37,460 nucleotides of DNA from a virus, in the IMG/VR virus record IMGVR_UViG_3300021952_000482, positions 1 to 37,460 of that record; one strand, written 5' to 3'. Positions within the stretch are counted from its first letter, which is position 1. Every line of letters begins with the position of its first letter. Shown piece after piece: positions 1-37,460 of the stretch. A program made the position numbers and the translations under genes. The notes under the pieces were generated by a model. It had not been told where the DNA came from. It saw nothing but the letters and a program-made list of their open reading frames with translations, and ran no database searches.

Positions 1-2
1 TC

Positions 3-959
3 GTGGGCCCCATCAATGCGCCTGCATTGGCGGAGCTGTCCAGGTTGCTGGAGCAGCCTGGGCATCATCTCTTGCCAGATGCAGTGTGGGTCAGTGGCCA
101 AGCTGAGGTGTTCAAGCATCTGAGGGATGTTCAGGCGCTGAGTCTTGGCCCTGAATTGACCGATGCCGTGTTGTGTCCAGACTGCATGAGCGGTGCAATA
201 CGGCCCGAACAAGTCGCACATGGATCTCAAATTGGGCTTCGGGCCTACTGTGGCGAGTGCGGCTGGGTGCCGCTGGCAAAAGAGCGAGCGCGTCTTTGGC
301 AGGCGAGCCCCGCCAAGGTTGCCGACTGGCTCAACGCGTCATTGGGATTGAGGTCGCGGTATCCGGTCACGGAGATTGTCAACGGCGTGCTGTGGCATCT
401 GGGGGAACGTGAATTCAAGCGGCATCGTCACAGCCTGTTTTTCGGATGCCAACTGGCAGCAAACCAAGCCGACGTGGACGGGGCCCTTGGGAAGGCTTCT
501 GCACCCGGCATGGATCTGACCCTCACCACAAGTGACATTACTGTTCTGCAGTCAGGTCGGCTGGGGGGTAGGTTGTTGGTGCCCCTGAGGGCCGTTGCGC
601 AACTTCGCAAGGGCAGTTTGGTCATTGAAAACCTTGAAGCCTATGTCGATGGCCTTGCCCCGCTCACCGTCTCAGACGAAACATCGCTGCGGCTTTTGGA
701 AACCAAGCGGGTGGCATTGATCGGCGGCGCCGAAGTCACGCTCTCACCGCAGGTATTCAAATTCCTGAAGGTGTTGCTTGACGCGGACGGCGATGAGGTT
801 CACAAGCGCCAGATCGCTGCTGCACTGGAGATTCCCGATACCTTCAGGTTCGCTGATATCAAGAAGCGGCACCCTGAGGTGTTCGAGACCTTTGTGCAGT
901 CGGACCAGAAGGGCAACTACTGGCTGCATCCCGACTACATGCTATCCGAAGGGGGGTGA
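3..959 (+). CDS. Unknown protein with zinc ribbon and possible C-terminal winged helix
   Basis: I do not recognise this family. The reading frame begins at a GTG on the window edge, so the true start may lie upstream. Two CxxC pairs (C58/C61 and C83/C86, numbered from that GTG) form a plausible zinc ribbon in the N-terminal third. The last 80 residues contain the pattern LSPQVFKFLKVLLDADGDEV followed by a helix-rich stretch, reminiscent of a winged-helix DNA-binding domain; this is inference. The middle has no motif I can name. It is followed by a DUF2188 gene on the same strand and then by a terminator, so it probably ends a transcription unit separate from the early phage operon. A regulatory role is possible but unproven. 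Confidence 0.6.
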   Translation: MGPINAPALAELSRLLEQPGHHLLPDAVWVSGQAEVFKHLRDVQALSLGPELTDAVLCPDCMSGAIRPEQVAHGSQIGLRAYCGECGWVPLAKERARLWQASPAKVADWLNASLGLRSRYPVTEIVNGVLWHLGEREFKRHRHSLFFGCQLAANQADVDGALGKASAPGMDLTLTTSDITVLQSGRLGGRLLVPLRAVAQLRKGSLVIENLEAYVDGLAPLTVSDETSLRLLETKRVALIGGAEVTLSPQVFKFLKVLLDADGDEVHKRQIAAALEIPDTFRFADIKKRHPEVFETFVQSDQKGNYWLHPDYMLSEGG

Positions 960-1014
960 ACCGATCAGCACTCACCCCCCTCAACTTCAACCGCTTACTT
1001 TTGAAAGACCACAA

Positions 1015-1239
1015 ATGACTGGAAAAAACCAACACGTAGTTCGCCGCGACGACCAATGGGCCGTCCGTGGCGAAGGCAATACCCGTGACACCTCGCTGCA
1101 CAACACGCAGGCCGAGGCGGAGCGTGCCGCCCGCTCGATCGCAATCAACCAAAAAAGCGAGGTTCTGATCCATGGCAAAGACGGTCGCATTCGCGATCGC
1201 AACAGCTATGGCAACGACCCATCGCCGCCCAAAGGCTGA
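1015..1239 (+). CDS. DUF2188 family small protein
   Basis: This 74-aa protein matches the DUF2188 pattern. It has an N-terminal strand with QHVVRRDDQWAVRGEGN, the central helix QAEAERAARSIAINQKSE and the typical end LIHGKDGRIRDRNSYGNDP. The family is small, widespread and of unknown molecular function. I chose the ATG at 1015 over the in-frame upstream start at 778, because the upstream part reads through the preceding gene in another frame and the family begins at this methionine. It lies 55 bases after the zinc-ribbon gene and about 30 bases before a strong terminator, so it is probably the last gene of that unit. Confidence 0.85.
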   Translation: MTGKNQHVVRRDDQWAVRGEGNTRDTSLHNTQAEAERAARSIAINQKSEVLIHGKDGRIRDRNSYGNDPSPPKG

Positions 1240-1266
1240 TTTGCCCAAAAAGCGAACTTCAAGAAC

Positions 1267-1294
1267 GGCCCGGACTAACCCTCCGGGCCTTTTT
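1267..1294 (+). terminator. Intrinsic terminator after the DUF2188 gene
   Basis: A perfect 8-bp GC-rich stem (GGCCCGGA paired with TCCGGGCC) with a 7-nt loop is followed directly by five T residues. This is a textbook rho-independent terminator, and it separates the first two genes from the early operon that starts at 1418. Confidence 0.9.
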
Positions 1295-1319
1295 GTTTCT
1301 GGCGGGTGCATTTGCCGCA

Positions 1320-1363
1320 TTTGCCCACCCCTTTCTGCCTCTTTGCCCACCCCTTTGCCCACC
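1320..1363 (+). repeat. Three direct repeats of TTTGCCCACC upstream of the early operon
   Basis: Copies begin at 1320 and 1342 (both TTTGCCCACCCC) and at 1354 (TTTGCCCACC), with a related TTTGCCGCA at 1311. They lie between the terminator and the small HTH gene at 1418. Possible roles are operator sites for a phage regulator or iteron-like sites. No clear sigma-70 promoter is visible nearby. The repeats are seen directly; the function is inferred. Confidence 0.6.
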
Positions 1364-1417
1364 GGTCGTTTCCGAAACTTTCCTCACGTTTTCGCAATTA
1401 CTTGAAAGGAGAAAAAC

Positions 1418-1630
1418 GTGAGTGTCAAACACCTCAATCAACGGCAATTGGCTGACCGTTGGGACCTAAGCGAGGCCACACTGGAGCGCTGGCGCTCTGA
1501 GGGCATCGGTCCCGTATTCCTCAAACTGCAAGGCCAGGTCCGTTACCGGATCGAAGACATCGAAGCCTTCGAAGTCGACAGCCTGCGCAAGAGCACTTCC
1601 GAGCGTGAAGTCAGCGGAGGTGCAGCATGA
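1418..1630 (+). CDS. Small MerR/AlpA-like helix-turn-helix DNA-binding protein
   Basis: This 70-aa protein has the pattern LNQRQLADRWDLSEATLERW, then GIGPVFLKLQGQVRYRIEDIEAF. This is the winged helix-turn-helix arrangement of the MerR-like/excisionase family (HTH_17 type). Such proteins act as excisionases, phage regulators or AlpA-like activators. Translation starts at the GTG at 1418, preceded by the strong ribosome-binding site AAAGGAG. It is the first gene of the long early operon and overlaps the next gene by four bases (ATGA). The first-gene position and the upstream direct repeats suggest a regulatory role, possibly on its own promoter. That link is inference. Confidence 0.85.
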   Translation: MSVKHLNQRQLADRWDLSEATLERWRSEGIGPVFLKLQGQVRYRIEDIEAFEVDSLRKSTSEREVSGGAA

Positions 1631-2106
1631 GCACCGATGTGAATTTCACCCCCGAGCAGGTGCTGGCCACCCCAGCTGGCACGCTGGCGCAGCAACCCGC
1701 CGAACTGCTCTTCAGCATCAAGAACGCCGCTGCTGATCTGCTGGCTTCTGGCAAAGCCCTGAGCGATCACATCGACCAAGCCATCGACTTCAAGTGGAGC
1801 GAGCGTGCCCGCAACCTGCGCCACGACGCTGGCAAGGACACCGGGGTCGTTCACTTCGACGACGGCAACGTGCGCGTCACTGCCGACCTACCCAAGAAAG
1901 TCGATTGGGACCAGGCCCGTCTGGCCGAGATCACCCGCCGTATCACGGACAGCGGTGATGACGCAAAGCAGTACGTCGAGATCAGCTACCGGGTGAGCGA
2001 GACCAAGTTCAACGCTTGGCCCGAAACCCTCAAGTCCGCCTTCGAGGCTGCCCGCACCGTCAAGTCCGGCAAGCCCTCGTATCGCCTTGCCCTCGTGAAG
2101 GAGTAA
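1627..2106 (+). CDS. Conserved phage hypothetical protein (early operon)
   Basis: I do not recognise a named domain in this 159-aa protein. The N-terminal 60 residues look helical. The middle carries the pattern DAGKDTGVVHFDDGNVRVTADLPKKV, with split strands and charged turns, and the C-terminal half ends in a basic segment. It has no signal peptide or membrane segment. It starts with an ATGA overlap on the HTH gene and is followed after five bases by another small gene, then by the Sak4-like ATPase. This context suggests a role in replication or recombination, or in host takeover, but nothing in the sequence proves it. Confidence 0.8.
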   Translation: MSTDVNFTPEQVLATPAGTLAQQPAELLFSIKNAAADLLASGKALSDHIDQAIDFKWSERARNLRHDAGKDTGVVHFDDGNVRVTADLPKKVDWDQARLAEITRRITDSGDDAKQYVEISYRVSETKFNAWPETLKSAFEAARTVKSGKPSYRLALVKE

Positions 2107-2111
2107 TCACC

Positions 2112-2429
2112 ATGTTGTTCAAGAAGAAAACCCCTGTTCAGAAATTGCGTGAGCGCCCCGAATGGTATGTGCGCGAACTGCCCGACACCATCCGCGTGCC
2201 GGCCCTTGAGGGTCATCGTCAGCAAGAAGTGACCGTCCCCCTGGAGGACGCCACGCTGGACGACATGGCTTTTGCCATTGTCGGCATTGAAGCCCAAGTG
2301 GCACAAGCCCGTCGCGGCCTGAGTGGTCTGCGCGAGCTGTACGAGCAAGCCCGCAAACGGGGCGCCATTGGAACCAACACGGTGGCCGAGGTGTTCTTCA
2401 GCGATGAGTTCCAGGAGGTGGCCAAATGA
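2112..2429 (+). CDS. Conserved phage hypothetical protein (early operon)
   Basis: This 105-aa protein has no domain I can name. It begins with a basic stretch (MLFKKKTPVQKL). The central part, from about residue 55, looks helical with QARRGLSGLRELYEQARKRG. I chose the ATG at 2112, five bases after the previous stop, rather than an upstream in-frame start at 2016 that would overlap the previous gene by about 90 bases. It overlaps the Sak4-like gene by four bases (ATGA), so the two are likely translationally coupled. It may serve the recombination module; no direct evidence supports this. Confidence 0.8.
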   Translation: MLFKKKTPVQKLRERPEWYVRELPDTIRVPALEGHRQQEVTVPLEDATLDDMAFAIVGIEAQVAQARRGLSGLRELYEQARKRGAIGTNTVAEVFFSDEFQEVAK

Positions 2430-3322
2430 GCTTGCCCATCATCACCGCTGACCAACGCTTGGCTGAGCGTCGTGGCGTCAAAGGGGTCCTGGTCGGGAAG
2501 TCTGGCATTGGCAAGACTTCTCAGCTCTGGACGCTCAATCCGGTCTCGACCCTGTTCTTTGATCTGGAAGCCGGAGACCTGGCCGTAGAGGGCTACGCAG
2601 GCGACACCATCCGTCCTCGCACATGGCAGGAATGCCGCGACTTTGCGGTGTTCATCGGTGGCCCCAACCCGGCGCTGCGCGATGACCAGCCGTACAGCGA
2701 AGCGCACTACCAGGCTGTGTGCCAGCGCTTCGGCGATCCGGTCGTGCTGGACAAGTACGAGACGGTTTTCGTTGACTCAATCACCGTGGCAGGTCGCCTG
2801 TGCCTGCAATGGTGCAAGGGGCAGCCGCAGGCCTATTCCGAGAAGACTGGCAAGCCCGACAGCCGTGGCGCCTACGGGCTCATGGGCCAAGAAATGATTG
2901 GCTGGCTGACCCACCTGCAGCATACACGTCGCAAGAACGTCTGGTTTGTCGGGATCCTCAACGAGGCTTTGGACGACTTCAACCGCCGCGTTTTTACGCT
3001 GCAGATTGATGGCTCAAAAACCGGACTTGAGTTGCCCGGCATCGTCGATGAGGTCATCACGCTGGCCGAAGTCAAAGCCGATGACGGTAGCAGCTACCGC
3101 GCCTTTGTGTGTCACACGCTCAACCAGTGGGGCTACCCAGCCAAGGACCGCAGCGGTCGTCTCGACGCAGTTGAGGAGCCGGATCTCGGTCGCCTGATGC
3201 AAAAGATCGCTGGCCCCGCACGCCCTGCCAGTGAGCGCCTGGACTTTGCCCGACCGCAGCCCGTTACCTCCGAGGCTGCCCCCAACACCCCAACCCCCGC
3301 AATTTCTTCTCTGGAGTCTTGA
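2426..3322 (+). CDS. Sak4-like phage RecA-family ATPase (AAA_24 nucleotide-binding protein)
   Basis: This 298-aa protein has a Walker A motif GKSGIGKT at residues 24-31 and a Walker B-like segment ETVFVDS at 112-118. That layout fits the phage nucleotide-binding family AAA_24 (PF13479), which includes the Sak4 group of shortened RecA-like single-strand annealing proteins. Sak4 proteins bind single-stranded DNA and promote annealing in phage recombination, usually with a phage SSB. Here the next gene encodes a DUF669 protein, commonly regarded as such an SSB-like partner, and an exonuclease lies further downstream. The C-terminal 45 residues are rich in Pro and Ala and probably disordered. The ATPase call is firm; the Sak4 assignment is family-level inference. 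Confidence 0.8.
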   Translation: MSLPIITADQRLAERRGVKGVLVGKSGIGKTSQLWTLNPVSTLFFDLEAGDLAVEGYAGDTIRPRTWQECRDFAVFIGGPNPALRDDQPYSEAHYQAVCQRFGDPVVLDKYETVFVDSITVAGRLCLQWCKGQPQAYSEKTGKPDSRGAYGLMGQEMIGWLTHLQHTRRKNVWFVGILNEALDDFNRRVFTLQIDGSKTGLELPGIVDEVITLAEVKADDGSSYRAFVCHTLNQWGYPAKDRSGRLDAVEEPDLGRLMQKIAGPARPASERLDFARPQPVTSEAAPNTPTPAISSLES

Positions 3323-3324
3323 TC

Positions 3325-3921
3325 ATGACCTTTTTCGATTTCAATTCCGCCGCCGAGCAATCTAGCTACGACCTCATCCCCAAAGGCACGGTAGTGCGTG
3401 TGCGCATGACCATCAAGCCCGGTGGCTATGACGACCCGTCTCAGGGATGGACCGGCGGCTACGCCACGCGCAGCCTGAACACTGGATCGGTTTACCTCAA
3501 TTGCGAATTCGTGGTGCTCGATGGCCCGTTCGCTCGCCGCAAGATGTGGTCGCTCATTGGGCTGTACAGCGCCAAGGGTGCCGAGTGGACCAACATGGGG
3601 CGGACTTTCATCAAGGCCATCCTGAATTCCGCACGCGGGATCAACCCGAGTGACAACAGCCCGGCAGCACAAAACGCCCGTCGCATCAGCGGCTTTGCGG
3701 ATCTGGAGGGCATTGAGTTTGTCGGGAAGGTCGACTGGGAGAAGGACCAGAACGGCCAAGACAAGTGCGTCATCAAGTCGGCGGTGGCCCCGGACCACAA
3801 AGAGTACGCGGCGCACATGAACGGTTCCGCACCTGCGGCGCCCAGTGCCACGGCGCCGAACGCCTATGCACAGGCCACCGGACGCGCAGCGGTACCGGGT
3901 CGTCCCAGCTGGGCTCAGTAA
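3325..3921 (+). CDS. DUF669 family SSB-like protein
   Basis: This 198-aa protein matches DUF669 (PF05037). It starts MTFFDFNSAAEQSSYDLIPK, followed by a strand-rich core with KPGGYDD, YLNCEFVVLDGPFARRKMW and IEFVGKVDWEKDQNGQ. The last 45 residues are Ala/Pro-rich and probably disordered. DUF669 proteins sit beside phage recombinases and are thought to be OB-fold-like single-strand DNA-binding proteins. The ATG at 3325 is preferred over the TTG at 3319, because a GGAG-type site lies at a good distance and the family starts here. The gap from the Sak4-like gene is only two bases, so the pair is probably produced together. Confidence 0.85.
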   Translation: MTFFDFNSAAEQSSYDLIPKGTVVRVRMTIKPGGYDDPSQGWTGGYATRSLNTGSVYLNCEFVVLDGPFARRKMWSLIGLYSAKGAEWTNMGRTFIKAILNSARGINPSDNSPAAQNARRISGFADLEGIEFVGKVDWEKDQNGQDKCVIKSAVAPDHKEYAAHMNGSAPAAPSATAPNAYAQATGRAAVPGRPSWAQ

Positions 3922-3933
3922 GGGGGAGTTGCC

Positions 3934-5622
3934 ATGATTCTTCGCCCCCGCCAAGCCTTGCTTGTGCAGAGGACCCTTGCGGCCCTCGGCGAGCATGGCA
4001 ACACCCTGGCCGTTGCGCCCACCGGATCGGGCAAGACCGTGATGCTGTCGGCTGTGGCCGGCAGCATCCTGGCTGAGCCTGATGCCAAGGCATGCATTCT
4101 GGCCCACCGCACTGAATTGACTGGGCAGAACCGCTCGAAGTTCGAGCGAGTGAACCCGCGCCTCAAGACCTCTGTGTTTGATGCCAACGAGAAATCGTGG
4201 GCTGGCAACGCCACCTTCGCCATGGTGCAGACGCTCTCTCGTGGCGCCAATCTGGAGCAAATGCCGACGCTCGACTTGTTGATCATCGACGAGGCCCACC
4301 ACGCGGTTTCGCCCAGCTACCGCGAAGTGATTGAACAGGTGTTGGTCAAGAACCCCAAGGCTGCCATCTGCGGTCTGACCGCAACCCCGAACCGGGGCGA
4401 TGGCAAGGGCCTGCGTGAAGTGTTCAGCAACTTGGCCGATCAGATCACGCTGGGGGAGATGATCGCCAGCGGCCATCTGGTACCACCCAGGACCTACGTG
4501 ATCGACGTTGGCACCCAGGACGCCTTGCGCAAGGTGCGGCGCACGGCCACCGATTTCGACATGAATGAGGTCGCGTCCATCCTGAACAAGACCCTGATCA
4601 CGGAGTCGGTGATCACCAATTGGAAAGCCAAGGCAAGTGATCGCAAAACCATTGTGTTCTGCTCCACGGTCGAGCATGCCAGCGACGTTTGCAAAGCCTT
4701 CAATCAGGCCGGCGTTCACGCTGTGCTGGTCCACGGTGAGCTGTCTGATGCCGAGCGCAAGGAGCGACTGGCCTCCTATGAAACCGGTCGCGCCCAGGTG
4801 GTGGTCAACGTCGCAGTGCTTACCGAAGGCTACGACTACACGCCCACGTCCTGCGTGGTCCTGCTGCGACCCAGTTCATACAAGTCCACCTTCATTCAGA
4901 TGGTGGGCCGAGGCTTGCGCACGGTCGATCCGCAGGAGTTTCCAGGTGTGGTCAAAACCGATTGCATCGTCCTGGACTTTGGCACTGCCAGCCTCATGCA
5001 TGGCGCGCTTGAGCAGGAAGTCAATCTCAATGGCCACGACCATGATGGTGATGCGCCGACCAAGGATTGCCCGGAGTGCGGAGCTGTCGTACCGCTGGCC
5101 GTCATGGAGTGCCCGTTTTGCTCCCATGTTTGGGAGCCATCAGAGGCACCAGATGGAGGCGTGCTGGACAAGTTCGTCATGAGCGAGATTGACTTACTCA
5201 GCCGATCCAATTTCCGTTGGTGCGATCTCTTTGGCAGCGACGATGCACTCATGGCTACGGGCTTCACAGCCTGGGGCGGCATCTTCTTTCTCAACGGTCG
5301 CTGGCATGCGATTGGCGGAGGCAAGGGGCTCAATACCCGGCTGCTGGCGGTCGGCGAGCGCACGGTTTGTATGGCCAAGGCGGACGACTGGCTCAACGAA
5401 AACGAATCCGAGGACTCAGCCTACAAGACTCGCCGTTGGCTCAACGAAGCACCTACACCGAAACAGTTGCAGTACCTGCCACCTGAACTGCGAGCCGATT
5501 ACGGTCTGACGCGCTACCAGGCGTCTGCGCTGCTGTCGTTTCGCTTCAACCGCAACGCCATCGTTCGCTTGGTCAACGCGGCCAACGACGCGAATGTCCA
5601 CCCGATCTTGGAGGCTGCGTGA
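3934..5622 (+). CDS. SF2 DEAD/DEAH-box helicase with zinc ribbon
   Basis: This 562-aa protein shows the helicase motifs in order: Walker A APTGSGKT (28-35), motif II DEAH (119-122), motif III-like LTATPNRGDG (148-157), motif IV region IVFCSTVEHA (240-249) and motif VI QMVGRGLRT (322-330). A CxxC...CxxC zinc ribbon follows (C379, C382, C393, C396). The last 160 residues are an extra domain without a name. Phage helicases of this type unwind or remodel branched DNA during replication and recombination, as UvsW does in T4. It sits between the annealing module and the nuclease and overlaps the next gene by four bases, which supports a DNA-processing role. Confidence 0.93.
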   Translation: MILRPRQALLVQRTLAALGEHGNTLAVAPTGSGKTVMLSAVAGSILAEPDAKACILAHRTELTGQNRSKFERVNPRLKTSVFDANEKSWAGNATFAMVQTLSRGANLEQMPTLDLLIIDEAHHAVSPSYREVIEQVLVKNPKAAICGLTATPNRGDGKGLREVFSNLADQITLGEMIASGHLVPPRTYVIDVGTQDALRKVRRTATDFDMNEVASILNKTLITESVITNWKAKASDRKTIVFCSTVEHASDVCKAFNQAGVHAVLVHGELSDAERKERLASYETGRAQVVVNVAVLTEGYDYTPTSCVVLLRPSSYKSTFIQMVGRGLRTVDPQEFPGVVKTDCIVLDFGTASLMHGALEQEVNLNGHDHDGDAPTKDCPECGAVVPLAVMECPFCSHVWEPSEAPDGGVLDKFVMSEIDLLSRSNFRWCDLFGSDDALMATGFTAWGGIFFLNGRWHAIGGGKGLNTRLLAVGERTVCMAKADDWLNENESEDSAYKTRRWLNEAPTPKQLQYLPPELRADYGLTRYQASALLSFRFNRNAIVRLVNAANDANVHPILEAA

Positions 5623-6038
5623 AATGTGCTGTCTGCCATCGCAAAGCCAAGGGGTTTGGCTGGTTCAACCCGCGCGTTCGCCGCTCAGACCCCTCTCGCT
5701 ACAACGACAGGTGGGTGTTCTGCTCCCGCCGCTGTCAGGAGGCCTTCTCCACGCTCATGAACAAAACGGAGGGGCAGATGATCGACCCCAGTGATATGGA
5801 AATTTCAGCCATGCAGTCCTGTCTTGGACCGCTGGGCGAGTACGTTGGCTCAATCGGTATGCAGCGTCCTCTTGCCGACTACACCCGTGAGGAGGTGCTC
5901 ACACTCATTGATGTGGTCGTTACCAAGTACCAAGACCACATGCTCGAAGAGCACGAGCGTATGGCAGCCAAGGACCGGGCGTTTTTGGAGCAACGGCTCG
6001 CTGTTCAAGCCGCAGGTCGGCAGCAAGGACGGGTGTGA
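5619..6038 (+). CDS. Zinc-finger phage protein (DUF6511-like)
   Basis: This 139-aa protein begins with an apparent zinc-binding unit, CAVCHRKAKGFGWFNP (C3, C6), closed by FCSRRCQEAF about 30 residues later. The rest is helical and charged. The architecture resembles the DUF6511 phage family, whose function is unknown. It starts at a GTG that overlaps the helicase stop codon and ends in a one-base TGATG junction with the nuclease gene, so it is embedded in a coupled translation unit. Binding to DNA or to the neighbouring nuclease or helicase is possible but not shown. Confidence 0.82.
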   Translation: MKCAVCHRKAKGFGWFNPRVRRSDPSRYNDRWVFCSRRCQEAFSTLMNKTEGQMIDPSDMEISAMQSCLGPLGEYVGSIGMQRPLADYTREEVLTLIDVVVTKYQDHMLEEHERMAAKDRAFLEQRLAVQAAGRQQGRV

Positions 6039-6793
6039 TGCTCGACTTCAATCACCGTCCCAAATTTCATGAACAGGTCGGCGCGCTCATCGATGACGCG
6101 CTGTCGCGGGAGCGCGATGCGCAAACGCCGCGTGACTACCTGGGCGCGTCCCGCCTGGGAGTCGCCTGCGAGCGTGCGCTCCAGTTCGAATACACCCGCA
6201 CGCCGGTGGACCCAGGGCGGGAGTTTTCTGGTCGTCTGCTTCGGGTATTCGAGGTGGGCCACCAACTGGAAGACCTTGCCATTCGGTGGTTACGCCTGAT
6301 CGGCTTTGACCTGTACACCCGCAAGGCCCAGGGCGGGCAGTTCGGGTTTTCCGTGGCTCGTGGTCGGATCAAGGGCCATGTCGATGGTGTCCTGAATGGC
6401 GGACCAGCGTCACTGGGCATGGGCTATCCCGCGCTGTGGGAGTGCAAGACCATGAACGACAAGTCCTGGCGTGATACGGTCAAAAACGGTGTGGCCAAGT
6501 CCAAACCGGTCTATGCCGCGCAGATGGCGATCTACCAGGCCTACATGGAAGCCAGCATCCAGGGGATCTCGCAGAACCCAGCGCTTTTCACCGCCATCAA
6601 CAAAGACAGCCAAGAGATCTGGTTCGAGTTGGTGCCCTTTGATGGTGGGCTTGCCCAGCGAATGTCTGATCGCGCCGTGCGTGTCATCACGGCCACCGAT
6701 GCCGGTGAGGTGCTGCCCCGATTCTCGACCACGCCAACCCACCAGGAGTGCCGCTTCTGTTCATGGCAGGAACGCTGTTGGGGTGGGTCTTGA
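6038..6793 (+). CDS. Cas4/RecB-type PD-(D/E)XK nuclease with likely Fe-S cluster
   Basis: The 251-aa protein has the PD-(D/E)XK signature. An early GHQLEDLAIRW helix precedes GRIKGHVDGVL (the motif II Asp), then LWECKTM (the E-x-K motif) and QMAIYQAYME (the conserved Q-Y helix). Cysteines are placed as in Cas4 and AddB-type Fe-S nucleases: one near the N-terminus (GVACERAL) and three at the end (ECRFCSWQERCW, spaced C-x2-C-x5-C). A [4Fe-4S] cluster is therefore likely. In this context it is probably the exonuclease that makes single strands for the Sak4-like annealing protein. No other CRISPR-type gene is present. ATG 6038 is chosen over the overlapping GTG at 6035. Confidence 0.88.
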   Translation: MLDFNHRPKFHEQVGALIDDALSRERDAQTPRDYLGASRLGVACERALQFEYTRTPVDPGREFSGRLLRVFEVGHQLEDLAIRWLRLIGFDLYTRKAQGGQFGFSVARGRIKGHVDGVLNGGPASLGMGYPALWECKTMNDKSWRDTVKNGVAKSKPVYAAQMAIYQAYMEASIQGISQNPALFTAINKDSQEIWFELVPFDGGLAQRMSDRAVRVITATDAGEVLPRFSTTPTHQECRFCSWQERCWGGS

Positions 6794-8979
6794 TGCATGA
6801 GTCCAGCTACTTCGACTTCAACGATGCAGCGGATCGCGTAACCGGGACGACAGAAGATGTCGAAGGATTGCGCCATGCGCTGATCGATCGGCTCGAATCT
6901 GTCCTGCTTTTTCTGTTCCCCCAGGGTCGTATCCGTGGCGGAAAGTTCTACGTGGGTGACATTGATGGCTCACCCGGCAAAAGCCTGGTCGTTGAGATGG
7001 AGGGTGCACGACGTGGCCTCTGGTTCGACTTCGCCGCTGACATGGGTGGTGATGTGTTCGATGCCTGGGGGCTGTCCCGAAACCTTTCGGTCAAGAATGA
7101 TTTCCCCCGCATTCTTGAAGAGATCCGTCAGTGGTGTGGCGTTGCCCCGCCCGTCGGCAGATCCATCAAGCGTGATGTTCGCCAGCAGCCGGTCGATGAA
7201 CTCGGACCGTATACCGCTATTTGGGACTACCAGAGCGCCGACGGCACGTTGATCGCCCGGGTGTATCGCTACGACCCACCATCAGGCAAGGAGTTCAGGC
7301 CCTGGGATGTGCGCGCCCGCATGTGGCGTGCGCCCGATCCACGTCCGCTCTACAACCAACCCGCCATGGCTTTGGCCAGACAGGTGGTGCTGGTCGAAGG
7401 GGAGAAGTGTGCCCAGGCCTTGATCGATAAAGGCATCGTTGCAACGACAGCCATGAACGGTGCCAGGGCGCCCATCGAAAAGACGGACTGGACCCCGCTC
7501 AGGGGTAAAGACGTTCTGATCTGGCCAGATAGGGATGCGCCGGGCTGGGATTACGCTGAAGCGGCTGCCAAGGCTTGTAGCACCGTGGGCGCACGGTCGG
7601 TGGCAATCGTTGTCCCACCTGAATCGAAACCTGAGAAATGGGATGCCGCCGACGCCGTGGTCGAAGACTTTGACTGCGAGGAGTTCTTGCATTCTGGCGA
7701 GCGCATCAACGTCAAGGCCAGCACAGCAAGCCTGCCCATCTATTCCATGGGCGAGATCCTGGACGACCACACGCCTGTGCCTGCTGATCTGGTCTCCAAC
7801 CGGATCGTCACGCCGGGCGGTATCGCTGTTTTTGGCGGTGCCCCCAAGGTTGGTAAGAGCGACTTCCTGCTGTCATGGCTCGCTCACATGGCTGCCGGTC
7901 TGACGTTCTTGGAAATGGTGCCAGCAAGGCCACTCAGGGTTGCCTACATCCAGGCCGAAGTCCGATACCCATACCTCAAGGAGCGCATGCACAACATCTT
8001 CCTGCCTAAGGAGGGGTTGGCGCTGGCACGTCGCAATCTGATGGTCACGCCACAGTTGCACCTGGTTCTCAATGACGAGGGGCTGGAGCAGCTGATTCAT
8101 GCCATCAGTACGCACTTCGGTGGTGAGCCGCCGGACATCATTGCCATTGATCCGATCCGAAACGTATTCGACGGTGGCGGCGTGGGTGGAGAGAACGACA
8201 ACGACGCAATGATGTTCTTCCTCACACGCCGTGTGACCAAGCTGCACCTCGCGGTCAATCCGGATGCTGGCGTGATCTTGGTCCACCACACCAAGAAGAT
8301 CACCAAACGTCAGTTCGAGGAAGACCCATTCCAGGCTTTTGCAGGTGCGAGCAGCCTACGCAGCTATTACTCGTCAAGCCTGATGCTGCATCGGCCGGAT
8401 GAGTCGACCACGGTGCGCCAGTTGATCTTTGAGTTGCGCAATGGCCCGGGATTGCCCATCCGCTACGTCGACAAGATCGACAACCAGTGGGAGATCGTCA
8501 ATGCCAGTGAGCGGCTAGTCCTCAAGGAGTACGGGCAGCGGCTCGATGCAGAGCGGCTGCGCAAACTTGATGTGATCTTGCAGATCCTGCTCGATGAAGG
8601 GGTCAAGGGCAACTGCTACACCGCCAATCAGTTCGCCGAGGCCTTCGAGGGCAAGGCTGGCCTTGGCGGCGAGCGCACCATCCGCGAACGCCTTTCGGCC
8701 CTGGCCACCCAGGGCTACATCAAGTATTTCCGCAACGCACAGGACTATGGGCTGCCCTCCATCGGCCGTTCCAAGTTTGGCTACCTGTGCGTCGAGGGCA
8801 TGGTGGTCAACCTGCCTCAGGGCGAACCGGATTCAGACACTGGAGAGGTGCACACGGTATCTCTGCGCGTCCTTCCCACCCACTACAAGTGCCCGCTTTC
8901 CGGGGCAGCGATGCCCGTCGAGAACCCGGAAGTGTGGGTCTATCCCGAAAACAGCAATGACCCACAGGAGTCCGAATGA
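6793..8979 (+). CDS. TOPRIM primase fused to RepA/AAA_25-like helicase
   Basis: The 728-aa protein combines three parts. The N-terminal 115 residues lack a classical CHC2 zinc finger but hold the conserved GLWFDFAADMGGDVFD segment. A TOPRIM domain follows (about 197-295) with VVLVEGEK and the acidic WPDRDAPG. A RecA-like helicase domain comes next, with Walker A GGAPKVGKS (348-356), Walker B IIAIDPI (449-455) and the later VILVHHTKK, typical of the AAA_25/RepA group. The C-terminal region carries a winged-helix-like stretch. Such fusions prime and unwind DNA in phage replication. The ATG at 6793 overlaps the previous stop by one base; an upstream start at 6748 would run 45 bases into the nuclease gene. 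Confidence 0.92.
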   Translation: MHESSYFDFNDAADRVTGTTEDVEGLRHALIDRLESVLLFLFPQGRIRGGKFYVGDIDGSPGKSLVVEMEGARRGLWFDFAADMGGDVFDAWGLSRNLSVKNDFPRILEEIRQWCGVAPPVGRSIKRDVRQQPVDELGPYTAIWDYQSADGTLIARVYRYDPPSGKEFRPWDVRARMWRAPDPRPLYNQPAMALARQVVLVEGEKCAQALIDKGIVATTAMNGARAPIEKTDWTPLRGKDVLIWPDRDAPGWDYAEAAAKACSTVGARSVAIVVPPESKPEKWDAADAVVEDFDCEEFLHSGERINVKASTASLPIYSMGEILDDHTPVPADLVSNRIVTPGGIAVFGGAPKVGKSDFLLSWLAHMAAGLTFLEMVPARPLRVAYIQAEVRYPYLKERMHNIFLPKEGLALARRNLMVTPQLHLVLNDEGLEQLIHAISTHFGGEPPDIIAIDPIRNVFDGGGVGGENDNDAMMFFLTRRVTKLHLAVNPDAGVILVHHTKKITKRQFEEDPFQAFAGASSLRSYYSSSLMLHRPDESTTVRQLIFELRNGPGLPIRYVDKIDNQWEIVNASERLVLKEYGQRLDAERLRKLDVILQILLDEGVKGNCYTANQFAEAFEGKAGLGGERTIRERLSALATQGYIKYFRNAQDYGLPSIGRSKFGYLCVEGMVVNLPQGEPDSDTGEVHTVSLRVLPTHYKCPLSGAAMPVENPEVWVYPENSNDPQESE

Positions 8980-9890
8980 ACACGATTTGCCAAGATAGAG
9001 ACCTCACGCACGGCGCGTTGGCGCACGCACGCATCGACGTGCAGGAGCACGCACACGCTGTCATGTGCCGCGCTTTGGAGAACGCCCGCATTGACCCGCG
9101 TTTGTGCGATGTCACACACACCGATACGCAGGAGCAAGTTGGCAAAAAAGGGGCTGGAAGTTGGCAAAGTTTTGCCAACTGGATTCAGTTAGCAGACTGT
9201 TGCCAACTTAATTCCTTTTCATATCAACCACTTACGTGTTTTCCGGTTCAGTTGGCAGTTGGCAGTTGGCAAATGTTGCCAACTGAGCCAAGTCCTTGTT
9301 TTTATTCACTTTCTGCCCATTCCGAAGTTGGCGAAATCTCCCCCTCCTACTACGTAGGAGAGGGGGCTGATGCCCTCTCTCCGTTACGTAGGGAGAGTAC
9401 CCACGCGCTCGATCCGGTGTCTGCATCGCGCACCGTGGTCATGGCGATCGATCTGGGGACCACGACCGGTTGGGCCATGCGTACGCAGGGCGCGCAAGTC
9501 GTCCATGGCTTTGAGAGCTTCAAGCCAAGTCGTTACGAAGGCGGAGGTATGCGCTACCTGCGTTTTAAGCGTTGGCTCAGCGACATGCGCCATCTGGCCA
9601 CCGAAATCCACAGTTTGTATTTCGAGGAAGTGCGCCGCCATGCCGGCGTGGATGCGGCCCATGTCTACGGCGGACTGCTGGCCACGCTCACTGCTTGGTG
9701 CGAGCACCACAACATCCCTTACCAAGGGGTGCCCGTGGGAACGATCAAGAAGCACGCCACCGGCAAGGGCAATGCAGGCAAGTCAGAAGTTATGGACGCG
9801 ATGCGGGAACTGGGGCATCCGGTGACCGATGACAACGAGGCAGATGCATTAGCACTGTTGCACTGGGCTTTGGACACACAGGAGGAATGA
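8976..9890 (+). CDS. RuvC-like resolvase domain protein with an odd N-terminal extension
   Basis: The C-terminal 150 residues form a RuvC-like RNase H fold. They contain VMAIDLGTTTGWA (about 155-166), an acidic FEEVRRH strand, GKSEVMDAMRELG and DDNEADALALLHWA near the end, giving the acidic catalytic set of Holliday-junction resolvase-like nucleases. The start at 8976 overlaps the primase stop (ATGA) and has an AGGAG site. However, residues 52-150 are translated from the TTGGCAA repeat and TACGTA hairpin region, and codons there lose the high third-position GC of the flanks. The active protein may instead start at GTG 9435 or ATG 9441, though neither has a good ribosome-binding site. The domain is sure; the start is not. 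Confidence 0.75.
   Translation: MNTICQDRDLTHGALAHARIDVQEHAHAVMCRALENARIDPRLCDVTHTDTQEQVGKKGAGSWQSFANWIQLADCCQLNSFSYQPLTCFPVQLAVGSWQMLPTEPSPCFYSLSAHSEVGEISPSYYVGEGADALSPLRRESTHALDPVSASRTVVMAIDLGTTTGWAMRTQGAQVVHGFESFKPSRYEGGGMRYLRFKRWLSDMRHLATEIHSLYFEEVRRHAGVDAAHVYGGLLATLTAWCEHHNIPYQGVPVGTIKKHATGKGNAGKSEVMDAMRELGHPVTDDNEADALALLHWALDTQEE
9136..9335. repeat. Array of about nine TTGGCA(A) sites in both orientations, candidate origin or operator
   Basis: Forward copies of AGTTGGCA(A) start near 9136, 9158, 9249, 9256, 9263 and 9325; inverted copies TTGCCAACT start near 9172, 9200 and 9276. Two pairs make perfect palindromes with 10-bp arms: 9159-9168 with 9171-9180 (2-nt spacer) and 9263-9272 with 9276-9285 (3-nt spacer). 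The three copies at 9249-9271 are spaced seven bases apart. The region is richer in A and T than its flanks and lies just behind the primase-helicase gene. That position fits iterons of a replication origin, or multiple operator sites. Repeat positions are read directly; the function is inferred. Confidence 0.85.
9344..9397. repeat. Paired TACGTA-containing hairpins next to the TTGGCAA array
   Basis: The first hairpin has arms CTCCTAC (9344-9350) and GTAGGAG (9354-9360). The second has CTCTCC (9377-9382) and GGAGAG (9392-9397), with a TACGTA in its loop. Between them, GAGAGGG and CCCTCTC can pair around CTGATG, so alternative folds compete. Together with the preceding repeats this is a dense secondary-structure zone inside an open reading frame. 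It may be part of an origin, or an RNA element controlling the downstream RuvC-like gene. Confidence 0.75.
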
Positions 9891-9891
9891 C

Positions 9892-10284
9892 ATGGGTACA
9901 GCAACACTTCAATGGACAACAGATGACGTGGCCAACTGGCTCATCGAGGCCTCGCGCACAGCACATCGCTTGCCACCGGTCAGGGTGCAGGGGCACTTCA
10001 ACTGCTGGCCCACCATCGTGCGAACAGACTACGAGCGCATGGCCAGCAACGACCCGCCGGTCTATCGCTTCCCTCCAACCCCGGTCGAGGTGGAGCGCAT
10101 GCTTGTGGTCATGCAATGGGTCCAGTGTTTGGATGTCGAGCAACGCAAGTTGGTGTGGATGCGGGCTGAACGCTGGCGCTGGTATGACATTGGCAAACGC
10201 TTCGGTGTGGCTCCGCGCACGGCACAACGGCATTGGGAGGTCGCAATTCAGACCATCACCGAACATATTTCGCGTGGAGGTTGA
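9892..10284 (+). CDS. DUF6362-like phage protein with helix-turn-helix
   Basis: This 130-aa protein ends in a clear helix-turn-helix stretch, YDIGKRFGVAPRTAQRHWEVAI, preceded by a helix with VEVERMLVVMQWVQCLDVEQRKLVWMRAERW. The layout resembles the sigma-like/DUF6362 phage family. The role is probably DNA binding or late-gene regulation, which fits its place as the last gene of the early operon and just upstream of the late genes. A good AGGAGG site lies 7 bases before the ATG. A longer overlapping frame at 9887-10369 lacks family features and is a shadow. Confidence 0.82.
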   Translation: MGTATLQWTTDDVANWLIEASRTAHRLPPVRVQGHFNCWPTIVRTDYERMASNDPPVYRFPPTPVEVERMLVVMQWVQCLDVEQRKLVWMRAERWRWYDIGKRFGVAPRTAQRHWEVAIQTITEHISRGG

Positions 10285-10432
10285 TAGGCGTTGCGTGGCA
10301 CAGCAAAACCATTCCAAGGGATGCGAACAGATGCGAAAGAAACGCGAATTTGGAGGTGTCGCGTTTTGACCGAATTCAGGATAAATTCTGTCTACGGTCG
10401 CGAGAGATGCGTCTCCGACAAAACAATTTCAC
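10285..10432. other. Intergenic region between early operon and late genes, with 10-bp periodic repeats
   Basis: This stretch holds GATGCGAA at 10320 and 10330 and AACGCGAA at 10341, giving GCGAA blocks at 10-base periodicity over one face of the helix. A near-palindrome with GAATT and AATTC arms lies at 10372-10388, beside a TTGACC at 10366. I see no good -10 box at the right distance from it, so I do not call a sigma-70 promoter. The placement suggests regulator binding, perhaps by the adjacent HTH protein, for late transcription. Confidence 0.5.
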
Positions 10433-10475
10433 AAACCCGCCCGGTGGCCCAAGTGGCAATATCCGGCGGGTTTTT
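10433..10475 (+). terminator. Hairpin with T-tract abutting the methyltransferase leader
   Basis: Arms AAACCCGCC (10433-10441) and GGCGGGTTT (10465-10473) enclose a 23-nt loop, and the second arm runs into a T-run. The methyltransferase ATG lies only 15 bases further on, with the same CATTTCTGG segment seen before the capsid gene. It looks like an intrinsic terminator placed inside a leader, so it may be attenuated or overridden by antitermination. Confidence 0.7.
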
Positions 10476-10489
10476 CATTTCTGGTCCCC

Positions 10490-11779
10490 ATGAATCCCAT
10501 CCACATCGAATACCGCCAGGTCGACGTCCTGATCCCCTATGCCCGCAATGCCAAGCTGCATTCGGAAGCGCAGGTGGCCCAGATCGCGGCCAGCATCCGG
10601 GAGTTCGGATGGGGCGCTCCGATCCTGATCGATGGCCAAAACAACGTCATTGCAGGCCATGGTCGGCTCATGGCTGCCCGCAAGCTCGGTCTGCCTGAGG
10701 TGCCAGTGGTACCGCTTGAGCATCTGTCTGACACCCAGCGTCGCGCACTGATCCTGGCTGACAACAAGATTGGCGAGAACGCCTCTTGGGAAGACGAGCT
10801 GCTGGGCATCGAATTGGCAGACCTCAAAGACGCAGGGTTTGATCTGGGCCTGACCGGCTTTTCGCAAGAGGAGTGGGAAGCCCTGATCGCTGGTGAGGAA
10901 GCCACGAAGGATGGACTCACTGATGAGGATGCCGTGCCCGAGGTCAGCGAGACGCCGATTTCGAAGACTGGCGACATCTGGGTCCTGGGTGAGCACAAGT
11001 TGCTGTGTGGCGATGCCACCAAGGCCGACGATTTCAAGGCCCTGCTGGGAGAGGAACTGGTGGACATGACCTTCACCGATCCGCCCTACAACGTGAACTA
11101 CGCGAACACGGCCAAAGACAAGATGCGTGGCAAGAATCGCCCCATCATGAACGACAACCTGGGCGATGGCTTCGGCAGCTTCCTGTTGGACGCATGCACG
11201 AACATCCTGACCCACACCAAGGGTGCCGTCTACATCGCCATGAGTTCCTCGGAACTGGACACCCTCCAGTCGGCCTTCCGTGCCGCTGGCGGTCGTTGGT
11301 CCACGTTCATCATCTGGGCCAAGAACACGTTCACGCTCGGACGCGCGGATTACCAACGCCAGTACGAACCCATCCTGTACGGCTGGCGTGATGGATCAGA
11401 CCACTTCTGGTGTGGTGCCCGTGACCAGGGTGACGTCTGGAATGTCAAGAAGCCGCAGAAGAACGACCTGCACCCTACGATGAAGCCGGTGGAACTGGTC
11501 GAACGTGCAGTGCGCAACAGCAGCAAGACCCGAGACCTGGTGCTTGATCCGTTCGGCGGATCTGGTTCAACGTTGATTGCCTGCGAAAAATCGGGACGCC
11601 GCGCCCGACTCATCGAACTTGATCCCAAGTATGTCGATGTGATCGTCAAGCGCTGGGAGGAGTTCACTGGACGCAAGGCCGTCAGATTCTCAGCAGTTGA
11701 GAACTCGCAAACCATGGGGGATCAGATGGCTCTCTTGGATTCAAATCCTGATGACTATGGGGCAGAGCTTGGTAATTGA
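10490..11779 (+). CDS. ParB-like N-terminal domain fused to a DNA methyltransferase
   Basis: Residues 1-95 form a ParB/Srx-like domain (VDVLIPYARNAKLHSEAQV, then VIAGHGRLMAARKLG and ALILADNKI). Residues 160-415 form an S-adenosylmethionine-dependent N6-adenine or N4-cytosine methyltransferase with DPPY (197-200), HPTMKPVEL (328-336) and the SAM-binding DPFGGSGST (353-361). DPPY precedes the FxGxG motif, as in beta-class enzymes. Fusions like this are frequent in phages and prophages and methylate phage or host DNA, which can block restriction; no restriction enzyme partner is seen. The gene is separated from the early operon by a terminator-like hairpin. Its 3' end overlaps the convergent gene on the other strand. 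Confidence 0.92.
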   Translation: MNPIHIEYRQVDVLIPYARNAKLHSEAQVAQIAASIREFGWGAPILIDGQNNVIAGHGRLMAARKLGLPEVPVVPLEHLSDTQRRALILADNKIGENASWEDELLGIELADLKDAGFDLGLTGFSQEEWEALIAGEEATKDGLTDEDAVPEVSETPISKTGDIWVLGEHKLLCGDATKADDFKALLGEELVDMTFTDPPYNVNYANTAKDKMRGKNRPIMNDNLGDGFGSFLLDACTNILTHTKGAVYIAMSSSELDTLQSAFRAAGGRWSTFIIWAKNTFTLGRADYQRQYEPILYGWRDGSDHFWCGARDQGDVWNVKKPQKNDLHPTMKPVELVERAVRNSSKTRDLVLDPFGGSGSTLIACEKSGRRARLIELDPKYVDVIVKRWEEFTGRKAVRFSAVENSQTMGDQMALLDSNPDDYGAELGN

Positions 11780-11997
11780 TAGTCGACTCCATCTGGGAAC
11801 GCGCCAATTTCTACAAATATATCGTCATCGAAATATGCGCCTTGTCCCATGGAGGTTGTGGTACCAACTGGCCGAATCGGCTTGTGGCGAATCAGTTTTT
11901 CATTATCGAGTTCATCCCAAAGATCTTTACTAACGAGTATCCCTGCAGGTCGGAATGGATGCTCCGAAATGGCTTTTCTGAGTTTCGCGATTGACAT
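11755..11997 (-). CDS. Small hypothetical protein, reverse-strand cassette
   Basis: I do not recognise this 80-aa protein. It starts MSIAKLRKAISEHPFRPAG and contains LWDELDNEKLIRHKPIRPVG and an acidic FDDDIFVEIGAFPDG stretch. The composition is protein-like rather than random, although base composition is lower in GC than the neighbours, hinting at separate acquisition. Upstream in-frame starts would run into the DUF3489 gene, so ATG 11997 is chosen; its ribosome-binding site is weak. Its end overlaps the end of the methyltransferase gene by 25 bases in convergent orientation. It is likely the last gene of the reverse-strand unit. Confidence 0.6.
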   Translation of the reverse strand: MSIAKLRKAISEHPFRPAGILVSKDLWDELDNEKLIRHKPIRPVGTTTSMGQGAYFDDDIFVEIGAFPDGVDYQLPSSAP

Positions 11998-12031
11998 GAT
12001 TGATAAGTCCAATTTGAGTTGAGATGCATTA

Positions 12032-12511
12032 CTAGTCAATACGATACACCCGCTGAGCACCAGCCTCCTTTGTTGAGGTGATCTCCAGGCCGAGCTTCTT
12101 CTTGAATGCGCCGGCAAAGGTGCCGCGAACCGTGTGTTGCTGCCAACCGGTGGCTTCACAGATCTGCGGGATCGTGGCGCCCTCGGGGCGCTTGAGCATG
12201 GCAATCACCTGCGCCTGCTTGCTGCTGTCCCGGCTGCGGGGCTTCGCATCTGTCGCGGCTTCAATGACCTCGTCGAGGGCCTTGCTGGTGATCGGTGCCT
12301 TGCGGGGCACACCCAGGGCTTCGTAGCCCTCGGCAGCTACGAACCAGTCCTTGCCGTCGTAAGTGATCAATGTGCGCTTGAACAGGCCGTCGATTACCTT
12401 CTGGCGGGCACCGCCTTTGATGTTCTCAGGGAACCAGGCGATCTTGCCCTCGGTGTGCTGATGCGCGTGAGCCAGGATGGCGTGTTGTGCAGGTGTGAGT
12501 TGCGTGGTCAT
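12032..12511 (-). CDS. DUF3489 domain protein
   Basis: This 159-aa protein has a C-terminal DUF3489 domain (PF11994) of about 65 residues. It shows SSKQAQVIAMLKRPEGATIP, then ICEATGWQQHTVRGTFAGAFKKKLG and the closing strand with AQRVYRID. The family resembles a winged helix-turn-helix and is common on phages, integrative elements and plasmids of proteobacteria; its function is unknown. The N-terminal 80 residues contain a second possible winged helix (ARQKVIDGLFKRTLITYDG). It lies on the opposite strand to its surroundings, downstream of the DUF6900 gene, and is probably a regulator or an accessory gene. Confidence 0.9.
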   Translation of the reverse strand: MTTQLTPAQHAILAHAHQHTEGKIAWFPENIKGGARQKVIDGLFKRTLITYDGKDWFVAAEGYEALGVPRKAPITSKALDEVIEAATDAKPRSRDSSKQAQVIAMLKRPEGATIPQICEATGWQQHTVRGTFAGAFKKKLGLEITSTKEAGAQRVYRID

Positions 12512-12523
12512 AGTGCTCTCCGA

Positions 12524-12727
12524 TCAGGATTGGGTGGAAATGGGTGCTTGATTGGTGTTGGCGGCTTTGCGGCCAGCTTCATAGGCCGCTTGAAGCGCAG
12601 CCTTGACACCCCAGACGCTCACGTCGTGGAAGTCCAGCCGGTCGCTGTGCTGGGTCTCTAAGGTCTCGATGAAAAGATGTTCTTTGGCGATCTGCTCGAG
12701 CTGCTTGTTGGGGTCATTGGCTTTCAT
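12524..12727 (-). CDS. DUF6900 domain protein
   Basis: The 67-aa protein carries the DUF6900 pattern: LEQIAKEHLFIETLETQHSD, then RLDFHDVSVWGVKAALQAAY and EAGRKAA. Function is unknown. It is usually found beside DUF3489 genes on mobile elements, and that pairing holds here. A good AGGAG site precedes the ATG. It is the first gene of the reverse-strand unit, and its promoter should lie in the divergent interval at 12728-12843. Confidence 0.85.
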   Translation of the reverse strand: MKANDPNKQLEQIAKEHLFIETLETQHSDRLDFHDVSVWGVKAALQAAYEAGRKAANTNQAPISTQS

Positions 12728-12843
12728 GTGTTGCTCCTTGGCTTGGTTGATGGTGTTCGTATGAACGCTCTGTTTTCAGAGGAAGCCAAGCTAAATCTCC
12801 GAAGCAGTTGCTTCTTTCTTGAATCATTTGGAAATAACAGCAA
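12728..12843. promoter_or_regulatory. Divergent intergenic region between DUF6900 and HNH genes
   Basis: This is the only divergent junction in the window. It contains an inverted repeat (CTTGGCTT at 12737-12744 with AAGCCAAG at 12783-12790) and a short GTTC/GAAC palindrome at 12755-12766. It must carry the leftward promoter of the DUF6900 unit and possibly a rightward one. I see no convincing sigma-70 boxes, so the element itself is not placed. Confidence 0.4.
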
Positions 12844-13236
12844 ATGCCCCGCAGCGCTCCCACTCCCTGTCGATACCCGGGTTGTGCTGCAGTGGTGGCT
12901 GTGCCCGGTTACTGCGACGCACACCGGCCCCTGATCCATCGTGATTACGGGCGTGCGCGGCGTGGGTTTGATGCCGAGGTGGGCTTCTATCAATCAAGGC
13001 AGTGGCGCTCGGTACGGGCAGCCTTCCTTCGTGAGCACCCGCTGTGCAGTGCGTGTGGCGCCAAGGGGCTGCTAGTGGCCGCGCGGGTCGTGGACCACGT
13101 CCTGCCAATCAAAGACGGTGGTGCGCGTTTTGACGCGGCCAACTTGCAATCGCTGTGTGTGCCCTGTCACAACAGCAAGACCGCACGCGAGTCAGCAGCG
13201 CGGTCGGGTCCCCCCAGGGGGGGGATGAATCTCTAG
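12844..13236 (+). CDS. HNH endonuclease
   Basis: The 130-aa protein carries an HNH nuclease domain. CSAC (C68, C71) is followed by VVDHVLPIKDGG (the catalytic histidine in DH, 84-85), the Asn-containing strand AANLQSLC and CVPCHNSKT (C105, C108, H109). An extra zinc-binding unit is present at the N-terminus (C9, C14, C24, H27). In HK97-type phages an HNH protein next to the terminase genes is needed for cos cleavage and packaging, and its position just before the small terminase fits that role. The C-terminal residues GPPRGG are encoded by the C/G-rich candidate cos region. Confidence 0.92.
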   Translation: MPRSAPTPCRYPGCAAVVAVPGYCDAHRPLIHRDYGRARRGFDAEVGFYQSRQWRSVRAAFLREHPLCSACGAKGLLVAARVVDHVLPIKDGGARFDAANLQSLCVPCHNSKTARESAARSGPPRGGMNL

Positions 13237-13309
13237 GGTTGGCAAGCCGCGATGCGCGCGCCAGCCTAAATTTTTTCGCGTGCAAATTGAACTAGGGGGG
13301 GGATCCCCC
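13210..13309. other. Candidate cos/packaging region between HNH and small terminase
   Basis: Two G/C-run palindromes lie about 80 bases apart. One is six C, an A, then eight G (13210-13224); the other is eight G, AT, then five C (13295-13309). Between them are a weak hairpin (GGTTGGC at 13237-13243 with GCCAGCC at 13260-13266) and a T6 run that could end HNH transcription. In cos phages the cohesive-end site often lies just upstream of the small terminase and next to the HNH gene. The location is right, but no known cos consensus can be read, so this is a candidate only. Confidence 0.45.
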
Positions 13310-13323
13310 TGGATGGGATACCT

Positions 13324-13785
13324 ATGGCCGGTCGAAAACCGTTGCCCACCAAAGTCAAGCAAATCAAAGGGACGCTGCAAAAGTGCAGAACCAATCTGAG
13401 GGAACCTAAGCCCATTGGTGATTTGGTTGAGCCGCCTGATTACATGCCCGAGGGGGCCAAGGCCGCCTGGCGCTACGCACTGGAGTGCGCGCCGCCGCAT
13501 CTGCTCAAGAAGCTTGATATGTCGGTGCTGGAGATCTGGGCGTGCGCTGCAGACCTGTACCGCAAGGCCCAGACTGGCATTGCCAAGACCGGATTGCTGG
13601 TGAAGGCACCCAACACGGGTGTGCCCATGCAGTCTCCGTATCTGGCTATCGCCAACAAGCAAGCGCAAATCATGACCAAGGCTGCAACGGAGATGGGCTT
13701 CACGCCCGCATCTCGGTCCCGAGTCACGCTGCCATTGGAGGCGGCTGATGACGACCTAGATCCATGGGCCGACATCGCGGGGTAA
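13324..13785 (+). CDS. terS: Terminase small subunit, P27 family
   Basis: This 153-aa protein starts MAGRKPLPTKVKQIKGTLQK, the characteristic beginning of the P27/Terminase_4 family (PF05119). It continues with EPPDYMPEGAKAAWRYAL, an all-helical core with ALQTCT-like helices (here ACAADLYRKAQTGI) and SPYLAIANKQAQIMTKAATEMGF. The small subunit recognises the packaging site and recruits the large subunit. It is followed after six bases by the large subunit gene and preceded by the candidate cos region and the HNH nuclease, completing the packaging module. Confidence 0.93.
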   Translation: MAGRKPLPTKVKQIKGTLQKCRTNLREPKPIGDLVEPPDYMPEGAKAAWRYALECAPPHLLKKLDMSVLEIWACAADLYRKAQTGIAKTGLLVKAPNTGVPMQSPYLAIANKQAQIMTKAATEMGFTPASRSRVTLPLEAADDDLDPWADIAG

Positions 13786-13791
13786 ACGGCA

Positions 13792-15504
13792 ATGCCAGTG
13801 ACGAACTATGCGGCTATGGCCAAGCGCTATGCCGAACAAGTGGTGGCCGGTGAAATCCTGGCCTGTCGCTGGGTGCAACTGGCTTGCCAGCGTCAACTCA
13901 ACGATCTGACGCGCTTTAAAGGCAAGTCCAGCCCTTACCACTTCAATCCGAAGCTGACCGACAGGGACGGTCGTGGGTTTCATCCTGCCGATAACCTGTG
14001 TGCGTTCATTGAACGCCTGCCCCATGTGAAGGGGCCGCTGGCGGGCGAACCGATCAGCCTGGAGCCTTGGCAGGTGTTCATCCTCTCTACGGTGTTCGGC
14101 TGGGTAAAGGATGATGGCAAGCGGCGCTTTAGGCGCTCGTACATTGAGGTGCCACGGGGTAATGCCAAATCGACTCTGTCGTCGGCAGTGGCGTTGTACA
14201 TGCTGGCGGCCGATCGTGAAGGCGGCGCTGAGGTGTACTCGTTGGCCACGACCCGTGACCAGGCACGCATTGTCTTTGGTGATGCCCAGACCATGGCTCG
14301 GCGCAGTCCGGGGTTTCGGAGTCGGTTCTCAGTCAACGTCGGCGCGCACAACATGAATGTACTGTCCTCGGGATCTAAGTTCGAGGCGCTGTCGGCAGAA
14401 GGCTCAACGCTGGACGGCCTGAACATTCACTTTGGATGTGTGGACGAACTCCACGCCCACAAAACCCGCACCGTCTACGACGTGGTTGAGACTGGTACAG
14501 GCAAGCGAGACAACTCACTTTTGTGGGTGATCACCACTGCGGGCAGCAACCGCTCTGGCATCTGCTACGAGGTGCGGACCTTCGTATCCAAATTGCTCGA
14601 TGGCGTGTTCGAGGACGACTCGCAGTTCGGGATCATTTACGGCCTGGACGATGGTGATGACTGGACCTCTGAAAACGCTCTGATCAAGGCCAATCCCAAT
14701 TGGGGTATCTCGGTACGTTCGGAAGTGCTGGGGCCACTACAGGCCAAGGCCATGCAGTTGCCCAGTGCGGTCAACAACTTCAAAACCAAGCACCTCAACG
14801 AGTGGGTCAATGCGGACACGGCCTGGATGGACATGCGGGCTTGGGATGCCTGTGCTGACTCGGGCCTGGACATTGATGCCTTCATTGGCCAACCCTGCTG
14901 GATAGGCCTAGACCTTGCCAGCAAAACTGATATCGCGGCGCTGGTGCTGGTTTTTCAGCACCCGGAGATTGCGGATGCATATGCCGTCTTTGGCAAGTAC
15001 TACCTACCGGAAGACACAGTGAATGCCGCTGGCAACAGCCAGTACTCGGGCTGGATGCGCACTGGTCGCCTGACGGTGACGCCAGGTAACGTGATCGATT
15101 TTGGTTGGATCGAGGCAGATCTCATGGATCTGACCTCACGATTTTCCGTGCAGGCGGTGGCCTTTGACCCGTTTCAGGCGACTCAGTTGTCGACCCGGAT
15201 GCTGGCCGAGGGGCTGCCCATGATCGAAGTGCGTCCCACGGTACTGAATTTCAGCGAGCCGATGAAGACGCTTGAAGCCCTGGTGCTTCAGAAAAAGCTG
15301 GCCCATGACGGCGACCCTGTACTTGGCTGGATGGCCAGCAACGTGGTGGCCCACCTGGATGCCAAAGACAACATTTATCCACGCAAGGAGCGGGCAGAAA
15401 ACAAGATTGACGGCATCGTTGCACTGATCATGGCGCTCGCGCGCGCGATTAAACCGGGTGACTCGGTAGTGCTGGGAGCCGACTATGAACTGATGCTGCT
15501 CTGA
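13792..15504 (+). CDS. terL: Terminase large subunit, HK97-type
   Basis: The 570-aa protein has a packaging ATPase with Walker A VPRGNAKST (120-128) and Walker B FGCVDEL (214-220). A C-terminal RNase H-like nuclease follows, with acidic residues in WIGLDLASKTD (D374, D380), AVAFDPF (D458) and ENKIDGIVAL (D539). This matches the Terminase_1 family of HK97-like phages. It drives DNA into the prohead and cuts the concatemer. The ATG at 13792 lies six bases after the small subunit stop; the portal gene follows after four bases, as usual in this module. Confidence 0.95.
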   Translation: MPVTNYAAMAKRYAEQVVAGEILACRWVQLACQRQLNDLTRFKGKSSPYHFNPKLTDRDGRGFHPADNLCAFIERLPHVKGPLAGEPISLEPWQVFILSTVFGWVKDDGKRRFRRSYIEVPRGNAKSTLSSAVALYMLAADREGGAEVYSLATTRDQARIVFGDAQTMARRSPGFRSRFSVNVGAHNMNVLSSGSKFEALSAEGSTLDGLNIHFGCVDELHAHKTRTVYDVVETGTGKRDNSLLWVITTAGSNRSGICYEVRTFVSKLLDGVFEDDSQFGIIYGLDDGDDWTSENALIKANPNWGISVRSEVLGPLQAKAMQLPSAVNNFKTKHLNEWVNADTAWMDMRAWDACADSGLDIDAFIGQPCWIGLDLASKTDIAALVLVFQHPEIADAYAVFGKYYLPEDTVNAAGNSQYSGWMRTGRLTVTPGNVIDFGWIEADLMDLTSRFSVQAVAFDPFQATQLSTRMLAEGLPMIEVRPTVLNFSEPMKTLEALVLQKKLAHDGDPVLGWMASNVVAHLDAKDNIYPRKERAENKIDGIVALIMALARAIKPGDSVVLGADYELMLL

Positions 15505-15508
15505 GCCA

Positions 15509-16990
15509 ATGGGAATTCTTAGTTTCTTCGATCGTTTTCGAGCTTCCAGTGACGATCGCTCCCCTTGGGGGGACTTCTGGTTCGAGCCAGTGTCTATTCG
15601 CTCCAGTAGCGGCATTCGAGTCTCACCTGATGGCTCCCTGCGTTTGTCGGCGGTGTATGCATGCGTGCGCATCCTGTCGGAGACCATGGCATCGCTGCCC
15701 CTGGTTCTGTACCGCAATCGGGCAGACGGCGGCAAGGACCGGGTGACCGACCACTGGTTGCACAACCTGCTGTGCCGCCGGCCCAACCGGTACCAGAATC
15801 CCTTCGAGTGGCGCGAAATGCTGCAGGGCCATTTGGCTCTGCGCGGCAATGCCTACAACCAGATCATCACCAATCCACGTGGCGAGATCGTAGAACTCAT
15901 TCCTATCCACCCTGACCGAGTCAAGGTCGAGGTGCTTACGACGGGAGAGTATCGCTACCGCGTGACCGACCGTGCGGGAACGGAGACGATCTTGCCGCGT
16001 GGTGCGGTGTGGCATTTGCGAGGTTTGTCCTCGGACGGTCTGATGGGAATGAGCCCAATTGAGCTCGCTCGGGAAAGCCTAGGTATGGCGCTGGCCGCCC
16101 AGGACTACGGTTCCCGGTTTTTCGCCAACGATGCCAAGCCCACCGGCGGCTGGATCGAGTTTCCTGGCTCATTCAAGGACGCGGAGGCGAAGAAGGTTTT
16201 CCGTGAGTCCTATCAGCAGGCGCAGTCCGGATCCAACCGGGGCAAGGTTCTCGTGCTGGAGAACGGCATGAAGTTTCACGAGGTAGGGGTGACCAACAAG
16301 GACGCCCAGTTCCTCGAGCTGCGCAAGTTTCAGATCACAGACATTGCGCGACTCTTTCGGGTGCCGCCCCACATGATTGCCGACCTGGACCGTGCCACGT
16401 TCTCGAACATTGAGCAGCAGAGTCTGGAATTCGTGATGCACACCATGACGCCGTGGGCGGAGCGTTGGGAAGCATCCATTGAGTCGGAGTTGCTGCTTGA
16501 TGGGGATGACCTGGAAATTGAGTTTGATTTCTCGAACCTCATGCGCGGTGACGCAGCCAGCCGCTCGGCTTACTACCAGAGCGGCATTCAAAACGGATGG
16601 CTCACCCGCAATGAGGCCCGCATTGCGGAAAACCTCAACCCGATCGAAGGACTCGACGAACCACTGCGCCCATTGAACATGGTCGAGGAAAGTGACGCCC
16701 AGGACCTTGATTTGGGCGACGATCCGGCAGCAATCAACGAGACCTCCACGGACCCTCAGGACGATCAGGCCAAGGCCCGGTTGCATTCGGTAGTGGCATC
16801 GGCCGCTGAACGCTGGGCCAGGCGCATCAGCCGCTCTGGCGTGATCGATCAAAAGGACATTGCTCTGATCTCAGAGGCATTGGCCGTACCACTGGCTTCA
16901 GCTGAGCGCTGGGCCGCAGAACAAAACGGGCTGGAGTTGGCGCAAGCCGACCTGTGCCAATCACTGACCCAATTGGGGATGAATTCATGA
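15509..16990 (+). CDS. Portal protein, HK97 family
   Basis: The 493-aa protein shows the HK97-portal pattern: LSAVYACVRILSETMASLPL, then HWLHNLLCRRPN, GNAYNQIITN and MGMSPIELAR. The later FRVPPHMIADLDRATFSNIEQQ completes it. Portal proteins form the dodecameric ring through which DNA enters and leaves the capsid. The C-terminal 120 residues extend past the core and are acidic, then helical. It overlaps the protease gene by four bases (ATGA). Position between terminase and protease is standard. Confidence 0.95.
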   Translation: MGILSFFDRFRASSDDRSPWGDFWFEPVSIRSSSGIRVSPDGSLRLSAVYACVRILSETMASLPLVLYRNRADGGKDRVTDHWLHNLLCRRPNRYQNPFEWREMLQGHLALRGNAYNQIITNPRGEIVELIPIHPDRVKVEVLTTGEYRYRVTDRAGTETILPRGAVWHLRGLSSDGLMGMSPIELARESLGMALAAQDYGSRFFANDAKPTGGWIEFPGSFKDAEAKKVFRESYQQAQSGSNRGKVLVLENGMKFHEVGVTNKDAQFLELRKFQITDIARLFRVPPHMIADLDRATFSNIEQQSLEFVMHTMTPWAERWEASIESELLLDGDDLEIEFDFSNLMRGDAASRSAYYQSGIQNGWLTRNEARIAENLNPIEGLDEPLRPLNMVEESDAQDLDLGDDPAAINETSTDPQDDQAKARLHSVVASAAERWARRISRSGVIDQKDIALISEALAVPLASAERWAAEQNGLELAQADLCQSLTQLGMNS

Positions 16991-17913
16991 ACCATCAATT
17001 GCTGGTCGCCGAGTTTCTGGCGACCCCATGGGCACTCATGCCCGAACGACTCCATGCCTTGGCGTCAGTCGTCATGCGCTGGTCGGCCGGTATTTCGGCC
17101 GAGGCCGACAACATGATCCGGGTGCAGGCAGACCGTGTGATCCGTGAAACACGACGACAAACCGCCTCGGCCCAGTCTGCCGGTGGCATTGCCGTGCTAC
17201 CGCTCTACGGAGTGGTGACTCAGCGTGGGAACATGGTCGAAGATGTTTCGGGTCCTGGCAGTACCAGCACCCAGCAGTTTTCATCTGCGTTGCGCCAGTT
17301 TCTGGCCGACGACACGGTAGGCCAGATCCTGATCGACATCGACAGTCCTGGCGGCAGTGTGTATGGAGTTGCTGAACTGGCCGATGAAATCCAAAGCGCC
17401 CGTACTCAGAAACCTGTAGTGGCGGTGGCCAATTCGCTGGCCGCGTCAGCTGCCTACTGGATCGGTTGCTCAGCGTCCGAGTTCTATGTCACCCCTGGAG
17501 GTGAAGTGGGTTCCATCGGCGTTTGGCAGGCGCATCAGGACTACAGCAAGGCGCTCGAAGAATCGGGTGTCAAAACTACCCTGATCTCGGCCGGCAAATT
17601 CAAGGTTGAAGGCAACCCCTACAGCCCACTCGACGATGAGGCCCAGTCCTTCATGCAGTCGCGCGTCGATGACTACTACGCCGCTTTCACCAAGGCGGTG
17701 GCCCGTGGTCGGGGAGTGCCGATTGCGCAGGTGCGAGACGGCATGGGCCAGGGCCGTGTGCTGGGCGCTGACGCCGCTCTGGCGCAAAACATGGTCGATG
17801 GCATCGCCACCTTTGACGATGTCCTCAAAAAGATGCGACGTGATGCCAAACAGCAGGTCCGACCTGGCGCATCCCGTCTGAAGCAGGCGAGGGATTCCCT
17901 GGCTCTGCTGTAA
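16987..17913 (+). CDS. S49/SppA-like prohead protease
   Basis: The 308-aa protein is a ClpP-fold S49 peptidase. DIDSPGGSVYG (118-127) gives the oxyanion strand, NSLAASAAYW (149-158) holds the likely nucleophile S154, and ISAGKFKVEG holds the likely general-base lysine K205. The Ser-Lys spacing of about 51 agrees with SppA-type dyads. In phages such enzymes cleave the scaffold or delta domain of the capsid precursor during maturation. Start 16987 overlaps the portal stop; an upstream in-frame start at 16954 would lie inside the portal gene. Confidence 0.92.
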   Translation: MNHQLLVAEFLATPWALMPERLHALASVVMRWSAGISAEADNMIRVQADRVIRETRRQTASAQSAGGIAVLPLYGVVTQRGNMVEDVSGPGSTSTQQFSSALRQFLADDTVGQILIDIDSPGGSVYGVAELADEIQSARTQKPVVAVANSLAASAAYWIGCSASEFYVTPGGEVGSIGVWQAHQDYSKALEESGVKTTLISAGKFKVEGNPYSPLDDEAQSFMQSRVDDYYAAFTKAVARGRGVPIAQVRDGMGQGRVLGADAALAQNMVDGIATFDDVLKKMRRDAKQQVRPGASRLKQARDSLALL

Positions 17914-17993
17914 CCCCATCCCGGTACGGCTCCGTCGAGCCGTTCCAGGTTCTTTCACGACCCGTCGGTCGTAATCCACTTTTCCCTATCCAG
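17914..17993. other. Capsid leader with perfect hairpin
   Basis: This is the first part of the 130-base gap before the capsid gene. It holds a perfect 7-bp hairpin, ACGGCTC (17926-17932) with GAGCCGT (17937-17943) around a CGTC loop. A second hairpin that looks like a terminator follows it. Strong, structured leaders are plausible for the most highly expressed virion gene. I see no clear promoter. Confidence 0.55.
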
Positions 17994-18025
17994 CCGCCAC
18001 ACCGCGAGGTGTCAGGCGGTTTTTT
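17994..18025 (+). terminator. Hairpin with T-tract immediately before the capsid gene
   Basis: CCGCC-ACACC (17994-18003) pairs with GGTGT (18008-18012) and, after a two-base bulge, GGCGG (18015-18019) around a GCGA loop. A six-T run follows. The capsid ribosome-binding site (CTGGAG) begins only six bases later. It resembles an intrinsic terminator but sits where full termination would silence the capsid gene, so partial termination, antitermination or RNA processing is more likely. Confidence 0.75.
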
Positions 18026-18043
18026 CATTTCTGGAGAACCCAA

Positions 18044-19360
18044 ATGAGTAAACAACTCCGAGAACTGCAGGCTCGCAAGGCCGGCCTGATCAAGGAAGCC
18101 CGCGCACTGACTGACCGTGCAGCTTCTGAAAACCGTGACATGAACGACGAAGAGGTCACAGCCTTCGACGCCCTCAAAGCCCGTATCGATGCAGCAAGTT
18201 CCTCCATCGATCGAGAGGCTGCACTGATTGCCGAAGAAGCGCAGATGGCCATGACCGTCGCCACTCCATCTAACGGCATCATTACCGTGACGGATAACCG
18301 TTCGGCCGACCCGCAACATGGTTTCAAAACCATGGGTGAATTCATGCAGGCGGTATTCCAGGCCGAGAAGCCCGGCAATGGCGTCGATGATCGCCTGCTG
18401 ATCGGTGGTGGCCGCAGCGCTGCTGCCCCAGGCTCCTACAGCAACGAAGCGGCCGGTCAGGATGGTGGTTTCCTCGTGCCGCCTCAGTTCTCGCAAGAGA
18501 TCTTCAAGTTGTCCCTGGGCGAAGACTCCCTGCTGCCCATGACTGACAACGTCGAGATCAGCGGCAACAGCATGGCCTTCCCCAAGGACGAGACCACGCC
18601 TTGGGGCACCAACGGCATTCGTGCCTACTGGCAGGGCGAGGCGGCATCTGCAGTTGCCACCAAGCCTGTCCTGGGTCTGGCCACGCTGCGCTTGAAAAAG
18701 CTCATGGCGTTGGTGCCCACAACCGATGAGTTGCTGGACGACGCAAACGCGCTGACCAGCTACTTGCCGCAGAAGGTGGCTCTGTCGATCCGCTGGAAGA
18801 CCAACGAGTCGATTTTGTTTGGTGCGGGTAACGGGGTGCCTGTTGGGGCCCTGTCTGCAGGTGCCACTGTGACGGTTGCTAAGGAATCAGGCCAAGCGGC
18901 TCAGACGCTGCTGCCGCAGAACTTGGCCAAGATGATCTCGCGCTTGCCCAGTGGGTCCTTTGCGAACTCGGTGTGGATCGTCAACAACGACGTCCTGCCG
19001 GCGCTCTTCACCTTGTCCCTGGGCAACTACCCGATCTACCTGCCCACGGGCCTGCCAGTGGGTGGCATTCAGGTTTCGCCCTACGGCACGCTGTTGGGCC
19101 GCCCGGTGTTTGTGTCCCAGCACGCAAACACCTTCTCGTCTCAGGGCGACGTGATCCTGGTGGACCTGTCGTACTACCAGACGATCACCAAGGCAGGTGG
19201 AATGCAGACCGCCACTTCCATGCACTTGTACTTCGATGCCGATCTGACCGCCTTCCGGACCACCTTCCGCATGGATGGCCAATCCAAGATCGCCGCCCCG
19301 ATTTCCCCGGCCAAGGGTGCCACCACGATGTCGCCCTATATCCAGCTGGGCGCACGCTGA
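18044..19360 (+). CDS. Major capsid protein, HK97 family
   Basis: The 438-aa protein has the typical HK97-like precursor layout. An N-terminal coiled, charged delta/scaffold domain (about residues 1-110, starting SKQLRELQARKAGLIKEA) is followed by the capsid fold. The fold opens with DGGFLVPPQFSQEIFKL and continues through PMTDNVEISGNSMAFP and the later RPVFVSQHANTF. The protease encoded just upstream presumably removes the delta domain after prohead assembly. The exact cleavage point is not visible. A strong CTGGAG site precedes the ATG. Confidence 0.95.
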   Translation: MSKQLRELQARKAGLIKEARALTDRAASENRDMNDEEVTAFDALKARIDAASSSIDREAALIAEEAQMAMTVATPSNGIITVTDNRSADPQHGFKTMGEFMQAVFQAEKPGNGVDDRLLIGGGRSAAAPGSYSNEAAGQDGGFLVPPQFSQEIFKLSLGEDSLLPMTDNVEISGNSMAFPKDETTPWGTNGIRAYWQGEAASAVATKPVLGLATLRLKKLMALVPTTDELLDDANALTSYLPQKVALSIRWKTNESILFGAGNGVPVGALSAGATVTVAKESGQAAQTLLPQNLAKMISRLPSGSFANSVWIVNNDVLPALFTLSLGNYPIYLPTGLPVGGIQVSPYGTLLGRPVFVSQHANTFSSQGDVILVDLSYYQTITKAGGMQTATSMHLYFDADLTAFRTTFRMDGQSKIAAPISPAKGATTMSPYIQLGAR

Positions 19361-19396
19361 TCTCTGCGAATCAACTCAACTCTCAAGGAGAACCTC

Positions 19397-19846
19397 ATGT
19401 TTCCCAATGCAAAAGGCAGCGAACTGTTTGCCGTCCTCGCCACCATTGACCCCGCCAGCCTGGCGGTGGGTACCGTCACCACCGGCTGGCTTTCGGTGGC
19501 CAACTTCCATGCTCTCGTGGCCAGCATCGAAACCGGTGCGCTGGGCACGTCAGCAACGCTGGACGCCAAGTTGCAGCAAGCGCTCGATAGTTCCGGTACC
19601 AGTGCCAAGGACATCACGGGTAAAGCCATCACCCAGCTGACCCAAGCGGGTGGCGGCTCGGCCAAGCAAGTCCTCATCAACGTCAAGCCCGAGGAGCTCG
19701 ACACAGTTAACGGCTTCGGCTTCGTGCGACTGTCGATCACCGTGGGTGTGGCGGCAAGCCTGGCCGGCGCCCAGGTGCTCGGTGTTAATCCACGCTATGC
19801 CCCTGCGGACGCCTTTAACCAGGCAGCCGTGGCGCAAATCATCTGA
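19397..19846 (+). CDS. Putative virion protein after the capsid gene
   Basis: I do not recognise this 149-aa family. The sequence is Ala/Gly/Ser-rich with few charges and has ITVGVAASLAGAQVLGVNPRY near its end. That position immediately after the capsid gene often holds capsid decoration or stabilising proteins. A strong AAGGAG site precedes the ATG, in line with high expression. There is no signal peptide, membrane segment or enzyme motif. A structural role is inference from location only. Confidence 0.75.
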   Translation: MFPNAKGSELFAVLATIDPASLAVGTVTTGWLSVANFHALVASIETGALGTSATLDAKLQQALDSSGTSAKDITGKAITQLTQAGGGSAKQVLINVKPEELDTVNGFGFVRLSITVGVAASLAGAQVLGVNPRYAPADAFNQAAVAQII

Positions 19847-19857
19847 GGAGAGCAGTC

Positions 19858-20091
19858 ATGAAATCGATTCGATTCCTGGCCGACTTCTTCTCGGTCGATG
19901 GCTCTGGTAACAGTTTCGTGAAGTACGCCAAGGGTGGCATCTACCCGTCGGACGACGAGACTCTCGGTCAAGTTGCTGCTGGCTTCGCGGAAGAAGTGGA
20001 TACCCCTAAGGCTTCCGCTGTGAAAAACCAAAGCGCTCCCACAACTGCCCAGGAAACCAAGCCAGTGGCAGCCAACGCTGACGCAGCCTGA
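19858..20091 (+). CDS. Small hypothetical protein in the head module
   Basis: This 77-aa protein is not recognised. Residues 1-45 look folded (KSIRFLADFFSVDGSG, then FVKYAKGGIYPSDDET), and the remainder is low-complexity Ala/Lys/Thr, probably disordered. A GAGGAG site precedes the ATG. It lies between the putative virion protein and the connector gene and could be a minor head component. No function can be assigned. Confidence 0.7.
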   Translation: MKSIRFLADFFSVDGSGNSFVKYAKGGIYPSDDETLGQVAAGFAEEVDTPKASAVKNQSAPTTAQETKPVAANADAA

Positions 20092-20096
20092 TCGCC

Positions 20097-20720
20097 ATGC
20101 CGCTGCAACTTGTCAGCCCGCCTGCAGAGGAGCCGGTGTCTCTCATGGACGCCAAGCTCCATCTGCGAGTGGATTTCACGGATGACGATGCGCTGATCTC
20201 GGCGCTCATCACGGCGGCGAGGCTGGCAGCAGAGACGATCACGGGCCGTCAGATTGTGACGGCGCGCTGGAAGATGGTGCTCGATAGCTTTCCTGGTCCA
20301 AGCTTGATGGGGGTGCCTGCCGGCAGCCCCTTCACGCTGCCTGGTCACGCGATCCTGATTCCTAAGTGCCCCGTTCAGTCTGTGGTGAGCATCCAGTATC
20401 AGGATATGGCTGGAATCTGGCAGAGCATGCCGACTAGCGACTATGTGGTGGACTTGGCTTGCGAGCCAGCTCGCATCACCCCGGTGTTCGGAAAGATCTG
20501 GCCTATCACGCTGCCTCAGATCGGCGCAGTCAGTGTCACTTTTGATACCGGCTATGGCGCTGCCGCTTCAGTGCCCGAGGGCATCAAGAGTTGGATCAAG
20601 CTCAGGGTTGGAAGTCTGTATGCACATCGTGAGGAGGTTGCGGCCCTCTCGCGCGGTCGCATTGAGACTTTGCCCTTCATTGACGGGTTGTTGGACCCCT
20701 ACAAGGTGGTGTTGGCATGA
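20097..20720 (+). CDS. Head-tail connector, phiE125 gp8-like
   Basis: The 207-aa protein matches the phiE125 gp8 family of head-tail connectors. It begins with PPAEEPVSLMDAKLHLRVDF, with DDALISALITAARLAAETITGR after it. Later it shows the strand-rich VQSVVSIQYQD and the helical end VPEGIKSWIKLRVGSLYAHRE. These proteins form a ring under the portal that joins the tail. It overlaps the next gene by four bases (ATGA), consistent with a coupled connector set. Confidence 0.9.
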   Translation: MPLQLVSPPAEEPVSLMDAKLHLRVDFTDDDALISALITAARLAAETITGRQIVTARWKMVLDSFPGPSLMGVPAGSPFTLPGHAILIPKCPVQSVVSIQYQDMAGIWQSMPTSDYVVDLACEPARITPVFGKIWPITLPQIGAVSVTFDTGYGAAASVPEGIKSWIKLRVGSLYAHREEVAALSRGRIETLPFIDGLLDPYKVVLA

Positions 20721-21067
20721 ATCCCATCAGCGCAGGCATGCTCAATCGCCGTGTACAGATTCAGCGCCCCAGTACCGTCAAAGACAGCCTGGGGGCACCC
20801 AGTCGAATCTGGATCAATGTCGCCACGGTCTGGGCCGATATTCAGCCATTGTCTGGGCGTGAGTCTGTAATCGCCAATCGGATTTCGGCTGAGATCACCC
20901 ATCAGATTACGGTCCGCTACCAGACTGTTTTTGACAACCCTCAGCAGGTTGCGCAGATGCGGGTTCTATACAAGTCACGCATCTTCAACATCCACTCGGC
21001 TCTCAACGAGGACGAAAGGCGGACGCAGCTCATCTTGCTGGTCTCGGAAGGACTTGACGATGGCTAA
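20717..21067 (+). CDS. Phage head closure protein
   Basis: The 116-aa protein belongs to the head-tail joining/closure family (PF05521). It starts near AGMLNRRVQIQRPS, then SLGAPSRIWINVATVWADIQPLSGRE, the hallmark of this family, with a strand-rich end. These proteins form the stopper ring that seals DNA in the head. It overlaps the connector gene upstream and the HK97-gp10-like gene downstream by eight bases. Confidence 0.93.
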   Translation: MNPISAGMLNRRVQIQRPSTVKDSLGAPSRIWINVATVWADIQPLSGRESVIANRISAEITHQITVRYQTVFDNPQQVAQMRVLYKSRIFNIHSALNEDERRTQLILLVSEGLDDG

Positions 21068-21548
21068 ACGAGAACTCGTCAAAGTCGAAGGCCTGGCTGA
21101 ATTGGCCAAGGCACTGCGGGAGTTGCCAGACAGGGTTGCCAAGAACGGGCTGCGTGTGTCGGTTTATGCGGGAGCCAAGGTCATCCGCGATGAAGCCAGG
21201 CTGCGAGCGCCCAAGGCCACGGAGTCACTAGGCCCCAATCAGCCCCCACCGGGAACGCTCAAGCGCTCGGTGATCATGAAGCACATCCCCGAACTATCCA
21301 GTCTCACGCGTCAAACCTTCTTTGTGACCGTGCGTCACGGCAAGAAGTACCGCAAGCAGGGCAAGAAGGGCAACCTCTCGCAGGATGCATGGTATTGGCG
21401 ATTTGTGGAGTTCGGTACCCGAAAGATGCGAGCCAGACCATTCCTTCGGCCAGCCCTAGAGGCCAAGCGGCGCGACGCCGTCCAGGCCATGAAGGAGCGG
21501 CTTGCCGAGCGGGTGGAACTGGAAGCTAAGAACCTCAACAGGAAATAG
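21060..21548 (+). CDS. HK97 gp10-like head-tail morphogenesis protein
   Basis: The 162-aa protein matches the HK97-gp10 family (PF04883): LVKVEGLAELAKALRELPDR at the start, then LRVSVYAGAKVIRDEARLRAP and the later WYWRFVEFGTRKMRARPFLR. The family acts in head-tail or tail completion. The ATG at 21060 is chosen because it overlaps the closure gene by eight bases and matches the family start; a longer frame from 20931 would lie inside the previous gene. Confidence 0.92.
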   Translation: MAKRELVKVEGLAELAKALRELPDRVAKNGLRVSVYAGAKVIRDEARLRAPKATESLGPNQPPPGTLKRSVIMKHIPELSSLTRQTFFVTVRHGKKYRKQGKKGNLSQDAWYWRFVEFGTRKMRARPFLRPALEAKRRDAVQAMKERLAERVELEAKNLNRK

Positions 21549-21550
21549 TT

Positions 21551-21886
21551 GTGCAGGACTTCTTTGACGCCATCAAGGACCTGGCGGCGGGTGAGGTCTA
21601 TGCGCTTGTCGCACCAGAAAACACCCAGTACCCGGCCATTGTCTACACGCCCATCGTCAAGGAATACATCTTTGGCATCGATGGGCCACATGGCCTGCAA
21701 CGCGTGCGCGTGCAGGTTGATACCTACGCCAGAACGTACCAGGAGGCATTGCTCTTGCAGGACCAGGTCCTGGAAGCGTTGCTGGCAGACAAGAGCACCG
21801 TCGCCGATGTGCGCATGGGGCTCTCCGATTTTGAAGAACAGGCCCGGCTGTACCGGGTGAGCGTGGACTACACCTACCACCGGTAG
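21551..21886 (+). CDS. Tail completion/terminator protein, DUF3168-like
   Basis: This 111-aa protein has a GTG start two bases after the previous stop. Features are APENTQYPAIVYTPI early, then RVRVQVDTYARTYQEALLLQ and a final strand RLYRVSVDYTYHR. This matches the DUF3168/gp17-like tail-terminator group, which caps the tail tube for head attachment. Position before the tail tube gene fits. The assignment is by pattern and context. Confidence 0.85.
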   Translation: MQDFFDAIKDLAAGEVYALVAPENTQYPAIVYTPIVKEYIFGIDGPHGLQRVRVQVDTYARTYQEALLLQDQVLEALLADKSTVADVRMGLSDFEEQARLYRVSVDYTYHR

Positions 21887-21915
21887 CAGTGATTCCACAA
21901 AACAGGAGCATTTAC

Positions 21916-22326
21916 ATGAGCAGCACCGCAATCACCGCACAGGGCATTGCCATTGCCCGATTTGGCACCACCGCCTTTGAGACTATCCCGAACGTGGTTT
22001 CGTTTCAGGGACCCGGTGGCCAGGCCGCCGTCATCGATGTCACCAACTTGGCTTCAGTTTCCAAGGAAAAGCGCGTGGGCTTGCGCGACGAGGGCCAGCT
22101 GACACTGACGGTTCACTACAACCCCGACGATTTGGTGCACCAAGGCCTCAGAACTGACCGTGCCAACCGTACCCGTCGTCAATTCAAGATCACTTTCACC
22201 GATACCAACCCTGCCACTTGGACCTTTTACGGTTACGTGACGCACTTCAGCGTGCAAGGCGGTGTTGATGCCGTGGTGCAAGCGTCCGTGACCATCGAGA
22301 TCGATGGCGAGATCACCGAATCCTAA
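21916..22326 (+). CDS. Phage tail tube protein
   Basis: The 136-aa protein is strand-rich, with the pattern QGPGGQAAVIDVTNLAS, then LRDEGQLTLTVHYNPDD and a late ITFTDTNPATWTFYGYVTHF. This matches major tail tube proteins of long-tailed phages, which stack as hexameric rings around the tape measure. The ATG at 21916 follows an AGGAG site; an in-frame start at 21889 has no such site. It precedes the tail chaperone genes, as expected. Confidence 0.88.
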   Translation: MSSTAITAQGIAIARFGTTAFETIPNVVSFQGPGGQAAVIDVTNLASVSKEKRVGLRDEGQLTLTVHYNPDDLVHQGLRTDRANRTRRQFKITFTDTNPATWTFYGYVTHFSVQGGVDAVVQASVTIEIDGEITES

Positions 22327-22338
22327 GGAACCGAATTT

Positions 22339-22677
22339 ATGTTGACCCGTGAACAAATCCTGCAAAGCGAAGATCTGCCCCGAGAAACCGTTCAAGTGCC
22401 GGAGTGGGGTGGTGAGGTGCAAGTGCGCACCATGACCGGTACCGATCGCGATGCTTTCGAAGCCAGCTTGATTGGCAAAGAGGGGCGTCTCGAAAACGTC
22501 CGTGCCCGTCTGGTCTCCCTTGCCCTGTGCGATGAAACTGGTGCTCGACTATTTAGCGATGCCGACATCACTGTGCTGGGCGCCAAGAGCGCCAAGGCGC
22601 TGGACCGTGTGTTTGCAGTCGCTCAGCGCCTGAACGGTATTGGCTCCGATCAGGTGGACGCCGCAAAAAACGCCTGA
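22339..22677 (+). CDS. Tail assembly chaperone, gpG-like
   Basis: This 112-aa protein starts with MLTREQILQSEDLPRETVQV, then GEVQVRTMTGTDRDAFEASL and LCDETGARLFSDADI, a common tail chaperone pattern. It binds the tape measure and helps tail tube assembly. Its 3' end contains the slippery A AAA AAC heptamer in the zero frame seven bases before its stop. A fraction of ribosomes would therefore continue in the -1 frame and make the longer G-T product, as in lambda. Confidence 0.9.
   Translation: MLTREQILQSEDLPRETVQVPEWGGEVQVRTMTGTDRDAFEASLIGKEGRLENVRARLVSLALCDETGARLFSDADITVLGAKSAKALDRVFAVAQRLNGIGSDQVDAAKNA
22665..22671 (+). other. -1 ribosomal frameshift site A AAA AAC
   Basis: The heptamer reads A AAA AAC in the correct phase: GCA AAA AAC in the gpG frame, then GCC TGA. 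Slippage to -1 continues from CGC CTG ATC and stays open to 23006. This is the canonical X XXY YYZ pattern, exactly at the gpG/gpT junction before the tape measure gene. I see no obvious strong downstream stem-loop, so efficiency is not predictable. Confidence 0.93.
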
Positions 22678-23006
22678 TCGCCCATCCTTCCCGGCGCTTC
22701 GTGTTCCGCCTGGCCCTAGCTTTGGGTCGTCCGGTGCGCGAGATGCTTGCGAGCTTGGGCTCGGATGAGCTGACCGAATGGATGGCGTACTACCAGCTCG
22801 AACCCTTTGGGGACTACAGGGCTGATTACCGTTCGGGCGTGGTGGCATCCACCTTTGCCAATGCCCACAGGGCCAAGGATGCCAACCCATTCAGGCCCGA
22901 AGACTTCATGCCCTTCCTCGAAAAAAAGAAACCCCAAGAGGAAATCCCTCTCAACGTGGCCAGGTTCAAGGCCATGTTCTCCCACAAGGTAGTCAAACAT
23001 GGCTGA
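22671..23006 (+). CDS. gpT-like extension of the tail chaperone, made by -1 frameshift
   Basis: This frame joins the gpG frame at the A AAA AAC site. The fused product, 22339-22671 joined to 22671-23006, is 222 residues. The extension has FRLALALGRPVREMLASLGS, then WMAYYQLEPFGDYRADYR and DFMPFLEKKKP, typical of the T part of lambda G-T proteins. There is no good independent start; the GTG at 22701 is a possible artefact start. It overlaps the tape measure gene by eight bases. The long form is needed in small amounts to recruit tail tube protein to the tape measure. Confidence 0.9.
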   Translation, partial: RLIAHPSRRFVFRLALALGRPVREMLASLGSDELTEWMAYYQLEPFGDYRADYRSGVVASTFANAHRAKDANPFRPEDFMPFLEKKKPQEEIPLNVARFKAMFSHKVVKHG

Positions 23007-25446
23007 TATCGGCTCACTGGTGGTCAAGCTTGCTGCCGAAACGGCCGAGTTCCGTGAAGACCTGGGCAAAAGCGCCCACCTTCTGGAAAAACACGCCGAA
23101 TCCATGCGCGGTTCTCTGGAGAGGGTCGCTGAGGTGGCCAAGACCACCTTCGCGATTGCTATCGGCGTGGAGTCGGTAGGTGCTTTGAAGGAGTTGATAG
23201 CGCATACGTTGGAGACGGTGGCAGCGCTGCAAGATCTGGCCGAGCAGACCGGGGCAAGTGCCACGGCCTTGTCCGGCTTTGCTCCAGTGGCCACCATCTC
23301 TGGCGTGGCCATGGACCAGATCGGGGTGGGCCTGACCAAGCTCTCCAAGGGACTGGCCGGGGTGGACGATGAAACCAAGGGTGCTGCGCAGGCCCTGCAG
23401 TTTCTGGGCATCAAGGCCAAGGATGCAGGGGGCAACCTGCGGGATCCGGCCGAGGTCATGAACGACATCGCCCTGAAGTTGTCCAATTTCGAGGACGGGG
23501 CAGGCAAGACGGCCGTTGCGCTGGAGCTCTTTGGCAAGTCTGGGGCGAGCTTGTTGCCTTTCCTCAAGGACCTGGCCGCTAACCAGGACCTGAACATCCG
23601 GCTGACTGAAGCTGAGATCGAATCTGCCGAGAAGGCCTCGAAGGCACTGGGTCGCATGCGGGCCGAGCACAACTTCGTCGCCCAGACTATCGTCACGGCC
23701 GCACTGCCTGCCCTTGAAGAGCTGGTGGGTGAGCTCAAGGCGGTGATGCTGGGCACGCACAACACGGCAGACGCCATGGTCAAACTGCGTGATGACGGCA
23801 CACTCAAGACCTGGGCGCAGGACACAGCGTATGGCATTGCCATCGTGATCGATGCGCTGCGCGGTGTGATCCAGATGGCCAAGGCAGTCATGGGCAGCTT
23901 CGAGGCAGTCTGGGCAGATATCGAATTGCTCGGCACCTTCCTAGCAGGTGGCAAGGGTCTCAACCCGTTTTCTGAGGAGAACCAGGCCACCCTCAAGACC
24001 GCATTGGAAAAGCGTAATGCGATCGTTGAAAAGGCCAACCAGACCTATGTTGACCTCTGGAAGATGCCGCTACTGGCCGATGCGGTCAAAGAGCGGTTCA
24101 ATGCCATCAACCGGGGTGAGACGGAGGCCGCATCCGAGGCCAAAAAGCCCAAGCTGAACTACAACTCGGCTACCGGCGCTCTCACCGCCGCAGCGATGGC
24201 AAAGATTGAGAGCGAGATAAAGCAACTGCAGGGGCTGACGGATGTCGAGACCGGCATCCTCAAGGACCGTCAAAAGATCATCGATCTGTATGAGAGCCAG
24301 GGCTTCATCAGCTACAAGGAGGCGAGCGAGGCCCGGCTGAGTGCGCAACAAGATTTCACAGCCCGGCTGGCAGAGCTGTATTCGCAGGAAGAGGCAATCC
24401 TGAAAAGTGGTCTCGCTACGGTGGCGAAAACCACCCAGGACAAATTGAAACTGCAGGATAGGCTTATTGAGATCACTCTTCGGCGACAAAGACTAGAGCG
24501 TGAGGCGCAGCAGTCCAACCTTGAGCGCGAAATCAAGCTGCCAGGCGAAACGCTCAAGGACCTGCAAGAGCAGGTGGCCAGGAGCCAGGGTCAGCTTCGA
24601 TCGACTGAAGAGCAAATCAAGGTCCTGCGCGAGACGGGTTCGATCAGCGAGATTGATGCCCTTAGGCGTCTGTCTGCCGCGCGCAAGTCCAGCGCAGAAG
24701 AGCTGGCAGACTTTGCTGCCAAGGCTCGGGAGTTGGTGGAAGCCACGCCTGGCAATGACAAGTTGGCCGAGTCGTTTCGCCGCATTGAAGAGGCTGCCCG
24801 TCAGGCGGCCGATGGAGCGAAGCTCCTGGGGCAACGGGCGTTGGAACTGTCAGACCCGGGGGCTGGATTCTCCAAGGCGCTGCGCACTCTGGGTGAAGAA
24901 ACCGAACAGGTGGGCAAGCAGATGGAGGCGGTGACCACCAAGGCCTTCAATGGGATGACGGATGCGCTCACCAACTTTGTGATGACGGGCAAGCTCGACT
25001 TCAGGTCGCTGGCCACCTCCATCATCTCTGACCTGATCCGCATCCAGATACAACGTGCCATCACGCTACCCATGGCCAAAGCACTGGGCAGCATGTTCGG
25101 GTTTGCCGATGGCGGAATCATGACCTCGGCTGGCCCTTTGCCCTTGCGCACCTACGCCAGTGGTGGGGTGGCCTCATCCCCGCAACTTGCGGTGTTCGGA
25201 GAAGGCTCCAAGCCAGAGGCTTATGTGCCCTTGCCTGATGGTCGATCGATACCCGTCACGATGAACCAGTCCTCGTCCGGGGGCGGCGATGTTTTCAACA
25301 TCTCGGTGAACGTGGCCGAAGGTGGTGTGACAACCAGCACAGGTCAGGGCAAGGATCTGGGACGGGCGATCTCTAGCGCTGTCAGACAGGAATTGCTGAA
25401 TCAAAAGCGTGCGGGTGGTCTGCTCGACCCCCGAAGAGCTGGATGA
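22999..25446 (+). CDS. Tail tape measure protein
   Basis: The 815-aa protein is the longest tail gene after the tip protein and follows the chaperones directly. It has an N-terminal helical region (AETAEFREDLGKSAHLLEKH), an internal hydrophobic stretch near residue 50 (FAIAIGVESVGALKELIAH), long coiled segments in the middle, and the C-terminal FNGMTDALTNFVMTGKLDFR with the Gly-rich tail FADGGIMTSAGP common to tape measure proteins. Using about 1.5 angstrom per residue, a tail near 120 nm would be expected; this is an inference from length. Confidence 0.95.
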   Translation: MADIGSLVVKLAAETAEFREDLGKSAHLLEKHAESMRGSLERVAEVAKTTFAIAIGVESVGALKELIAHTLETVAALQDLAEQTGASATALSGFAPVATISGVAMDQIGVGLTKLSKGLAGVDDETKGAAQALQFLGIKAKDAGGNLRDPAEVMNDIALKLSNFEDGAGKTAVALELFGKSGASLLPFLKDLAANQDLNIRLTEAEIESAEKASKALGRMRAEHNFVAQTIVTAALPALEELVGELKAVMLGTHNTADAMVKLRDDGTLKTWAQDTAYGIAIVIDALRGVIQMAKAVMGSFEAVWADIELLGTFLAGGKGLNPFSEENQATLKTALEKRNAIVEKANQTYVDLWKMPLLADAVKERFNAINRGETEAASEAKKPKLNYNSATGALTAAAMAKIESEIKQLQGLTDVETGILKDRQKIIDLYESQGFISYKEASEARLSAQQDFTARLAELYSQEEAILKSGLATVAKTTQDKLKLQDRLIEITLRRQRLEREAQQSNLEREIKLPGETLKDLQEQVARSQGQLRSTEEQIKVLRETGSISEIDALRRLSAARKSSAEELADFAAKARELVEATPGNDKLAESFRRIEEAARQAADGAKLLGQRALELSDPGAGFSKALRTLGEETEQVGKQMEAVTTKAFNGMTDALTNFVMTGKLDFRSLATSIISDLIRIQIQRAITLPMAKALGSMFGFADGGIMTSAGPLPLRTYASGGVASSPQLAVFGEGSKPEAYVPLPDGRSIPVTMNQSSSGGGDVFNISVNVAEGGVTTSTGQGKDLGRAISSAVRQELLNQKRAGGLLDPRRAG

Positions 25447-25460
25447 ATTAAGGGGGCTTC

Positions 25461-25799
25461 ATGGCGTCATTCACATGGATTGCATCGATTGGCGCATCAC
25501 TCAGCCTCAAACCCAACGTCCGCAAGGTTTCCTTCGGCGATGGGTACGAGCAGCGCCTAGCCTTTGGCATCAACACCCAACCCGAGGTCTGGTCCCTGGA
25601 GTTCAGGGGCAAATCAACGACCGAGGCAGCTGCCATCGACAACTTCTTGCGTGCCCGTGGGGCGGTTCAGTCATTCGACTGGACCACCCCGAGTGGCATT
25701 GCGGGCAAATTTCTGTGCGAGGAGTGGAGTCGCACGGTGGAAGAACCCAATCTGGAAAACATCCGTGCCACGTTCAGGCAGGTGTTTGATCTCTCATGA
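25461..25799 (+). CDS. Minor tail protein, lambda gpM-like
   Basis: The 112-aa protein matches the Phage_min_tail family (PF05939). It has VRKVSFGDGYEQRLAFGINT, then VWSLEFRGKST and the final IRATFRQVFDLS. These proteins build the tail-tip base between tape measure and tip. A GGGGG-type site precedes the ATG, and it overlaps the gpL-like gene by four bases. Confidence 0.92.
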   Translation: MASFTWIASIGASLSLKPNVRKVSFGDGYEQRLAFGINTQPEVWSLEFRGKSTTEAAAIDNFLRARGAVQSFDWTTPSGIAGKFLCEEWSRTVEEPNLENIRATFRQVFDLS

Positions 25800-26500
25800 C
25801 AGTCCAAACAATCACCACAGAAATCCAGAAGCTCTCCCCGAGTGCAGTCATCGAGCTCTTCGTGATGGACCTGACCCTCTTCAACGAAGGCGTGGTTCGC
25901 TTTCATGCAGGCACCAACGAGCTGCGCCGTCAGGTGGTCTGGCAGGGCAATACCTATGAGCCGTTTCCTATTCAGGCTGAAGGCTTTGAGTTCAACGGCA
26001 ACGGCCAGGTGCCGCGTCCCAAACTCAAGGTGGCCAACGTCACGGGCAGCATCACTGCGCTGATCCTCTCCTACCAGGACCTGGTGGGTGCTCGGGTCAC
26101 GCGAAAGCGCACGCTGCTCAAGTACCTCGATGCCGTGAATTTCGGGACCGGTACCAACCCGACCGCAGACCCGACGGCCGAGTTTGCCGACGATGTGTAT
26201 TTCATTGACCGAAAGTCACGAGAGACCCGGGATGTGGTCGAGTTCGAGTTGGCTGCTTCTTTCGATCTCGAAGGAGTGTCCTTGCCCAGACGGCAGATTG
26301 TTCAAAACGTCTGCCCCTGGAGCTACCGGGGCTCGGAGTGCGGCTACACCGGGACGGCCTATTTCAATGCCAACGATGAGACGGTGACTTCACGGTCGCA
26401 GGATGTCTGCGGCAAAAGGCTCGTGTCCTGCCAGAAGCGATTTGGCTCGAATGCCGAGTTGCCCTTTGGCGGGTTTCCAGCGGCGGGGTTGATCCGATGA
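25796..26500 (+). CDS. Minor tail protein, lambda gpL-like, likely Fe-S protein
   Basis: The 234-aa protein matches the lambda tail L family (PF05100). It starts with a strand-rich region including IELFVMDLTLFNEGVVRFH, and its C-terminus holds four cysteines (C173, C182, C205, C212) in CPWSYRGSECGYTG and DVCGKRLVSCQKRFG. In lambda gpL the equivalent cysteines bind a [4Fe-4S] cluster, so the same is expected here. It overlaps its neighbours on both sides by four bases. Confidence 0.93.
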   Translation: MTVQTITTEIQKLSPSAVIELFVMDLTLFNEGVVRFHAGTNELRRQVVWQGNTYEPFPIQAEGFEFNGNGQVPRPKLKVANVTGSITALILSYQDLVGARVTRKRTLLKYLDAVNFGTGTNPTADPTAEFADDVYFIDRKSRETRDVVEFELAASFDLEGVSLPRRQIVQNVCPWSYRGSECGYTGTAYFNANDETVTSRSQDVCGKRLVSCQKRFGSNAELPFGGFPAAGLIR

Positions 26501-27228
26501 TGGACTCCATCAACCAATCGCTGGCGCTGGCCCATGCTGCTAGGGAGTTTCCCCGCGAAGCCTGTGGCCTGCTCGTCATCCACAAGGGCCGGGAGACCTA
26601 CGTTCCATGCCGCAACATTGGCGTGGGTACCGACCAGTTCGTGATCCATCCCGAGGACTATGTCCAGGCCGATCGGCTTGGAGAGATCGTGGGGGTGTTC
26701 CATTCCCATCCGAATCTGCCTGCTGAGCCCAGCCAAGCCGACAAAGTGGCCTGCGAAGCTTCTGGCTTGCCCTGGTTCATTCTGTCCTTCCCCTCTGGGC
26801 AGTGGCATGAGATGCAGCCATCTGGCTACATCGCTCCCTTGGTCGGTCGGGCATGGGCCCACGGGGTGCTTGATTGCTACTCGGTGATCAGGGACTGGTA
26901 TCGGGCAGAGCGAGGCATTGATCTGCCGAACTTTGACCGCTTTGACGAGTGGTGGAAGCGCGGCCAGAGCCTGTACCTCGACAACATCGGTTCGGCAGGC
27001 TTTGAGGCGCTGGGAGCCGTTCAATCCCAGGACATGGAAGTTGGCGATGTGCTCCTGATGCAGGTGGCATCACCTGTTCCCAACCATGCCGCCATTTACC
27101 TGGGTGACGGTCTGATCCTGCATCACCTGCAGGGCAGGCTTTCCAGCCGGGACGTGTATGGCGGCTACTGGCAAAAGATCACGACGCACATCCTGAGACA
27201 CCGCACAGAAATAACCCGACCTCCATGA
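26497..27228 (+). CDS. Tail tip peptidase: JAMM domain plus NlpC/P60 domain (gpK-like)
   Basis: The 243-aa protein has two domains. The N-terminal half is a JAMM/MPN metalloprotease-like fold with GVFHSHPNLPAEPSQAD (H69, H71, S79, D82, the JAMM zinc set). The C-terminal half is an NlpC/P60 (C40) hydrolase with DCYSVIRDWY (C127) and a later NHAAIYLGDG (H197). This is the lambda gpK arrangement, thought to process the tail tip and to cut peptidoglycan at entry. All key residues are visible, so both domains could be active. Confidence 0.94.
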   Translation: MMDSINQSLALAHAAREFPREACGLLVIHKGRETYVPCRNIGVGTDQFVIHPEDYVQADRLGEIVGVFHSHPNLPAEPSQADKVACEASGLPWFILSFPSGQWHEMQPSGYIAPLVGRAWAHGVLDCYSVIRDWYRAERGIDLPNFDRFDEWWKRGQSLYLDNIGSAGFEALGAVQSQDMEVGDVLLMQVASPVPNHAAIYLGDGLILHHLQGRLSSRDVYGGYWQKITTHILRHRTEITRPP

Positions 27229-27818
27229 CCACCATCATCCTTCTTGGCGAACTGGGCAAGCGCTTCGGTCGAAGGCACAAGATGGCAGTTGCCTCGGCAG
27301 CGGAAGCGGTGCGTGCCCTGTGCGCGAACTTTCCCACCTTCGAGCGAGAGCTCGTGGTTTCAGGTGAGCGAGGTGTGGGCTACCGGGTGCTGGCCGGGCG
27401 GGACGCCTTGAATCTTGATCGGCTGCATGAGCCCACAGGGCAGCAGCACATCACGATTGCACCCGTGATCTCCGGTGCTGGGGGCAATGGACTGGGCCAG
27501 ATCCTTTTGGGGGCAGCCCTGATCGCTGTGTCCTGGTGGAACCCGATGGGCTGGGCTGCTGCTGGATCGTTTCTCTCGCAGGCCACGCTCTATTCGGTGG
27601 GTACTTCCATGATTTTGGGTGGTGTGGCCCAGATGATTGCTCCGACGGCCAAGTCTTCTGACCCTTCCGAACGACCAGAAAACCAGCCGAGCTACGTTTT
27701 CAACGGCGCTGTGAACACCACGGCCCAAGGGCATCCCGTGCCTGTGGGTTACGGGCGGCTGATTGTGGGTTCGGCCGTGATCAGCGCCGGCATTGATGTG
27801 GATGAAATAGCTGTATGA
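27225..27818 (+). CDS. Tail assembly protein, lambda gpI-like
   Basis: The 197-aa protein has an N-terminal ubiquitin-like segment (ILLGELGKRFGRRHKMAVAS), then AVRALCANFPTFERELV and a Gly/Ala-rich hydrophobic stretch near residues 85-130 (including ILLGAALIAVSWWNPMGWAA). This matches the Lambda_tail_I family (PF06805). It works in tail-tip assembly with gpJ and gpK. It overlaps both neighbours by four bases. Confidence 0.92.
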   Translation: MTTIILLGELGKRFGRRHKMAVASAAEAVRALCANFPTFERELVVSGERGVGYRVLAGRDALNLDRLHEPTGQQHITIAPVISGAGGNGLGQILLGAALIAVSWWNPMGWAAAGSFLSQATLYSVGTSMILGGVAQMIAPTAKSSDPSERPENQPSYVFNGAVNTTAQGHPVPVGYGRLIVGSAVISAGIDVDEIAV

Positions 27819-30800
27819 GCACCGTTGATTCGCAATTGATTGTCGGAGCTGGCGGTGGCGGCAAATCCGGGGGAGGCAGTGCTCGCGTGGCCCAGGAAGC
27901 GCCCGACAGCCTGCGCTCCAAGGCTTATGCCCGGGTGGTTGACCTCGTTTGCGAGGGCGAAATTGAGGGCTTGGTTGGTGGTTTGAAGTCAGTCTATCTG
28001 GACGATACACCCATCCAGAATTCAGACGGCTCGTACAACTTCACCGGTGTGACGCTGGAGGCACGGACCGGAACCCAGCAGCAAAACTACATCCCTGGCT
28101 TTTCCTCTGTGGAAAACGAGGTCTCGGTCGGGGTGGAGTTCAAATACGGTCAGCCCGTGGTGCGCTCCATCACCGACCCGGACGTGGACGCTGTACGCAT
28201 CAAGGTCAGCATCCCGACGCTGACGCTGCAGGACACGACCAATGGTGATCTGAACGGTACTTCGGTCAGCTATGCAATTGACCTGCAGTCCCGTGGAGCC
28301 GGTTATGTGCAGATCCTGCAAGACACGGTTTCAGGCAAAACTTCATCACGCTACCAGCGCAGTTACTACGTTCCTTTGTCCGGGACTGGTCCCTGGGATG
28401 TGCGCTTGCGCCGCATCACGGCCGACTCGACGCAAACCAGCCTGCAAAACAAGACCTTCCTCGAGTCCTACACCGAGGTGATCGAGAGCAAGCTGCGCTA
28501 CCCCAACAGCGCGCTGATGGCCTTGCGGGTCGACGCCTCGCAATTCACCTCGATTCCCCGGCGCAGCTATGACCTCAAGCTCCTTCGGGTTCGCATCCCG
28601 TCGAACTACTTTCCCGAGACCCGCTCCTATGCCGGTGTCTGGGATGGCAGCTTCAAGGTCGCTTGGACGGACAACCCCGCTTGGTGCTTCTATGACCTGG
28701 TGACCAATACCCGCTACGGTCTTGGCAATTACATCCTTGAGTCGCAGGTCGACAAGTGGGCGCTGTACCGGGTGGCCAAGTACTGTGACGAGTTGGTGCC
28801 CAACGGGCTGGGTGGCTATGAGCCACGCTTTACCTGTAATCTGTACCTGCAGACCCGGGAGCAGGCCTACAAGGTGGTGCAGGACATGGCTTCGGTGTTC
28901 CGGGGCATGGCTTATTGGTCGGGTGGCGCCATCACGGTCACGCAGGATGCGCCGCAGGATCCGGTCTACCAGTTCACCGCTGCCAACGTTGTCGATGGTG
29001 AGTTCGCCTATCAGGGGTCATCTGCCAAGGCTCGGCACACAGTGGCGCTGGTCAGCTGGGTGGATCCGGATGATTTCTACCGCCAGAAGGTGGAATACGT
29101 CGAGGACCTCGCAGGCATCGCCCGTTATGGAGTGGTTCAGGCCGATGTGGTGGCCATGGGGTGCACCTCTCGTGGTCAAGCCAACCGGGTGGGCAAATGG
29201 CTGCTGTACTCCGAGCAGTCCGAGTCGGAGATCACCACTTTCCGCACCGGACTCGAGGGTGCGGTGGTTCGGCCTGGTGATGTCATCAAGGTGGCCGATG
29301 CCAGCCGGGGTGGCATGCGACTGGGTGGGCGCATTGCTGCGGCCACAACCGTCAGTGTCACGCTCGATCAAGACCTGCCCGCAGGATCTTGGCGGATCTC
29401 CGTGGTGCTACCCACCGGTGTCGTTGAAGAGCGGCAAGTGGGGTCGCTCTCTGGCCGGACTGTGGGGGTGACCAGCGTGTTTTCGATGGCTCCCCAAGTT
29501 GGCGCGATTTGGGTGCTGTCTTCCACGCTGGTGGAGGCTCAGCTCTTTCGTGTGGTGCAAGTCGCTGAAAGCGAACCCGGCATTCACGAAATCACGGCGC
29601 TGGCGCACAACCCCAGCAAGTACGCAGCCATCGAGCAGGGCCTGGCCTTGCAGCCTCGTGTCATCACGGTGCTCTCGACCACGCCAGCGGCCCCGACGAG
29701 GCTGACCGTGACCGAGAGCTTGTACCGAGTCAAGGATCAGGCACTCGTGCTGATCCAGCTCGGATGGGATCAGGTCTTTGGGGCACTGGAGTACCAGGCG
29801 ACCTACCGCGTCAACGGCGGCAACACGGTCACGCTGCCCAAAGTCTCCAGCACCTATCTGGAAATCCGAAACGCTGAGGCAGGTGAATACGTCTTCACGG
29901 TCCGGGCTGTGGGTGTGTCGGGCAAGCTGGGCAATTCCGCAAGCCTGAGCCAAAGCATTCTGGGCAAGCTCCAGCCGCCTGACGATGTGCAGGACTTTGT
30001 GGTGTTGCGCCGAACGACCGATCTGCTCCTGAGCTGGAGTGCCAATACCGATGCAGACCTCTCGGGGTATGAGGTACGGGTCGGCACAGGGTGGGATTCG
30101 GGTGTGATGGTCGGGCAGACAGCGGGCACGCAGCTGGTGCATGACCAAAGCGAGTCGGGTCAGTACAACTATCACATCCGTGCTTTTGACACCTCCGGAA
30201 AGTACAGCCAACACGTCACCACCTTCCAGCTCACTTTGCTCGCTCCCTCATCGGTGCGGCAATTCGATGTGGTGCAGTCAGCCAACCGGCTGGAGTTTCG
30301 TTGGCTGCCAAATCCCGAGCCGGAGGTCGTGGCTTATGAGTTGCGGGAAGGGGGTGCCTGGGACACCTCGATCTTCATTGCCGAGGTCAAGTCCAGCAGT
30401 TTCACGCTGCCCTCGGGCTTTGATGGGGAGCGCAAGTTCTGGATCAAGGCGATCGCATCGCCCGGCATTTACTCGGAAGATGCCACCTTCGTCTCAACAG
30501 TGGTGGCGCAGCCCCAGAACGCCAATCTGCTGGTGACAGTGGATGCTCAGGCGACCCGATTCCCCGGCGTGAAGCATTTCGCCTCGGTCGAATCGGTCAA
30601 CAGCCTGGATGTGCTGCGCATGGACAGCGGGGTGACCCAGTCAGAGTACCTGTTTGAGGTAAACCTACCCACCAGCTACCGTGCGCAGAACACCTTGCTG
30701 GCAAGCATCGGGGCAACACTGGACGACCGCGAGACCTGGACCTCAGCCAATTACGCCTGGATCAGCTCGGCTGCTAAGCGGCAATGGACCTATGACGGGG

Positions 30801-31324
30801 CACTCAAAAGCATCGAAGCGAGGTTTCAGATGGCCCGTGAGGATGCGCTGCAAGCAGGAGAGCTTTACGGCTGGCGACTCAATGGTGTGCTCAGCGGCTA
30901 CGGAAACCCCGTTGGCTCTGAAGCCGTTGGCGTGGGATATGGAGATGGGCGCTACGGCAGTGGTGTGCTGGTCAAGGACACAACCAAGGTGTCCTGGGGG
31001 GTCAGCATTCCGGGTGTCTTTCATGTGAGCTTCTGGTTCATCCCAAATCAGATAACCACATCGGTTATGTGGGCGGCCACGGGTTCCGGTGTGAGCCTCC
31101 TGGTCGGCTATGACTCGGTGGCAGGAGCGTTCTTTCTGGAGGACCAACTCTTTAACCGGGTGGTGGTGCCTTACTTCGTTAACGTGGCCGATCGCATCTG
31201 CATCGGCGTGTGTCAGACGGCAACAGAGCGCAGGCTATTTGTTGGAAAAATGGGAGGGGAAGTTCAAAGCGCAAGTAAGCCACTGGCACCTACTTCAGGG
31301 TATTCATCCCTCAAGCTGTACTGA
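27815..31324 (+). CDS. Host-specificity/tail tip protein, lambda gpJ-like
   Basis: The 1169-aa protein follows the lambda J layout. It starts with a Gly-rich stretch (GAGGGGKSGGGSARVAQ), then SKAYARVVDLVCEGEIEGLV, the diagnostic gpJ opening. A large baseplate-like core contains VRIPSNYFPETRSYAGVWDG and NPAWCFYDLVTNTRYGLGNY. From about residue 620 three fibronectin-type III-like units follow, and from about 1045 a strand-rich end looks like a LamG/concanavalin carbohydrate-binding module. It forms the central tail tip and contacts the host receptor. The variable C-terminus is the most likely binding part. Confidence 0.95.
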   Translation: MSTVDSQLIVGAGGGGKSGGGSARVAQEAPDSLRSKAYARVVDLVCEGEIEGLVGGLKSVYLDDTPIQNSDGSYNFTGVTLEARTGTQQQNYIPGFSSVENEVSVGVEFKYGQPVVRSITDPDVDAVRIKVSIPTLTLQDTTNGDLNGTSVSYAIDLQSRGAGYVQILQDTVSGKTSSRYQRSYYVPLSGTGPWDVRLRRITADSTQTSLQNKTFLESYTEVIESKLRYPNSALMALRVDASQFTSIPRRSYDLKLLRVRIPSNYFPETRSYAGVWDGSFKVAWTDNPAWCFYDLVTNTRYGLGNYILESQVDKWALYRVAKYCDELVPNGLGGYEPRFTCNLYLQTREQAYKVVQDMASVFRGMAYWSGGAITVTQDAPQDPVYQFTAANVVDGEFAYQGSSAKARHTVALVSWVDPDDFYRQKVEYVEDLAGIARYGVVQADVVAMGCTSRGQANRVGKWLLYSEQSESEITTFRTGLEGAVVRPGDVIKVADASRGGMRLGGRIAAATTVSVTLDQDLPAGSWRISVVLPTGVVEERQVGSLSGRTVGVTSVFSMAPQVGAIWVLSSTLVEAQLFRVVQVAESEPGIHEITALAHNPSKYAAIEQGLALQPRVITVLSTTPAAPTRLTVTESLYRVKDQALVLIQLGWDQVFGALEYQATYRVNGGNTVTLPKVSSTYLEIRNAEAGEYVFTVRAVGVSGKLGNSASLSQSILGKLQPPDDVQDFVVLRRTTDLLLSWSANTDADLSGYEVRVGTGWDSGVMVGQTAGTQLVHDQSESGQYNYHIRAFDTSGKYSQHVTTFQLTLLAPSSVRQFDVVQSANRLEFRWLPNPEPEVVAYELREGGAWDTSIFIAEVKSSSFTLPSGFDGERKFWIKAIASPGIYSEDATFVSTVVAQPQNANLLVTVDAQATRFPGVKHFASVESVNSLDVLRMDSGVTQSEYLFEVNLPTSYRAQNTLLASIGATLDDRETWTSANYAWISSAAKRQWTYDGALKSIEARFQMAREDALQAGELYGWRLNGVLSGYGNPVGSEAVGVGYGDGRYGSGVLVKDTTKVSWGVSIPGVFHVSFWFIPNQITTSVMWAATGSGVSLLVGYDSVAGAFFLEDQLFNRVVVPYFVNVADRICIGVCQTATERRLFVGKMGGEVQSASKPLAPTSGYSSLKLY

Positions 31325-31360
31325 CTAGATCAGTTCATACAAATCAATCAACTTAAGCAC

Positions 31361-31396
31361 AGGCGTTGCACCCATTGGGGCAACGCCTATTTTTTT
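31361..31396 (+). terminator. Hairpin with T-tract before the fibre module
   Basis: Arms AGGCGTTGC (31361-31369) and GCAACGCCT (31380-31388) form a perfect 9-bp stem, and seven T residues follow (31390-31396). GGAG of the next ribosome-binding site starts on the very next base. It ends the tail-tip transcript or acts as a switch before the fibre genes. Confidence 0.85.
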
Positions 31397-31407
31397 GGAG
31401 AAATCTC

Positions 31408-31854
31408 ATGATGGATGAAGGCATGCAAATCAAGGGCTCGCTCACGCTTGTGCTGGCCAAGCCAAGTGGCGAGGTCGAAGTGGTCCACAAAGACAACATC
31501 ATCGTCAACGGCGGCTTTGACTTCGTGGCCGATGCGATTGGCAACTCTGGTAGTCGCCCCGGTGTGATGGGCTGGATTGCGGTGGGGACGGGCACGACTG
31601 CTGCGGCCTCGACTCAGACCGCTCTTGTCACAGAGATCAAGCGCAACGCCTCGACCTACGCCCACACGGCAGGCACCAAGGTGTTCACCTTCACGGCCAG
31701 CTATGCGGCGGGCGACGCTACAGGCGCATTGACCGAGGCAGGTGTGTTCAATGCAGCCTCGGCTGGAACCATGTTTGATCGTGTGGTGTTCCCGGTGGTC
31801 AACAAGGGGGTGGACGACAGCCTGACCGCTGTTTTCACCTTCACGATGAGCTGA
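31408..31854 (+). CDS. Putative tail/fibre accessory protein
   Basis: This 148-aa protein is not a named family to me. It is strand-rich, beginning QIKGSLTLVLAKPSGEVEVV, then KDNIIVNGGFDFVADAIG and IAVGTGTTAAASTQTAL, ending in a hydrophobic strand (TAVFTFTMS). Similar small beta proteins lie between gpJ and fibres in several phages and are virion components. The ATG at 31408 follows GGAG; an upstream start at 31366 would lie inside the hairpin. A fibre or tip role is inferred from position. Confidence 0.75.
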   Translation: MMDEGMQIKGSLTLVLAKPSGEVEVVHKDNIIVNGGFDFVADAIGNSGSRPGVMGWIAVGTGTTAAASTQTALVTEIKRNASTYAHTAGTKVFTFTASYAAGDATGALTEAGVFNAASAGTMFDRVVFPVVNKGVDDSLTAVFTFTMS

Positions 31855-31867
31855 TTGGGCGATTGAA

Positions 31868-33058
31868 ATGGCCGAGACCGTCAACGTCTCAAGCTCGCCG
31901 GGGGCCAATTACACCTGGACCTCTGGCAAGTTTGCATGGAGCAGCGCCACAGCCGGTAAGAACTGGACGAGTGCCTATCCGGCGGTCTACAGCCTGAGCG
32001 TGGCCACGGACATCAGTTTCACGGAGTTGATCCAGAAGCTGGGAATCAAGCGAAGCTCCGAAACCATTGCCTTTGCTGAGAAGCAAGGCAAAGGGCTGGT
32101 ACTGAACAAGTTCGAGGTCATGAGTTTTGCCGAGACCTACACGGACCTCATTGCTTTTGTTCTGAGGTTTGTTGAGTCCTTTGCGTTGGCTGAAAAGAAC
32201 GGGCTTTCCAACACCAAGCGGGTGTTCGAGGTGTTTCAGGTGGCCGAGGGGTTGGCGCGACAGATTGCATTGCGAAAGTTCGAGACGCTGGCGCTGGCTG
32301 AGACCTACACCGACCTCATTGCATTCATCTTGCGCGTGGGCGAAAGCTTCAGCTTTGTCGAGACACCATCAAAGGCGCTCACCAAGCCACAGGCAGAGAC
32401 TTTCAGGTTCACTGAGTCGCTGTCCAGGTCGCAGGTCAAACGGATCTCCGAGACGTTTGTGTTCGCTGAGTTTTTTGGACGGACCGTAGCCTATCGAAAA
32501 GCGATCAGCGAAGGGTTTGCGATTGGGGAGTCGCTGCGTCGTGCGCAGACCTTGAAGCTGGCCGAGGCCTTGAGCCTTGCTGAGCAATACAGAAGGCGAG
32601 CAAACGGTGTCATCAGCGACATGATCGTTGCAAGCACAGAGATCACCGAGCAGGACTTCATTGACATCCTGGAGTCTGGCCATCCTCCGGGGTACACCAA
32701 TTTCCGGGACTTCATTCAGGGCGACTACACCTACCAGCGGGCGCTGTTCAGGGCGATTTTGACCTCCAGCAATGCTGATCGGGGCTACATCGATGGTCTG
32801 CGCGTCACGGTGGATGTGCCCGATGTCTTTGACCGTGGCACTGCCCAGGTGAGCAATGCGGCCAATGGCGTGACGGTTGTCTTTTCCCGGCAGTTTCGTG
32901 TCTCGCCAGAGGTCACGCTCACCTTCAAGGGGGGCACCACTGTGGCCGTCCCCCGAATCCTGGGCACGGTATCCACCACAGGTTTCACCGCAGTTCTTGA
33001 AAACACCTCCGGCACCCGGGTCACAGGGGCCATTTCTTGGGTTGCACAAGGGTATTAA
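31868..33058 (+). CDS. Fibre-region protein with regular glutamate-anchored repeats
   Basis: The 396-aa protein has no named family I recognise. Its N-terminal 45 residues resemble a virion-attachment segment (TWTSGKFAWSSATAGKNW). From about residue 47 to 247 it contains ten copies of E-x5-E with the pattern E-[ST]-[FL]-x-[FL]-A-E. The second Glu falls at 53 (partial unit), 71, 89, 109, 127, 145, 165, 183, 201, 221 and 239, so spacing cycles 18-18-20. A strand-rich C-terminal domain follows (FRDFIQGDYTYQRALF, VTLTFKGGTTVAVPR). It is probably a structural shaft with a tip domain. It abuts the next fibre gene exactly. Confidence 0.8.
   Translation: MAETVNVSSSPGANYTWTSGKFAWSSATAGKNWTSAYPAVYSLSVATDISFTELIQKLGIKRSSETIAFAEKQGKGLVLNKFEVMSFAETYTDLIAFVLRFVESFALAEKNGLSNTKRVFEVFQVAEGLARQIALRKFETLALAETYTDLIAFILRVGESFSFVETPSKALTKPQAETFRFTESLSRSQVKRISETFVFAEFFGRTVAYRKAISEGFAIGESLRRAQTLKLAEALSLAEQYRRRANGVISDMIVASTEITEQDFIDILESGHPPGYTNFRDFIQGDYTYQRALFRAILTSSNADRGYIDGLRVTVDVPDVFDRGTAQVSNAANGVTVVFSRQFRVSPEVTLTFKGGTTVAVPRILGTVSTTGFTAVLENTSGTRVTGAISWVAQGY
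32006..32608 (+). repeat. Coding repeats with 168-base super-period
   Basis: The segment encoding residues 47-247 of the preceding protein repeats every 54, 54 and 60 bases. This makes a 168-base (56-residue) super-repeat; for example the residues AETYTDLIAF recur exactly one super-period apart (from A88 and from A144). Such a pattern is subject to recombination and can change the shaft length. Confidence 0.85.
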
Positions 33059-33982
33059 ATGCAAAACTACACCGAAATTCCATCGTCAACGACGCTGTCG
33101 GATTCGTTGTCTCAGATCCTGAACAACGACAAGACAGCGCTCTCGCTCTCAAGCGGAACGTCTTTCCCGACGGTCAACTTGCAACTTGGCATGCCTTGCT
33201 TCAGGACAGACGAGCAAAAGCTCTACATCCTCACGGTGGTCAGTCCTGCTTCTTGGAAGATGGTCATTGACCTCTCCGCCACAGTTGGCAAGGTGGCCAA
33301 TGCGGACCTGCTCGATGGCATTGATTCCACTGGGTTCGCTTTGGCGGGTCACAACCATGACGCGGCATATGCCGCGCTGGGCCATAACCACAATGCCGCC
33401 TACCTGGGCATCACGGCCAAGGCTGCCGATGCTGACAAGCTCGATGGCTATGACTCGACAGCCTTTGTGCGATCGGTCAACGGGTACGGTCCGGATGCCA
33501 ATGGCAATTCCAGTGTGCCTATTGATCTTTCGAGCCGTGTGGCCAAGTCTGGCGACACCATGACTGGCACCCTCACGGCGCCCAGGCTGCAAATTGCAGG
33601 AACGGCCAACTATCTGGACATGGTCGATCAGGACTGGGGGACTCGCTACCTACATCACAACCAGGGACTCATGGGATTTTTGAAATCCGATGGCAACTGG
33701 GACATGTACATGAACAACAGTGGTCAGATGTGGACAGCCAATTACGGATGGCTACACGACTACTTCTTCAGCACTATCGCCAACTGTTTCATCGGCAACT
33801 GCCCGGGTAACACGGGCAATTGCAGCCCAGTAGGCAACAACGCGACTTCTGTGGTTTCGAACTGCGGTAGCGCATCTTTTGTCCGAGATGAACTGGTGGA
33901 CAACGGCAGCCAGATTGCTGTCCGAAGAACCCAATACAACTTCAATTGCAACTGCAACTGCAATTGCGATTGCTATTGCTGA
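33059..33982 (+). CDS. Tail fibre with Asn-Cys-rich C-terminus, likely substrate of a maturation system
   Basis: The 307-aa protein is a short tail fibre. Typical fibre signatures are LAGHNHDAAY and LGHNHNAAYLG (about 95-116) and KSGDTMTGTLTAPRL (163-177). Past residue 240 it becomes Cys-rich, with C243, C248, C255 and C269, each after Asn, then C297, C299, C301, C303, C305 and C307 at the end. Eight of these ten Cys follow Asn; the last two follow Asp and Tyr. Cys is the final residue. The next three genes, 13 bases away, encode an oxygenase-like protein, an unknown and a radical SAM/SPASM enzyme. I infer the Cys/Asn segment is modified after translation. Metal binding or cross-linking are alternatives. 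Confidence 0.88.
   Translation: MQNYTEIPSSTTLSDSLSQILNNDKTALSLSSGTSFPTVNLQLGMPCFRTDEQKLYILTVVSPASWKMVIDLSATVGKVANADLLDGIDSTGFALAGHNHDAAYAALGHNHNAAYLGITAKAADADKLDGYDSTAFVRSVNGYGPDANGNSSVPIDLSSRVAKSGDTMTGTLTAPRLQIAGTANYLDMVDQDWGTRYLHHNQGLMGFLKSDGNWDMYMNNSGQMWTANYGWLHDYFFSTIANCFIGNCPGNTGNCSPVGNNATSVVSNCGSASFVRDELVDNGSQIAVRRTQYNFNCNCNCNCDCYC
33944..33979 (+). repeat. Six hexanucleotide repeats ending in TGC at the fibre 3' end
   Basis: Six six-base units each end in TGC (Cys): four start with AAT or AAC, one with GAT and one with TAT. They encode the alternating Asn/Asp/Tyr-Cys tail and run directly into the stop codon TGA. Such a repeat could gain or lose units by slippage, changing the number of Cys residues. 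Confidence 0.9.
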
Positions 33983-33995
33983 TCCAGGATAAACC

Positions 33996-34574
33996 ATGAA
34001 CTCTTTGAACAACATCTTCCCGGCTCCGGTTCTTCGCATCCAGGGGCTTTTGAGTCCCGCCGAGGTGGAGCTGGCGACTGAGCTTGCAACCAAGGCTAAC
34101 GAGCGCCTGAATGACCATCAGGTCCCGTACTCCCGAACTTACCGTGACAGCCTGGACTTCATGTTCCCGGAGTTCTTCAAGCCCATCTTCCGACGCTTGC
34201 GCCGCAGCATCGAGGACGAGTTCAAGTGCAACGTCAGCAACATGGTGGGACGCGAATCCATTTTTCGCTACGGCCAGCATCTGCCATTCCATACTGAGCC
34301 GCACGCTGATATTTCTTGCGTGCTGTGGCTGGACTTCCCCGCAAAGCCCGACCCATCCAGGCGCGACTACTCGGGCATGTTCTGCCTGCATAACCCGCAT
34401 CTCTTGTTTGGTGGCCGCGCAACAGGGGTGTTTGGCAATATCAACCACATGGAAATGCCATCGCCTGGTGATGCCTTCGTTTTCCCTTCTCACATGCCGC
34501 ACTTTGTGTTCCCGTACAACGGCGAGCGCCCTGGCGTGGAACTTCACTTTGAAATGCTTGCGGAGGCTGCATGA
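33996..34574 (+). CDS. 2OG-Fe(II) oxygenase-like protein
   Basis: The 192-aa protein resembles the small putative 2-oxoglutarate/Fe(II) oxygenase group. HTEPHADISCVLWLDFP (99-115) gives an H-x-D pair (H103, D105). FPSHMPHFVFPYNGERPG (163-180) gives the distal histidine (H169, or H166) and the Arg that binds 2-oxoglutarate (R178). The double-stranded beta-helix order is right. Such enzymes hydroxylate amino acid side chains or small molecules. It follows the Cys-rich fibre by 13 bases and overlaps the next gene by four. The fibre's Asn, Asp or Tyr residues are attractive substrates, as Asn/Asp hydroxylation is known for this superfamily; this is inference. Confidence 0.72.
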   Translation: MNSLNNIFPAPVLRIQGLLSPAEVELATELATKANERLNDHQVPYSRTYRDSLDFMFPEFFKPIFRRLRRSIEDEFKCNVSNMVGRESIFRYGQHLPFHTEPHADISCVLWLDFPAKPDPSRRDYSGMFCLHNPHLLFGGRATGVFGNINHMEMPSPGDAFVFPSHMPHFVFPYNGERPGVELHFEMLAEAA

Positions 34575-35266
34575 AGCTCGTTACCTTCAATGCCAGCGTC
34601 GATGAAGAAAAGGCTGTGCGTGTAGATCAAACTGCTGAAGGCTACACCGTCTCATTTGCTGGCGCATCCATCAACATTGACGTACAACTTTTTAAGCAGG
34701 GCGAGCTGCAGTTCCTGATGTATGGCAAGCAGTATCAGAGCGAAGTCATCGGAATCGTGTCTCAGCGCGAATATGTAGACAGCCGCGATGGCCTGACGAT
34801 CCTGGCTCAACACGGCCTGACAGATGGCCTCGGCTGGTTTTACTTCGGCGAAACCACCGAAGAGGCCTGTCTATGCATTACCAAGGCCATGGCGGCTCAG
34901 TGCCCCTTCGACATCGTGCAGCCGGGCAAGCCTCGTGATGTTCTGCCAGGTATCTTCCCCGACAGCGAAAGGCTGGGGGTTCGCAACCTGGCCAAGATCG
35001 CGCTGCTGCGCAAGCTCAACCCGCTCGACAGCCTCGCCGCCCTGGAAAAGCAGGTCGACTTGCTCAGCTCCCTGGTCATCCAACTGGCCAACCTGGTGCC
35101 AGGCCACGAGGGCATTGCCCTTGTCGACCACCTCAAGCACATCATCACCGATGCCAGCGCAAACGCAGGCAAGAGCGACGAGCATACCGTCGCCAGCGTG
35201 ATGTCTTTCAAGATGGCGCTGCGCCAGGCGCAGGCCGATTACTTCGCTGCACGCGACGGAGCCTAA
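34571..35266 (+). CDS. Unknown protein in the fibre-modification operon
   Basis: I do not recognise this 231-aa protein. Residues 1-95 look strand-rich (KLVTFNASVDEEKAVRV, then YTVSFAGASINIDVQLF, and GWFYFGE further on), and the C-terminal 110 residues look helical, with DSLAALEKQVDLLSSLVIQL. No catalytic motif is visible. It overlaps the oxygenase gene by four bases, and its stop codon overlaps the radical SAM start by one base, so all three are probably made together. It may bind the fibre substrate, like a peptide-recognition or chaperone subunit, or modify it. This is speculation based on position. Confidence 0.8.
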   Translation: MKLVTFNASVDEEKAVRVDQTAEGYTVSFAGASINIDVQLFKQGELQFLMYGKQYQSEVIGIVSQREYVDSRDGLTILAQHGLTDGLGWFYFGETTEEACLCITKAMAAQCPFDIVQPGKPRDVLPGIFPDSERLGVRNLAKIALLRKLNPLDSLAALEKQVDLLSSLVIQLANLVPGHEGIALVDHLKHIITDASANAGKSDEHTVASVMSFKMALRQAQADYFAARDGA

Positions 35267-36633
35267 TGATGGCCAAATTCATCCTTACTGCCATTAATCC
35301 TGAAAATGGCCAACGCACCCATTTCCACTACGACAACGCAACCAGCGAGTTGACCCGCGAATCTGGTGAGCCAGTGGTTCATGCGGTCGAAGTCGCTAAA
35401 CGCGTAGAGGCTCCAGCAGTCTCCAAGCAGACACCACTGGGCAAGTCCAGCCCCCGCACCCTCAAGATCAGCCTGGGCCTGTCTTGCAACTACGAGTGCG
35501 AATACTGCTCTCAGCGCTTCGTGCCGCGCGCGGTCGAAACCAACCCGGGCGATGTGCAGGCCTTCATCGATGGCCTCGACGCCTGGGTGACGAGCCCGCC
35601 CGAGAAGGTCGAGTTCTGGGGTGGCGAGCCTCTGGTCTACATCAAGACCATGCGCCCCCTGGCCGAGGCCATCAAGGCCAAGTTCCCCAAAGCAGATCTG
35701 TCGGTCATCACCAACGGCTCGCTGCTGAGCGATGACATCAACGAATGGCTTGATCGCATGGGCTTCAATGTCGGAATCTCGCACGATGGCCCAGGCCAGC
35801 ATGTGCGCGGCCCCGACCCCCTGAAGGATTCGCAGCAGCGCGCCGCCATCATGGCGCTTTACACCCGTCTGGCCCCGCAACGGCGCATCAGCTTCAATGC
35901 GATGGTCAATCGCGAGAACGTATCGCGCGCAGCTATCCAGCGCTTTTTTATCGAGCTGACTGGCGACCACATGGTCCCCATCGGCGAGGGTAGCTTTGTT
36001 GATGCCTATGACGAGGGTGGCATTGCTCACTCGCTTCAGCCAGATGAGCTGCACGCCTACCGCAATCTTGCCTTCCACGAAATCCGTACTGGCCAGGCCG
36101 CTAACGTCCAGGCCGTGAGTAGCAAGACGGCCAGCTTCGTCAATTCCATCCGTAGTCGTCGTCCTGCTTCCAGCCTGGGCCAGAAGTGCGGCATGGACAA
36201 GTCCGACAGCATCGCAGTCGACCTGCGCGGCAACGTCCTGACCTGCCAGAACGTGAGTGCAGCCAGCACCGCTCCCAATGGCCAGGCTCACCGCATTGGA
36301 CATGTATCCGACCTGACCGCTGTCAAGCTCGACACTGCCACGCATTGGAGTAAGAGGGGGGACTGCCCGAACTGCCCGATGTTGCAGATTTGCCAAGGCT
36401 CCTGCATGTTCCTGGAAGGCCCCCTGTGGGACCGGTCCTGCGAAAACGCCTTCTCTGACGCTGTACCGATCTTCGCCGCTGGCTTCGAGTTCTTGACTGG
36501 CTTGGTACCGATCTATATCGACGGTCCCCAGCGCGATGATCGAAAGGACATTTTCGGATTTCTGCGCTCGGATCAGGGGAATGCCGTCAGCCCCTCTGCG
36601 AAACGATTTCCTATCCGAGTTGTCGCCGCATAA
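35266..36633 (+). CDS. Radical SAM/SPASM enzyme, probable fibre maturase
   Basis: The 455-aa protein has the radical SAM cluster motif CNYECEYC (C74, C78, C81), then FWGGEP (118-122) and the TIM-barrel segments VITNGSLLS and VGISHDGPG. The C-terminal SPASM domain shows C308, the GNVLTC (G322-C327) pattern, then C367, C370, C376, C380 and C392, the usual ligands for two auxiliary Fe-S clusters. SPASM enzymes of this type mature peptides, making thioether or other bonds at Cys or other residues. An N-terminal extension of about 65 residues may be for substrate binding. It ends the operon that begins with the Cys-rich fibre, so the fibre is the natural candidate substrate. Confidence 0.93.
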   Translation: MMAKFILTAINPENGQRTHFHYDNATSELTRESGEPVVHAVEVAKRVEAPAVSKQTPLGKSSPRTLKISLGLSCNYECEYCSQRFVPRAVETNPGDVQAFIDGLDAWVTSPPEKVEFWGGEPLVYIKTMRPLAEAIKAKFPKADLSVITNGSLLSDDINEWLDRMGFNVGISHDGPGQHVRGPDPLKDSQQRAAIMALYTRLAPQRRISFNAMVNRENVSRAAIQRFFIELTGDHMVPIGEGSFVDAYDEGGIAHSLQPDELHAYRNLAFHEIRTGQAANVQAVSSKTASFVNSIRSRRPASSLGQKCGMDKSDSIAVDLRGNVLTCQNVSAASTAPNGQAHRIGHVSDLTAVKLDTATHWSKRGDCPNCPMLQICQGSCMFLEGPLWDRSCENAFSDAVPIFAAGFEFLTGLVPIYIDGPQRDDRKDIFGFLRSDQGNAVSPSAKRFPIRVVAA

Positions 36634-36651
36634 GAGGAACCTTTCCGTTTG

Positions 36652-36686
36652 GCCCGCCTGGCTTTGCCAGTGCGGGCTATTTTTTT
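36652..36686 (+). terminator. Hairpin with T-tract after the radical SAM gene
   Basis: GCCCGC-CTGGC (36652-36662) pairs with GCCAG (36666-36670) and, after a one-base bulge, GCGGGC (36672-36677) around a TTT loop. A T-tract follows to 36686, and GGAG of the next gene's ribosome-binding site begins at 36687. It is a strong terminator shape that ends the fibre/maturation transcript or acts as a switch before the holin genes. Confidence 0.88.
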
Positions 36687-36696
36687 GGAGATCAAT

Positions 36697-36987
36697 ATGA
36701 TTGATGAAAACCAGCAGCCTTCGGTGCTCAGCATGCGCCAGGAAGATCTCGATGAACTGTTGACGCGCGCTGCCGAACGAGGCGCTGAGCGTTGCCTTGC
36801 CCACCTAGGCCTTGAGAACGGCCACGCTGCCCGAGACATCCGCGAACTGCGCGACTTGTTGGAGGCATGGCGAGACGCTCGCCACACGGCCTGGCAGACC
36901 GCAATCAAGGTTGCTACCACCGGAATTTTGGCCAGCCTGCTGGTGGGAGCTGCCATCAAGCTCAAACTGATGGGGGGCCCGCAATGA
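36697..36987 (+). CDS. DUF6127 family membrane protein, possible holin
   Basis: The 96-aa protein matches the DUF6127 pattern: ERGAERCLAHLGLENGHAAR, then DIRELRDLLEAWRDARHTAW. One transmembrane helix follows (about residues 70-90, IKVATTGILASLLVGAAIKL), with a short end. The amphipathic region plus one membrane helix, and its position before a holin-like gene, suggest a lysis or membrane role. The ATG at 36697 follows GGAG; an upstream start at 36649 would lie inside the hairpin. It overlaps the next gene by four bases. Confidence 0.82.
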   Translation: MIDENQQPSVLSMRQEDLDELLTRAAERGAERCLAHLGLENGHAARDIRELRDLLEAWRDARHTAWQTAIKVATTGILASLLVGAAIKLKLMGGPQ

Positions 36988-37460
36988 TCGAGACCTTGCT
37001 CGGTGGTCTCCTGGGTGGGGCTTTTCGTCTGGCGCCAGAGATCCTCAAGTGGTTCGATCGCCAGGGAGAGCGCAGTCATGAATTGGCGATGCAGGACAAG
37101 GCGCTGGAATTCGAAAAATTGCGCGGAGCTCAGCGCATGGCCGAAATTGGCGCCAGTGCCGATACGGCATGGAACACAGGCGCCATTGAGGCCTTGAAAG
37201 AGGCTGTGGCGGCTCAGGGTCGTATTTCTGGGGTGGGGTGGGCGGACGCCCTTTCTGCGAGCGTTCGCCCTGTCATTACCTACTGGTTCATGGGGCTCTA
37301 CTGCGCAGCGAAGACTGCCGGTTTCATCGGTGCCTTAACCGCGGGCGTCAGTTGGGGCGAAGCCATCTTGCATGCGTGGACCCAAGCAGATCAGGCGCTA
37401 TGGGCTGGTGTTTTGAACTTCTGGTTCCTGGGGCGTGTCTTTGATCGGGTGCGATCATGA
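36984..37460 (+). CDS. 3TM-type holin-like protein
   Basis: The 158-aa protein has an N-terminal Gly/Leu-rich helix (MIETLLGGLLGGAFRLAPEI), a charged middle with SHELAMQDKALEFEKLRG and two clear membrane segments in the C-terminal half, beginning with ASVRPVITYWFMGLYCAA (92-109) and a second around residues 137-152. The layout fits the GTA-type 3TM holin family, which permeabilises the inner membrane for lysis or toxin/enzyme release. The ATG at 36984 overlaps the DUF6127 gene by four bases. Its stop codon is the last base of the window, so an endolysin gene probably follows outside it. Confidence 0.82.
   Translation: MIETLLGGLLGGAFRLAPEILKWFDRQGERSHELAMQDKALEFEKLRGAQRMAEIGASADTAWNTGAIEALKEAVAAQGRISGVGWADALSASVRPVITYWFMGLYCAAKTAGFIGALTAGVSWGEAILHAWTQADQALWAGVLNFWFLGRVFDRVRS

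Follow-up and report, generated by a model that had tools for sequence, protein, structure and literature searches.

Results

A conserved repeat of 18- and 20-residue units runs through a 396-residue fibre protein encoded in the window, by which we mean the whole 37,460-base virus record, that of a freshwater phage, analysed here. The repeat is real, and the best explanation of the protein, to which we assign a probability of roughly 0.6, is that it forms the subunit of an adsorption fibre, most likely homotrimeric, at the tail tip of a siphovirus, with an N-terminal anchor, a shaft built of even-length 18/20-residue repeats and a lectin-fold tip. Its reading as a fibre is supported by two observations, namely, that the gene follows the one for the tip attachment protein J and that the best matches of the tip are the tips of trimeric fibres and tailspikes. 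In this respect, the preliminary description of this DNA, which had spoken of a fibre-region protein, was right. The genes and segments concerned are as follows.

27815..31324, + strand: gene for the tip attachment protein J (phrog_31, 1018 bits; Pfam PF24801 and PF13550)
31366..31854, + strand: phrog_5417 gene, which separates J from the repeat fibre (8.7e-24)
31868..33058, + strand: probable tail-fibre gene with the repeat shaft, 396 aa; an ORF 3' of J and of the phrog_5417 gene, with homologues of 396 and 450 aa
31868..32008, + strand: N-terminal region with a W/Y/G motif, residues 1-47, probably the attachment segment (an alignment of 8 members has 18 invariant columns out of 47)
32048..32605, + strand: repeat shaft, residues 61-246, whose ten units have 18, 20, 18, 18, 20, 18, 18, 20, 18 and 18 residues, with the partial unit of E53 just upstream (motif spacing and unit profile)
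32102..32161, + strand: first 20-residue unit, residues 79-98, with AETYTDLIAF (ETY.DLIA conserved in both length classes)
32270..32329, + strand: second 20-residue unit, residues 135-154, with AETYTDLIAF (motif spacing)
32438..32497, + strand: third 20-residue unit, residues 191-210, with GRTVAYR (present in both length classes)
32600..33055, + strand: tip module, residues 245-396 (stand-alone proteins of Achromobacter phages JWF and 2-1 share 38-39% identity with it)
32825..33055, + strand: H-type-lectin-fold beta-sandwich, residues 320-396 (pLDDT 82-92 per ten-residue block; Z 8-9.5)
33059..33982, + strand: next fibre-like gene, of the MQNYT.IPSS type, C-terminal NCNCNCNCDCYC

The repeat and its length classes

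The 396-aa open reading frame contains ten E-x5-E motifs, which start at residues 65, 83, 103, 121, 139, 159, 177, 195, 215 and 233 and have their second Glu at residues 71, 89, 109, 127, 145, 165, 183, 201, 221 and 239, that is, at spacings of 18, 20, 18, 18, 20, 18, 18, 20 and 18. A partial eleventh unit is marked by E53, 18 residues N-terminal of E71, and once it is counted, the ten units plus one partial and the ten spacings (18, 18, 20 and so on) given in the preliminary description are correct. Equally, the decapeptide AETYTDLIAF, said there to recur one super-period apart, is found at residues 88-97 and 144-153, an offset of 56. Within residues 47-247, the longest chain of E-x5-E motifs at 18/20 spacing has 10 members, against a maximum of 3 in 20,000 shuffles. 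The self-identity of the repeat region is 34% at an offset of 56 and 25% at 18, and only 2-5% at 19, 55 and 57 (2% at the last two). Since the three 56-aa blocks share no more than 48, 27 and 25% identity as protein and 51, 44 and 38% as DNA, the duplication is old and held by selection, rather than the product of a recent expansion.

Relatives numbered 105 in a scan of viral contigs, 80 of them being retained, and 22 in one of bacterial and archaeal contigs, the latter including Limnohabitans, other Comamonadaceae/Burkholderiales and Polynucleobacter. The repeat is conserved at more than 100 homologous loci, mostly in freshwater phages and Burkholderiales contigs; contig titles naming other phyla may be binning errors. 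On one contig, from Polynucleobacter sp. Tobar2m-G34 (L103, 5959-7366), the repeat gene is split over two overlapping frames and looks broken. Full-length members come in two lengths, 396 aa (n=41) and 450 aa (n=54), and every unit in either class has 18 or 20 residues. The spacing pattern is 18, 20, 18, 18, 20, 18, 18, 20, 18 in the short class and 18, 20, 18, 18, 18, 18, 18, 20, 18, 18, 20, 18 in the long one, where in both cases D is allowed at the motif and individual members may miss at least one motif. In other words, the 450-aa class has three additional 18-mers, a 54-aa indel, while the 20-mers stand at equivalent places in both classes, with ETY.DLIA in the first two and GRTVAYR in the third. 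Strict 18-18-20 order is limited to the 396-aa class, and the exact 56-residue super-period claimed earlier is thus a property of that class, five consecutive spacings of 18 preceding the next 20 in the longer proteins. What the comparison of repeat number in related phages does show is that the periodicity itself is kept in full-length homologues of both lengths, rather than lost. A three-unit structural period, which one could read from the 54-aa indel, was dropped, since the indel may be a single event.

Conformation of the shaft

The unit profile, built from 372 18-mers of 42 representatives, has K/L at position 1, a hydrophobic residue at 3, E at 5 (97%), L/F at 7, L/V/F at 9, E/D at 11 (97%), L/Y at 13 and R/K at 15, with A/S/G/T occupying positions 4, 6, 8 and 10. 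Small residues amount to 6-11% at odd and 64-67% at even positions, and their fraction at every even position exceeds that at every odd one (18-mers, U=0, p=2e-4; 20-mers, p=3e-5), the effective sample of this test being 18 independent positions, since the units are copies of one another. Conservation alternates along the unit, too. In the spectra, in which a coiled coil would show as a heptad (3.5) or 18/5 hydrophobic stripe, volume and conservation peak at 180 degrees, and hydrophobicity peaks at about 103 and 78 degrees, which are the mirror images expected if only odd positions vary; since the units are copies, all of these peaks overstate significance, and the 18-position test is the honest one. 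The volume-alternation score over 120 aa is 47.8 for the window protein, against a 99th percentile of 12.4 among 775 background ORFs, and the background ORFs scoring above 14 are all members of the repeat family, or fragments thereof, that were missed by the filter. For T4 gp5, gp12, gp34, gp37 and fibritin, the score is at most 6.3. Because the units, and the 54-aa indel as well, are of even length and the alternation of small and large residues is strict, we favour an extended or beta-type shaft, and consider this conformation probable.

Could the shaft be helical instead? Each 18-mer would then make five turns of an amphipathic helix (18 residues being 5.0 turns), the 20-mers would be breaks or skips, and the result would be a bundle or a coiled-coil stalk with the same lectin-like tip. 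AlphaFold2, run on the whole protein (29 sequences) and on the shaft alone (50 sequences), does return helices, with pLDDT of 70-82 at about residues 196-246 (the last ~50) and below 50 for most of the shaft. What is more, the hydrophobic positions 3, 7, 9, 13 and 17 lie on one half of a helical wheel, and the Lys-Glu and Glu-Arg pairs K1-E5 and E11-R15 fall at i,i+4; this amphipathicity, reasoned from the profile, counts against a beta conformation. That said, a helix has no need of small/large alternation at every position, insertions of 2 residues would rotate its face by about 200 degrees, Gly reaches 19-23% at positions 6 and 8 with Pro at 8 in some units, and the related repeats described below are rich in Thr, Val, Ile and Phe. 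Weighing these points, we regard a helical shaft as unlikely, if still to be reckoned with.

A monomeric beta-solenoid with one 18-residue coil per unit, be it of the left-handed hexapeptide type or flattened, strikes us as very improbable. Three hexapeptides per coil do make 18 residues, even lengths would keep the in/out parity and the 20-mers could be corner loops, but the interior would have to be filled with K/E/E/R or with small polar residues only, and identical Glu would stack in register. The hexapeptide pattern [LIV]-[GAED]-x2-[STAV]-x is absent from the unit, which has the fitting length of 18 but Glu/Asp instead of small residues at positions 5 and 11. AlphaFold2 usually recognises monomeric solenoids given alignments of this sort, and here it predicted none. 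Of the regular solenoid or helical shaft that had been proposed at the outset, the regular shaft stands, its unit length being kept at the homologous loci; the solenoid or helical form is less likely, given the low pLDDT of most of the helices and the parity and alternation that favour an extended or beta form. Conversely, a prediction of this quality is too weak to show that a regular repeat is absent.

Searched by sequence with the profile or with individual proteins, the PDB gave no credible match for the shaft, no Pfam, NCBIfam or PHROGs entry matches the shaft of the window protein, and a literature search for an 18-residue phage repeat returned nothing on point. The family phrog_12240, whose function is unknown, does match the shaft in some members of the long class (best 3e-8), though not in the window protein; its matches in other genomes (L274-L277) were set aside, as they align to regions of the model other than its shaft part and are devoid of the E-x5-E repeat. 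A tblastn search of phages with the shaft or the N-terminus found no relatives except a weak match in phage 83-24; two more (H6 and H7) were dropped as antisense to annotated genes. The tip dominates the Foldseek and VIA lists, and a missing shaft match there hence carries no information.

Tip and N-terminus

In the AlphaFold2 model, the 77 C-terminal residues take the form of an H-type-lectin sandwich (pLDDT 82-92), with the six-stranded beta-sandwich characteristic of that fold. Structural matches include the Pam1 tailspike (Z 9.5), AP22 gp53 (9.3), LKA1 gp49 (9.1), Helix lectins (8.1-8.5) and R2 pyocin (8.0), together with many viral proteins titled H-type lectin or tail fibre. With Pfam H_lectin (PF09458), the tip scores 18 bits, below the gathering cut-off of 24, and for this reason the lectin assignment is a statement about fold and not about family membership; 25 of 29 family members match this model at E<0.1 (best 6e-4). 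By analogy with the trimeric fibre and tailspike relatives of the tip, the fibre would be a trimer. The W-rich motif at the N-terminus has no match in named phages.

Downstream genes

In most loci, the protein of the next gene (33059-33982 in the window) ends in (N/D)C repeats. A radical SAM gene is present in 61 of the 61 loci with such a tail and in 0 of the 3 with another C-terminus, counted over repeat-family loci with at least 3.5 kb downstream, which are mutually related and hence not independent events. The radical SAM enzyme of the window (35266-36633) passes the cut-off for a SPASM domain; its nearest model is that of the PapB ranthipeptide maturase, at a score far under the cut-off of that model. 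Between the Cys-tailed fibre gene and the radical SAM gene lies a 2-oxoglutarate/Fe(II) oxygenase-like gene (33996-34574; PF13759, 22.7 vs 27 bits), which is found in 26 of the 61 loci with both tail and radical SAM. Achromobacter phage JWF also has a radical SAM gene, and its Cys motif precedes a Hint-like domain: the fibre protein (L001, 6604-8055) has NCNCDCNCNCSC and then directly the Hint/intein-like domain, as if self-processing served to expose the Cys-rich end. As far as sequence goes, the co-occurrence of the (N/D)C tail with a radical SAM/SPASM enzyme whose nearest model is PapB suggests a thioether-modified phage fibre end; a literature search for radical SAM enzymes with tail fibres gave nothing on point. 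Contigs L189 and L190 encode, downstream of J (about 5.0-6.6 kb), fibre-like proteins with long glycine-rich repeats, which are near-identical and about 45 residues long (GYGGDKAIFGYG...NLVSNTGVVA).

Discussion

How would such a fibre work? Residues 1 to about 47 would anchor it to the tail, the even-length 18/20-residue repeats of residues 61-246 would make up a stiff shaft, and the C-terminal H-type-lectin-fold tip would contact the host surface, the stalk probably holding the host-recognition head away from the phage tail. With large or charged side chains at the odd positions (K/L1, E5, L/F7, F/L/V9, E/D11, L/Y13, R/K15) and small ones (A, S, G, T) at the even positions, the simplest structure would be an extended beta-strand with one face tightly packed, whose other face would provide the hydrophobic contacts and the Glu-Lys/Arg pairing from chain to chain, as in other trimeric beta shafts. 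The number of units would set the length of the shaft, which the three more 18-mers of the 450-aa class would extend. One can go further and suggest, tentatively, that the E-x5-E unit is the basis of a triple-stranded shaft of a new kind, with a small-residue face and a salt-bridge face, which is reused on unrelated tail proteins and varies in steps of three units (54 residues). Few repeat architectures of phage fibre shafts have been solved, and an unnamed even-length repeat, which has two fixed lengths and is seemingly shared by two tail proteins that are otherwise unrelated, would add a new natural module to them. In addition, the repeat would aid the annotation of a common, unlabelled fibre gene of freshwater Burkholderiales phages and prophages.

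Comparison with known systems

The triple-stranded beta-helix of T4 gp5, a trimeric beta shaft with rows of Glu/Lys salt bridges and a VxGxxxxx octad (PMC4576200), offers an analogy for how the present shaft may work. That octad, with its Gly, is not matched by our unit profile, however, and gp5 is without strong small/large alternation (a score of 2.3). The adenovirus-type triple beta-spiral has a repeat of ~15 residues with a conserved Gly/Pro turn, whereas the 18/20 units have no conserved Gly or Pro position. As for the tip, Acinetobacter phage AP22 gp53, LKA1 gp49, the R-pyocin fibres and the Pam1 tailspike share the fold of residues 320-396, but their stems are not known to consist of this repeat, which has no sequence match to any solved chain.

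In Achromobacter siphophages, an E-x-h-x-h-x-E repeat with spacings of 20, 18 and 20 forms the C-terminus of phrog_384 proteins. These virion proteins (Achromobacter phages 83-24, JWX, SE2 and AMA2; Burkholderia phage BcepGomr gp17) share with the shaft the motif E/D-x-h-x-h-x-E/D; the repeat is looser in BcepGomr gp17 and phage Simon, and Knedl has no such repeat in this comparison. The Achromobacter phage repeats are of beta-type composition, rich in Thr, Val, Ile and Phe, and in phage 83-24 the repeat protein adjoins a gene of the phrog_5417 family, as in the window. The phrog_384 proteins differ in having few units, another N-terminal protein, a gene position after the tape measure gene and no lectin tip. 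Aligned by hhalign to the A5 repeat, the shaft gives 66 columns with 33% identity and a probability of 38% (11-12% for Simon and BcepGomr), and the shaft HMM scores most phrog_384 repeats, AMA2 and hasilly excepted, above all shuffled controls. Judged from these alignments, a common origin of the two repeats is plausible.

Finally, the tip also occurs without the shaft. Achromobacter phages JWF and 2-1 encode a protein of 155-157 aa that starts at the point corresponding to the end of the shaft and shares 38-39% identity with the tip. These proteins, JWF gp27 and 2-1 gp26, resemble ours in gene position, directly after J and before the MQNYT.IPSS fibre gene, and in the radical SAM gene found downstream, but have neither the N-terminal motif nor the repeat shaft. 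In contigs L189 and L190, the open frame of J contains a relative of the 2-1 tip sequence (31% over 82 residues). One could argue that the protein serves to extend J, as a structural connector or plug, with no receptor binding and with its lectin fold as a mere trimerisation cap; a related tip sequence that is a domain of J in L189/L190 and a tip protein that directly follows J in JWF would agree with this, and lectin-fold domains of phage fibres can serve as caps. However, the fold is the one found at the distal ends of fibres and tailspikes, and we hold such a connector to be distinctly unlikely. Returning to the adsorption fibre, since the tip stands without a shaft in JWF and 2-1 and J carries a related tip sequence as a fusion in L189 and L190, the shaft and the W-rich N-terminus together are a separable module.

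Follow-up and report, generated by a model that had tools for sequence, protein, structure and literature searches.

A candidate radical SAM/SPASM maturation system for the Asn-Cys tail of a phage tail-fibre tip

The radical SAM/SPASM enzyme QhpD forms Cys thioethers, and its substrate is one subunit of a structural protein complex, not a small natural product. PapB and CteB act on short peptides that carry a leader, and the Cys-rich substrate gene adjoins the gene encoding the enzyme. The anaerobic sulfatase-maturating enzyme (anSME) has a SPASM fold and modifies a residue within a full-size protein, and in the His-Xaa-Ser system a short tandem repeat is found in the neighbour of the radical SAM proteins HxsB and HxsC. 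Among phage fibres, the self-cleaving ends of the Peptidase_S74 type lose their C-terminal part after assembly. In the trimeric fibre protein gp37 of T4, alternating side chains of the metal-binding type (HxH motifs) hold iron (PMC11705849). No enzyme is involved there, and the motifs are not at the very C-terminus.

In this work, we analysed a stretch of 37,460 nucleotides (the window) from the IMG/VR virus record IMGVR_UViG_3300021952_000482. As originally predicted, open reading frames were found for four genes in a single plus-strand operon, which encode in this order a tail fibre, a 2OG-oxygenase-like protein, a protein of 231 amino acids (P231) and a radical SAM/SPASM enzyme (Table 1). 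The predicted spacings are borne out too: 13 bases lie between the first and second genes, the second and third overlap by 4 bases, and the third and fourth by 1 base. The operon lies downstream of a lambda-like tail region that encodes the tape measure, minor tail proteins, tail assembly proteins and the central fibre J (1018 bits).

Table 1. Features of the operon in the window, with the evidence for each
Feature	Coordinates	Strand	Evidence
Tail fibre, presumed substrate	33059..33982	+	307 aa; ends ...NFNCNCNCNCDCYC; phrog_8443
C-terminal repeat NCNCNCNCDCYC, presumed modification site	33944..33979	+	Translation; (X-Cys)n conserved at or near the C-terminus beside the enzyme
2OG-Fe(II) oxygenase-like protein, optional accessory	33996..34574	+	192 aa; phrog_81; Pfam below cut-off
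P231	34571..35266	+	231 aa; alignment, structure model
Radical SAM/SPASM enzyme, presumed maturase of the tail	35266..36633	+	455 aa; Pfam, phrog, NCBIfam, model
CxxxCxxC of the radical SAM cluster (C74, C78, C81)	35485..35508	+	Invariant in 60 sequences
SPASM domain, seven invariant Cys	36187..36441	+	60-sequence alignment; TIGR04085 above cut-off

The first gene product can be assigned as a phage tail fibre by homology and by its position in the tail module. It matches the tail fibre family phrog_8443 (2.9e-6), its N-terminal 245 residues are 31% identical to the fibre gene of Achromobacter phage JWF, and its matches to T4-type fibres are weak; no convincing relative was found among solved structures. 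The fibre ends in an alternating Asn-Cys (NC) repeat that contains no His, and the HxH motifs of the iron-holding tips are absent. In its relatives the pattern is (X-Cys)n, with two residue types alternating strictly for 3-10 repeats; X is preferably Asn or Asp, and the tail can be written as (Asn/Asp/Ala-Cys)n. The NC-tailed proteins of related loci range from about 70 to >1,000 amino acids and are apparently all tail or small tip proteins; some phages encode three paralogous tip proteins in tandem, all of them NC-tailed. Going by the usual topology of fibres, the NC tail would be at the distal tip. In some members the tail is followed by a Hint domain, which in phage 2-1 scores 46.6 bits against PF05203 (cut-off 32.1). 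As this domain starts right at the final Cys of the NC repeat, self-cleavage would restore a C-terminal NC tail, which recalls the Peptidase_S74 ends, although the fibre of the window has neither domain. Pseudomonas phages Dolphis and Itty13 have related fibres that appear by eye to end in an S74-like manner.

The enzyme fits the radical SAM/SPASM maturases by its CxxxCxxC motif and its seven-Cys SPASM pattern (C308, C327, C367, C370, C376, C380 and C392), all seven of which are invariant in the 60 sequences aligned. It scores above the cut-offs of PF04055 (32.8 bits; cut-off 29.5) and of the SPASM family TIGR04085 (32.5 bits; cut-off 27) and matches phrog_1802 at 1.5e-61. The closest folds of the structure model (pLDDT 89.2) are peptide or protein maturases, with CteB, ChlB and anSME as the best matches; the thioether-forming CteB (PDB 5wgg) leads with a Z of 24.2 over 368 residues, and anSME follows with a Z of 20. 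By inspection, three strands precede the core at the N-terminus of the model, and the helices that would follow them in a full RiPP recognition element (RRE) are missing.

None of the existing equivalog names could be transferred to this enzyme, since all scores are far below the curated cut-offs. The best NCBIfam match is the PapB/ranthipeptide maturase family NF047865 (2.7e-15), at 56.4 bits against a cut-off of 340, and the gene beside the enzyme here encodes a virion fibre that ends in an alternating tail, not a short leader-bearing peptide. QhpD (TIGR03906) is the third-best match (4.9e-13; 48.5 bits, cut-off 453), with another substrate and no link to phages. The anSME score is 43 bits (cut-off 349) and no sulfatase is encoded nearby, whereas the JWF enzyme is annotated in GenBank KP202971 as an anaerobic sulfatase-maturating enzyme. 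HxsB and HxsC give 37.9 bits (cut-off 370) and 32.9 bits (cut-off 268); some of the loci studied here likewise carry two radical SAM genes, but the repeat is N-C and belongs to tail fibres.

The association between the enzyme and the tail was examined in both directions, in loci with enough flanking DNA, and a tail was counted when it was at or near the C-terminus of the upstream protein. Starting from the enzyme, an (Asn-Cys)n-tailed protein is encoded just upstream in 72 of 74 viral loci and in 61 of 71 bacterial loci, most of them prophages. Starting from the tail, the enzyme is encoded in all 78 loci with enough downstream DNA (58/58 and 20/20). Radical SAM genes regularly located beside fibres without a Cys-rich end, the pattern that the original prediction had named as speaking against it, are thus not what these counts display. 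In the enzyme-first loci, an NC tail is present in 146 of 2,343 upstream same-strand ORFs and in 0 of 8,643 ORFs elsewhere; these counts, together with pattern-match controls, led us to reject chance or base composition as the source of the pairing. Additionally, fibres that have the common tip-proximal segment but no annotated adjoining enzyme are without the NC tail. The pairing spans about 100 divergent loci and many tail contexts, and in the smallest loci only 9-48 bases separate the enzyme gene from the tail gene. The enzyme and the NC tail are the constant pair and form the minimal system.

The exceptions were inspected one at a time. One locus starts just short of the position that the tail has in sister loci (L025), one is degraded (L069), one looks like a fusion in which the fibre end was lost (L206), and in another the tail is present 18 residues from the end (L233). 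A decayed, frameshifted prophage (L274) has damage to both enzyme and tail. No NC tail accompanies the enzyme in L273, nor six of its divergent relatives whose surroundings are not those of a phage; the substrates of the wider enzyme family must therefore include others.

The original prediction called for a test of whether Cys-rich fibres co-occur with all three of the other proteins. They do so with the radical SAM enzyme, but the oxygenase is a frequent and P231 an occasional extra, found in 41 and 11 of 91 dereplicated loci, and both are optional. The oxygenase-like protein matches phrog_81 (3.6e-11) and, below the cut-off, the Pfam family 2OG-FeII_Oxy_5 (1.3e-4); the two His of the HxD/E...H triad are invariant in 38/38 family members and the acidic ligand is found in 19/38. 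P231 has no family match. Its N-terminal half is beta-rich and its C-terminal half helical (model pLDDT 83.8), and fold searches with Foldseek and VIA-align gave no confident match, the best phage fold being SPP1 gp22 (Z 5.3, N-terminal half only). An Ig-like protein, X, is encoded in 66 of the 91 loci and never in the same locus as P231. A profile comparison gave no support for P231 and X as distant homologs.

Taken with the two-way coupling, the features of the NC-tailed proteins and of the enzyme make it likely that the operon encodes a virion-tip maturation system in which the enzyme modifies the NC tail, most probably through Cys thioether cross-links. That the fibre supplies a natural substrate was part of the original prediction and is supported by the coupling; we strongly infer that the NC tail is this substrate and are more confident of this than of any other part of the proposal. 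The chances that the chemistry consists of Cys thioether bonds are about even. The fibre would be made with the alternating tail as an extension of every chain, at what is presumed to be the distal tip, and the enzyme encoded downstream would act on this tail inside the infected cell, ahead of particle release. Each bond would link a Cys sulphur to a carbon of a neighbouring Asn, Asp or Ala residue, in the same chain or in another chain of the trimer, and the tip would thereby be rigid and stable. Points against the proposal are that similarity of fold does not by itself establish a reaction, and that rings closed by a thioether between residues next to each other, or one residue further apart, would be smaller than those in known ranthipeptides. 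It is conceivable, if rather doubtful, that the enzyme joins the three fibre tails into one covalent, sulphur-bridged tip, which would be hetero-trimeric where there are three tandem paralogs. P231 in the window, or X in other loci, would fill one and the same place in the system, probably with a part in presenting or assembling the tip, and the 2OG oxygenase, where encoded, may add hydroxylation; these roles, and any mechanical or receptor-binding benefit of the tip, are the weaker parts of the proposal. The predicted RiPP-like maturation is supported as maturation of a fibre tip and not as a strict RiPP pathway: the candidate substrate is an entire virion protein of 307 amino acids, and neither a leader nor a released peptide was identified.

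The NC repeat could also be a metal binder. The Cys of the trimer would then face its interior, where they would bind metal ions or iron-sulphur clusters at the tip, and the radical SAM protein would build or load the centre or modify something else there. Strict alternation would put every Cys on one face of the strand, three per layer in a trimer, and the iron of T4 gp37 is a precedent (PMC11705849). We regard this as unlikely: HxH fibres need no dedicated enzyme, metal binding leaves the preference for Asn and Asp unexplained, and the SPASM enzymes closest in fold catalyse covalent changes to peptides or proteins. Epimerisation of alternate tail residues to D-amino acids, producing an unusual helix or a pore-like tip as in the polytheonamides, would suit a repeat in which two residue types alternate so strictly, and radical SAM epimerases do exist. 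It is less probable again, as EpeE is a weaker structural match (Z 13) than the thioether-forming and sulfatase-maturing enzymes, the enzyme has a full seven-Cys SPASM domain, and a substrate for epimerisation would have no need of so many Cys. The reading of the enzyme as an auxiliary metabolic or host-takeover gene merely located in a tail operon, which is how the 11-12 radical SAM genes per genome of Campylobacter phages CP220 and CPt10 were interpreted (PMC2853527), was rejected as highly improbable in view of the SPASM domain and of the two-way coupling with NC tails across many tail contexts.

Fibre finishing by an NC tail and a radical SAM enzyme was not found described in open-licence papers (preprints excluded), nor was any system with the gene set of the window, in agreement with the original prediction. 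As far as we have found, no virus is known to finish a receptor-binding fibre by radical SAM chemistry. The system is directly testable, because the Achromobacter phages JWF and 2-1 that carry it are in culture.

Our results suggest that many phages chemically finish the fibre tip with an alternating Asn-Cys tail and an adjoining radical enzyme of the cross-linking type. If this is true, phage adsorption organelles bear enzyme-made chemistry that is invisible to structure prediction and to sequence-based work on host range, and a large unexamined set of SPASM enzymes (phrog_1802 and its relatives) gains a definite substrate. It would also offer a way to encode covalently hardened protein tips genetically. 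If the tails are joined covalently, the working end of the virus would be a post-translationally synthesised structure, and radical SAM chemistry would be a widespread phage route to receptor-binding or envelope-piercing tips.

The genes and their positions can be observed directly in the window: all four lie where the original prediction had placed them, with gaps of 13, -4 and -1 bases (Table). The late region of this 37.5 kb virus contig is lambda-like, encoding a terminase, head proteins, a tape measure, minor tail proteins, a tail assembly protein and the central fibre J, and two more tail-like proteins are encoded between J and the operon. The fibre of the operon (307 aa) has the C-terminus ...DNGSQIAVRRTQYNFNCNCNCNCDCYC, an alternating (Asn-Cys)n or, more widely, (X-Cys)n run that will be referred to as the NC tail. 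The final gene encodes a radical SAM protein with a SPASM extension (PF04055 and TIGR04085 both above the cut-off; phrog_1802, 1.5e-61), hereafter the enzyme. The second gene product is 2OG-Fe(II) oxygenase-like (phrog_81 match; Pfam match below the cut-off), and the 231-aa protein, P231, had no family match.

The coupling of tail and enzyme was observed from both directions. IMG/VR was scanned with the enzyme, giving 80 loci, of which 74 could be judged (tail present or at least 6 kb of upstream sequence), and bacterial genomes were scanned with the enzyme-family alignment A1, giving 79 loci. A tail was defined as (X-Cys)n with n of at least 3, at or near the C-terminus or just ahead of a Hint domain, in a protein encoded on the enzyme's strand no more than 7 kb upstream. 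Such a protein was found in 72 of the 74 viral loci and in 61 of the 71 judgeable bacterial loci, counts that are slightly biased towards the tail as tail-bearing loci of any flank length were taken in. Within these loci the tail occurs in 146 of 2,343 upstream same-strand ORFs versus none of 8,643 ORFs elsewhere. The two viral exceptions are L025, where the sequence stops just short of the expected place of the tail, and the degraded L069. The bacterial loci are largely prophage-like, with hosts in Burkholderiales, Rhodobacterales and Rhodospirillales, and include named isolates of Limnohabitans, Burkholderia paludis, Thalassobacter, Rhodoplanes and Bradyrhizobium. Among the ten bacterial exceptions, L206 is an apparent fusion in which the fibre end is lost, L233 has a tail slightly farther from the C-terminal end, L274 is a prophage with frameshifts, and seven are divergent, six of these (L253, L262, L269, L271, L272, L282) in surroundings unlike phage. 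The divergent L273 lacks the tail and retains protein X, an Ig-like protein of other loci.

For the reverse direction, IMG/VR was scanned with two enzyme-independent DNA patterns, (Asn-Cys)4 and Asn-Cys-Asn-Cys-X-Cys-X-Cys-stop, counting only loci new to the set with the pattern at the C-terminal end of an ORF, and near-identical phages separately. On the same strand and at most 8 kb downstream, the enzyme was encoded in 58 and 20 loci, respectively, and no locus with at least 4 kb of downstream DNA lacked it for either pattern; in 13 and 10 further loci the sequence ends too soon. In the control, with the pattern away from the ORF end, the enzyme was found in 4 of 30 and 1 of 53 loci, and three of those 4 are NC proteins missed by the end-distance filter. 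The scans show coupling in both directions, and in them radical SAM genes are not regularly found beside fibres without a Cys-rich end, the arrangement that would have spoken against the original prediction. The tip-proximal segment of the window fibre recurs in fibres of Pseudomonas phages Dolphis and Itty13 and Agrobacterium phage Alfirin; these fibres lack the NC tail and have no enzyme annotated adjacent. In L274, a decayed Polynucleobacter necessarius prophage, frameshifts disrupt both the enzyme and the oxygenase, and the tail has degenerated to NCNCDRNCGC, a single case that is consistent with joint loss of enzyme and tail.

Dereplication at 80% identity left 108 enzymes, 91 with an NC tail, a set that includes loci picked by their tail and so measures diversity, not frequency; the lowest identity to the window enzyme is ~35%. 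Among 144 distinct tails, Asn occupies the first X in 132 and the second X in 132, later X positions are also Asp or Ala, most tails have an n of 4 to 6, and the tail forms the exact C-terminal end in 74; the constancy of Cys is partly a product of the search pattern. The constant pair across loci is the tail protein and the enzyme, spaced 9-48 bases in the smallest loci. The oxygenase family is present in 41 of the 91 tail loci and a second radical SAM gene in ten loci. Protein X (mostly 240-310 aa) is present in 66 of the 91; its C-terminal part looks Ig-like (PF16640, E 0.001 in one member, below the cut-off). The P231 family is present in 11 and never together with X (hypergeometric p ~1e-7). 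Profile comparison detected no kinship between X and P231, and we infer an equivalent role for the two, perhaps in tip presentation or assembly. Of 38 aligned members of the 2OG-like family, 17 have His and 2 have Ala at the second metal-ligand position, so some of these proteins may be something other than ordinary 2OG oxygenases.

The cluster ligands of the enzyme are strictly conserved: in 60 divergent members neither the CxxxCxxC motif nor any of the seven SPASM Cys varies. The window enzyme model (pLDDT 89.2) best matches the fold of CteB (Z 24.2, rmsd 4.5 A, 368 residues), followed by ChlB, anSME and TigE, with the epimerase EpeE at Z 13; a fold match alone is no proof of reaction. CteB is thioether-forming, and enzymes with a complete SPASM domain that are encoded beside a Cys-rich substrate often form thioethers (PapB, CteB, QhpD). 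In the sequence-profile comparison the PapB ranthipeptide maturase is the closest named family, with a score far below that family's cut-off.

Several variants of the system were found. In the cultured Achromobacter phages JWF and 2-1 and several prophages, a Hint domain follows the NC run (PF05203 in phage 2-1, 46.6 bits vs a cut-off of 32.1; others tested were weaker and below it), and its self-cleavage would put the run at a new C-terminus, as in other members. About a dozen phages encode, in tandem, three paralogous tip proteins (about 90-170 aa) that all carry an NC tail, with the repeat numbers in the same order in most, which looks like what a hetero-trimeric fibre tip would need. Proteins of 67-79 aa with a shared end may represent a branch of their own within the system; in loci with enough flank, several divergent radical SAM genes lie close to them. 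The enzyme relatives of L269, L271 and L272 lie in non-phage surroundings (Ramlibacter and others), with a 65-aa ORF, a candidate precursor, immediately upstream in L271, and are perhaps a cellular sister system.

Table. Features of the window and of the compared loci.
Feature	Locus and coordinates	Remark
Protein preceding the fibre	window 31868-33058	internal repeats of type ETxxFAE/FAETYTDLIAF; C-terminus weakly matches H-type lectin (E 0.003, below cut-off)
Tail fibre	window 33059-33982
Oxygenase-like protein	window 33996-34574
P231	window 34571-35266
Radical SAM/SPASM enzyme	window 35266-36633	455 aa
Decayed prophage locus	L274 6683-10359
NC run then Hint (intein/hedgehog-like) domain	L001, L002, L037, L040, L193, L231, L247, L276, L279-L281	predicted first Cys is last Cys of run or a few residues from it at most
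Three small paralogous tip proteins in tandem	L062, L065-L068, L070-L074, L080-L082, L126, L195	repeats mostly 5/4/4
Short NC proteins	L090 11423-11662, L096 2432-2635, L131 6394-6597, L139 787-990, L154 5101-5322	conserved end HTHxFxDDYxTxCNCNCNC

The enzyme very probably acts on the NC tail, and it plausibly forms thioethers from Cys to the alternating Asn, Asp or Ala residues, giving a hardened tip. Cross-links might conceivably join chains, the oxygenase could add hydroxylation, P231 or X might help to present the tail, and the finished tip could serve in receptor binding or envelope penetration. A literature search of open-licence papers other than preprints found no published description of such a system. 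The radical SAM/SPASM class is already known, and we know of no radical SAM enzyme whose dedicated task is to finish the tip of a viral fibre; if the product is a known ranthipeptide-type link, the chemistry itself would be of a known kind.

Follow-up and report, generated by a model that had tools for sequence, protein, structure and literature searches.

The gene at 33996-34574 (+ strand) of the window, by which we mean the whole stretch of 37,460 nucleotides of viral record IMGVR_UViG_3300021952_000482, probably encodes an Fe(II) oxygenase that is dedicated to a phage cassette and would chemically modify the C-terminal (Asn-Cys)n tail, or NC tail, of a tail fibre. Since the oxygenase travels with a radical SAM enzyme and an NC-tailed fibre across many phages, we think it very probable that the phage rebuilds the chemistry of its own fibre tip.

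The window carries a lambda-like tail module with a tape measure protein, minor tail proteins, a tail assembly protein and a J-type host-specificity protein, followed by fibre genes. Among the latter is a fibre-like protein (31868-33058) with a weak C-terminal match to the H-type lectin domain (PF09458, 0.0032). The probable substrate is a short tail fibre of 307 aa (33059-33982, + strand), which matches phrog_8443 (tail fiber, 2.9e-6) and has NC-tailed relatives in most of the cassette loci. The first-pass annotation had described a fibre end with Asn and Asp residues between cysteines, and we see that the product of this gene indeed ends in NFNCNCNCNCDCYC. Judged from the sequence and its relatives, the NC tail comprises residues 296-307, NCNCNCNCDCYC (33944-33979, + strand); its Asp304, encoded by GAT at 33968-33970, stands between Cys303 and Cys305. 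In 104 distinct tails, 70% of the xC units have N in the x position, 10% have D and 10% have A.

The fibre gene has a dN/dS of 0.01-0.13, and from phage to phage the Asn codons of the tail show synonymous differences that leave the protein tail the same. For the oxygenase we found a dN/dS of 0.04-0.10, with dS up to 1.2 (7 ortholog pairs); it is a functional gene under strong purifying selection. Taken together, the low dN/dS of the oxygenase and the synonymous variation in the Asn codons show a constrained protein and not a repeat artefact.

The oxygenase gene begins 13 bp after the end of the fibre gene, with an ATG start codon and an AGGA before it. Its product of 192 aa matches PF13759 (2OG-FeII_Oxy_5) with E = 1.3e-4 and 22.7 bits, which is under the Pfam cutoff of 27 bits, and phrog_81 (2OG-Fe(II) oxygenase) in PHROGs with E = 3.6e-11. 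Individually, 28 of 38 relatives match PF13759 (E <= 0.01; best 4.5e-10), and a profile of the 38 finds the solved structures 3bvc (2e-8) and 2rg4 (2e-7) over approximately 200 positions, that is, nearly the full length. This profile match points indirectly to a double-stranded beta-helix fold. By these comparisons the protein appears to be a divergent PF13759-type Fe(II)/2OG oxygenase, which would extend an established superfamily by one more member. It shares with 3bvc, 2rg4 and phrog_81 the two invariant histidines at the expected places and the order of the motifs; on the other hand, the two structures, which were deposited as uncharacterised proteins, have HxH where the window-type oxygenases have HxE, and the window-type enzymes, unlike PF13759 at large, are specific to NC-tail cassettes.

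The iron site had initially been predicted as H103, D105, H169 and R178. The HxD/E...H metal triad is present, in part at other positions. H99 and H169 (the latter at 34500-34502, + strand) are invariant across the 38 relatives, and H99, E101 and H169 are unchanged in all 11 window-type proteins, that is, in the closest lineages. We therefore take H99-T-E101 (34290-34298, + strand) to provide the predicted iron ligands 1 and 2, and H169 the predicted ligand 3. In the wider family, the middle ligand position is occupied by E, D or H. As ligands, H103 and D105 had to be given up, since H103 is confined to the closest copies and D105 is present in 5 of 11. At R178, the candidate 2OG anchor, 8 of the 11 window-type oxygenases have R, 2 have K and 1 has T; R47 and R86 are invariant and are alternative candidates for this role. 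That the canonical 2OG-anchoring Arg is not invariant counts against the explanation we favour.

Downstream, ATGA-type overlaps, which indicate translational coupling, join the oxygenase gene to a gene for a 231 aa protein (34571-35266, + strand) and the latter to a radical SAM gene (35266-36633, + strand). The 231 aa protein has a conserved helix, NPxDSxAALEKQVDLLTxLV, and no assigned family: it had no match in Pfam, PHROGs or PDB. In most other cassettes it is replaced by an unrelated Ig-like protein of approximately 270 aa, and profiles of the two proteins gave no usable PDB match. The radical SAM/SPASM protein (455 aa) has the CxxxCxxC motif and the SPASM cysteines, with the invariant residues Cys74/78/81 and Cys308/327/367/370/376/380/392. 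It matches PF04055 (9.8e-8) and the SPASM model TIGR04085 (8.5e-8) above cutoff, as well as phrog_1802 (1.5e-61) in PHROGs. The cassette ends at a strong intrinsic terminator (36650-36687, + strand), in which a hairpin of -24.2 kcal/mol (z -3.9) precedes a run of T7; a promoter scan found no promoter.

The first-pass annotation had named co-occurrence of the oxygenase with the fibre ending as one of the observations on which its reading should stand or fall. Counted on metagenomic contigs, which are unevenly sampled, this co-occurrence was found from three starting points. Starting from relatives of the radical SAM gene in viral contigs, 70 of 80 loci had an upstream gene with CxCxC at the end of its product, almost without exception as Asn-Cys repeats; an iterated profile detected the oxygenase family in 58 of these 80 loci, where its gene mostly stands immediately ahead of that for the radical SAM enzyme. 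The motif-first search used a DNA pattern for (Asn-Cys)4, which is blind to enzymes, and gave 102 in-frame loci, with a same-strand radical SAM gene at 75 and the oxygenase at 37. The loci without a radical SAM gene have less than 6 kb of downstream DNA, except for one (L188), which is a chance ORF of 46 aa. Thus, when every locus with a radical SAM gene was included among the assessable ones, no convincing NC tail with at least 6 kb of downstream DNA and without a radical SAM gene was found among the 102 loci. Finally, starting from the oxygenase, 59 of the 62 relatives at E <= 1e-11 lie beside an NC tail and the other three are cut by contig ends, while an NC tail was found for 0 of 12 weaker relatives.

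The gene order varies, for example tail, oxygenase, middle gene and radical SAM in the window and tail, Ig-like, oxygenase and radical SAM elsewhere, and the set stays together. Since the order differs between lineages, the association is more than an ancestral block that has stayed frozen. The same set is found on contigs of bacterial genomes (Limnohabitans, Comamonadaceae, Rhodobacteraceae and others). In the one bacterial locus that was checked in detail (L233), the cassette lies in a phage tail module, with distal tail, tail and J-type genes adjoining, and the bacterial copies with the same layout look prophage-like. Many cassettes consist of the tail and the radical SAM gene and have no oxygenase. 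In summary, the core that all cassettes have in common is the radical SAM enzyme, to which the oxygenase is a frequent but not constant addition.

The cassette also occurs in a number of other variants. Eight loci (L019, L021, L035, L041, L046, L054, L196 and L204) are without this oxygenase and have several other oxygenase-like genes, of unnamed families with HxD...H-like motifs. Profiles of two such groups of genes, A4 and A5, had no PDB match, and A4 had no Pfam match, so that their 2OG label rests on motifs only. Fatty-acid-desaturase-like genes are also seen in these cassettes (the copy in L022 matches PF00487 with 1.3e-11). A second, unrelated family of 2OG oxygenases is found at L036:5748-6326 (PF13640, 1.1e-7) and L050:6234-6818. 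Several lineages combine two oxygenases of the window's family with tails ending in CCGCC, and six loci (L104, L110, L125, L145, L208 and L257) have 2-4 radical SAM genes but lack this oxygenase family. Thalassobacter stenotrophicus CECT 5294 has four radical SAM cassette loci (L273, L274, L278 and L288); three of the four have two oxygenase matches and tails such as NCNCNCRC, and L288 is cut. Furthermore, an ATP-pyrophosphatase-like protein adjoins some cassettes (L076:5932-6993, with the motif SGGIDST; L246:11477-12682; L268:10068-11363; L108:2049-3071).

We compared the oxygenase subtype with the residues of the tail, using cassettes with one oxygenase and counting them as sequence clusters; of the underlying locus rows, 47 represent one phage lineage and are partly the same contigs twice. 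Asp or Glu in the xC slot was found in 8 of 11 clusters of the HxE/HxD type, compared with 1 of 9 of the HxH type (Fisher p = 0.0098, a value based on few independent lineages). Phylogenetically independent pairs on the radical SAM tree gave 7 for the link, 1 against and 1 tie (sign test p ~ 0.07). As evidence to the contrary, tails without Asp/Glu occur in the HVE/HTE-type loci L240, L244 and L247 and in the HKD group, and Asp is present in the tails of 24 of 54 nonredundant cassettes in which no oxygenase of the window's family was detected, some of which hold other oxygenase-like genes. The most promising candidate for the substrate of the oxygenase is the NC tail. Within it, the statistical link between subtype and Asp/Glu, which is suggestive only, gives a weak indication of Asp304 as the residue acted on and would favour Asp over Asn for the subtype found in the window.

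The mechanism that we propose has two steps. The radical SAM/SPASM enzyme would act on every NC tail as the core step, and its product would probably be sulfur-based cross-links, or oxidised cysteines or neighbouring carbons. The oxygenase would add a second modification, most likely the beta-hydroxylation of the acidic residue of an xC unit, here Asp304. The matured tail would form the distal, receptor-facing tip of the fibre, and given this location its chemistry would probably adjust stability, metal binding or adhesion. A point against this scheme is that radical SAM enzymes are sensitive to O2, which oxygenases need; the two steps would have to be kept apart or buffered.

A rather unlikely alternative is that the oxygenase acts on the cysteines or on the product of the radical SAM enzyme, by thiol oxygenation or by oxidation of a cross-linked carbon, and does not hydroxylate Asp or Asn. 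Cys is the only residue that is found in every xC unit, and the variable 2OG-anchoring Arg also fits such a reaction, as does the three-His site of the HxH-type relatives, which is typical of cupin thiol dioxygenases. In the window-type enzymes, on the other hand, the carboxylate ligand E101 is invariant, there is a tendency to pair with Asp/Glu tails, and the profile is that of 2OG-FeII_Oxy_5, with no match to a thiol dioxygenase. It is less probable still that the substrate is another cassette protein, either the one of 231 aa or the Ig-like protein found in its place: one or the other adjoins the oxygenase in most cassettes, but these two unrelated proteins are each found with and without the oxygenase, and the partner that stays the same is the NC tail. 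Least probable of all, the gene would serve auxiliary metabolism or host takeover, with host or nucleic acid substrates, and its place in the tail operon would be incidental, a reading which agrees with the filing of phrog_81, the closest phage family, under moron, auxiliary metabolic gene and host takeover, and with the distant cyanophage and other weak relatives being outside such cassettes as far as seen, but not with the confinement of the close relatives to NC-tail cassettes, whichever seed is used for the search and however the gene order is reshuffled.

Returning to the proposed hydroxylation of the NC tail, we asked which known systems it resembles. AspH and FIH are Asp/Asn beta-hydroxylases of animals, and the first-pass annotation had invoked them for a 2OG-type oxygenase acting, together with radical chemistry, on the Asn/Asp-Cys tail. 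While the association with this tail and with a radical SAM gene was borne out by the co-occurrence, the likeness to the two enzymes is an analogy only. The proposed reaction would be alike, in a bacterial virus and with the C-terminus of a fibre as its putative substrate; the window oxygenase has no TPR domain, and with no Pfam match at E <= 1 to JmjC/cupin-8 or to Asp/Asn hydroxylase families it has no detectable homology to AspH or FIH and was not assigned to them. AspH hydroxylates Asp/Asn in cysteine-rich EGF domains, for which it needs a particular disulfide pattern, and its iron is held by two His only (PMC6817910).

For the radical SAM partner, the best named match in NCBIfam is PapB, with 2.7e-15 and 56.4 bits against a cutoff of 340 bits. 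The Cys-x3-Asp/Glu spacing of PapB is absent from NCNCNCNCDCYC and is found in only 12 of the 104 distinct tails, mostly outside the xC run. PapB membership is thus ruled out both by the score and by the substrate spacing. As in PapB-type and other SPASM peptide maturases (ranthipeptides), radical SAM and SPASM domains are combined with a substrate that contains Cys and Asp; here, in contrast, the substrate would be a structural fibre without a leader peptide. The removal of a leader, as in RiPPs, does not apply to a fibre of 307 aa with the motif at its C-terminus. In some RiPP clusters (e.g. that of polytheonamide), a radical SAM enzyme and an iron oxygenase occur together, and a single ribosomal substrate is matured by two enzymes of different chemistry, as proposed here. 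The difference is that in the window the substrate would be a virion protein and the product a part of the infection machine.

In approximately 10 loci, the NC tract is not terminal and is directly followed by a self-cleaving Hint (intein/hedgehog-like) domain (L096:6844-8295, L097:6856-8298, L034, L037, L207, L255, L277, L279, L280 and L281). The isolated Achromobacter phages JWF and 2-1 are among them; the Hint assignment has Pfam support for JWF and was made by motif for the other loci. Since the domain follows the tract directly, self-cleavage would expose the NC tract as a C-terminus, and could in this way release it in these relatives. In three further loci (L109, L133 and L210) a domain other than Hint follows the tract. 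In other loci (L059, L062-L065, L067-L071 and L077-L079), the oxygenase and radical SAM genes are preceded by three tandem genes for proteins of approximately 95 aa, each with a NCNCNCNC-type tail, and the three proteins may form a hetero-trimeric tip. The Hint-domain loci and the tandem NC-tailed proteins suggest that a free NC end matters, and both fit a function at the tip.

More generally, it could be that in tailed phages a radical SAM enzyme and interchangeable oxygenases turn an (Asn-Cys)n C-terminus into a cross-linked, hydroxylated receptor-binding tip, with the oxygenase subtype fitting the tail residues, and that this is a widespread class; we put this forward tentatively, at slightly less than even chances. 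In the open-access literature, we found no description of a radical SAM or 2OG modification of a phage tail fibre, nor of the NC-tail cassette. Carriers of the cassette include the isolated Achromobacter phages JWF and 2-1, which have the radical SAM gene only, and cultured bacteria, namely Limnohabitans from freshwater and Thalassobacter from the sea. In Limnohabitans sp. 15K and 2KL-1, the prophage copies combine a window-like oxygenase with NCNCNCDCCC tails. Because isolated phages and cultured bacteria carry the cassette, the proposed remodelling of the fibre tip is readily testable by mass spectrometry. If true, a substrate would be assigned to dozens of unannotated phage enzymes, and phage host recognition would gain a new layer, in which a radical SAM enzyme and an iron oxygenase remodel the fibre tip.

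Follow-up and report, generated by a model that had tools for sequence, protein, structure and literature searches.

The window, by which we mean the whole stretch of DNA analysed, is a 37,460-base virus record in which a gene for a radical SAM/SPASM enzyme lies in a tail module together with a tape measure protein, lambda-like tail components, a tip protein J and fibres. This setting had been proposed in an initial annotation of the DNA and is borne out here, with the enzyme additionally linked to a C-terminal motif of one fibre. That fibre is encoded three genes upstream of the enzyme, and the stop codon of the p231 gene overlaps the enzyme start. The features of the locus are as follows.

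27815–31324, + strand: lambda-like central tail tip protein J, which marks the tail-tip module (phrog_31, 1018 bits; PF24801)
31366–31854, + strand: 162-aa tail protein (phrog_5417)
31868–33058, + strand: 396-aa fibre-like protein directly before the tailed fibre, its C-terminus weakly matching an H-type lectin (PF09458, 18.0 bits, below the cut-off)
33059–33982, + strand: presumed substrate, a 307-aa protein resembling tail fibres (phrog_8443 tail fiber protein, E 2.9e-6)
33782–33865, + strand: isolated Asn-Cys dipeptides (C243, C248, C255, C269) upstream of the array (sequence)
33944–33979, + strand: fibre C-terminal array NCNCNCNCDCYC, presumed modification site (sequence and linkage)
33996–34574, + strand: 2OG-Fe(II) oxygenase-like protein, 192 aa (phrog_81, E 3.6e-11)
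34571–35266, + strand: p231, a partner protein outside named families (locus comparison)
35266–36633, + strand: radical SAM/SPASM enzyme, candidate fibre-tip maturase, 455 aa (ORF, Pfam, NCBIfam, alignment, AlphaFold2)
35266–35457, + strand: N-terminal extension of the enzyme, residues 1–64, three predicted beta strands (AlphaFold2)
35485–35508, + strand: CX3CX2C motif, C74/C78/C81, for the SAM-cleaving [4Fe-4S] cluster (sequence)
36187–36441, + strand: SPASM region C308–C392, seven Cys (sequence and 37 aligned relatives)

The enzyme ORF runs on the plus strand from an ATG at 35266 to a stop at 36633 and encodes 455 residues. Its assignment to the radical SAM superfamily is supported by PF04055 (32.8 bits, Pfam cut-off 29.5) and the CX3CX2C motif, and the SPASM domain by NCBIfam TIGR04085 (32.5 bits, cut-off 27) and by C308, C327, C367, C370, C376, C380 and C392, whose spacing, including G322, fits the seven-Cys SPASM signature CX9-15GX4C-CX2CX5CX3C-C. 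All ten cluster cysteines are invariant in 37/37 aligned relatives. The ORF and the seven SPASM positions match exactly the numbering of the initial annotation, which had described a complete enzyme with all cluster ligands; its expectation of activity also appears plausible, given invariant ligands, domain scores over threshold, conservation across many phages and the strict linkage to the motif at the fibre C-terminus. Positions 309–326 are Cys-free in 37/37 relatives; with no Cys between 308 and 327, an open site is predicted at Aux I.

An AlphaFold2 model of the enzyme (pLDDT 89.2, pTM 0.88) places the start of the radical SAM core at strand 65–69; the N-terminal extension therefore comprises about 64 residues, in agreement with the roughly 65 proposed earlier, and is predicted to contain beta strands at 4–10, 17–23 and 28–31 and no helices. 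The RiPP recognition element (RRE) is a winged-helix, PqqD-like domain; no such element was predicted or recognised in the enzyme, and the N-terminus had no match in Pfam or NCBIfam. Superpositions on CteB and TigE start from residue 1, and judging from the model the extension, for which the initial annotation had raised a role as recognition domain, is possibly a binding element for substrate or partner. The closest fold matches are CteB (Z 24.1), ChlB (20.9), anSME (19.7) and TigE (19.4), and some of the SPASM maturases and radical SAM epimerases matched by fold are enzymes that cross-link or epimerise (SuiB, EpeE). By sequence comparison, the enzyme falls outside known subfamilies, its top NCBIfam models being peptide maturases that score far below their cut-offs. 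Clustering with a metabolic SPASM subfamily, the outcome that the initial annotation had named as refuting its reading, was not seen: PapB, QhpD, CteB, anSME and TigE are closest, and peptide or protein maturases rank first in NCBIfam, among PDB sequences and in the fold comparison, on which a metabolic subfamily is rejected.

The presumed substrate ends in ...FNCNCNCNCDCYC-stop. The initial annotation had pointed to the fibre C-terminus, leaving undescribed the Asn-Cys array there, which is the principal result of the present analysis. Across loci, the alternating (Asn-Cys)n tail is placed either at the C-terminus or immediately ahead of a Hint autoprocessing domain, and it runs to the stop codon in 49/94 cases. 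The first array Cys is preceded by Asn in 86/94, and the same neighbour precedes 201 of 285 non-array cysteines in the tailed proteins, compared with 76/1674 in other ORFs. Two further spacings were considered as common rules and rejected: an Asn at i-3 (NxxC) occurs at only 12/94 first array cysteines and 41/285 isolated ones, and CX3D was likewise unsupported, the i-1 Asn being found instead. A strict Asn acceptor does not account for all of the 218 array positions counted in the forward loci, since Ala (27) and Asp (19) are likewise found ahead of Cys. One 14-residue tail is encoded by nine synonymous DNA versions, and the bodies of the tailed proteins form 11 groups with mutual similarity undetected, while single-linkage puts 173/191 into one group. 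What the array is linked to is a fibre-like protein of 307 aa in the window, and of about 67–1082 aa in other loci, rather than a short precursor peptide made for the purpose and divided into leader and core, as is typical of RiPPs; the system can still work like RiPP maturation despite a fibre-sized partner.

We observed that array and enzyme are linked in both directions. In the forward scan, the array was present in 90/100 enzyme loci, in 87/91 of those with at least 5.5 kb upstream and in 35/36 clusters of the latter, the exception being a decayed prophage. The misses with enough DNA were L025, where the tail is visible at the locus edge, L069, L218 and the decayed L219. Among control ORFs, the pattern occurred in 7/1680 on the opposite strand, mostly as the tail's own complement, and in 3/3585 elsewhere. 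The reverse scan recovered the enzyme for 26/26 tail ORFs with at least 4 kb downstream, and all 13 enzyme-free tail ORFs have less than 4 kb; five of 67 non-qualifying loci carry the enzyme, with a tail ORF shorter than 90 aa in four of them. A scan with p231 found the enzyme in 29/29 loci and the tail in 28/29. Among the listed relatives of the fibre gene (best 80 of 420 matches, 69 newly numbered loci examined), 29 have both tail and enzyme, ten have neither and none is discordant (Fisher test 1.6e-9, with relatedness of loci ignored); the ten resemble the fibre mostly over one short repeat segment. Among the listed matches to the 162-aa tail protein (51 newly numbered of 52 loci), tail and enzyme occur together in 28/28 with enough downstream DNA. 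For the p231 and fibre-relative scans, the array pattern was widened to count NCxC or NC[ND]C as well. Since the loci share ancestry and many contigs turn up in more than one scan, these counts are not independent. Radical SAM loci of phages at a greater distance (Thermus phiMa, Campylobacter CC_R7 and one faecal phage contig) have no array in the stretches examined, and the tail therefore belongs with this enzyme clade and not with phage radical SAM genes generally. That the alternating-Cys tail nearly always travels with the enzyme suggests that the phage chemically rebuilds its fibre tip; linkage does not prove catalysis.

The recurrence of the enzyme is far beyond chance. We found 125 relatives in viral contigs, of which the best 80 were used, and 17 enzyme loci in bacterial genomes; a prophage-borne copy is present in Limnohabitans parvus II-B4. 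Among isolated phages, only JWF and 2-1 gave a close match (3/50,697 records). Plasmids yielded no close copies, only 12 distant matches, each without 80% coverage.

Three further components recur around the enzyme. Either p231 or p260 is present in 94/100 enzyme loci; they never co-occur, each replacing the other, and profile comparison showed no relation between them, on which a reading as diverged forms of one family is rejected. On the enzyme tree they exchange at least eight times while the tail is retained, a count that rests on a quick tree method with L115 on a very long branch and excludes rows lacking p231/p260 data. A fold search with p231 gave no match in the PDB at E 0.001 or better and a single viral match (A0A8S5PXL9, 8e-7). 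An oxygenase-like gene occurs in 71/100 loci; its product here scores 22.7 bits against PF13759 (2OG-FeII_Oxy_5), below the cut-off of 27, and relatives at L047 (38.7) and L083 (29.3) exceed it. The absence of the oxygenase from 29/100 loci, and of both p231 and p260 from six, counts against tail modification. Directly after the array, starting at the Cys that follows it, JWF gp028 carries a Hint domain (PF05203, 47.5 bits, cut-off 32.1, residues 308–344), and a Hint model matches six of seven further fibres, all below the cut-off.

From these observations we infer a modification, together with its chemistry, the roles of the partners and its biological purpose; the best reading is of a phage-encoded, RiPP-maturase-like system acting on Asn-Cys units at fibre tips. 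Judged from the sequences, the enzyme probably modifies the Asn-Cys tail of the fibre. Its presumed substrate would be the C-terminal (Asn-Cys)n array of the protein encoded at 33059–33982, probably along with the isolated Asn-Cys units just upstream. SAM would be cleaved at the C74/C78/C81 cluster, the enzyme would abstract a hydrogen from the fibre tail, and the SPASM clusters would finish the reaction, with the open Aux I site possibly holding a substrate cysteine. Of the conceivable products, the most likely are thioethers from the Cys sulfur to the immediately preceding residue, usually Asn, an assignment we make tentatively and at somewhat below even confidence. Such bonds could make a thin tip rigid and redox-stable, for a receptor or for fibre assembly. 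The p231 protein, elsewhere p260, may present or fold the tail, in most phages the oxygenase may contribute another modification, and the Hint domain of JWF-like phages would cut itself off, freeing the array as the C-terminus.

Alternating cysteines could also bind metal without any modification, and the array lies at the tip of fibre-type proteins with every Cys placed on one face by the alternation. A trimeric fibre with three such strands, Cys inward, might bind metal or Fe-S as a cysteine counterpart of the T4 gp37 needle, in which seven irons sit on recurring HxH motifs (retrieved part of PMC11705849), with the radical SAM enzyme serving cluster insertion or a small modification that aids metal binding. 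We regard such a metal needle as improbable: taken alone, it leaves unexplained both the near-obligate radical SAM enzyme and the strict Asn before isolated cysteines elsewhere in the protein. Equally improbable, in our judgement, is an anSME-like reaction in which the tail cysteines would become formylglycine or another oxidised residue of that kind and the tip would be chemically reactive. In its favour, anSME ranks with the nearest matches by both sequence and fold, and one JWF record names the gene an 'anaerobic sulfatase-maturating enzyme'; against this, the Asp that follows the second SPASM Cys in anSME and acts as its catalytic base is replaced by Gln328 in 37/37 relatives, the additional Aux I Cys of anSME is missing, and the score against TIGR03942 is 43 bits for a cut-off of 349.45.

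Other radical chemistry on the same tail has a higher standing, though we still consider it unlikely. Cross-linking through C-C or C-N bonds, formation of D-residues by epimerisation or an Asn modification directed by the next Cys would fit the presence of SuiB and EpeE among the fold matches and the constancy of Asn before Cys, whereas the open Aux I site suits thiol binding and the best fold match, CteB, forms thioethers. Least probable of all is that the enzyme targets another neighbour (p231/p260 or another fibre) or the host, the tail being linked only through a shared, exchangeable host-recognition cassette. The frequent company of p231 or p260, and neighbours that differ between related enzymes, would accord with this; yet the two proteins are unrelated and swap on the enzyme tree without loss of the tail, both are missing from L214 although tail and enzyme are present there, and tails sit on unrelated bodies.

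Phage host recognition is usually attributed to the sequence and fold of the fibres. If the fibre tail is modified as proposed, then the recognition of hosts and the stability and engineering of fibres would hinge on a change invisible to sequence or structure prediction. Radical SAM maturation would extend to a virion structural protein, with a new substrate rule, Cys after Asn, unlike that of known maturases, and a large set of uncultured freshwater phages would gain a testable function. We give roughly even weight to the broadest form of this proposal, a widespread, unrecognised phage machinery that covalently remodels receptor-binding fibre tips, in which a dedicated radical SAM enzyme, interchangeable partners and often a 2OG oxygenase would turn Asn-Cys repeats into a ladder of adjacent-residue cross-links, with a self-removing Hint domain as an alternative means of tip exposure. 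Searches of the open-access PMC literature gave no report that joins a radical SAM enzyme to a fibre Cys tail. In the sections retrieved, others note that the host-recognition cluster of pelagimyophages contains radical SAM cassettes (PMC7029224) and that Aeromonas phage 332-Vera has eight radical SAM genes within its structural cluster (PMC12390700), in both cases without a named substrate, and the sections of PMC3322345 and PMC10457797 hold nothing on a substrate.

Among known systems, the best fold match is CteB, the SCIFF ranthipeptide maturase of C. thermocellum (Z 24.1, rmsd 4.5 over 351 residues, 16% identity), which likewise combines a radical SAM core and SPASM domain with an open Aux I site. 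In the parts of the sources retrieved, CteB has this open site, carries an RRE domain and acts on a precursor peptide that is short, while anSME has a full Aux I (PMC6231123), and the CteB substrate is Cys-rich, with CteB forming thioethers (PMC8326336). The present system differs in having a virion fibre as its presumed substrate and only three beta strands at the enzyme N-terminus. PapB, the maturase of freyrasin, is the best NCBIfam match (NF047865, residues 68–381, covering core and SPASM), at 56.4 bits for a cut-off of 340, which places the enzyme outside that family. The Cys-Asp thioethers of freyrasin are formed at C-beta (PMC8326336, retrieved part). The Cys spacing of the substrate differs from that of PapB. 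We know of no exact precedent for an Asn-adjacent Cys unit among thioether maturases, because those known have other spacings. For example, Cys and Asn are three residues apart in NxxcA (PMC8326336, retrieved part). QhpD, of quinohemoprotein amine dehydrogenase maturation, modifies a full protein rather than a small peptide, with Cys-Asp/Glu thioethers (PMC8326336). QhpD is also a radical SAM/SPASM enzyme (48.5 bits, cut-off 453), with a bacterial enzyme subunit rather than a phage fibre as its substrate.

anSME shares a close fold (Z 19.7) and similar SPASM anatomy with the enzyme; its extra Aux I Cys is missing in 37/37 aligned relatives, and membership among the sulfatase maturases is rejected on score, Gln328 and this Cys. 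Prokaryotic viperin (pVip) shares the radical SAM core (51.5 bits in PADLOC, 49.5 bits in NCBIfam NF038283, cut-off 180); the match covers residues 73–220 only, stopping at the core, and viperin identity is rejected. Viperins are not known to carry SPASM. The T4 gp37 needle resembles the array in repeating alternating side chains in a phage fibre tip and differs in using His with bound iron, with no modifying enzyme described in the retrieved part of PMC11705849. A further counterpart is found in phages JWF and 2-1, whose gp30-type radical SAM protein (phrog_1802, annotated only as a radical SAM protein) belongs to the same family at 47–48% identity and has the same neighbours, a fibre with the NC array and p231. 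Their loci differ from the window in that the oxygenase was not found there and a Hint domain follows the array, and together with the Limnohabitans parvus II-B4 prophage copy they offer cultured test cases.

Judged from its sequence, the radical SAM/SPASM enzyme that the initial annotation placed in a tail module is real and intact, with all ten cluster cysteines named there lying where they had been assigned. These cysteines are invariant in 37/37 relatives, in an alignment that took a single member from each 80%-identity cluster with an unbroken long sequence; the ORF passes the cut-offs of both the Radical SAM and SPASM domain models, and its AlphaFold2 model is confident (pLDDT 89.2, pTM 0.88), with three beta strands (residues 1–64) preceding the core. 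Among the genes of the window, itself a virus record, are those for helicase, primase, terminase, portal, head, tape measure and a lambda-like tail tip, and the enzyme lies in the following local order, in which few-base overlaps join the last three genes:

27815–31324, J, tail-tip gene, first in the local order
between J and the 396-aa fibre gene, 162-aa tail protein gene
between the 162-aa tail protein gene and the 307-aa fibre gene, 396-aa fibre gene
33059–33982, 307-aa fibre gene
33996–34574, 2OG-oxygenase-like gene
34571–35266, gene of the p231 partner family
35266–36633, + strand, radical SAM/SPASM enzyme, 455 residues

Elsewhere in the window, a single ORF (10490–11779) matches a ParB-like nuclease part and a DNA methyltransferase part (phrog_498, phrog_15396), and one tail protein (26497–27228) combines a JAB-type peptidase with an NlpC/P60 domain (PF14464, PF00877).

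A larger finding than the enzyme itself is that its clade and the Asn-Cys arrays at the C-terminal end of fibres form a near-obligate pair, in both directions. Across 100 enzyme loci (80 viral-contig loci from 125 relatives, 17 from bacterial genomes, the isolated phages JWF and 2-1, and the window), an array, counted if at most 25 residues from the ORF C-terminus or directly preceding a Hint-like start, was present in an upstream same-strand ORF at 90; where 5.5 kb or more of DNA lay upstream, this became 87/91 loci, or 35/36 clusters. As controls, the same array pattern matched 7/1680 opposite-strand ORFs in the upstream DNA, most of which read the complement of the tail, and 3/3585 ORFs elsewhere. 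The sole cluster without an array is a Polynucleobacter prophage (L219) with four stops in the enzyme match, a split oxygenase and a degenerate tail; L238 is a further decayed copy, its enzyme broken into three pieces. Enzyme and tail are broken jointly in both, as is the oxygenase in L219, which suggests that the components lose function as a unit.

The pairing also held in reverse scans, which share several contigs and are mutually supporting, not fully independent. A DNA pattern for CNCNCNC found at least 119 stretches in viral contigs; among the matches listed, 52 place it close to the C-terminal end of an ORF no shorter than 90 aa. Of these 52, 39 carry the enzyme, including 26/26 where at least 4 kb lay downstream, and the remaining 13 end too early; the enzyme accompanied 5 of the 67 other stretches. 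All 29 loci found by scanning with p231 have the enzyme and 28 of them a tail, and the 162-aa gene was accompanied by both in 28/28 loci. With the tail-less fibre body, among the matches listed, 39 usable loci had both (29), neither (10) or only one (0; Fisher p 1.6e-9, relatedness ignored).

The window's 307-aa fibre ends in FNCNCNCNCDCYC before the stop, with four isolated Asn-Cys dipeptides within the 65 residues upstream of the array. In 94 distinct tails, reduced from 191 tailed ORFs, arrays comprise 3–8 X-Cys units, mostly 4–5; Asn precedes the first array Cys in 86, and 49 arrays extend to the stop codon. X was Asn in 143, Ala in 27 and Asp in 19 of 218 units at the forward loci. Asn also precedes 201/285 non-array Cys of tailed proteins versus 76/1674 for the remaining ORFs of 41 representative loci, with no comparable enrichment of Asn three before Cys in the tailed proteins; the unit is therefore the Asn-Cys dipeptide. 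Nine synonymous DNA versions of the tail peptide NFNCNCNCNCDCYC were found, and the tail is therefore conserved at the protein level. Outside the array, tailed proteins form 11 single-linkage groups with no similarity detected between them, the largest holding 173/191. Three successive small genes, each array-terminated, occur in L062, L065–L068, L070–L074 and L080–L082; in L062, L065, L067, L071, L073 and L080 they encode ~90–170 aa upstream of the enzyme, like a fibre split into mini-proteins.

A Hint-like start (CFPAGT or similar) directly follows the array in JWF, 2-1, L037, L040, Halomonas L220 and 9/10 of L240–L249, an arrangement with at least two changes on the enzyme tree. The Pfam Hom_end_hint match in JWF gp028 (47.5 bits, cut-off 32.1) starts at residue 308, which is the Cys immediately following the array. 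Since the action of Hint domains takes place at their own first Cys, self-cleavage would expose the array as a new C-terminus, in agreement with the free C-terminal tails of other phages.

Two partner families, p231 (~230 aa) and p260 (mostly 240–350 aa), occur in 21 and 73 of the 100 enzyme loci, never together, with neither in six. Profile comparison found no relation between them, and their state changes at least eight times on the enzyme tree; they look like interchangeable solutions to one task beside the fibre tail, such as presenting or folding it. The predicted p231 structure (pLDDT 85.9) has a beta domain and a helical part, with no match to solved folds at E 0.001. A 2OG oxygenase profile matches 71/100 loci; the window's protein falls below the Pfam cut-off yet matches phrog_81, and 5/5 relatives tested match PF13759, two above cut-off. 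In L038, genes of 284, 245 and 253 aa, possibly further modifying enzymes, lie between p260 and the enzyme, and no oxygenase was found there. A 353-aa protein directly before the enzyme in L079 (8932–9993) resembles asparagine synthase very weakly (E 0.079). In Paraburkholderia sp. BCC1886 (L214), where neither p231 nor p260 nor an oxygenase was detected, the enzyme ORF is closely preceded by a 151-aa protein (9512–9967) in which Asn-Cys clusters are scattered ahead of an acidic Asp/Gly tail.

We propose that the fibre, synthesised with the Asn-Cys tail seen in its sequence, would be engaged through that tail by p231 or p260; the enzyme, whose motif is present, would cleave SAM and modify the tail before or during trimerisation, the oxygenase perhaps adding hydroxylation. 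Where present, the Hint domain, placed directly after the array, would then remove itself, and the finished tip may aid fibre assembly or receptor contact. Metal binding by the alternating tail residues remains a rival to such modification: according to passages of PMC11705849, the T4 gp37 needle holds iron on HxH motifs, and alternating tip residues can thus matter in phage fibres.

NCBIfam scores of the enzyme (PapB 56.4, viperin 49.5, QhpD 48.5, geopeptide 46.6, nif11 44.9, anSME 43 bits) are all far below the cut-offs. Profile matches in the PDB were 8vpo (TigE), anSME and 5wgg (CteB), and fold matches were CteB (Z 24.1), ChlB (20.9), anSME (19.7) and TigE (19.4). Aux I of anSME is also ligated by an extra Cys that lies between the first two SPASM Cys; this Cys is absent in 37/37 enzyme relatives, and the residue after the second SPASM Cys, Asp in anSME, is Gln in all of them (37/37). 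The Aux I site is described in part of PMC6231123 as open in CteB and not in anSME. By analogy, the missing Cys and the Gln in place of Asp would point to chemistry on a cysteine bound to the cluster, for example thioether formation, rather than to cysteine oxidation.

Bacterial-genome matches come mainly from Burkholderiales metagenome-assembled genomes, with named strains including Limnohabitans parvus II-B4 (L212), Paraburkholderia sp. BCC1886 and Halomonas sulfidaeris ATCC BAA-803 (L220, with stops within the enzyme match); in a set of 50,697 phage records, close relatives are confined to JWF (two records) and 2-1. We rate the system as a putative radical SAM/SPASM maturase with its own substrate, applied to a virion protein. 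No report of the linkage was found in the open-access PMC literature searched, and there is a real chance that the pairing is a new kind of system. Earlier papers have noted radical SAM genes within phage structural or host-recognition clusters, with no substrate named in the relevant passages (PMC7029224, PMC12390700). On the virus contigs L097 (3051–11671) and L175, a short NC-tailed ORF, FFDDYSTACNCNCNCNCTRGIL in L097, lies beside several consecutive radical SAM genes (four matches in L097), reminiscent of the eight such structural-cluster genes that a section of PMC12390700 describes in Aeromonas phage 332-Vera.
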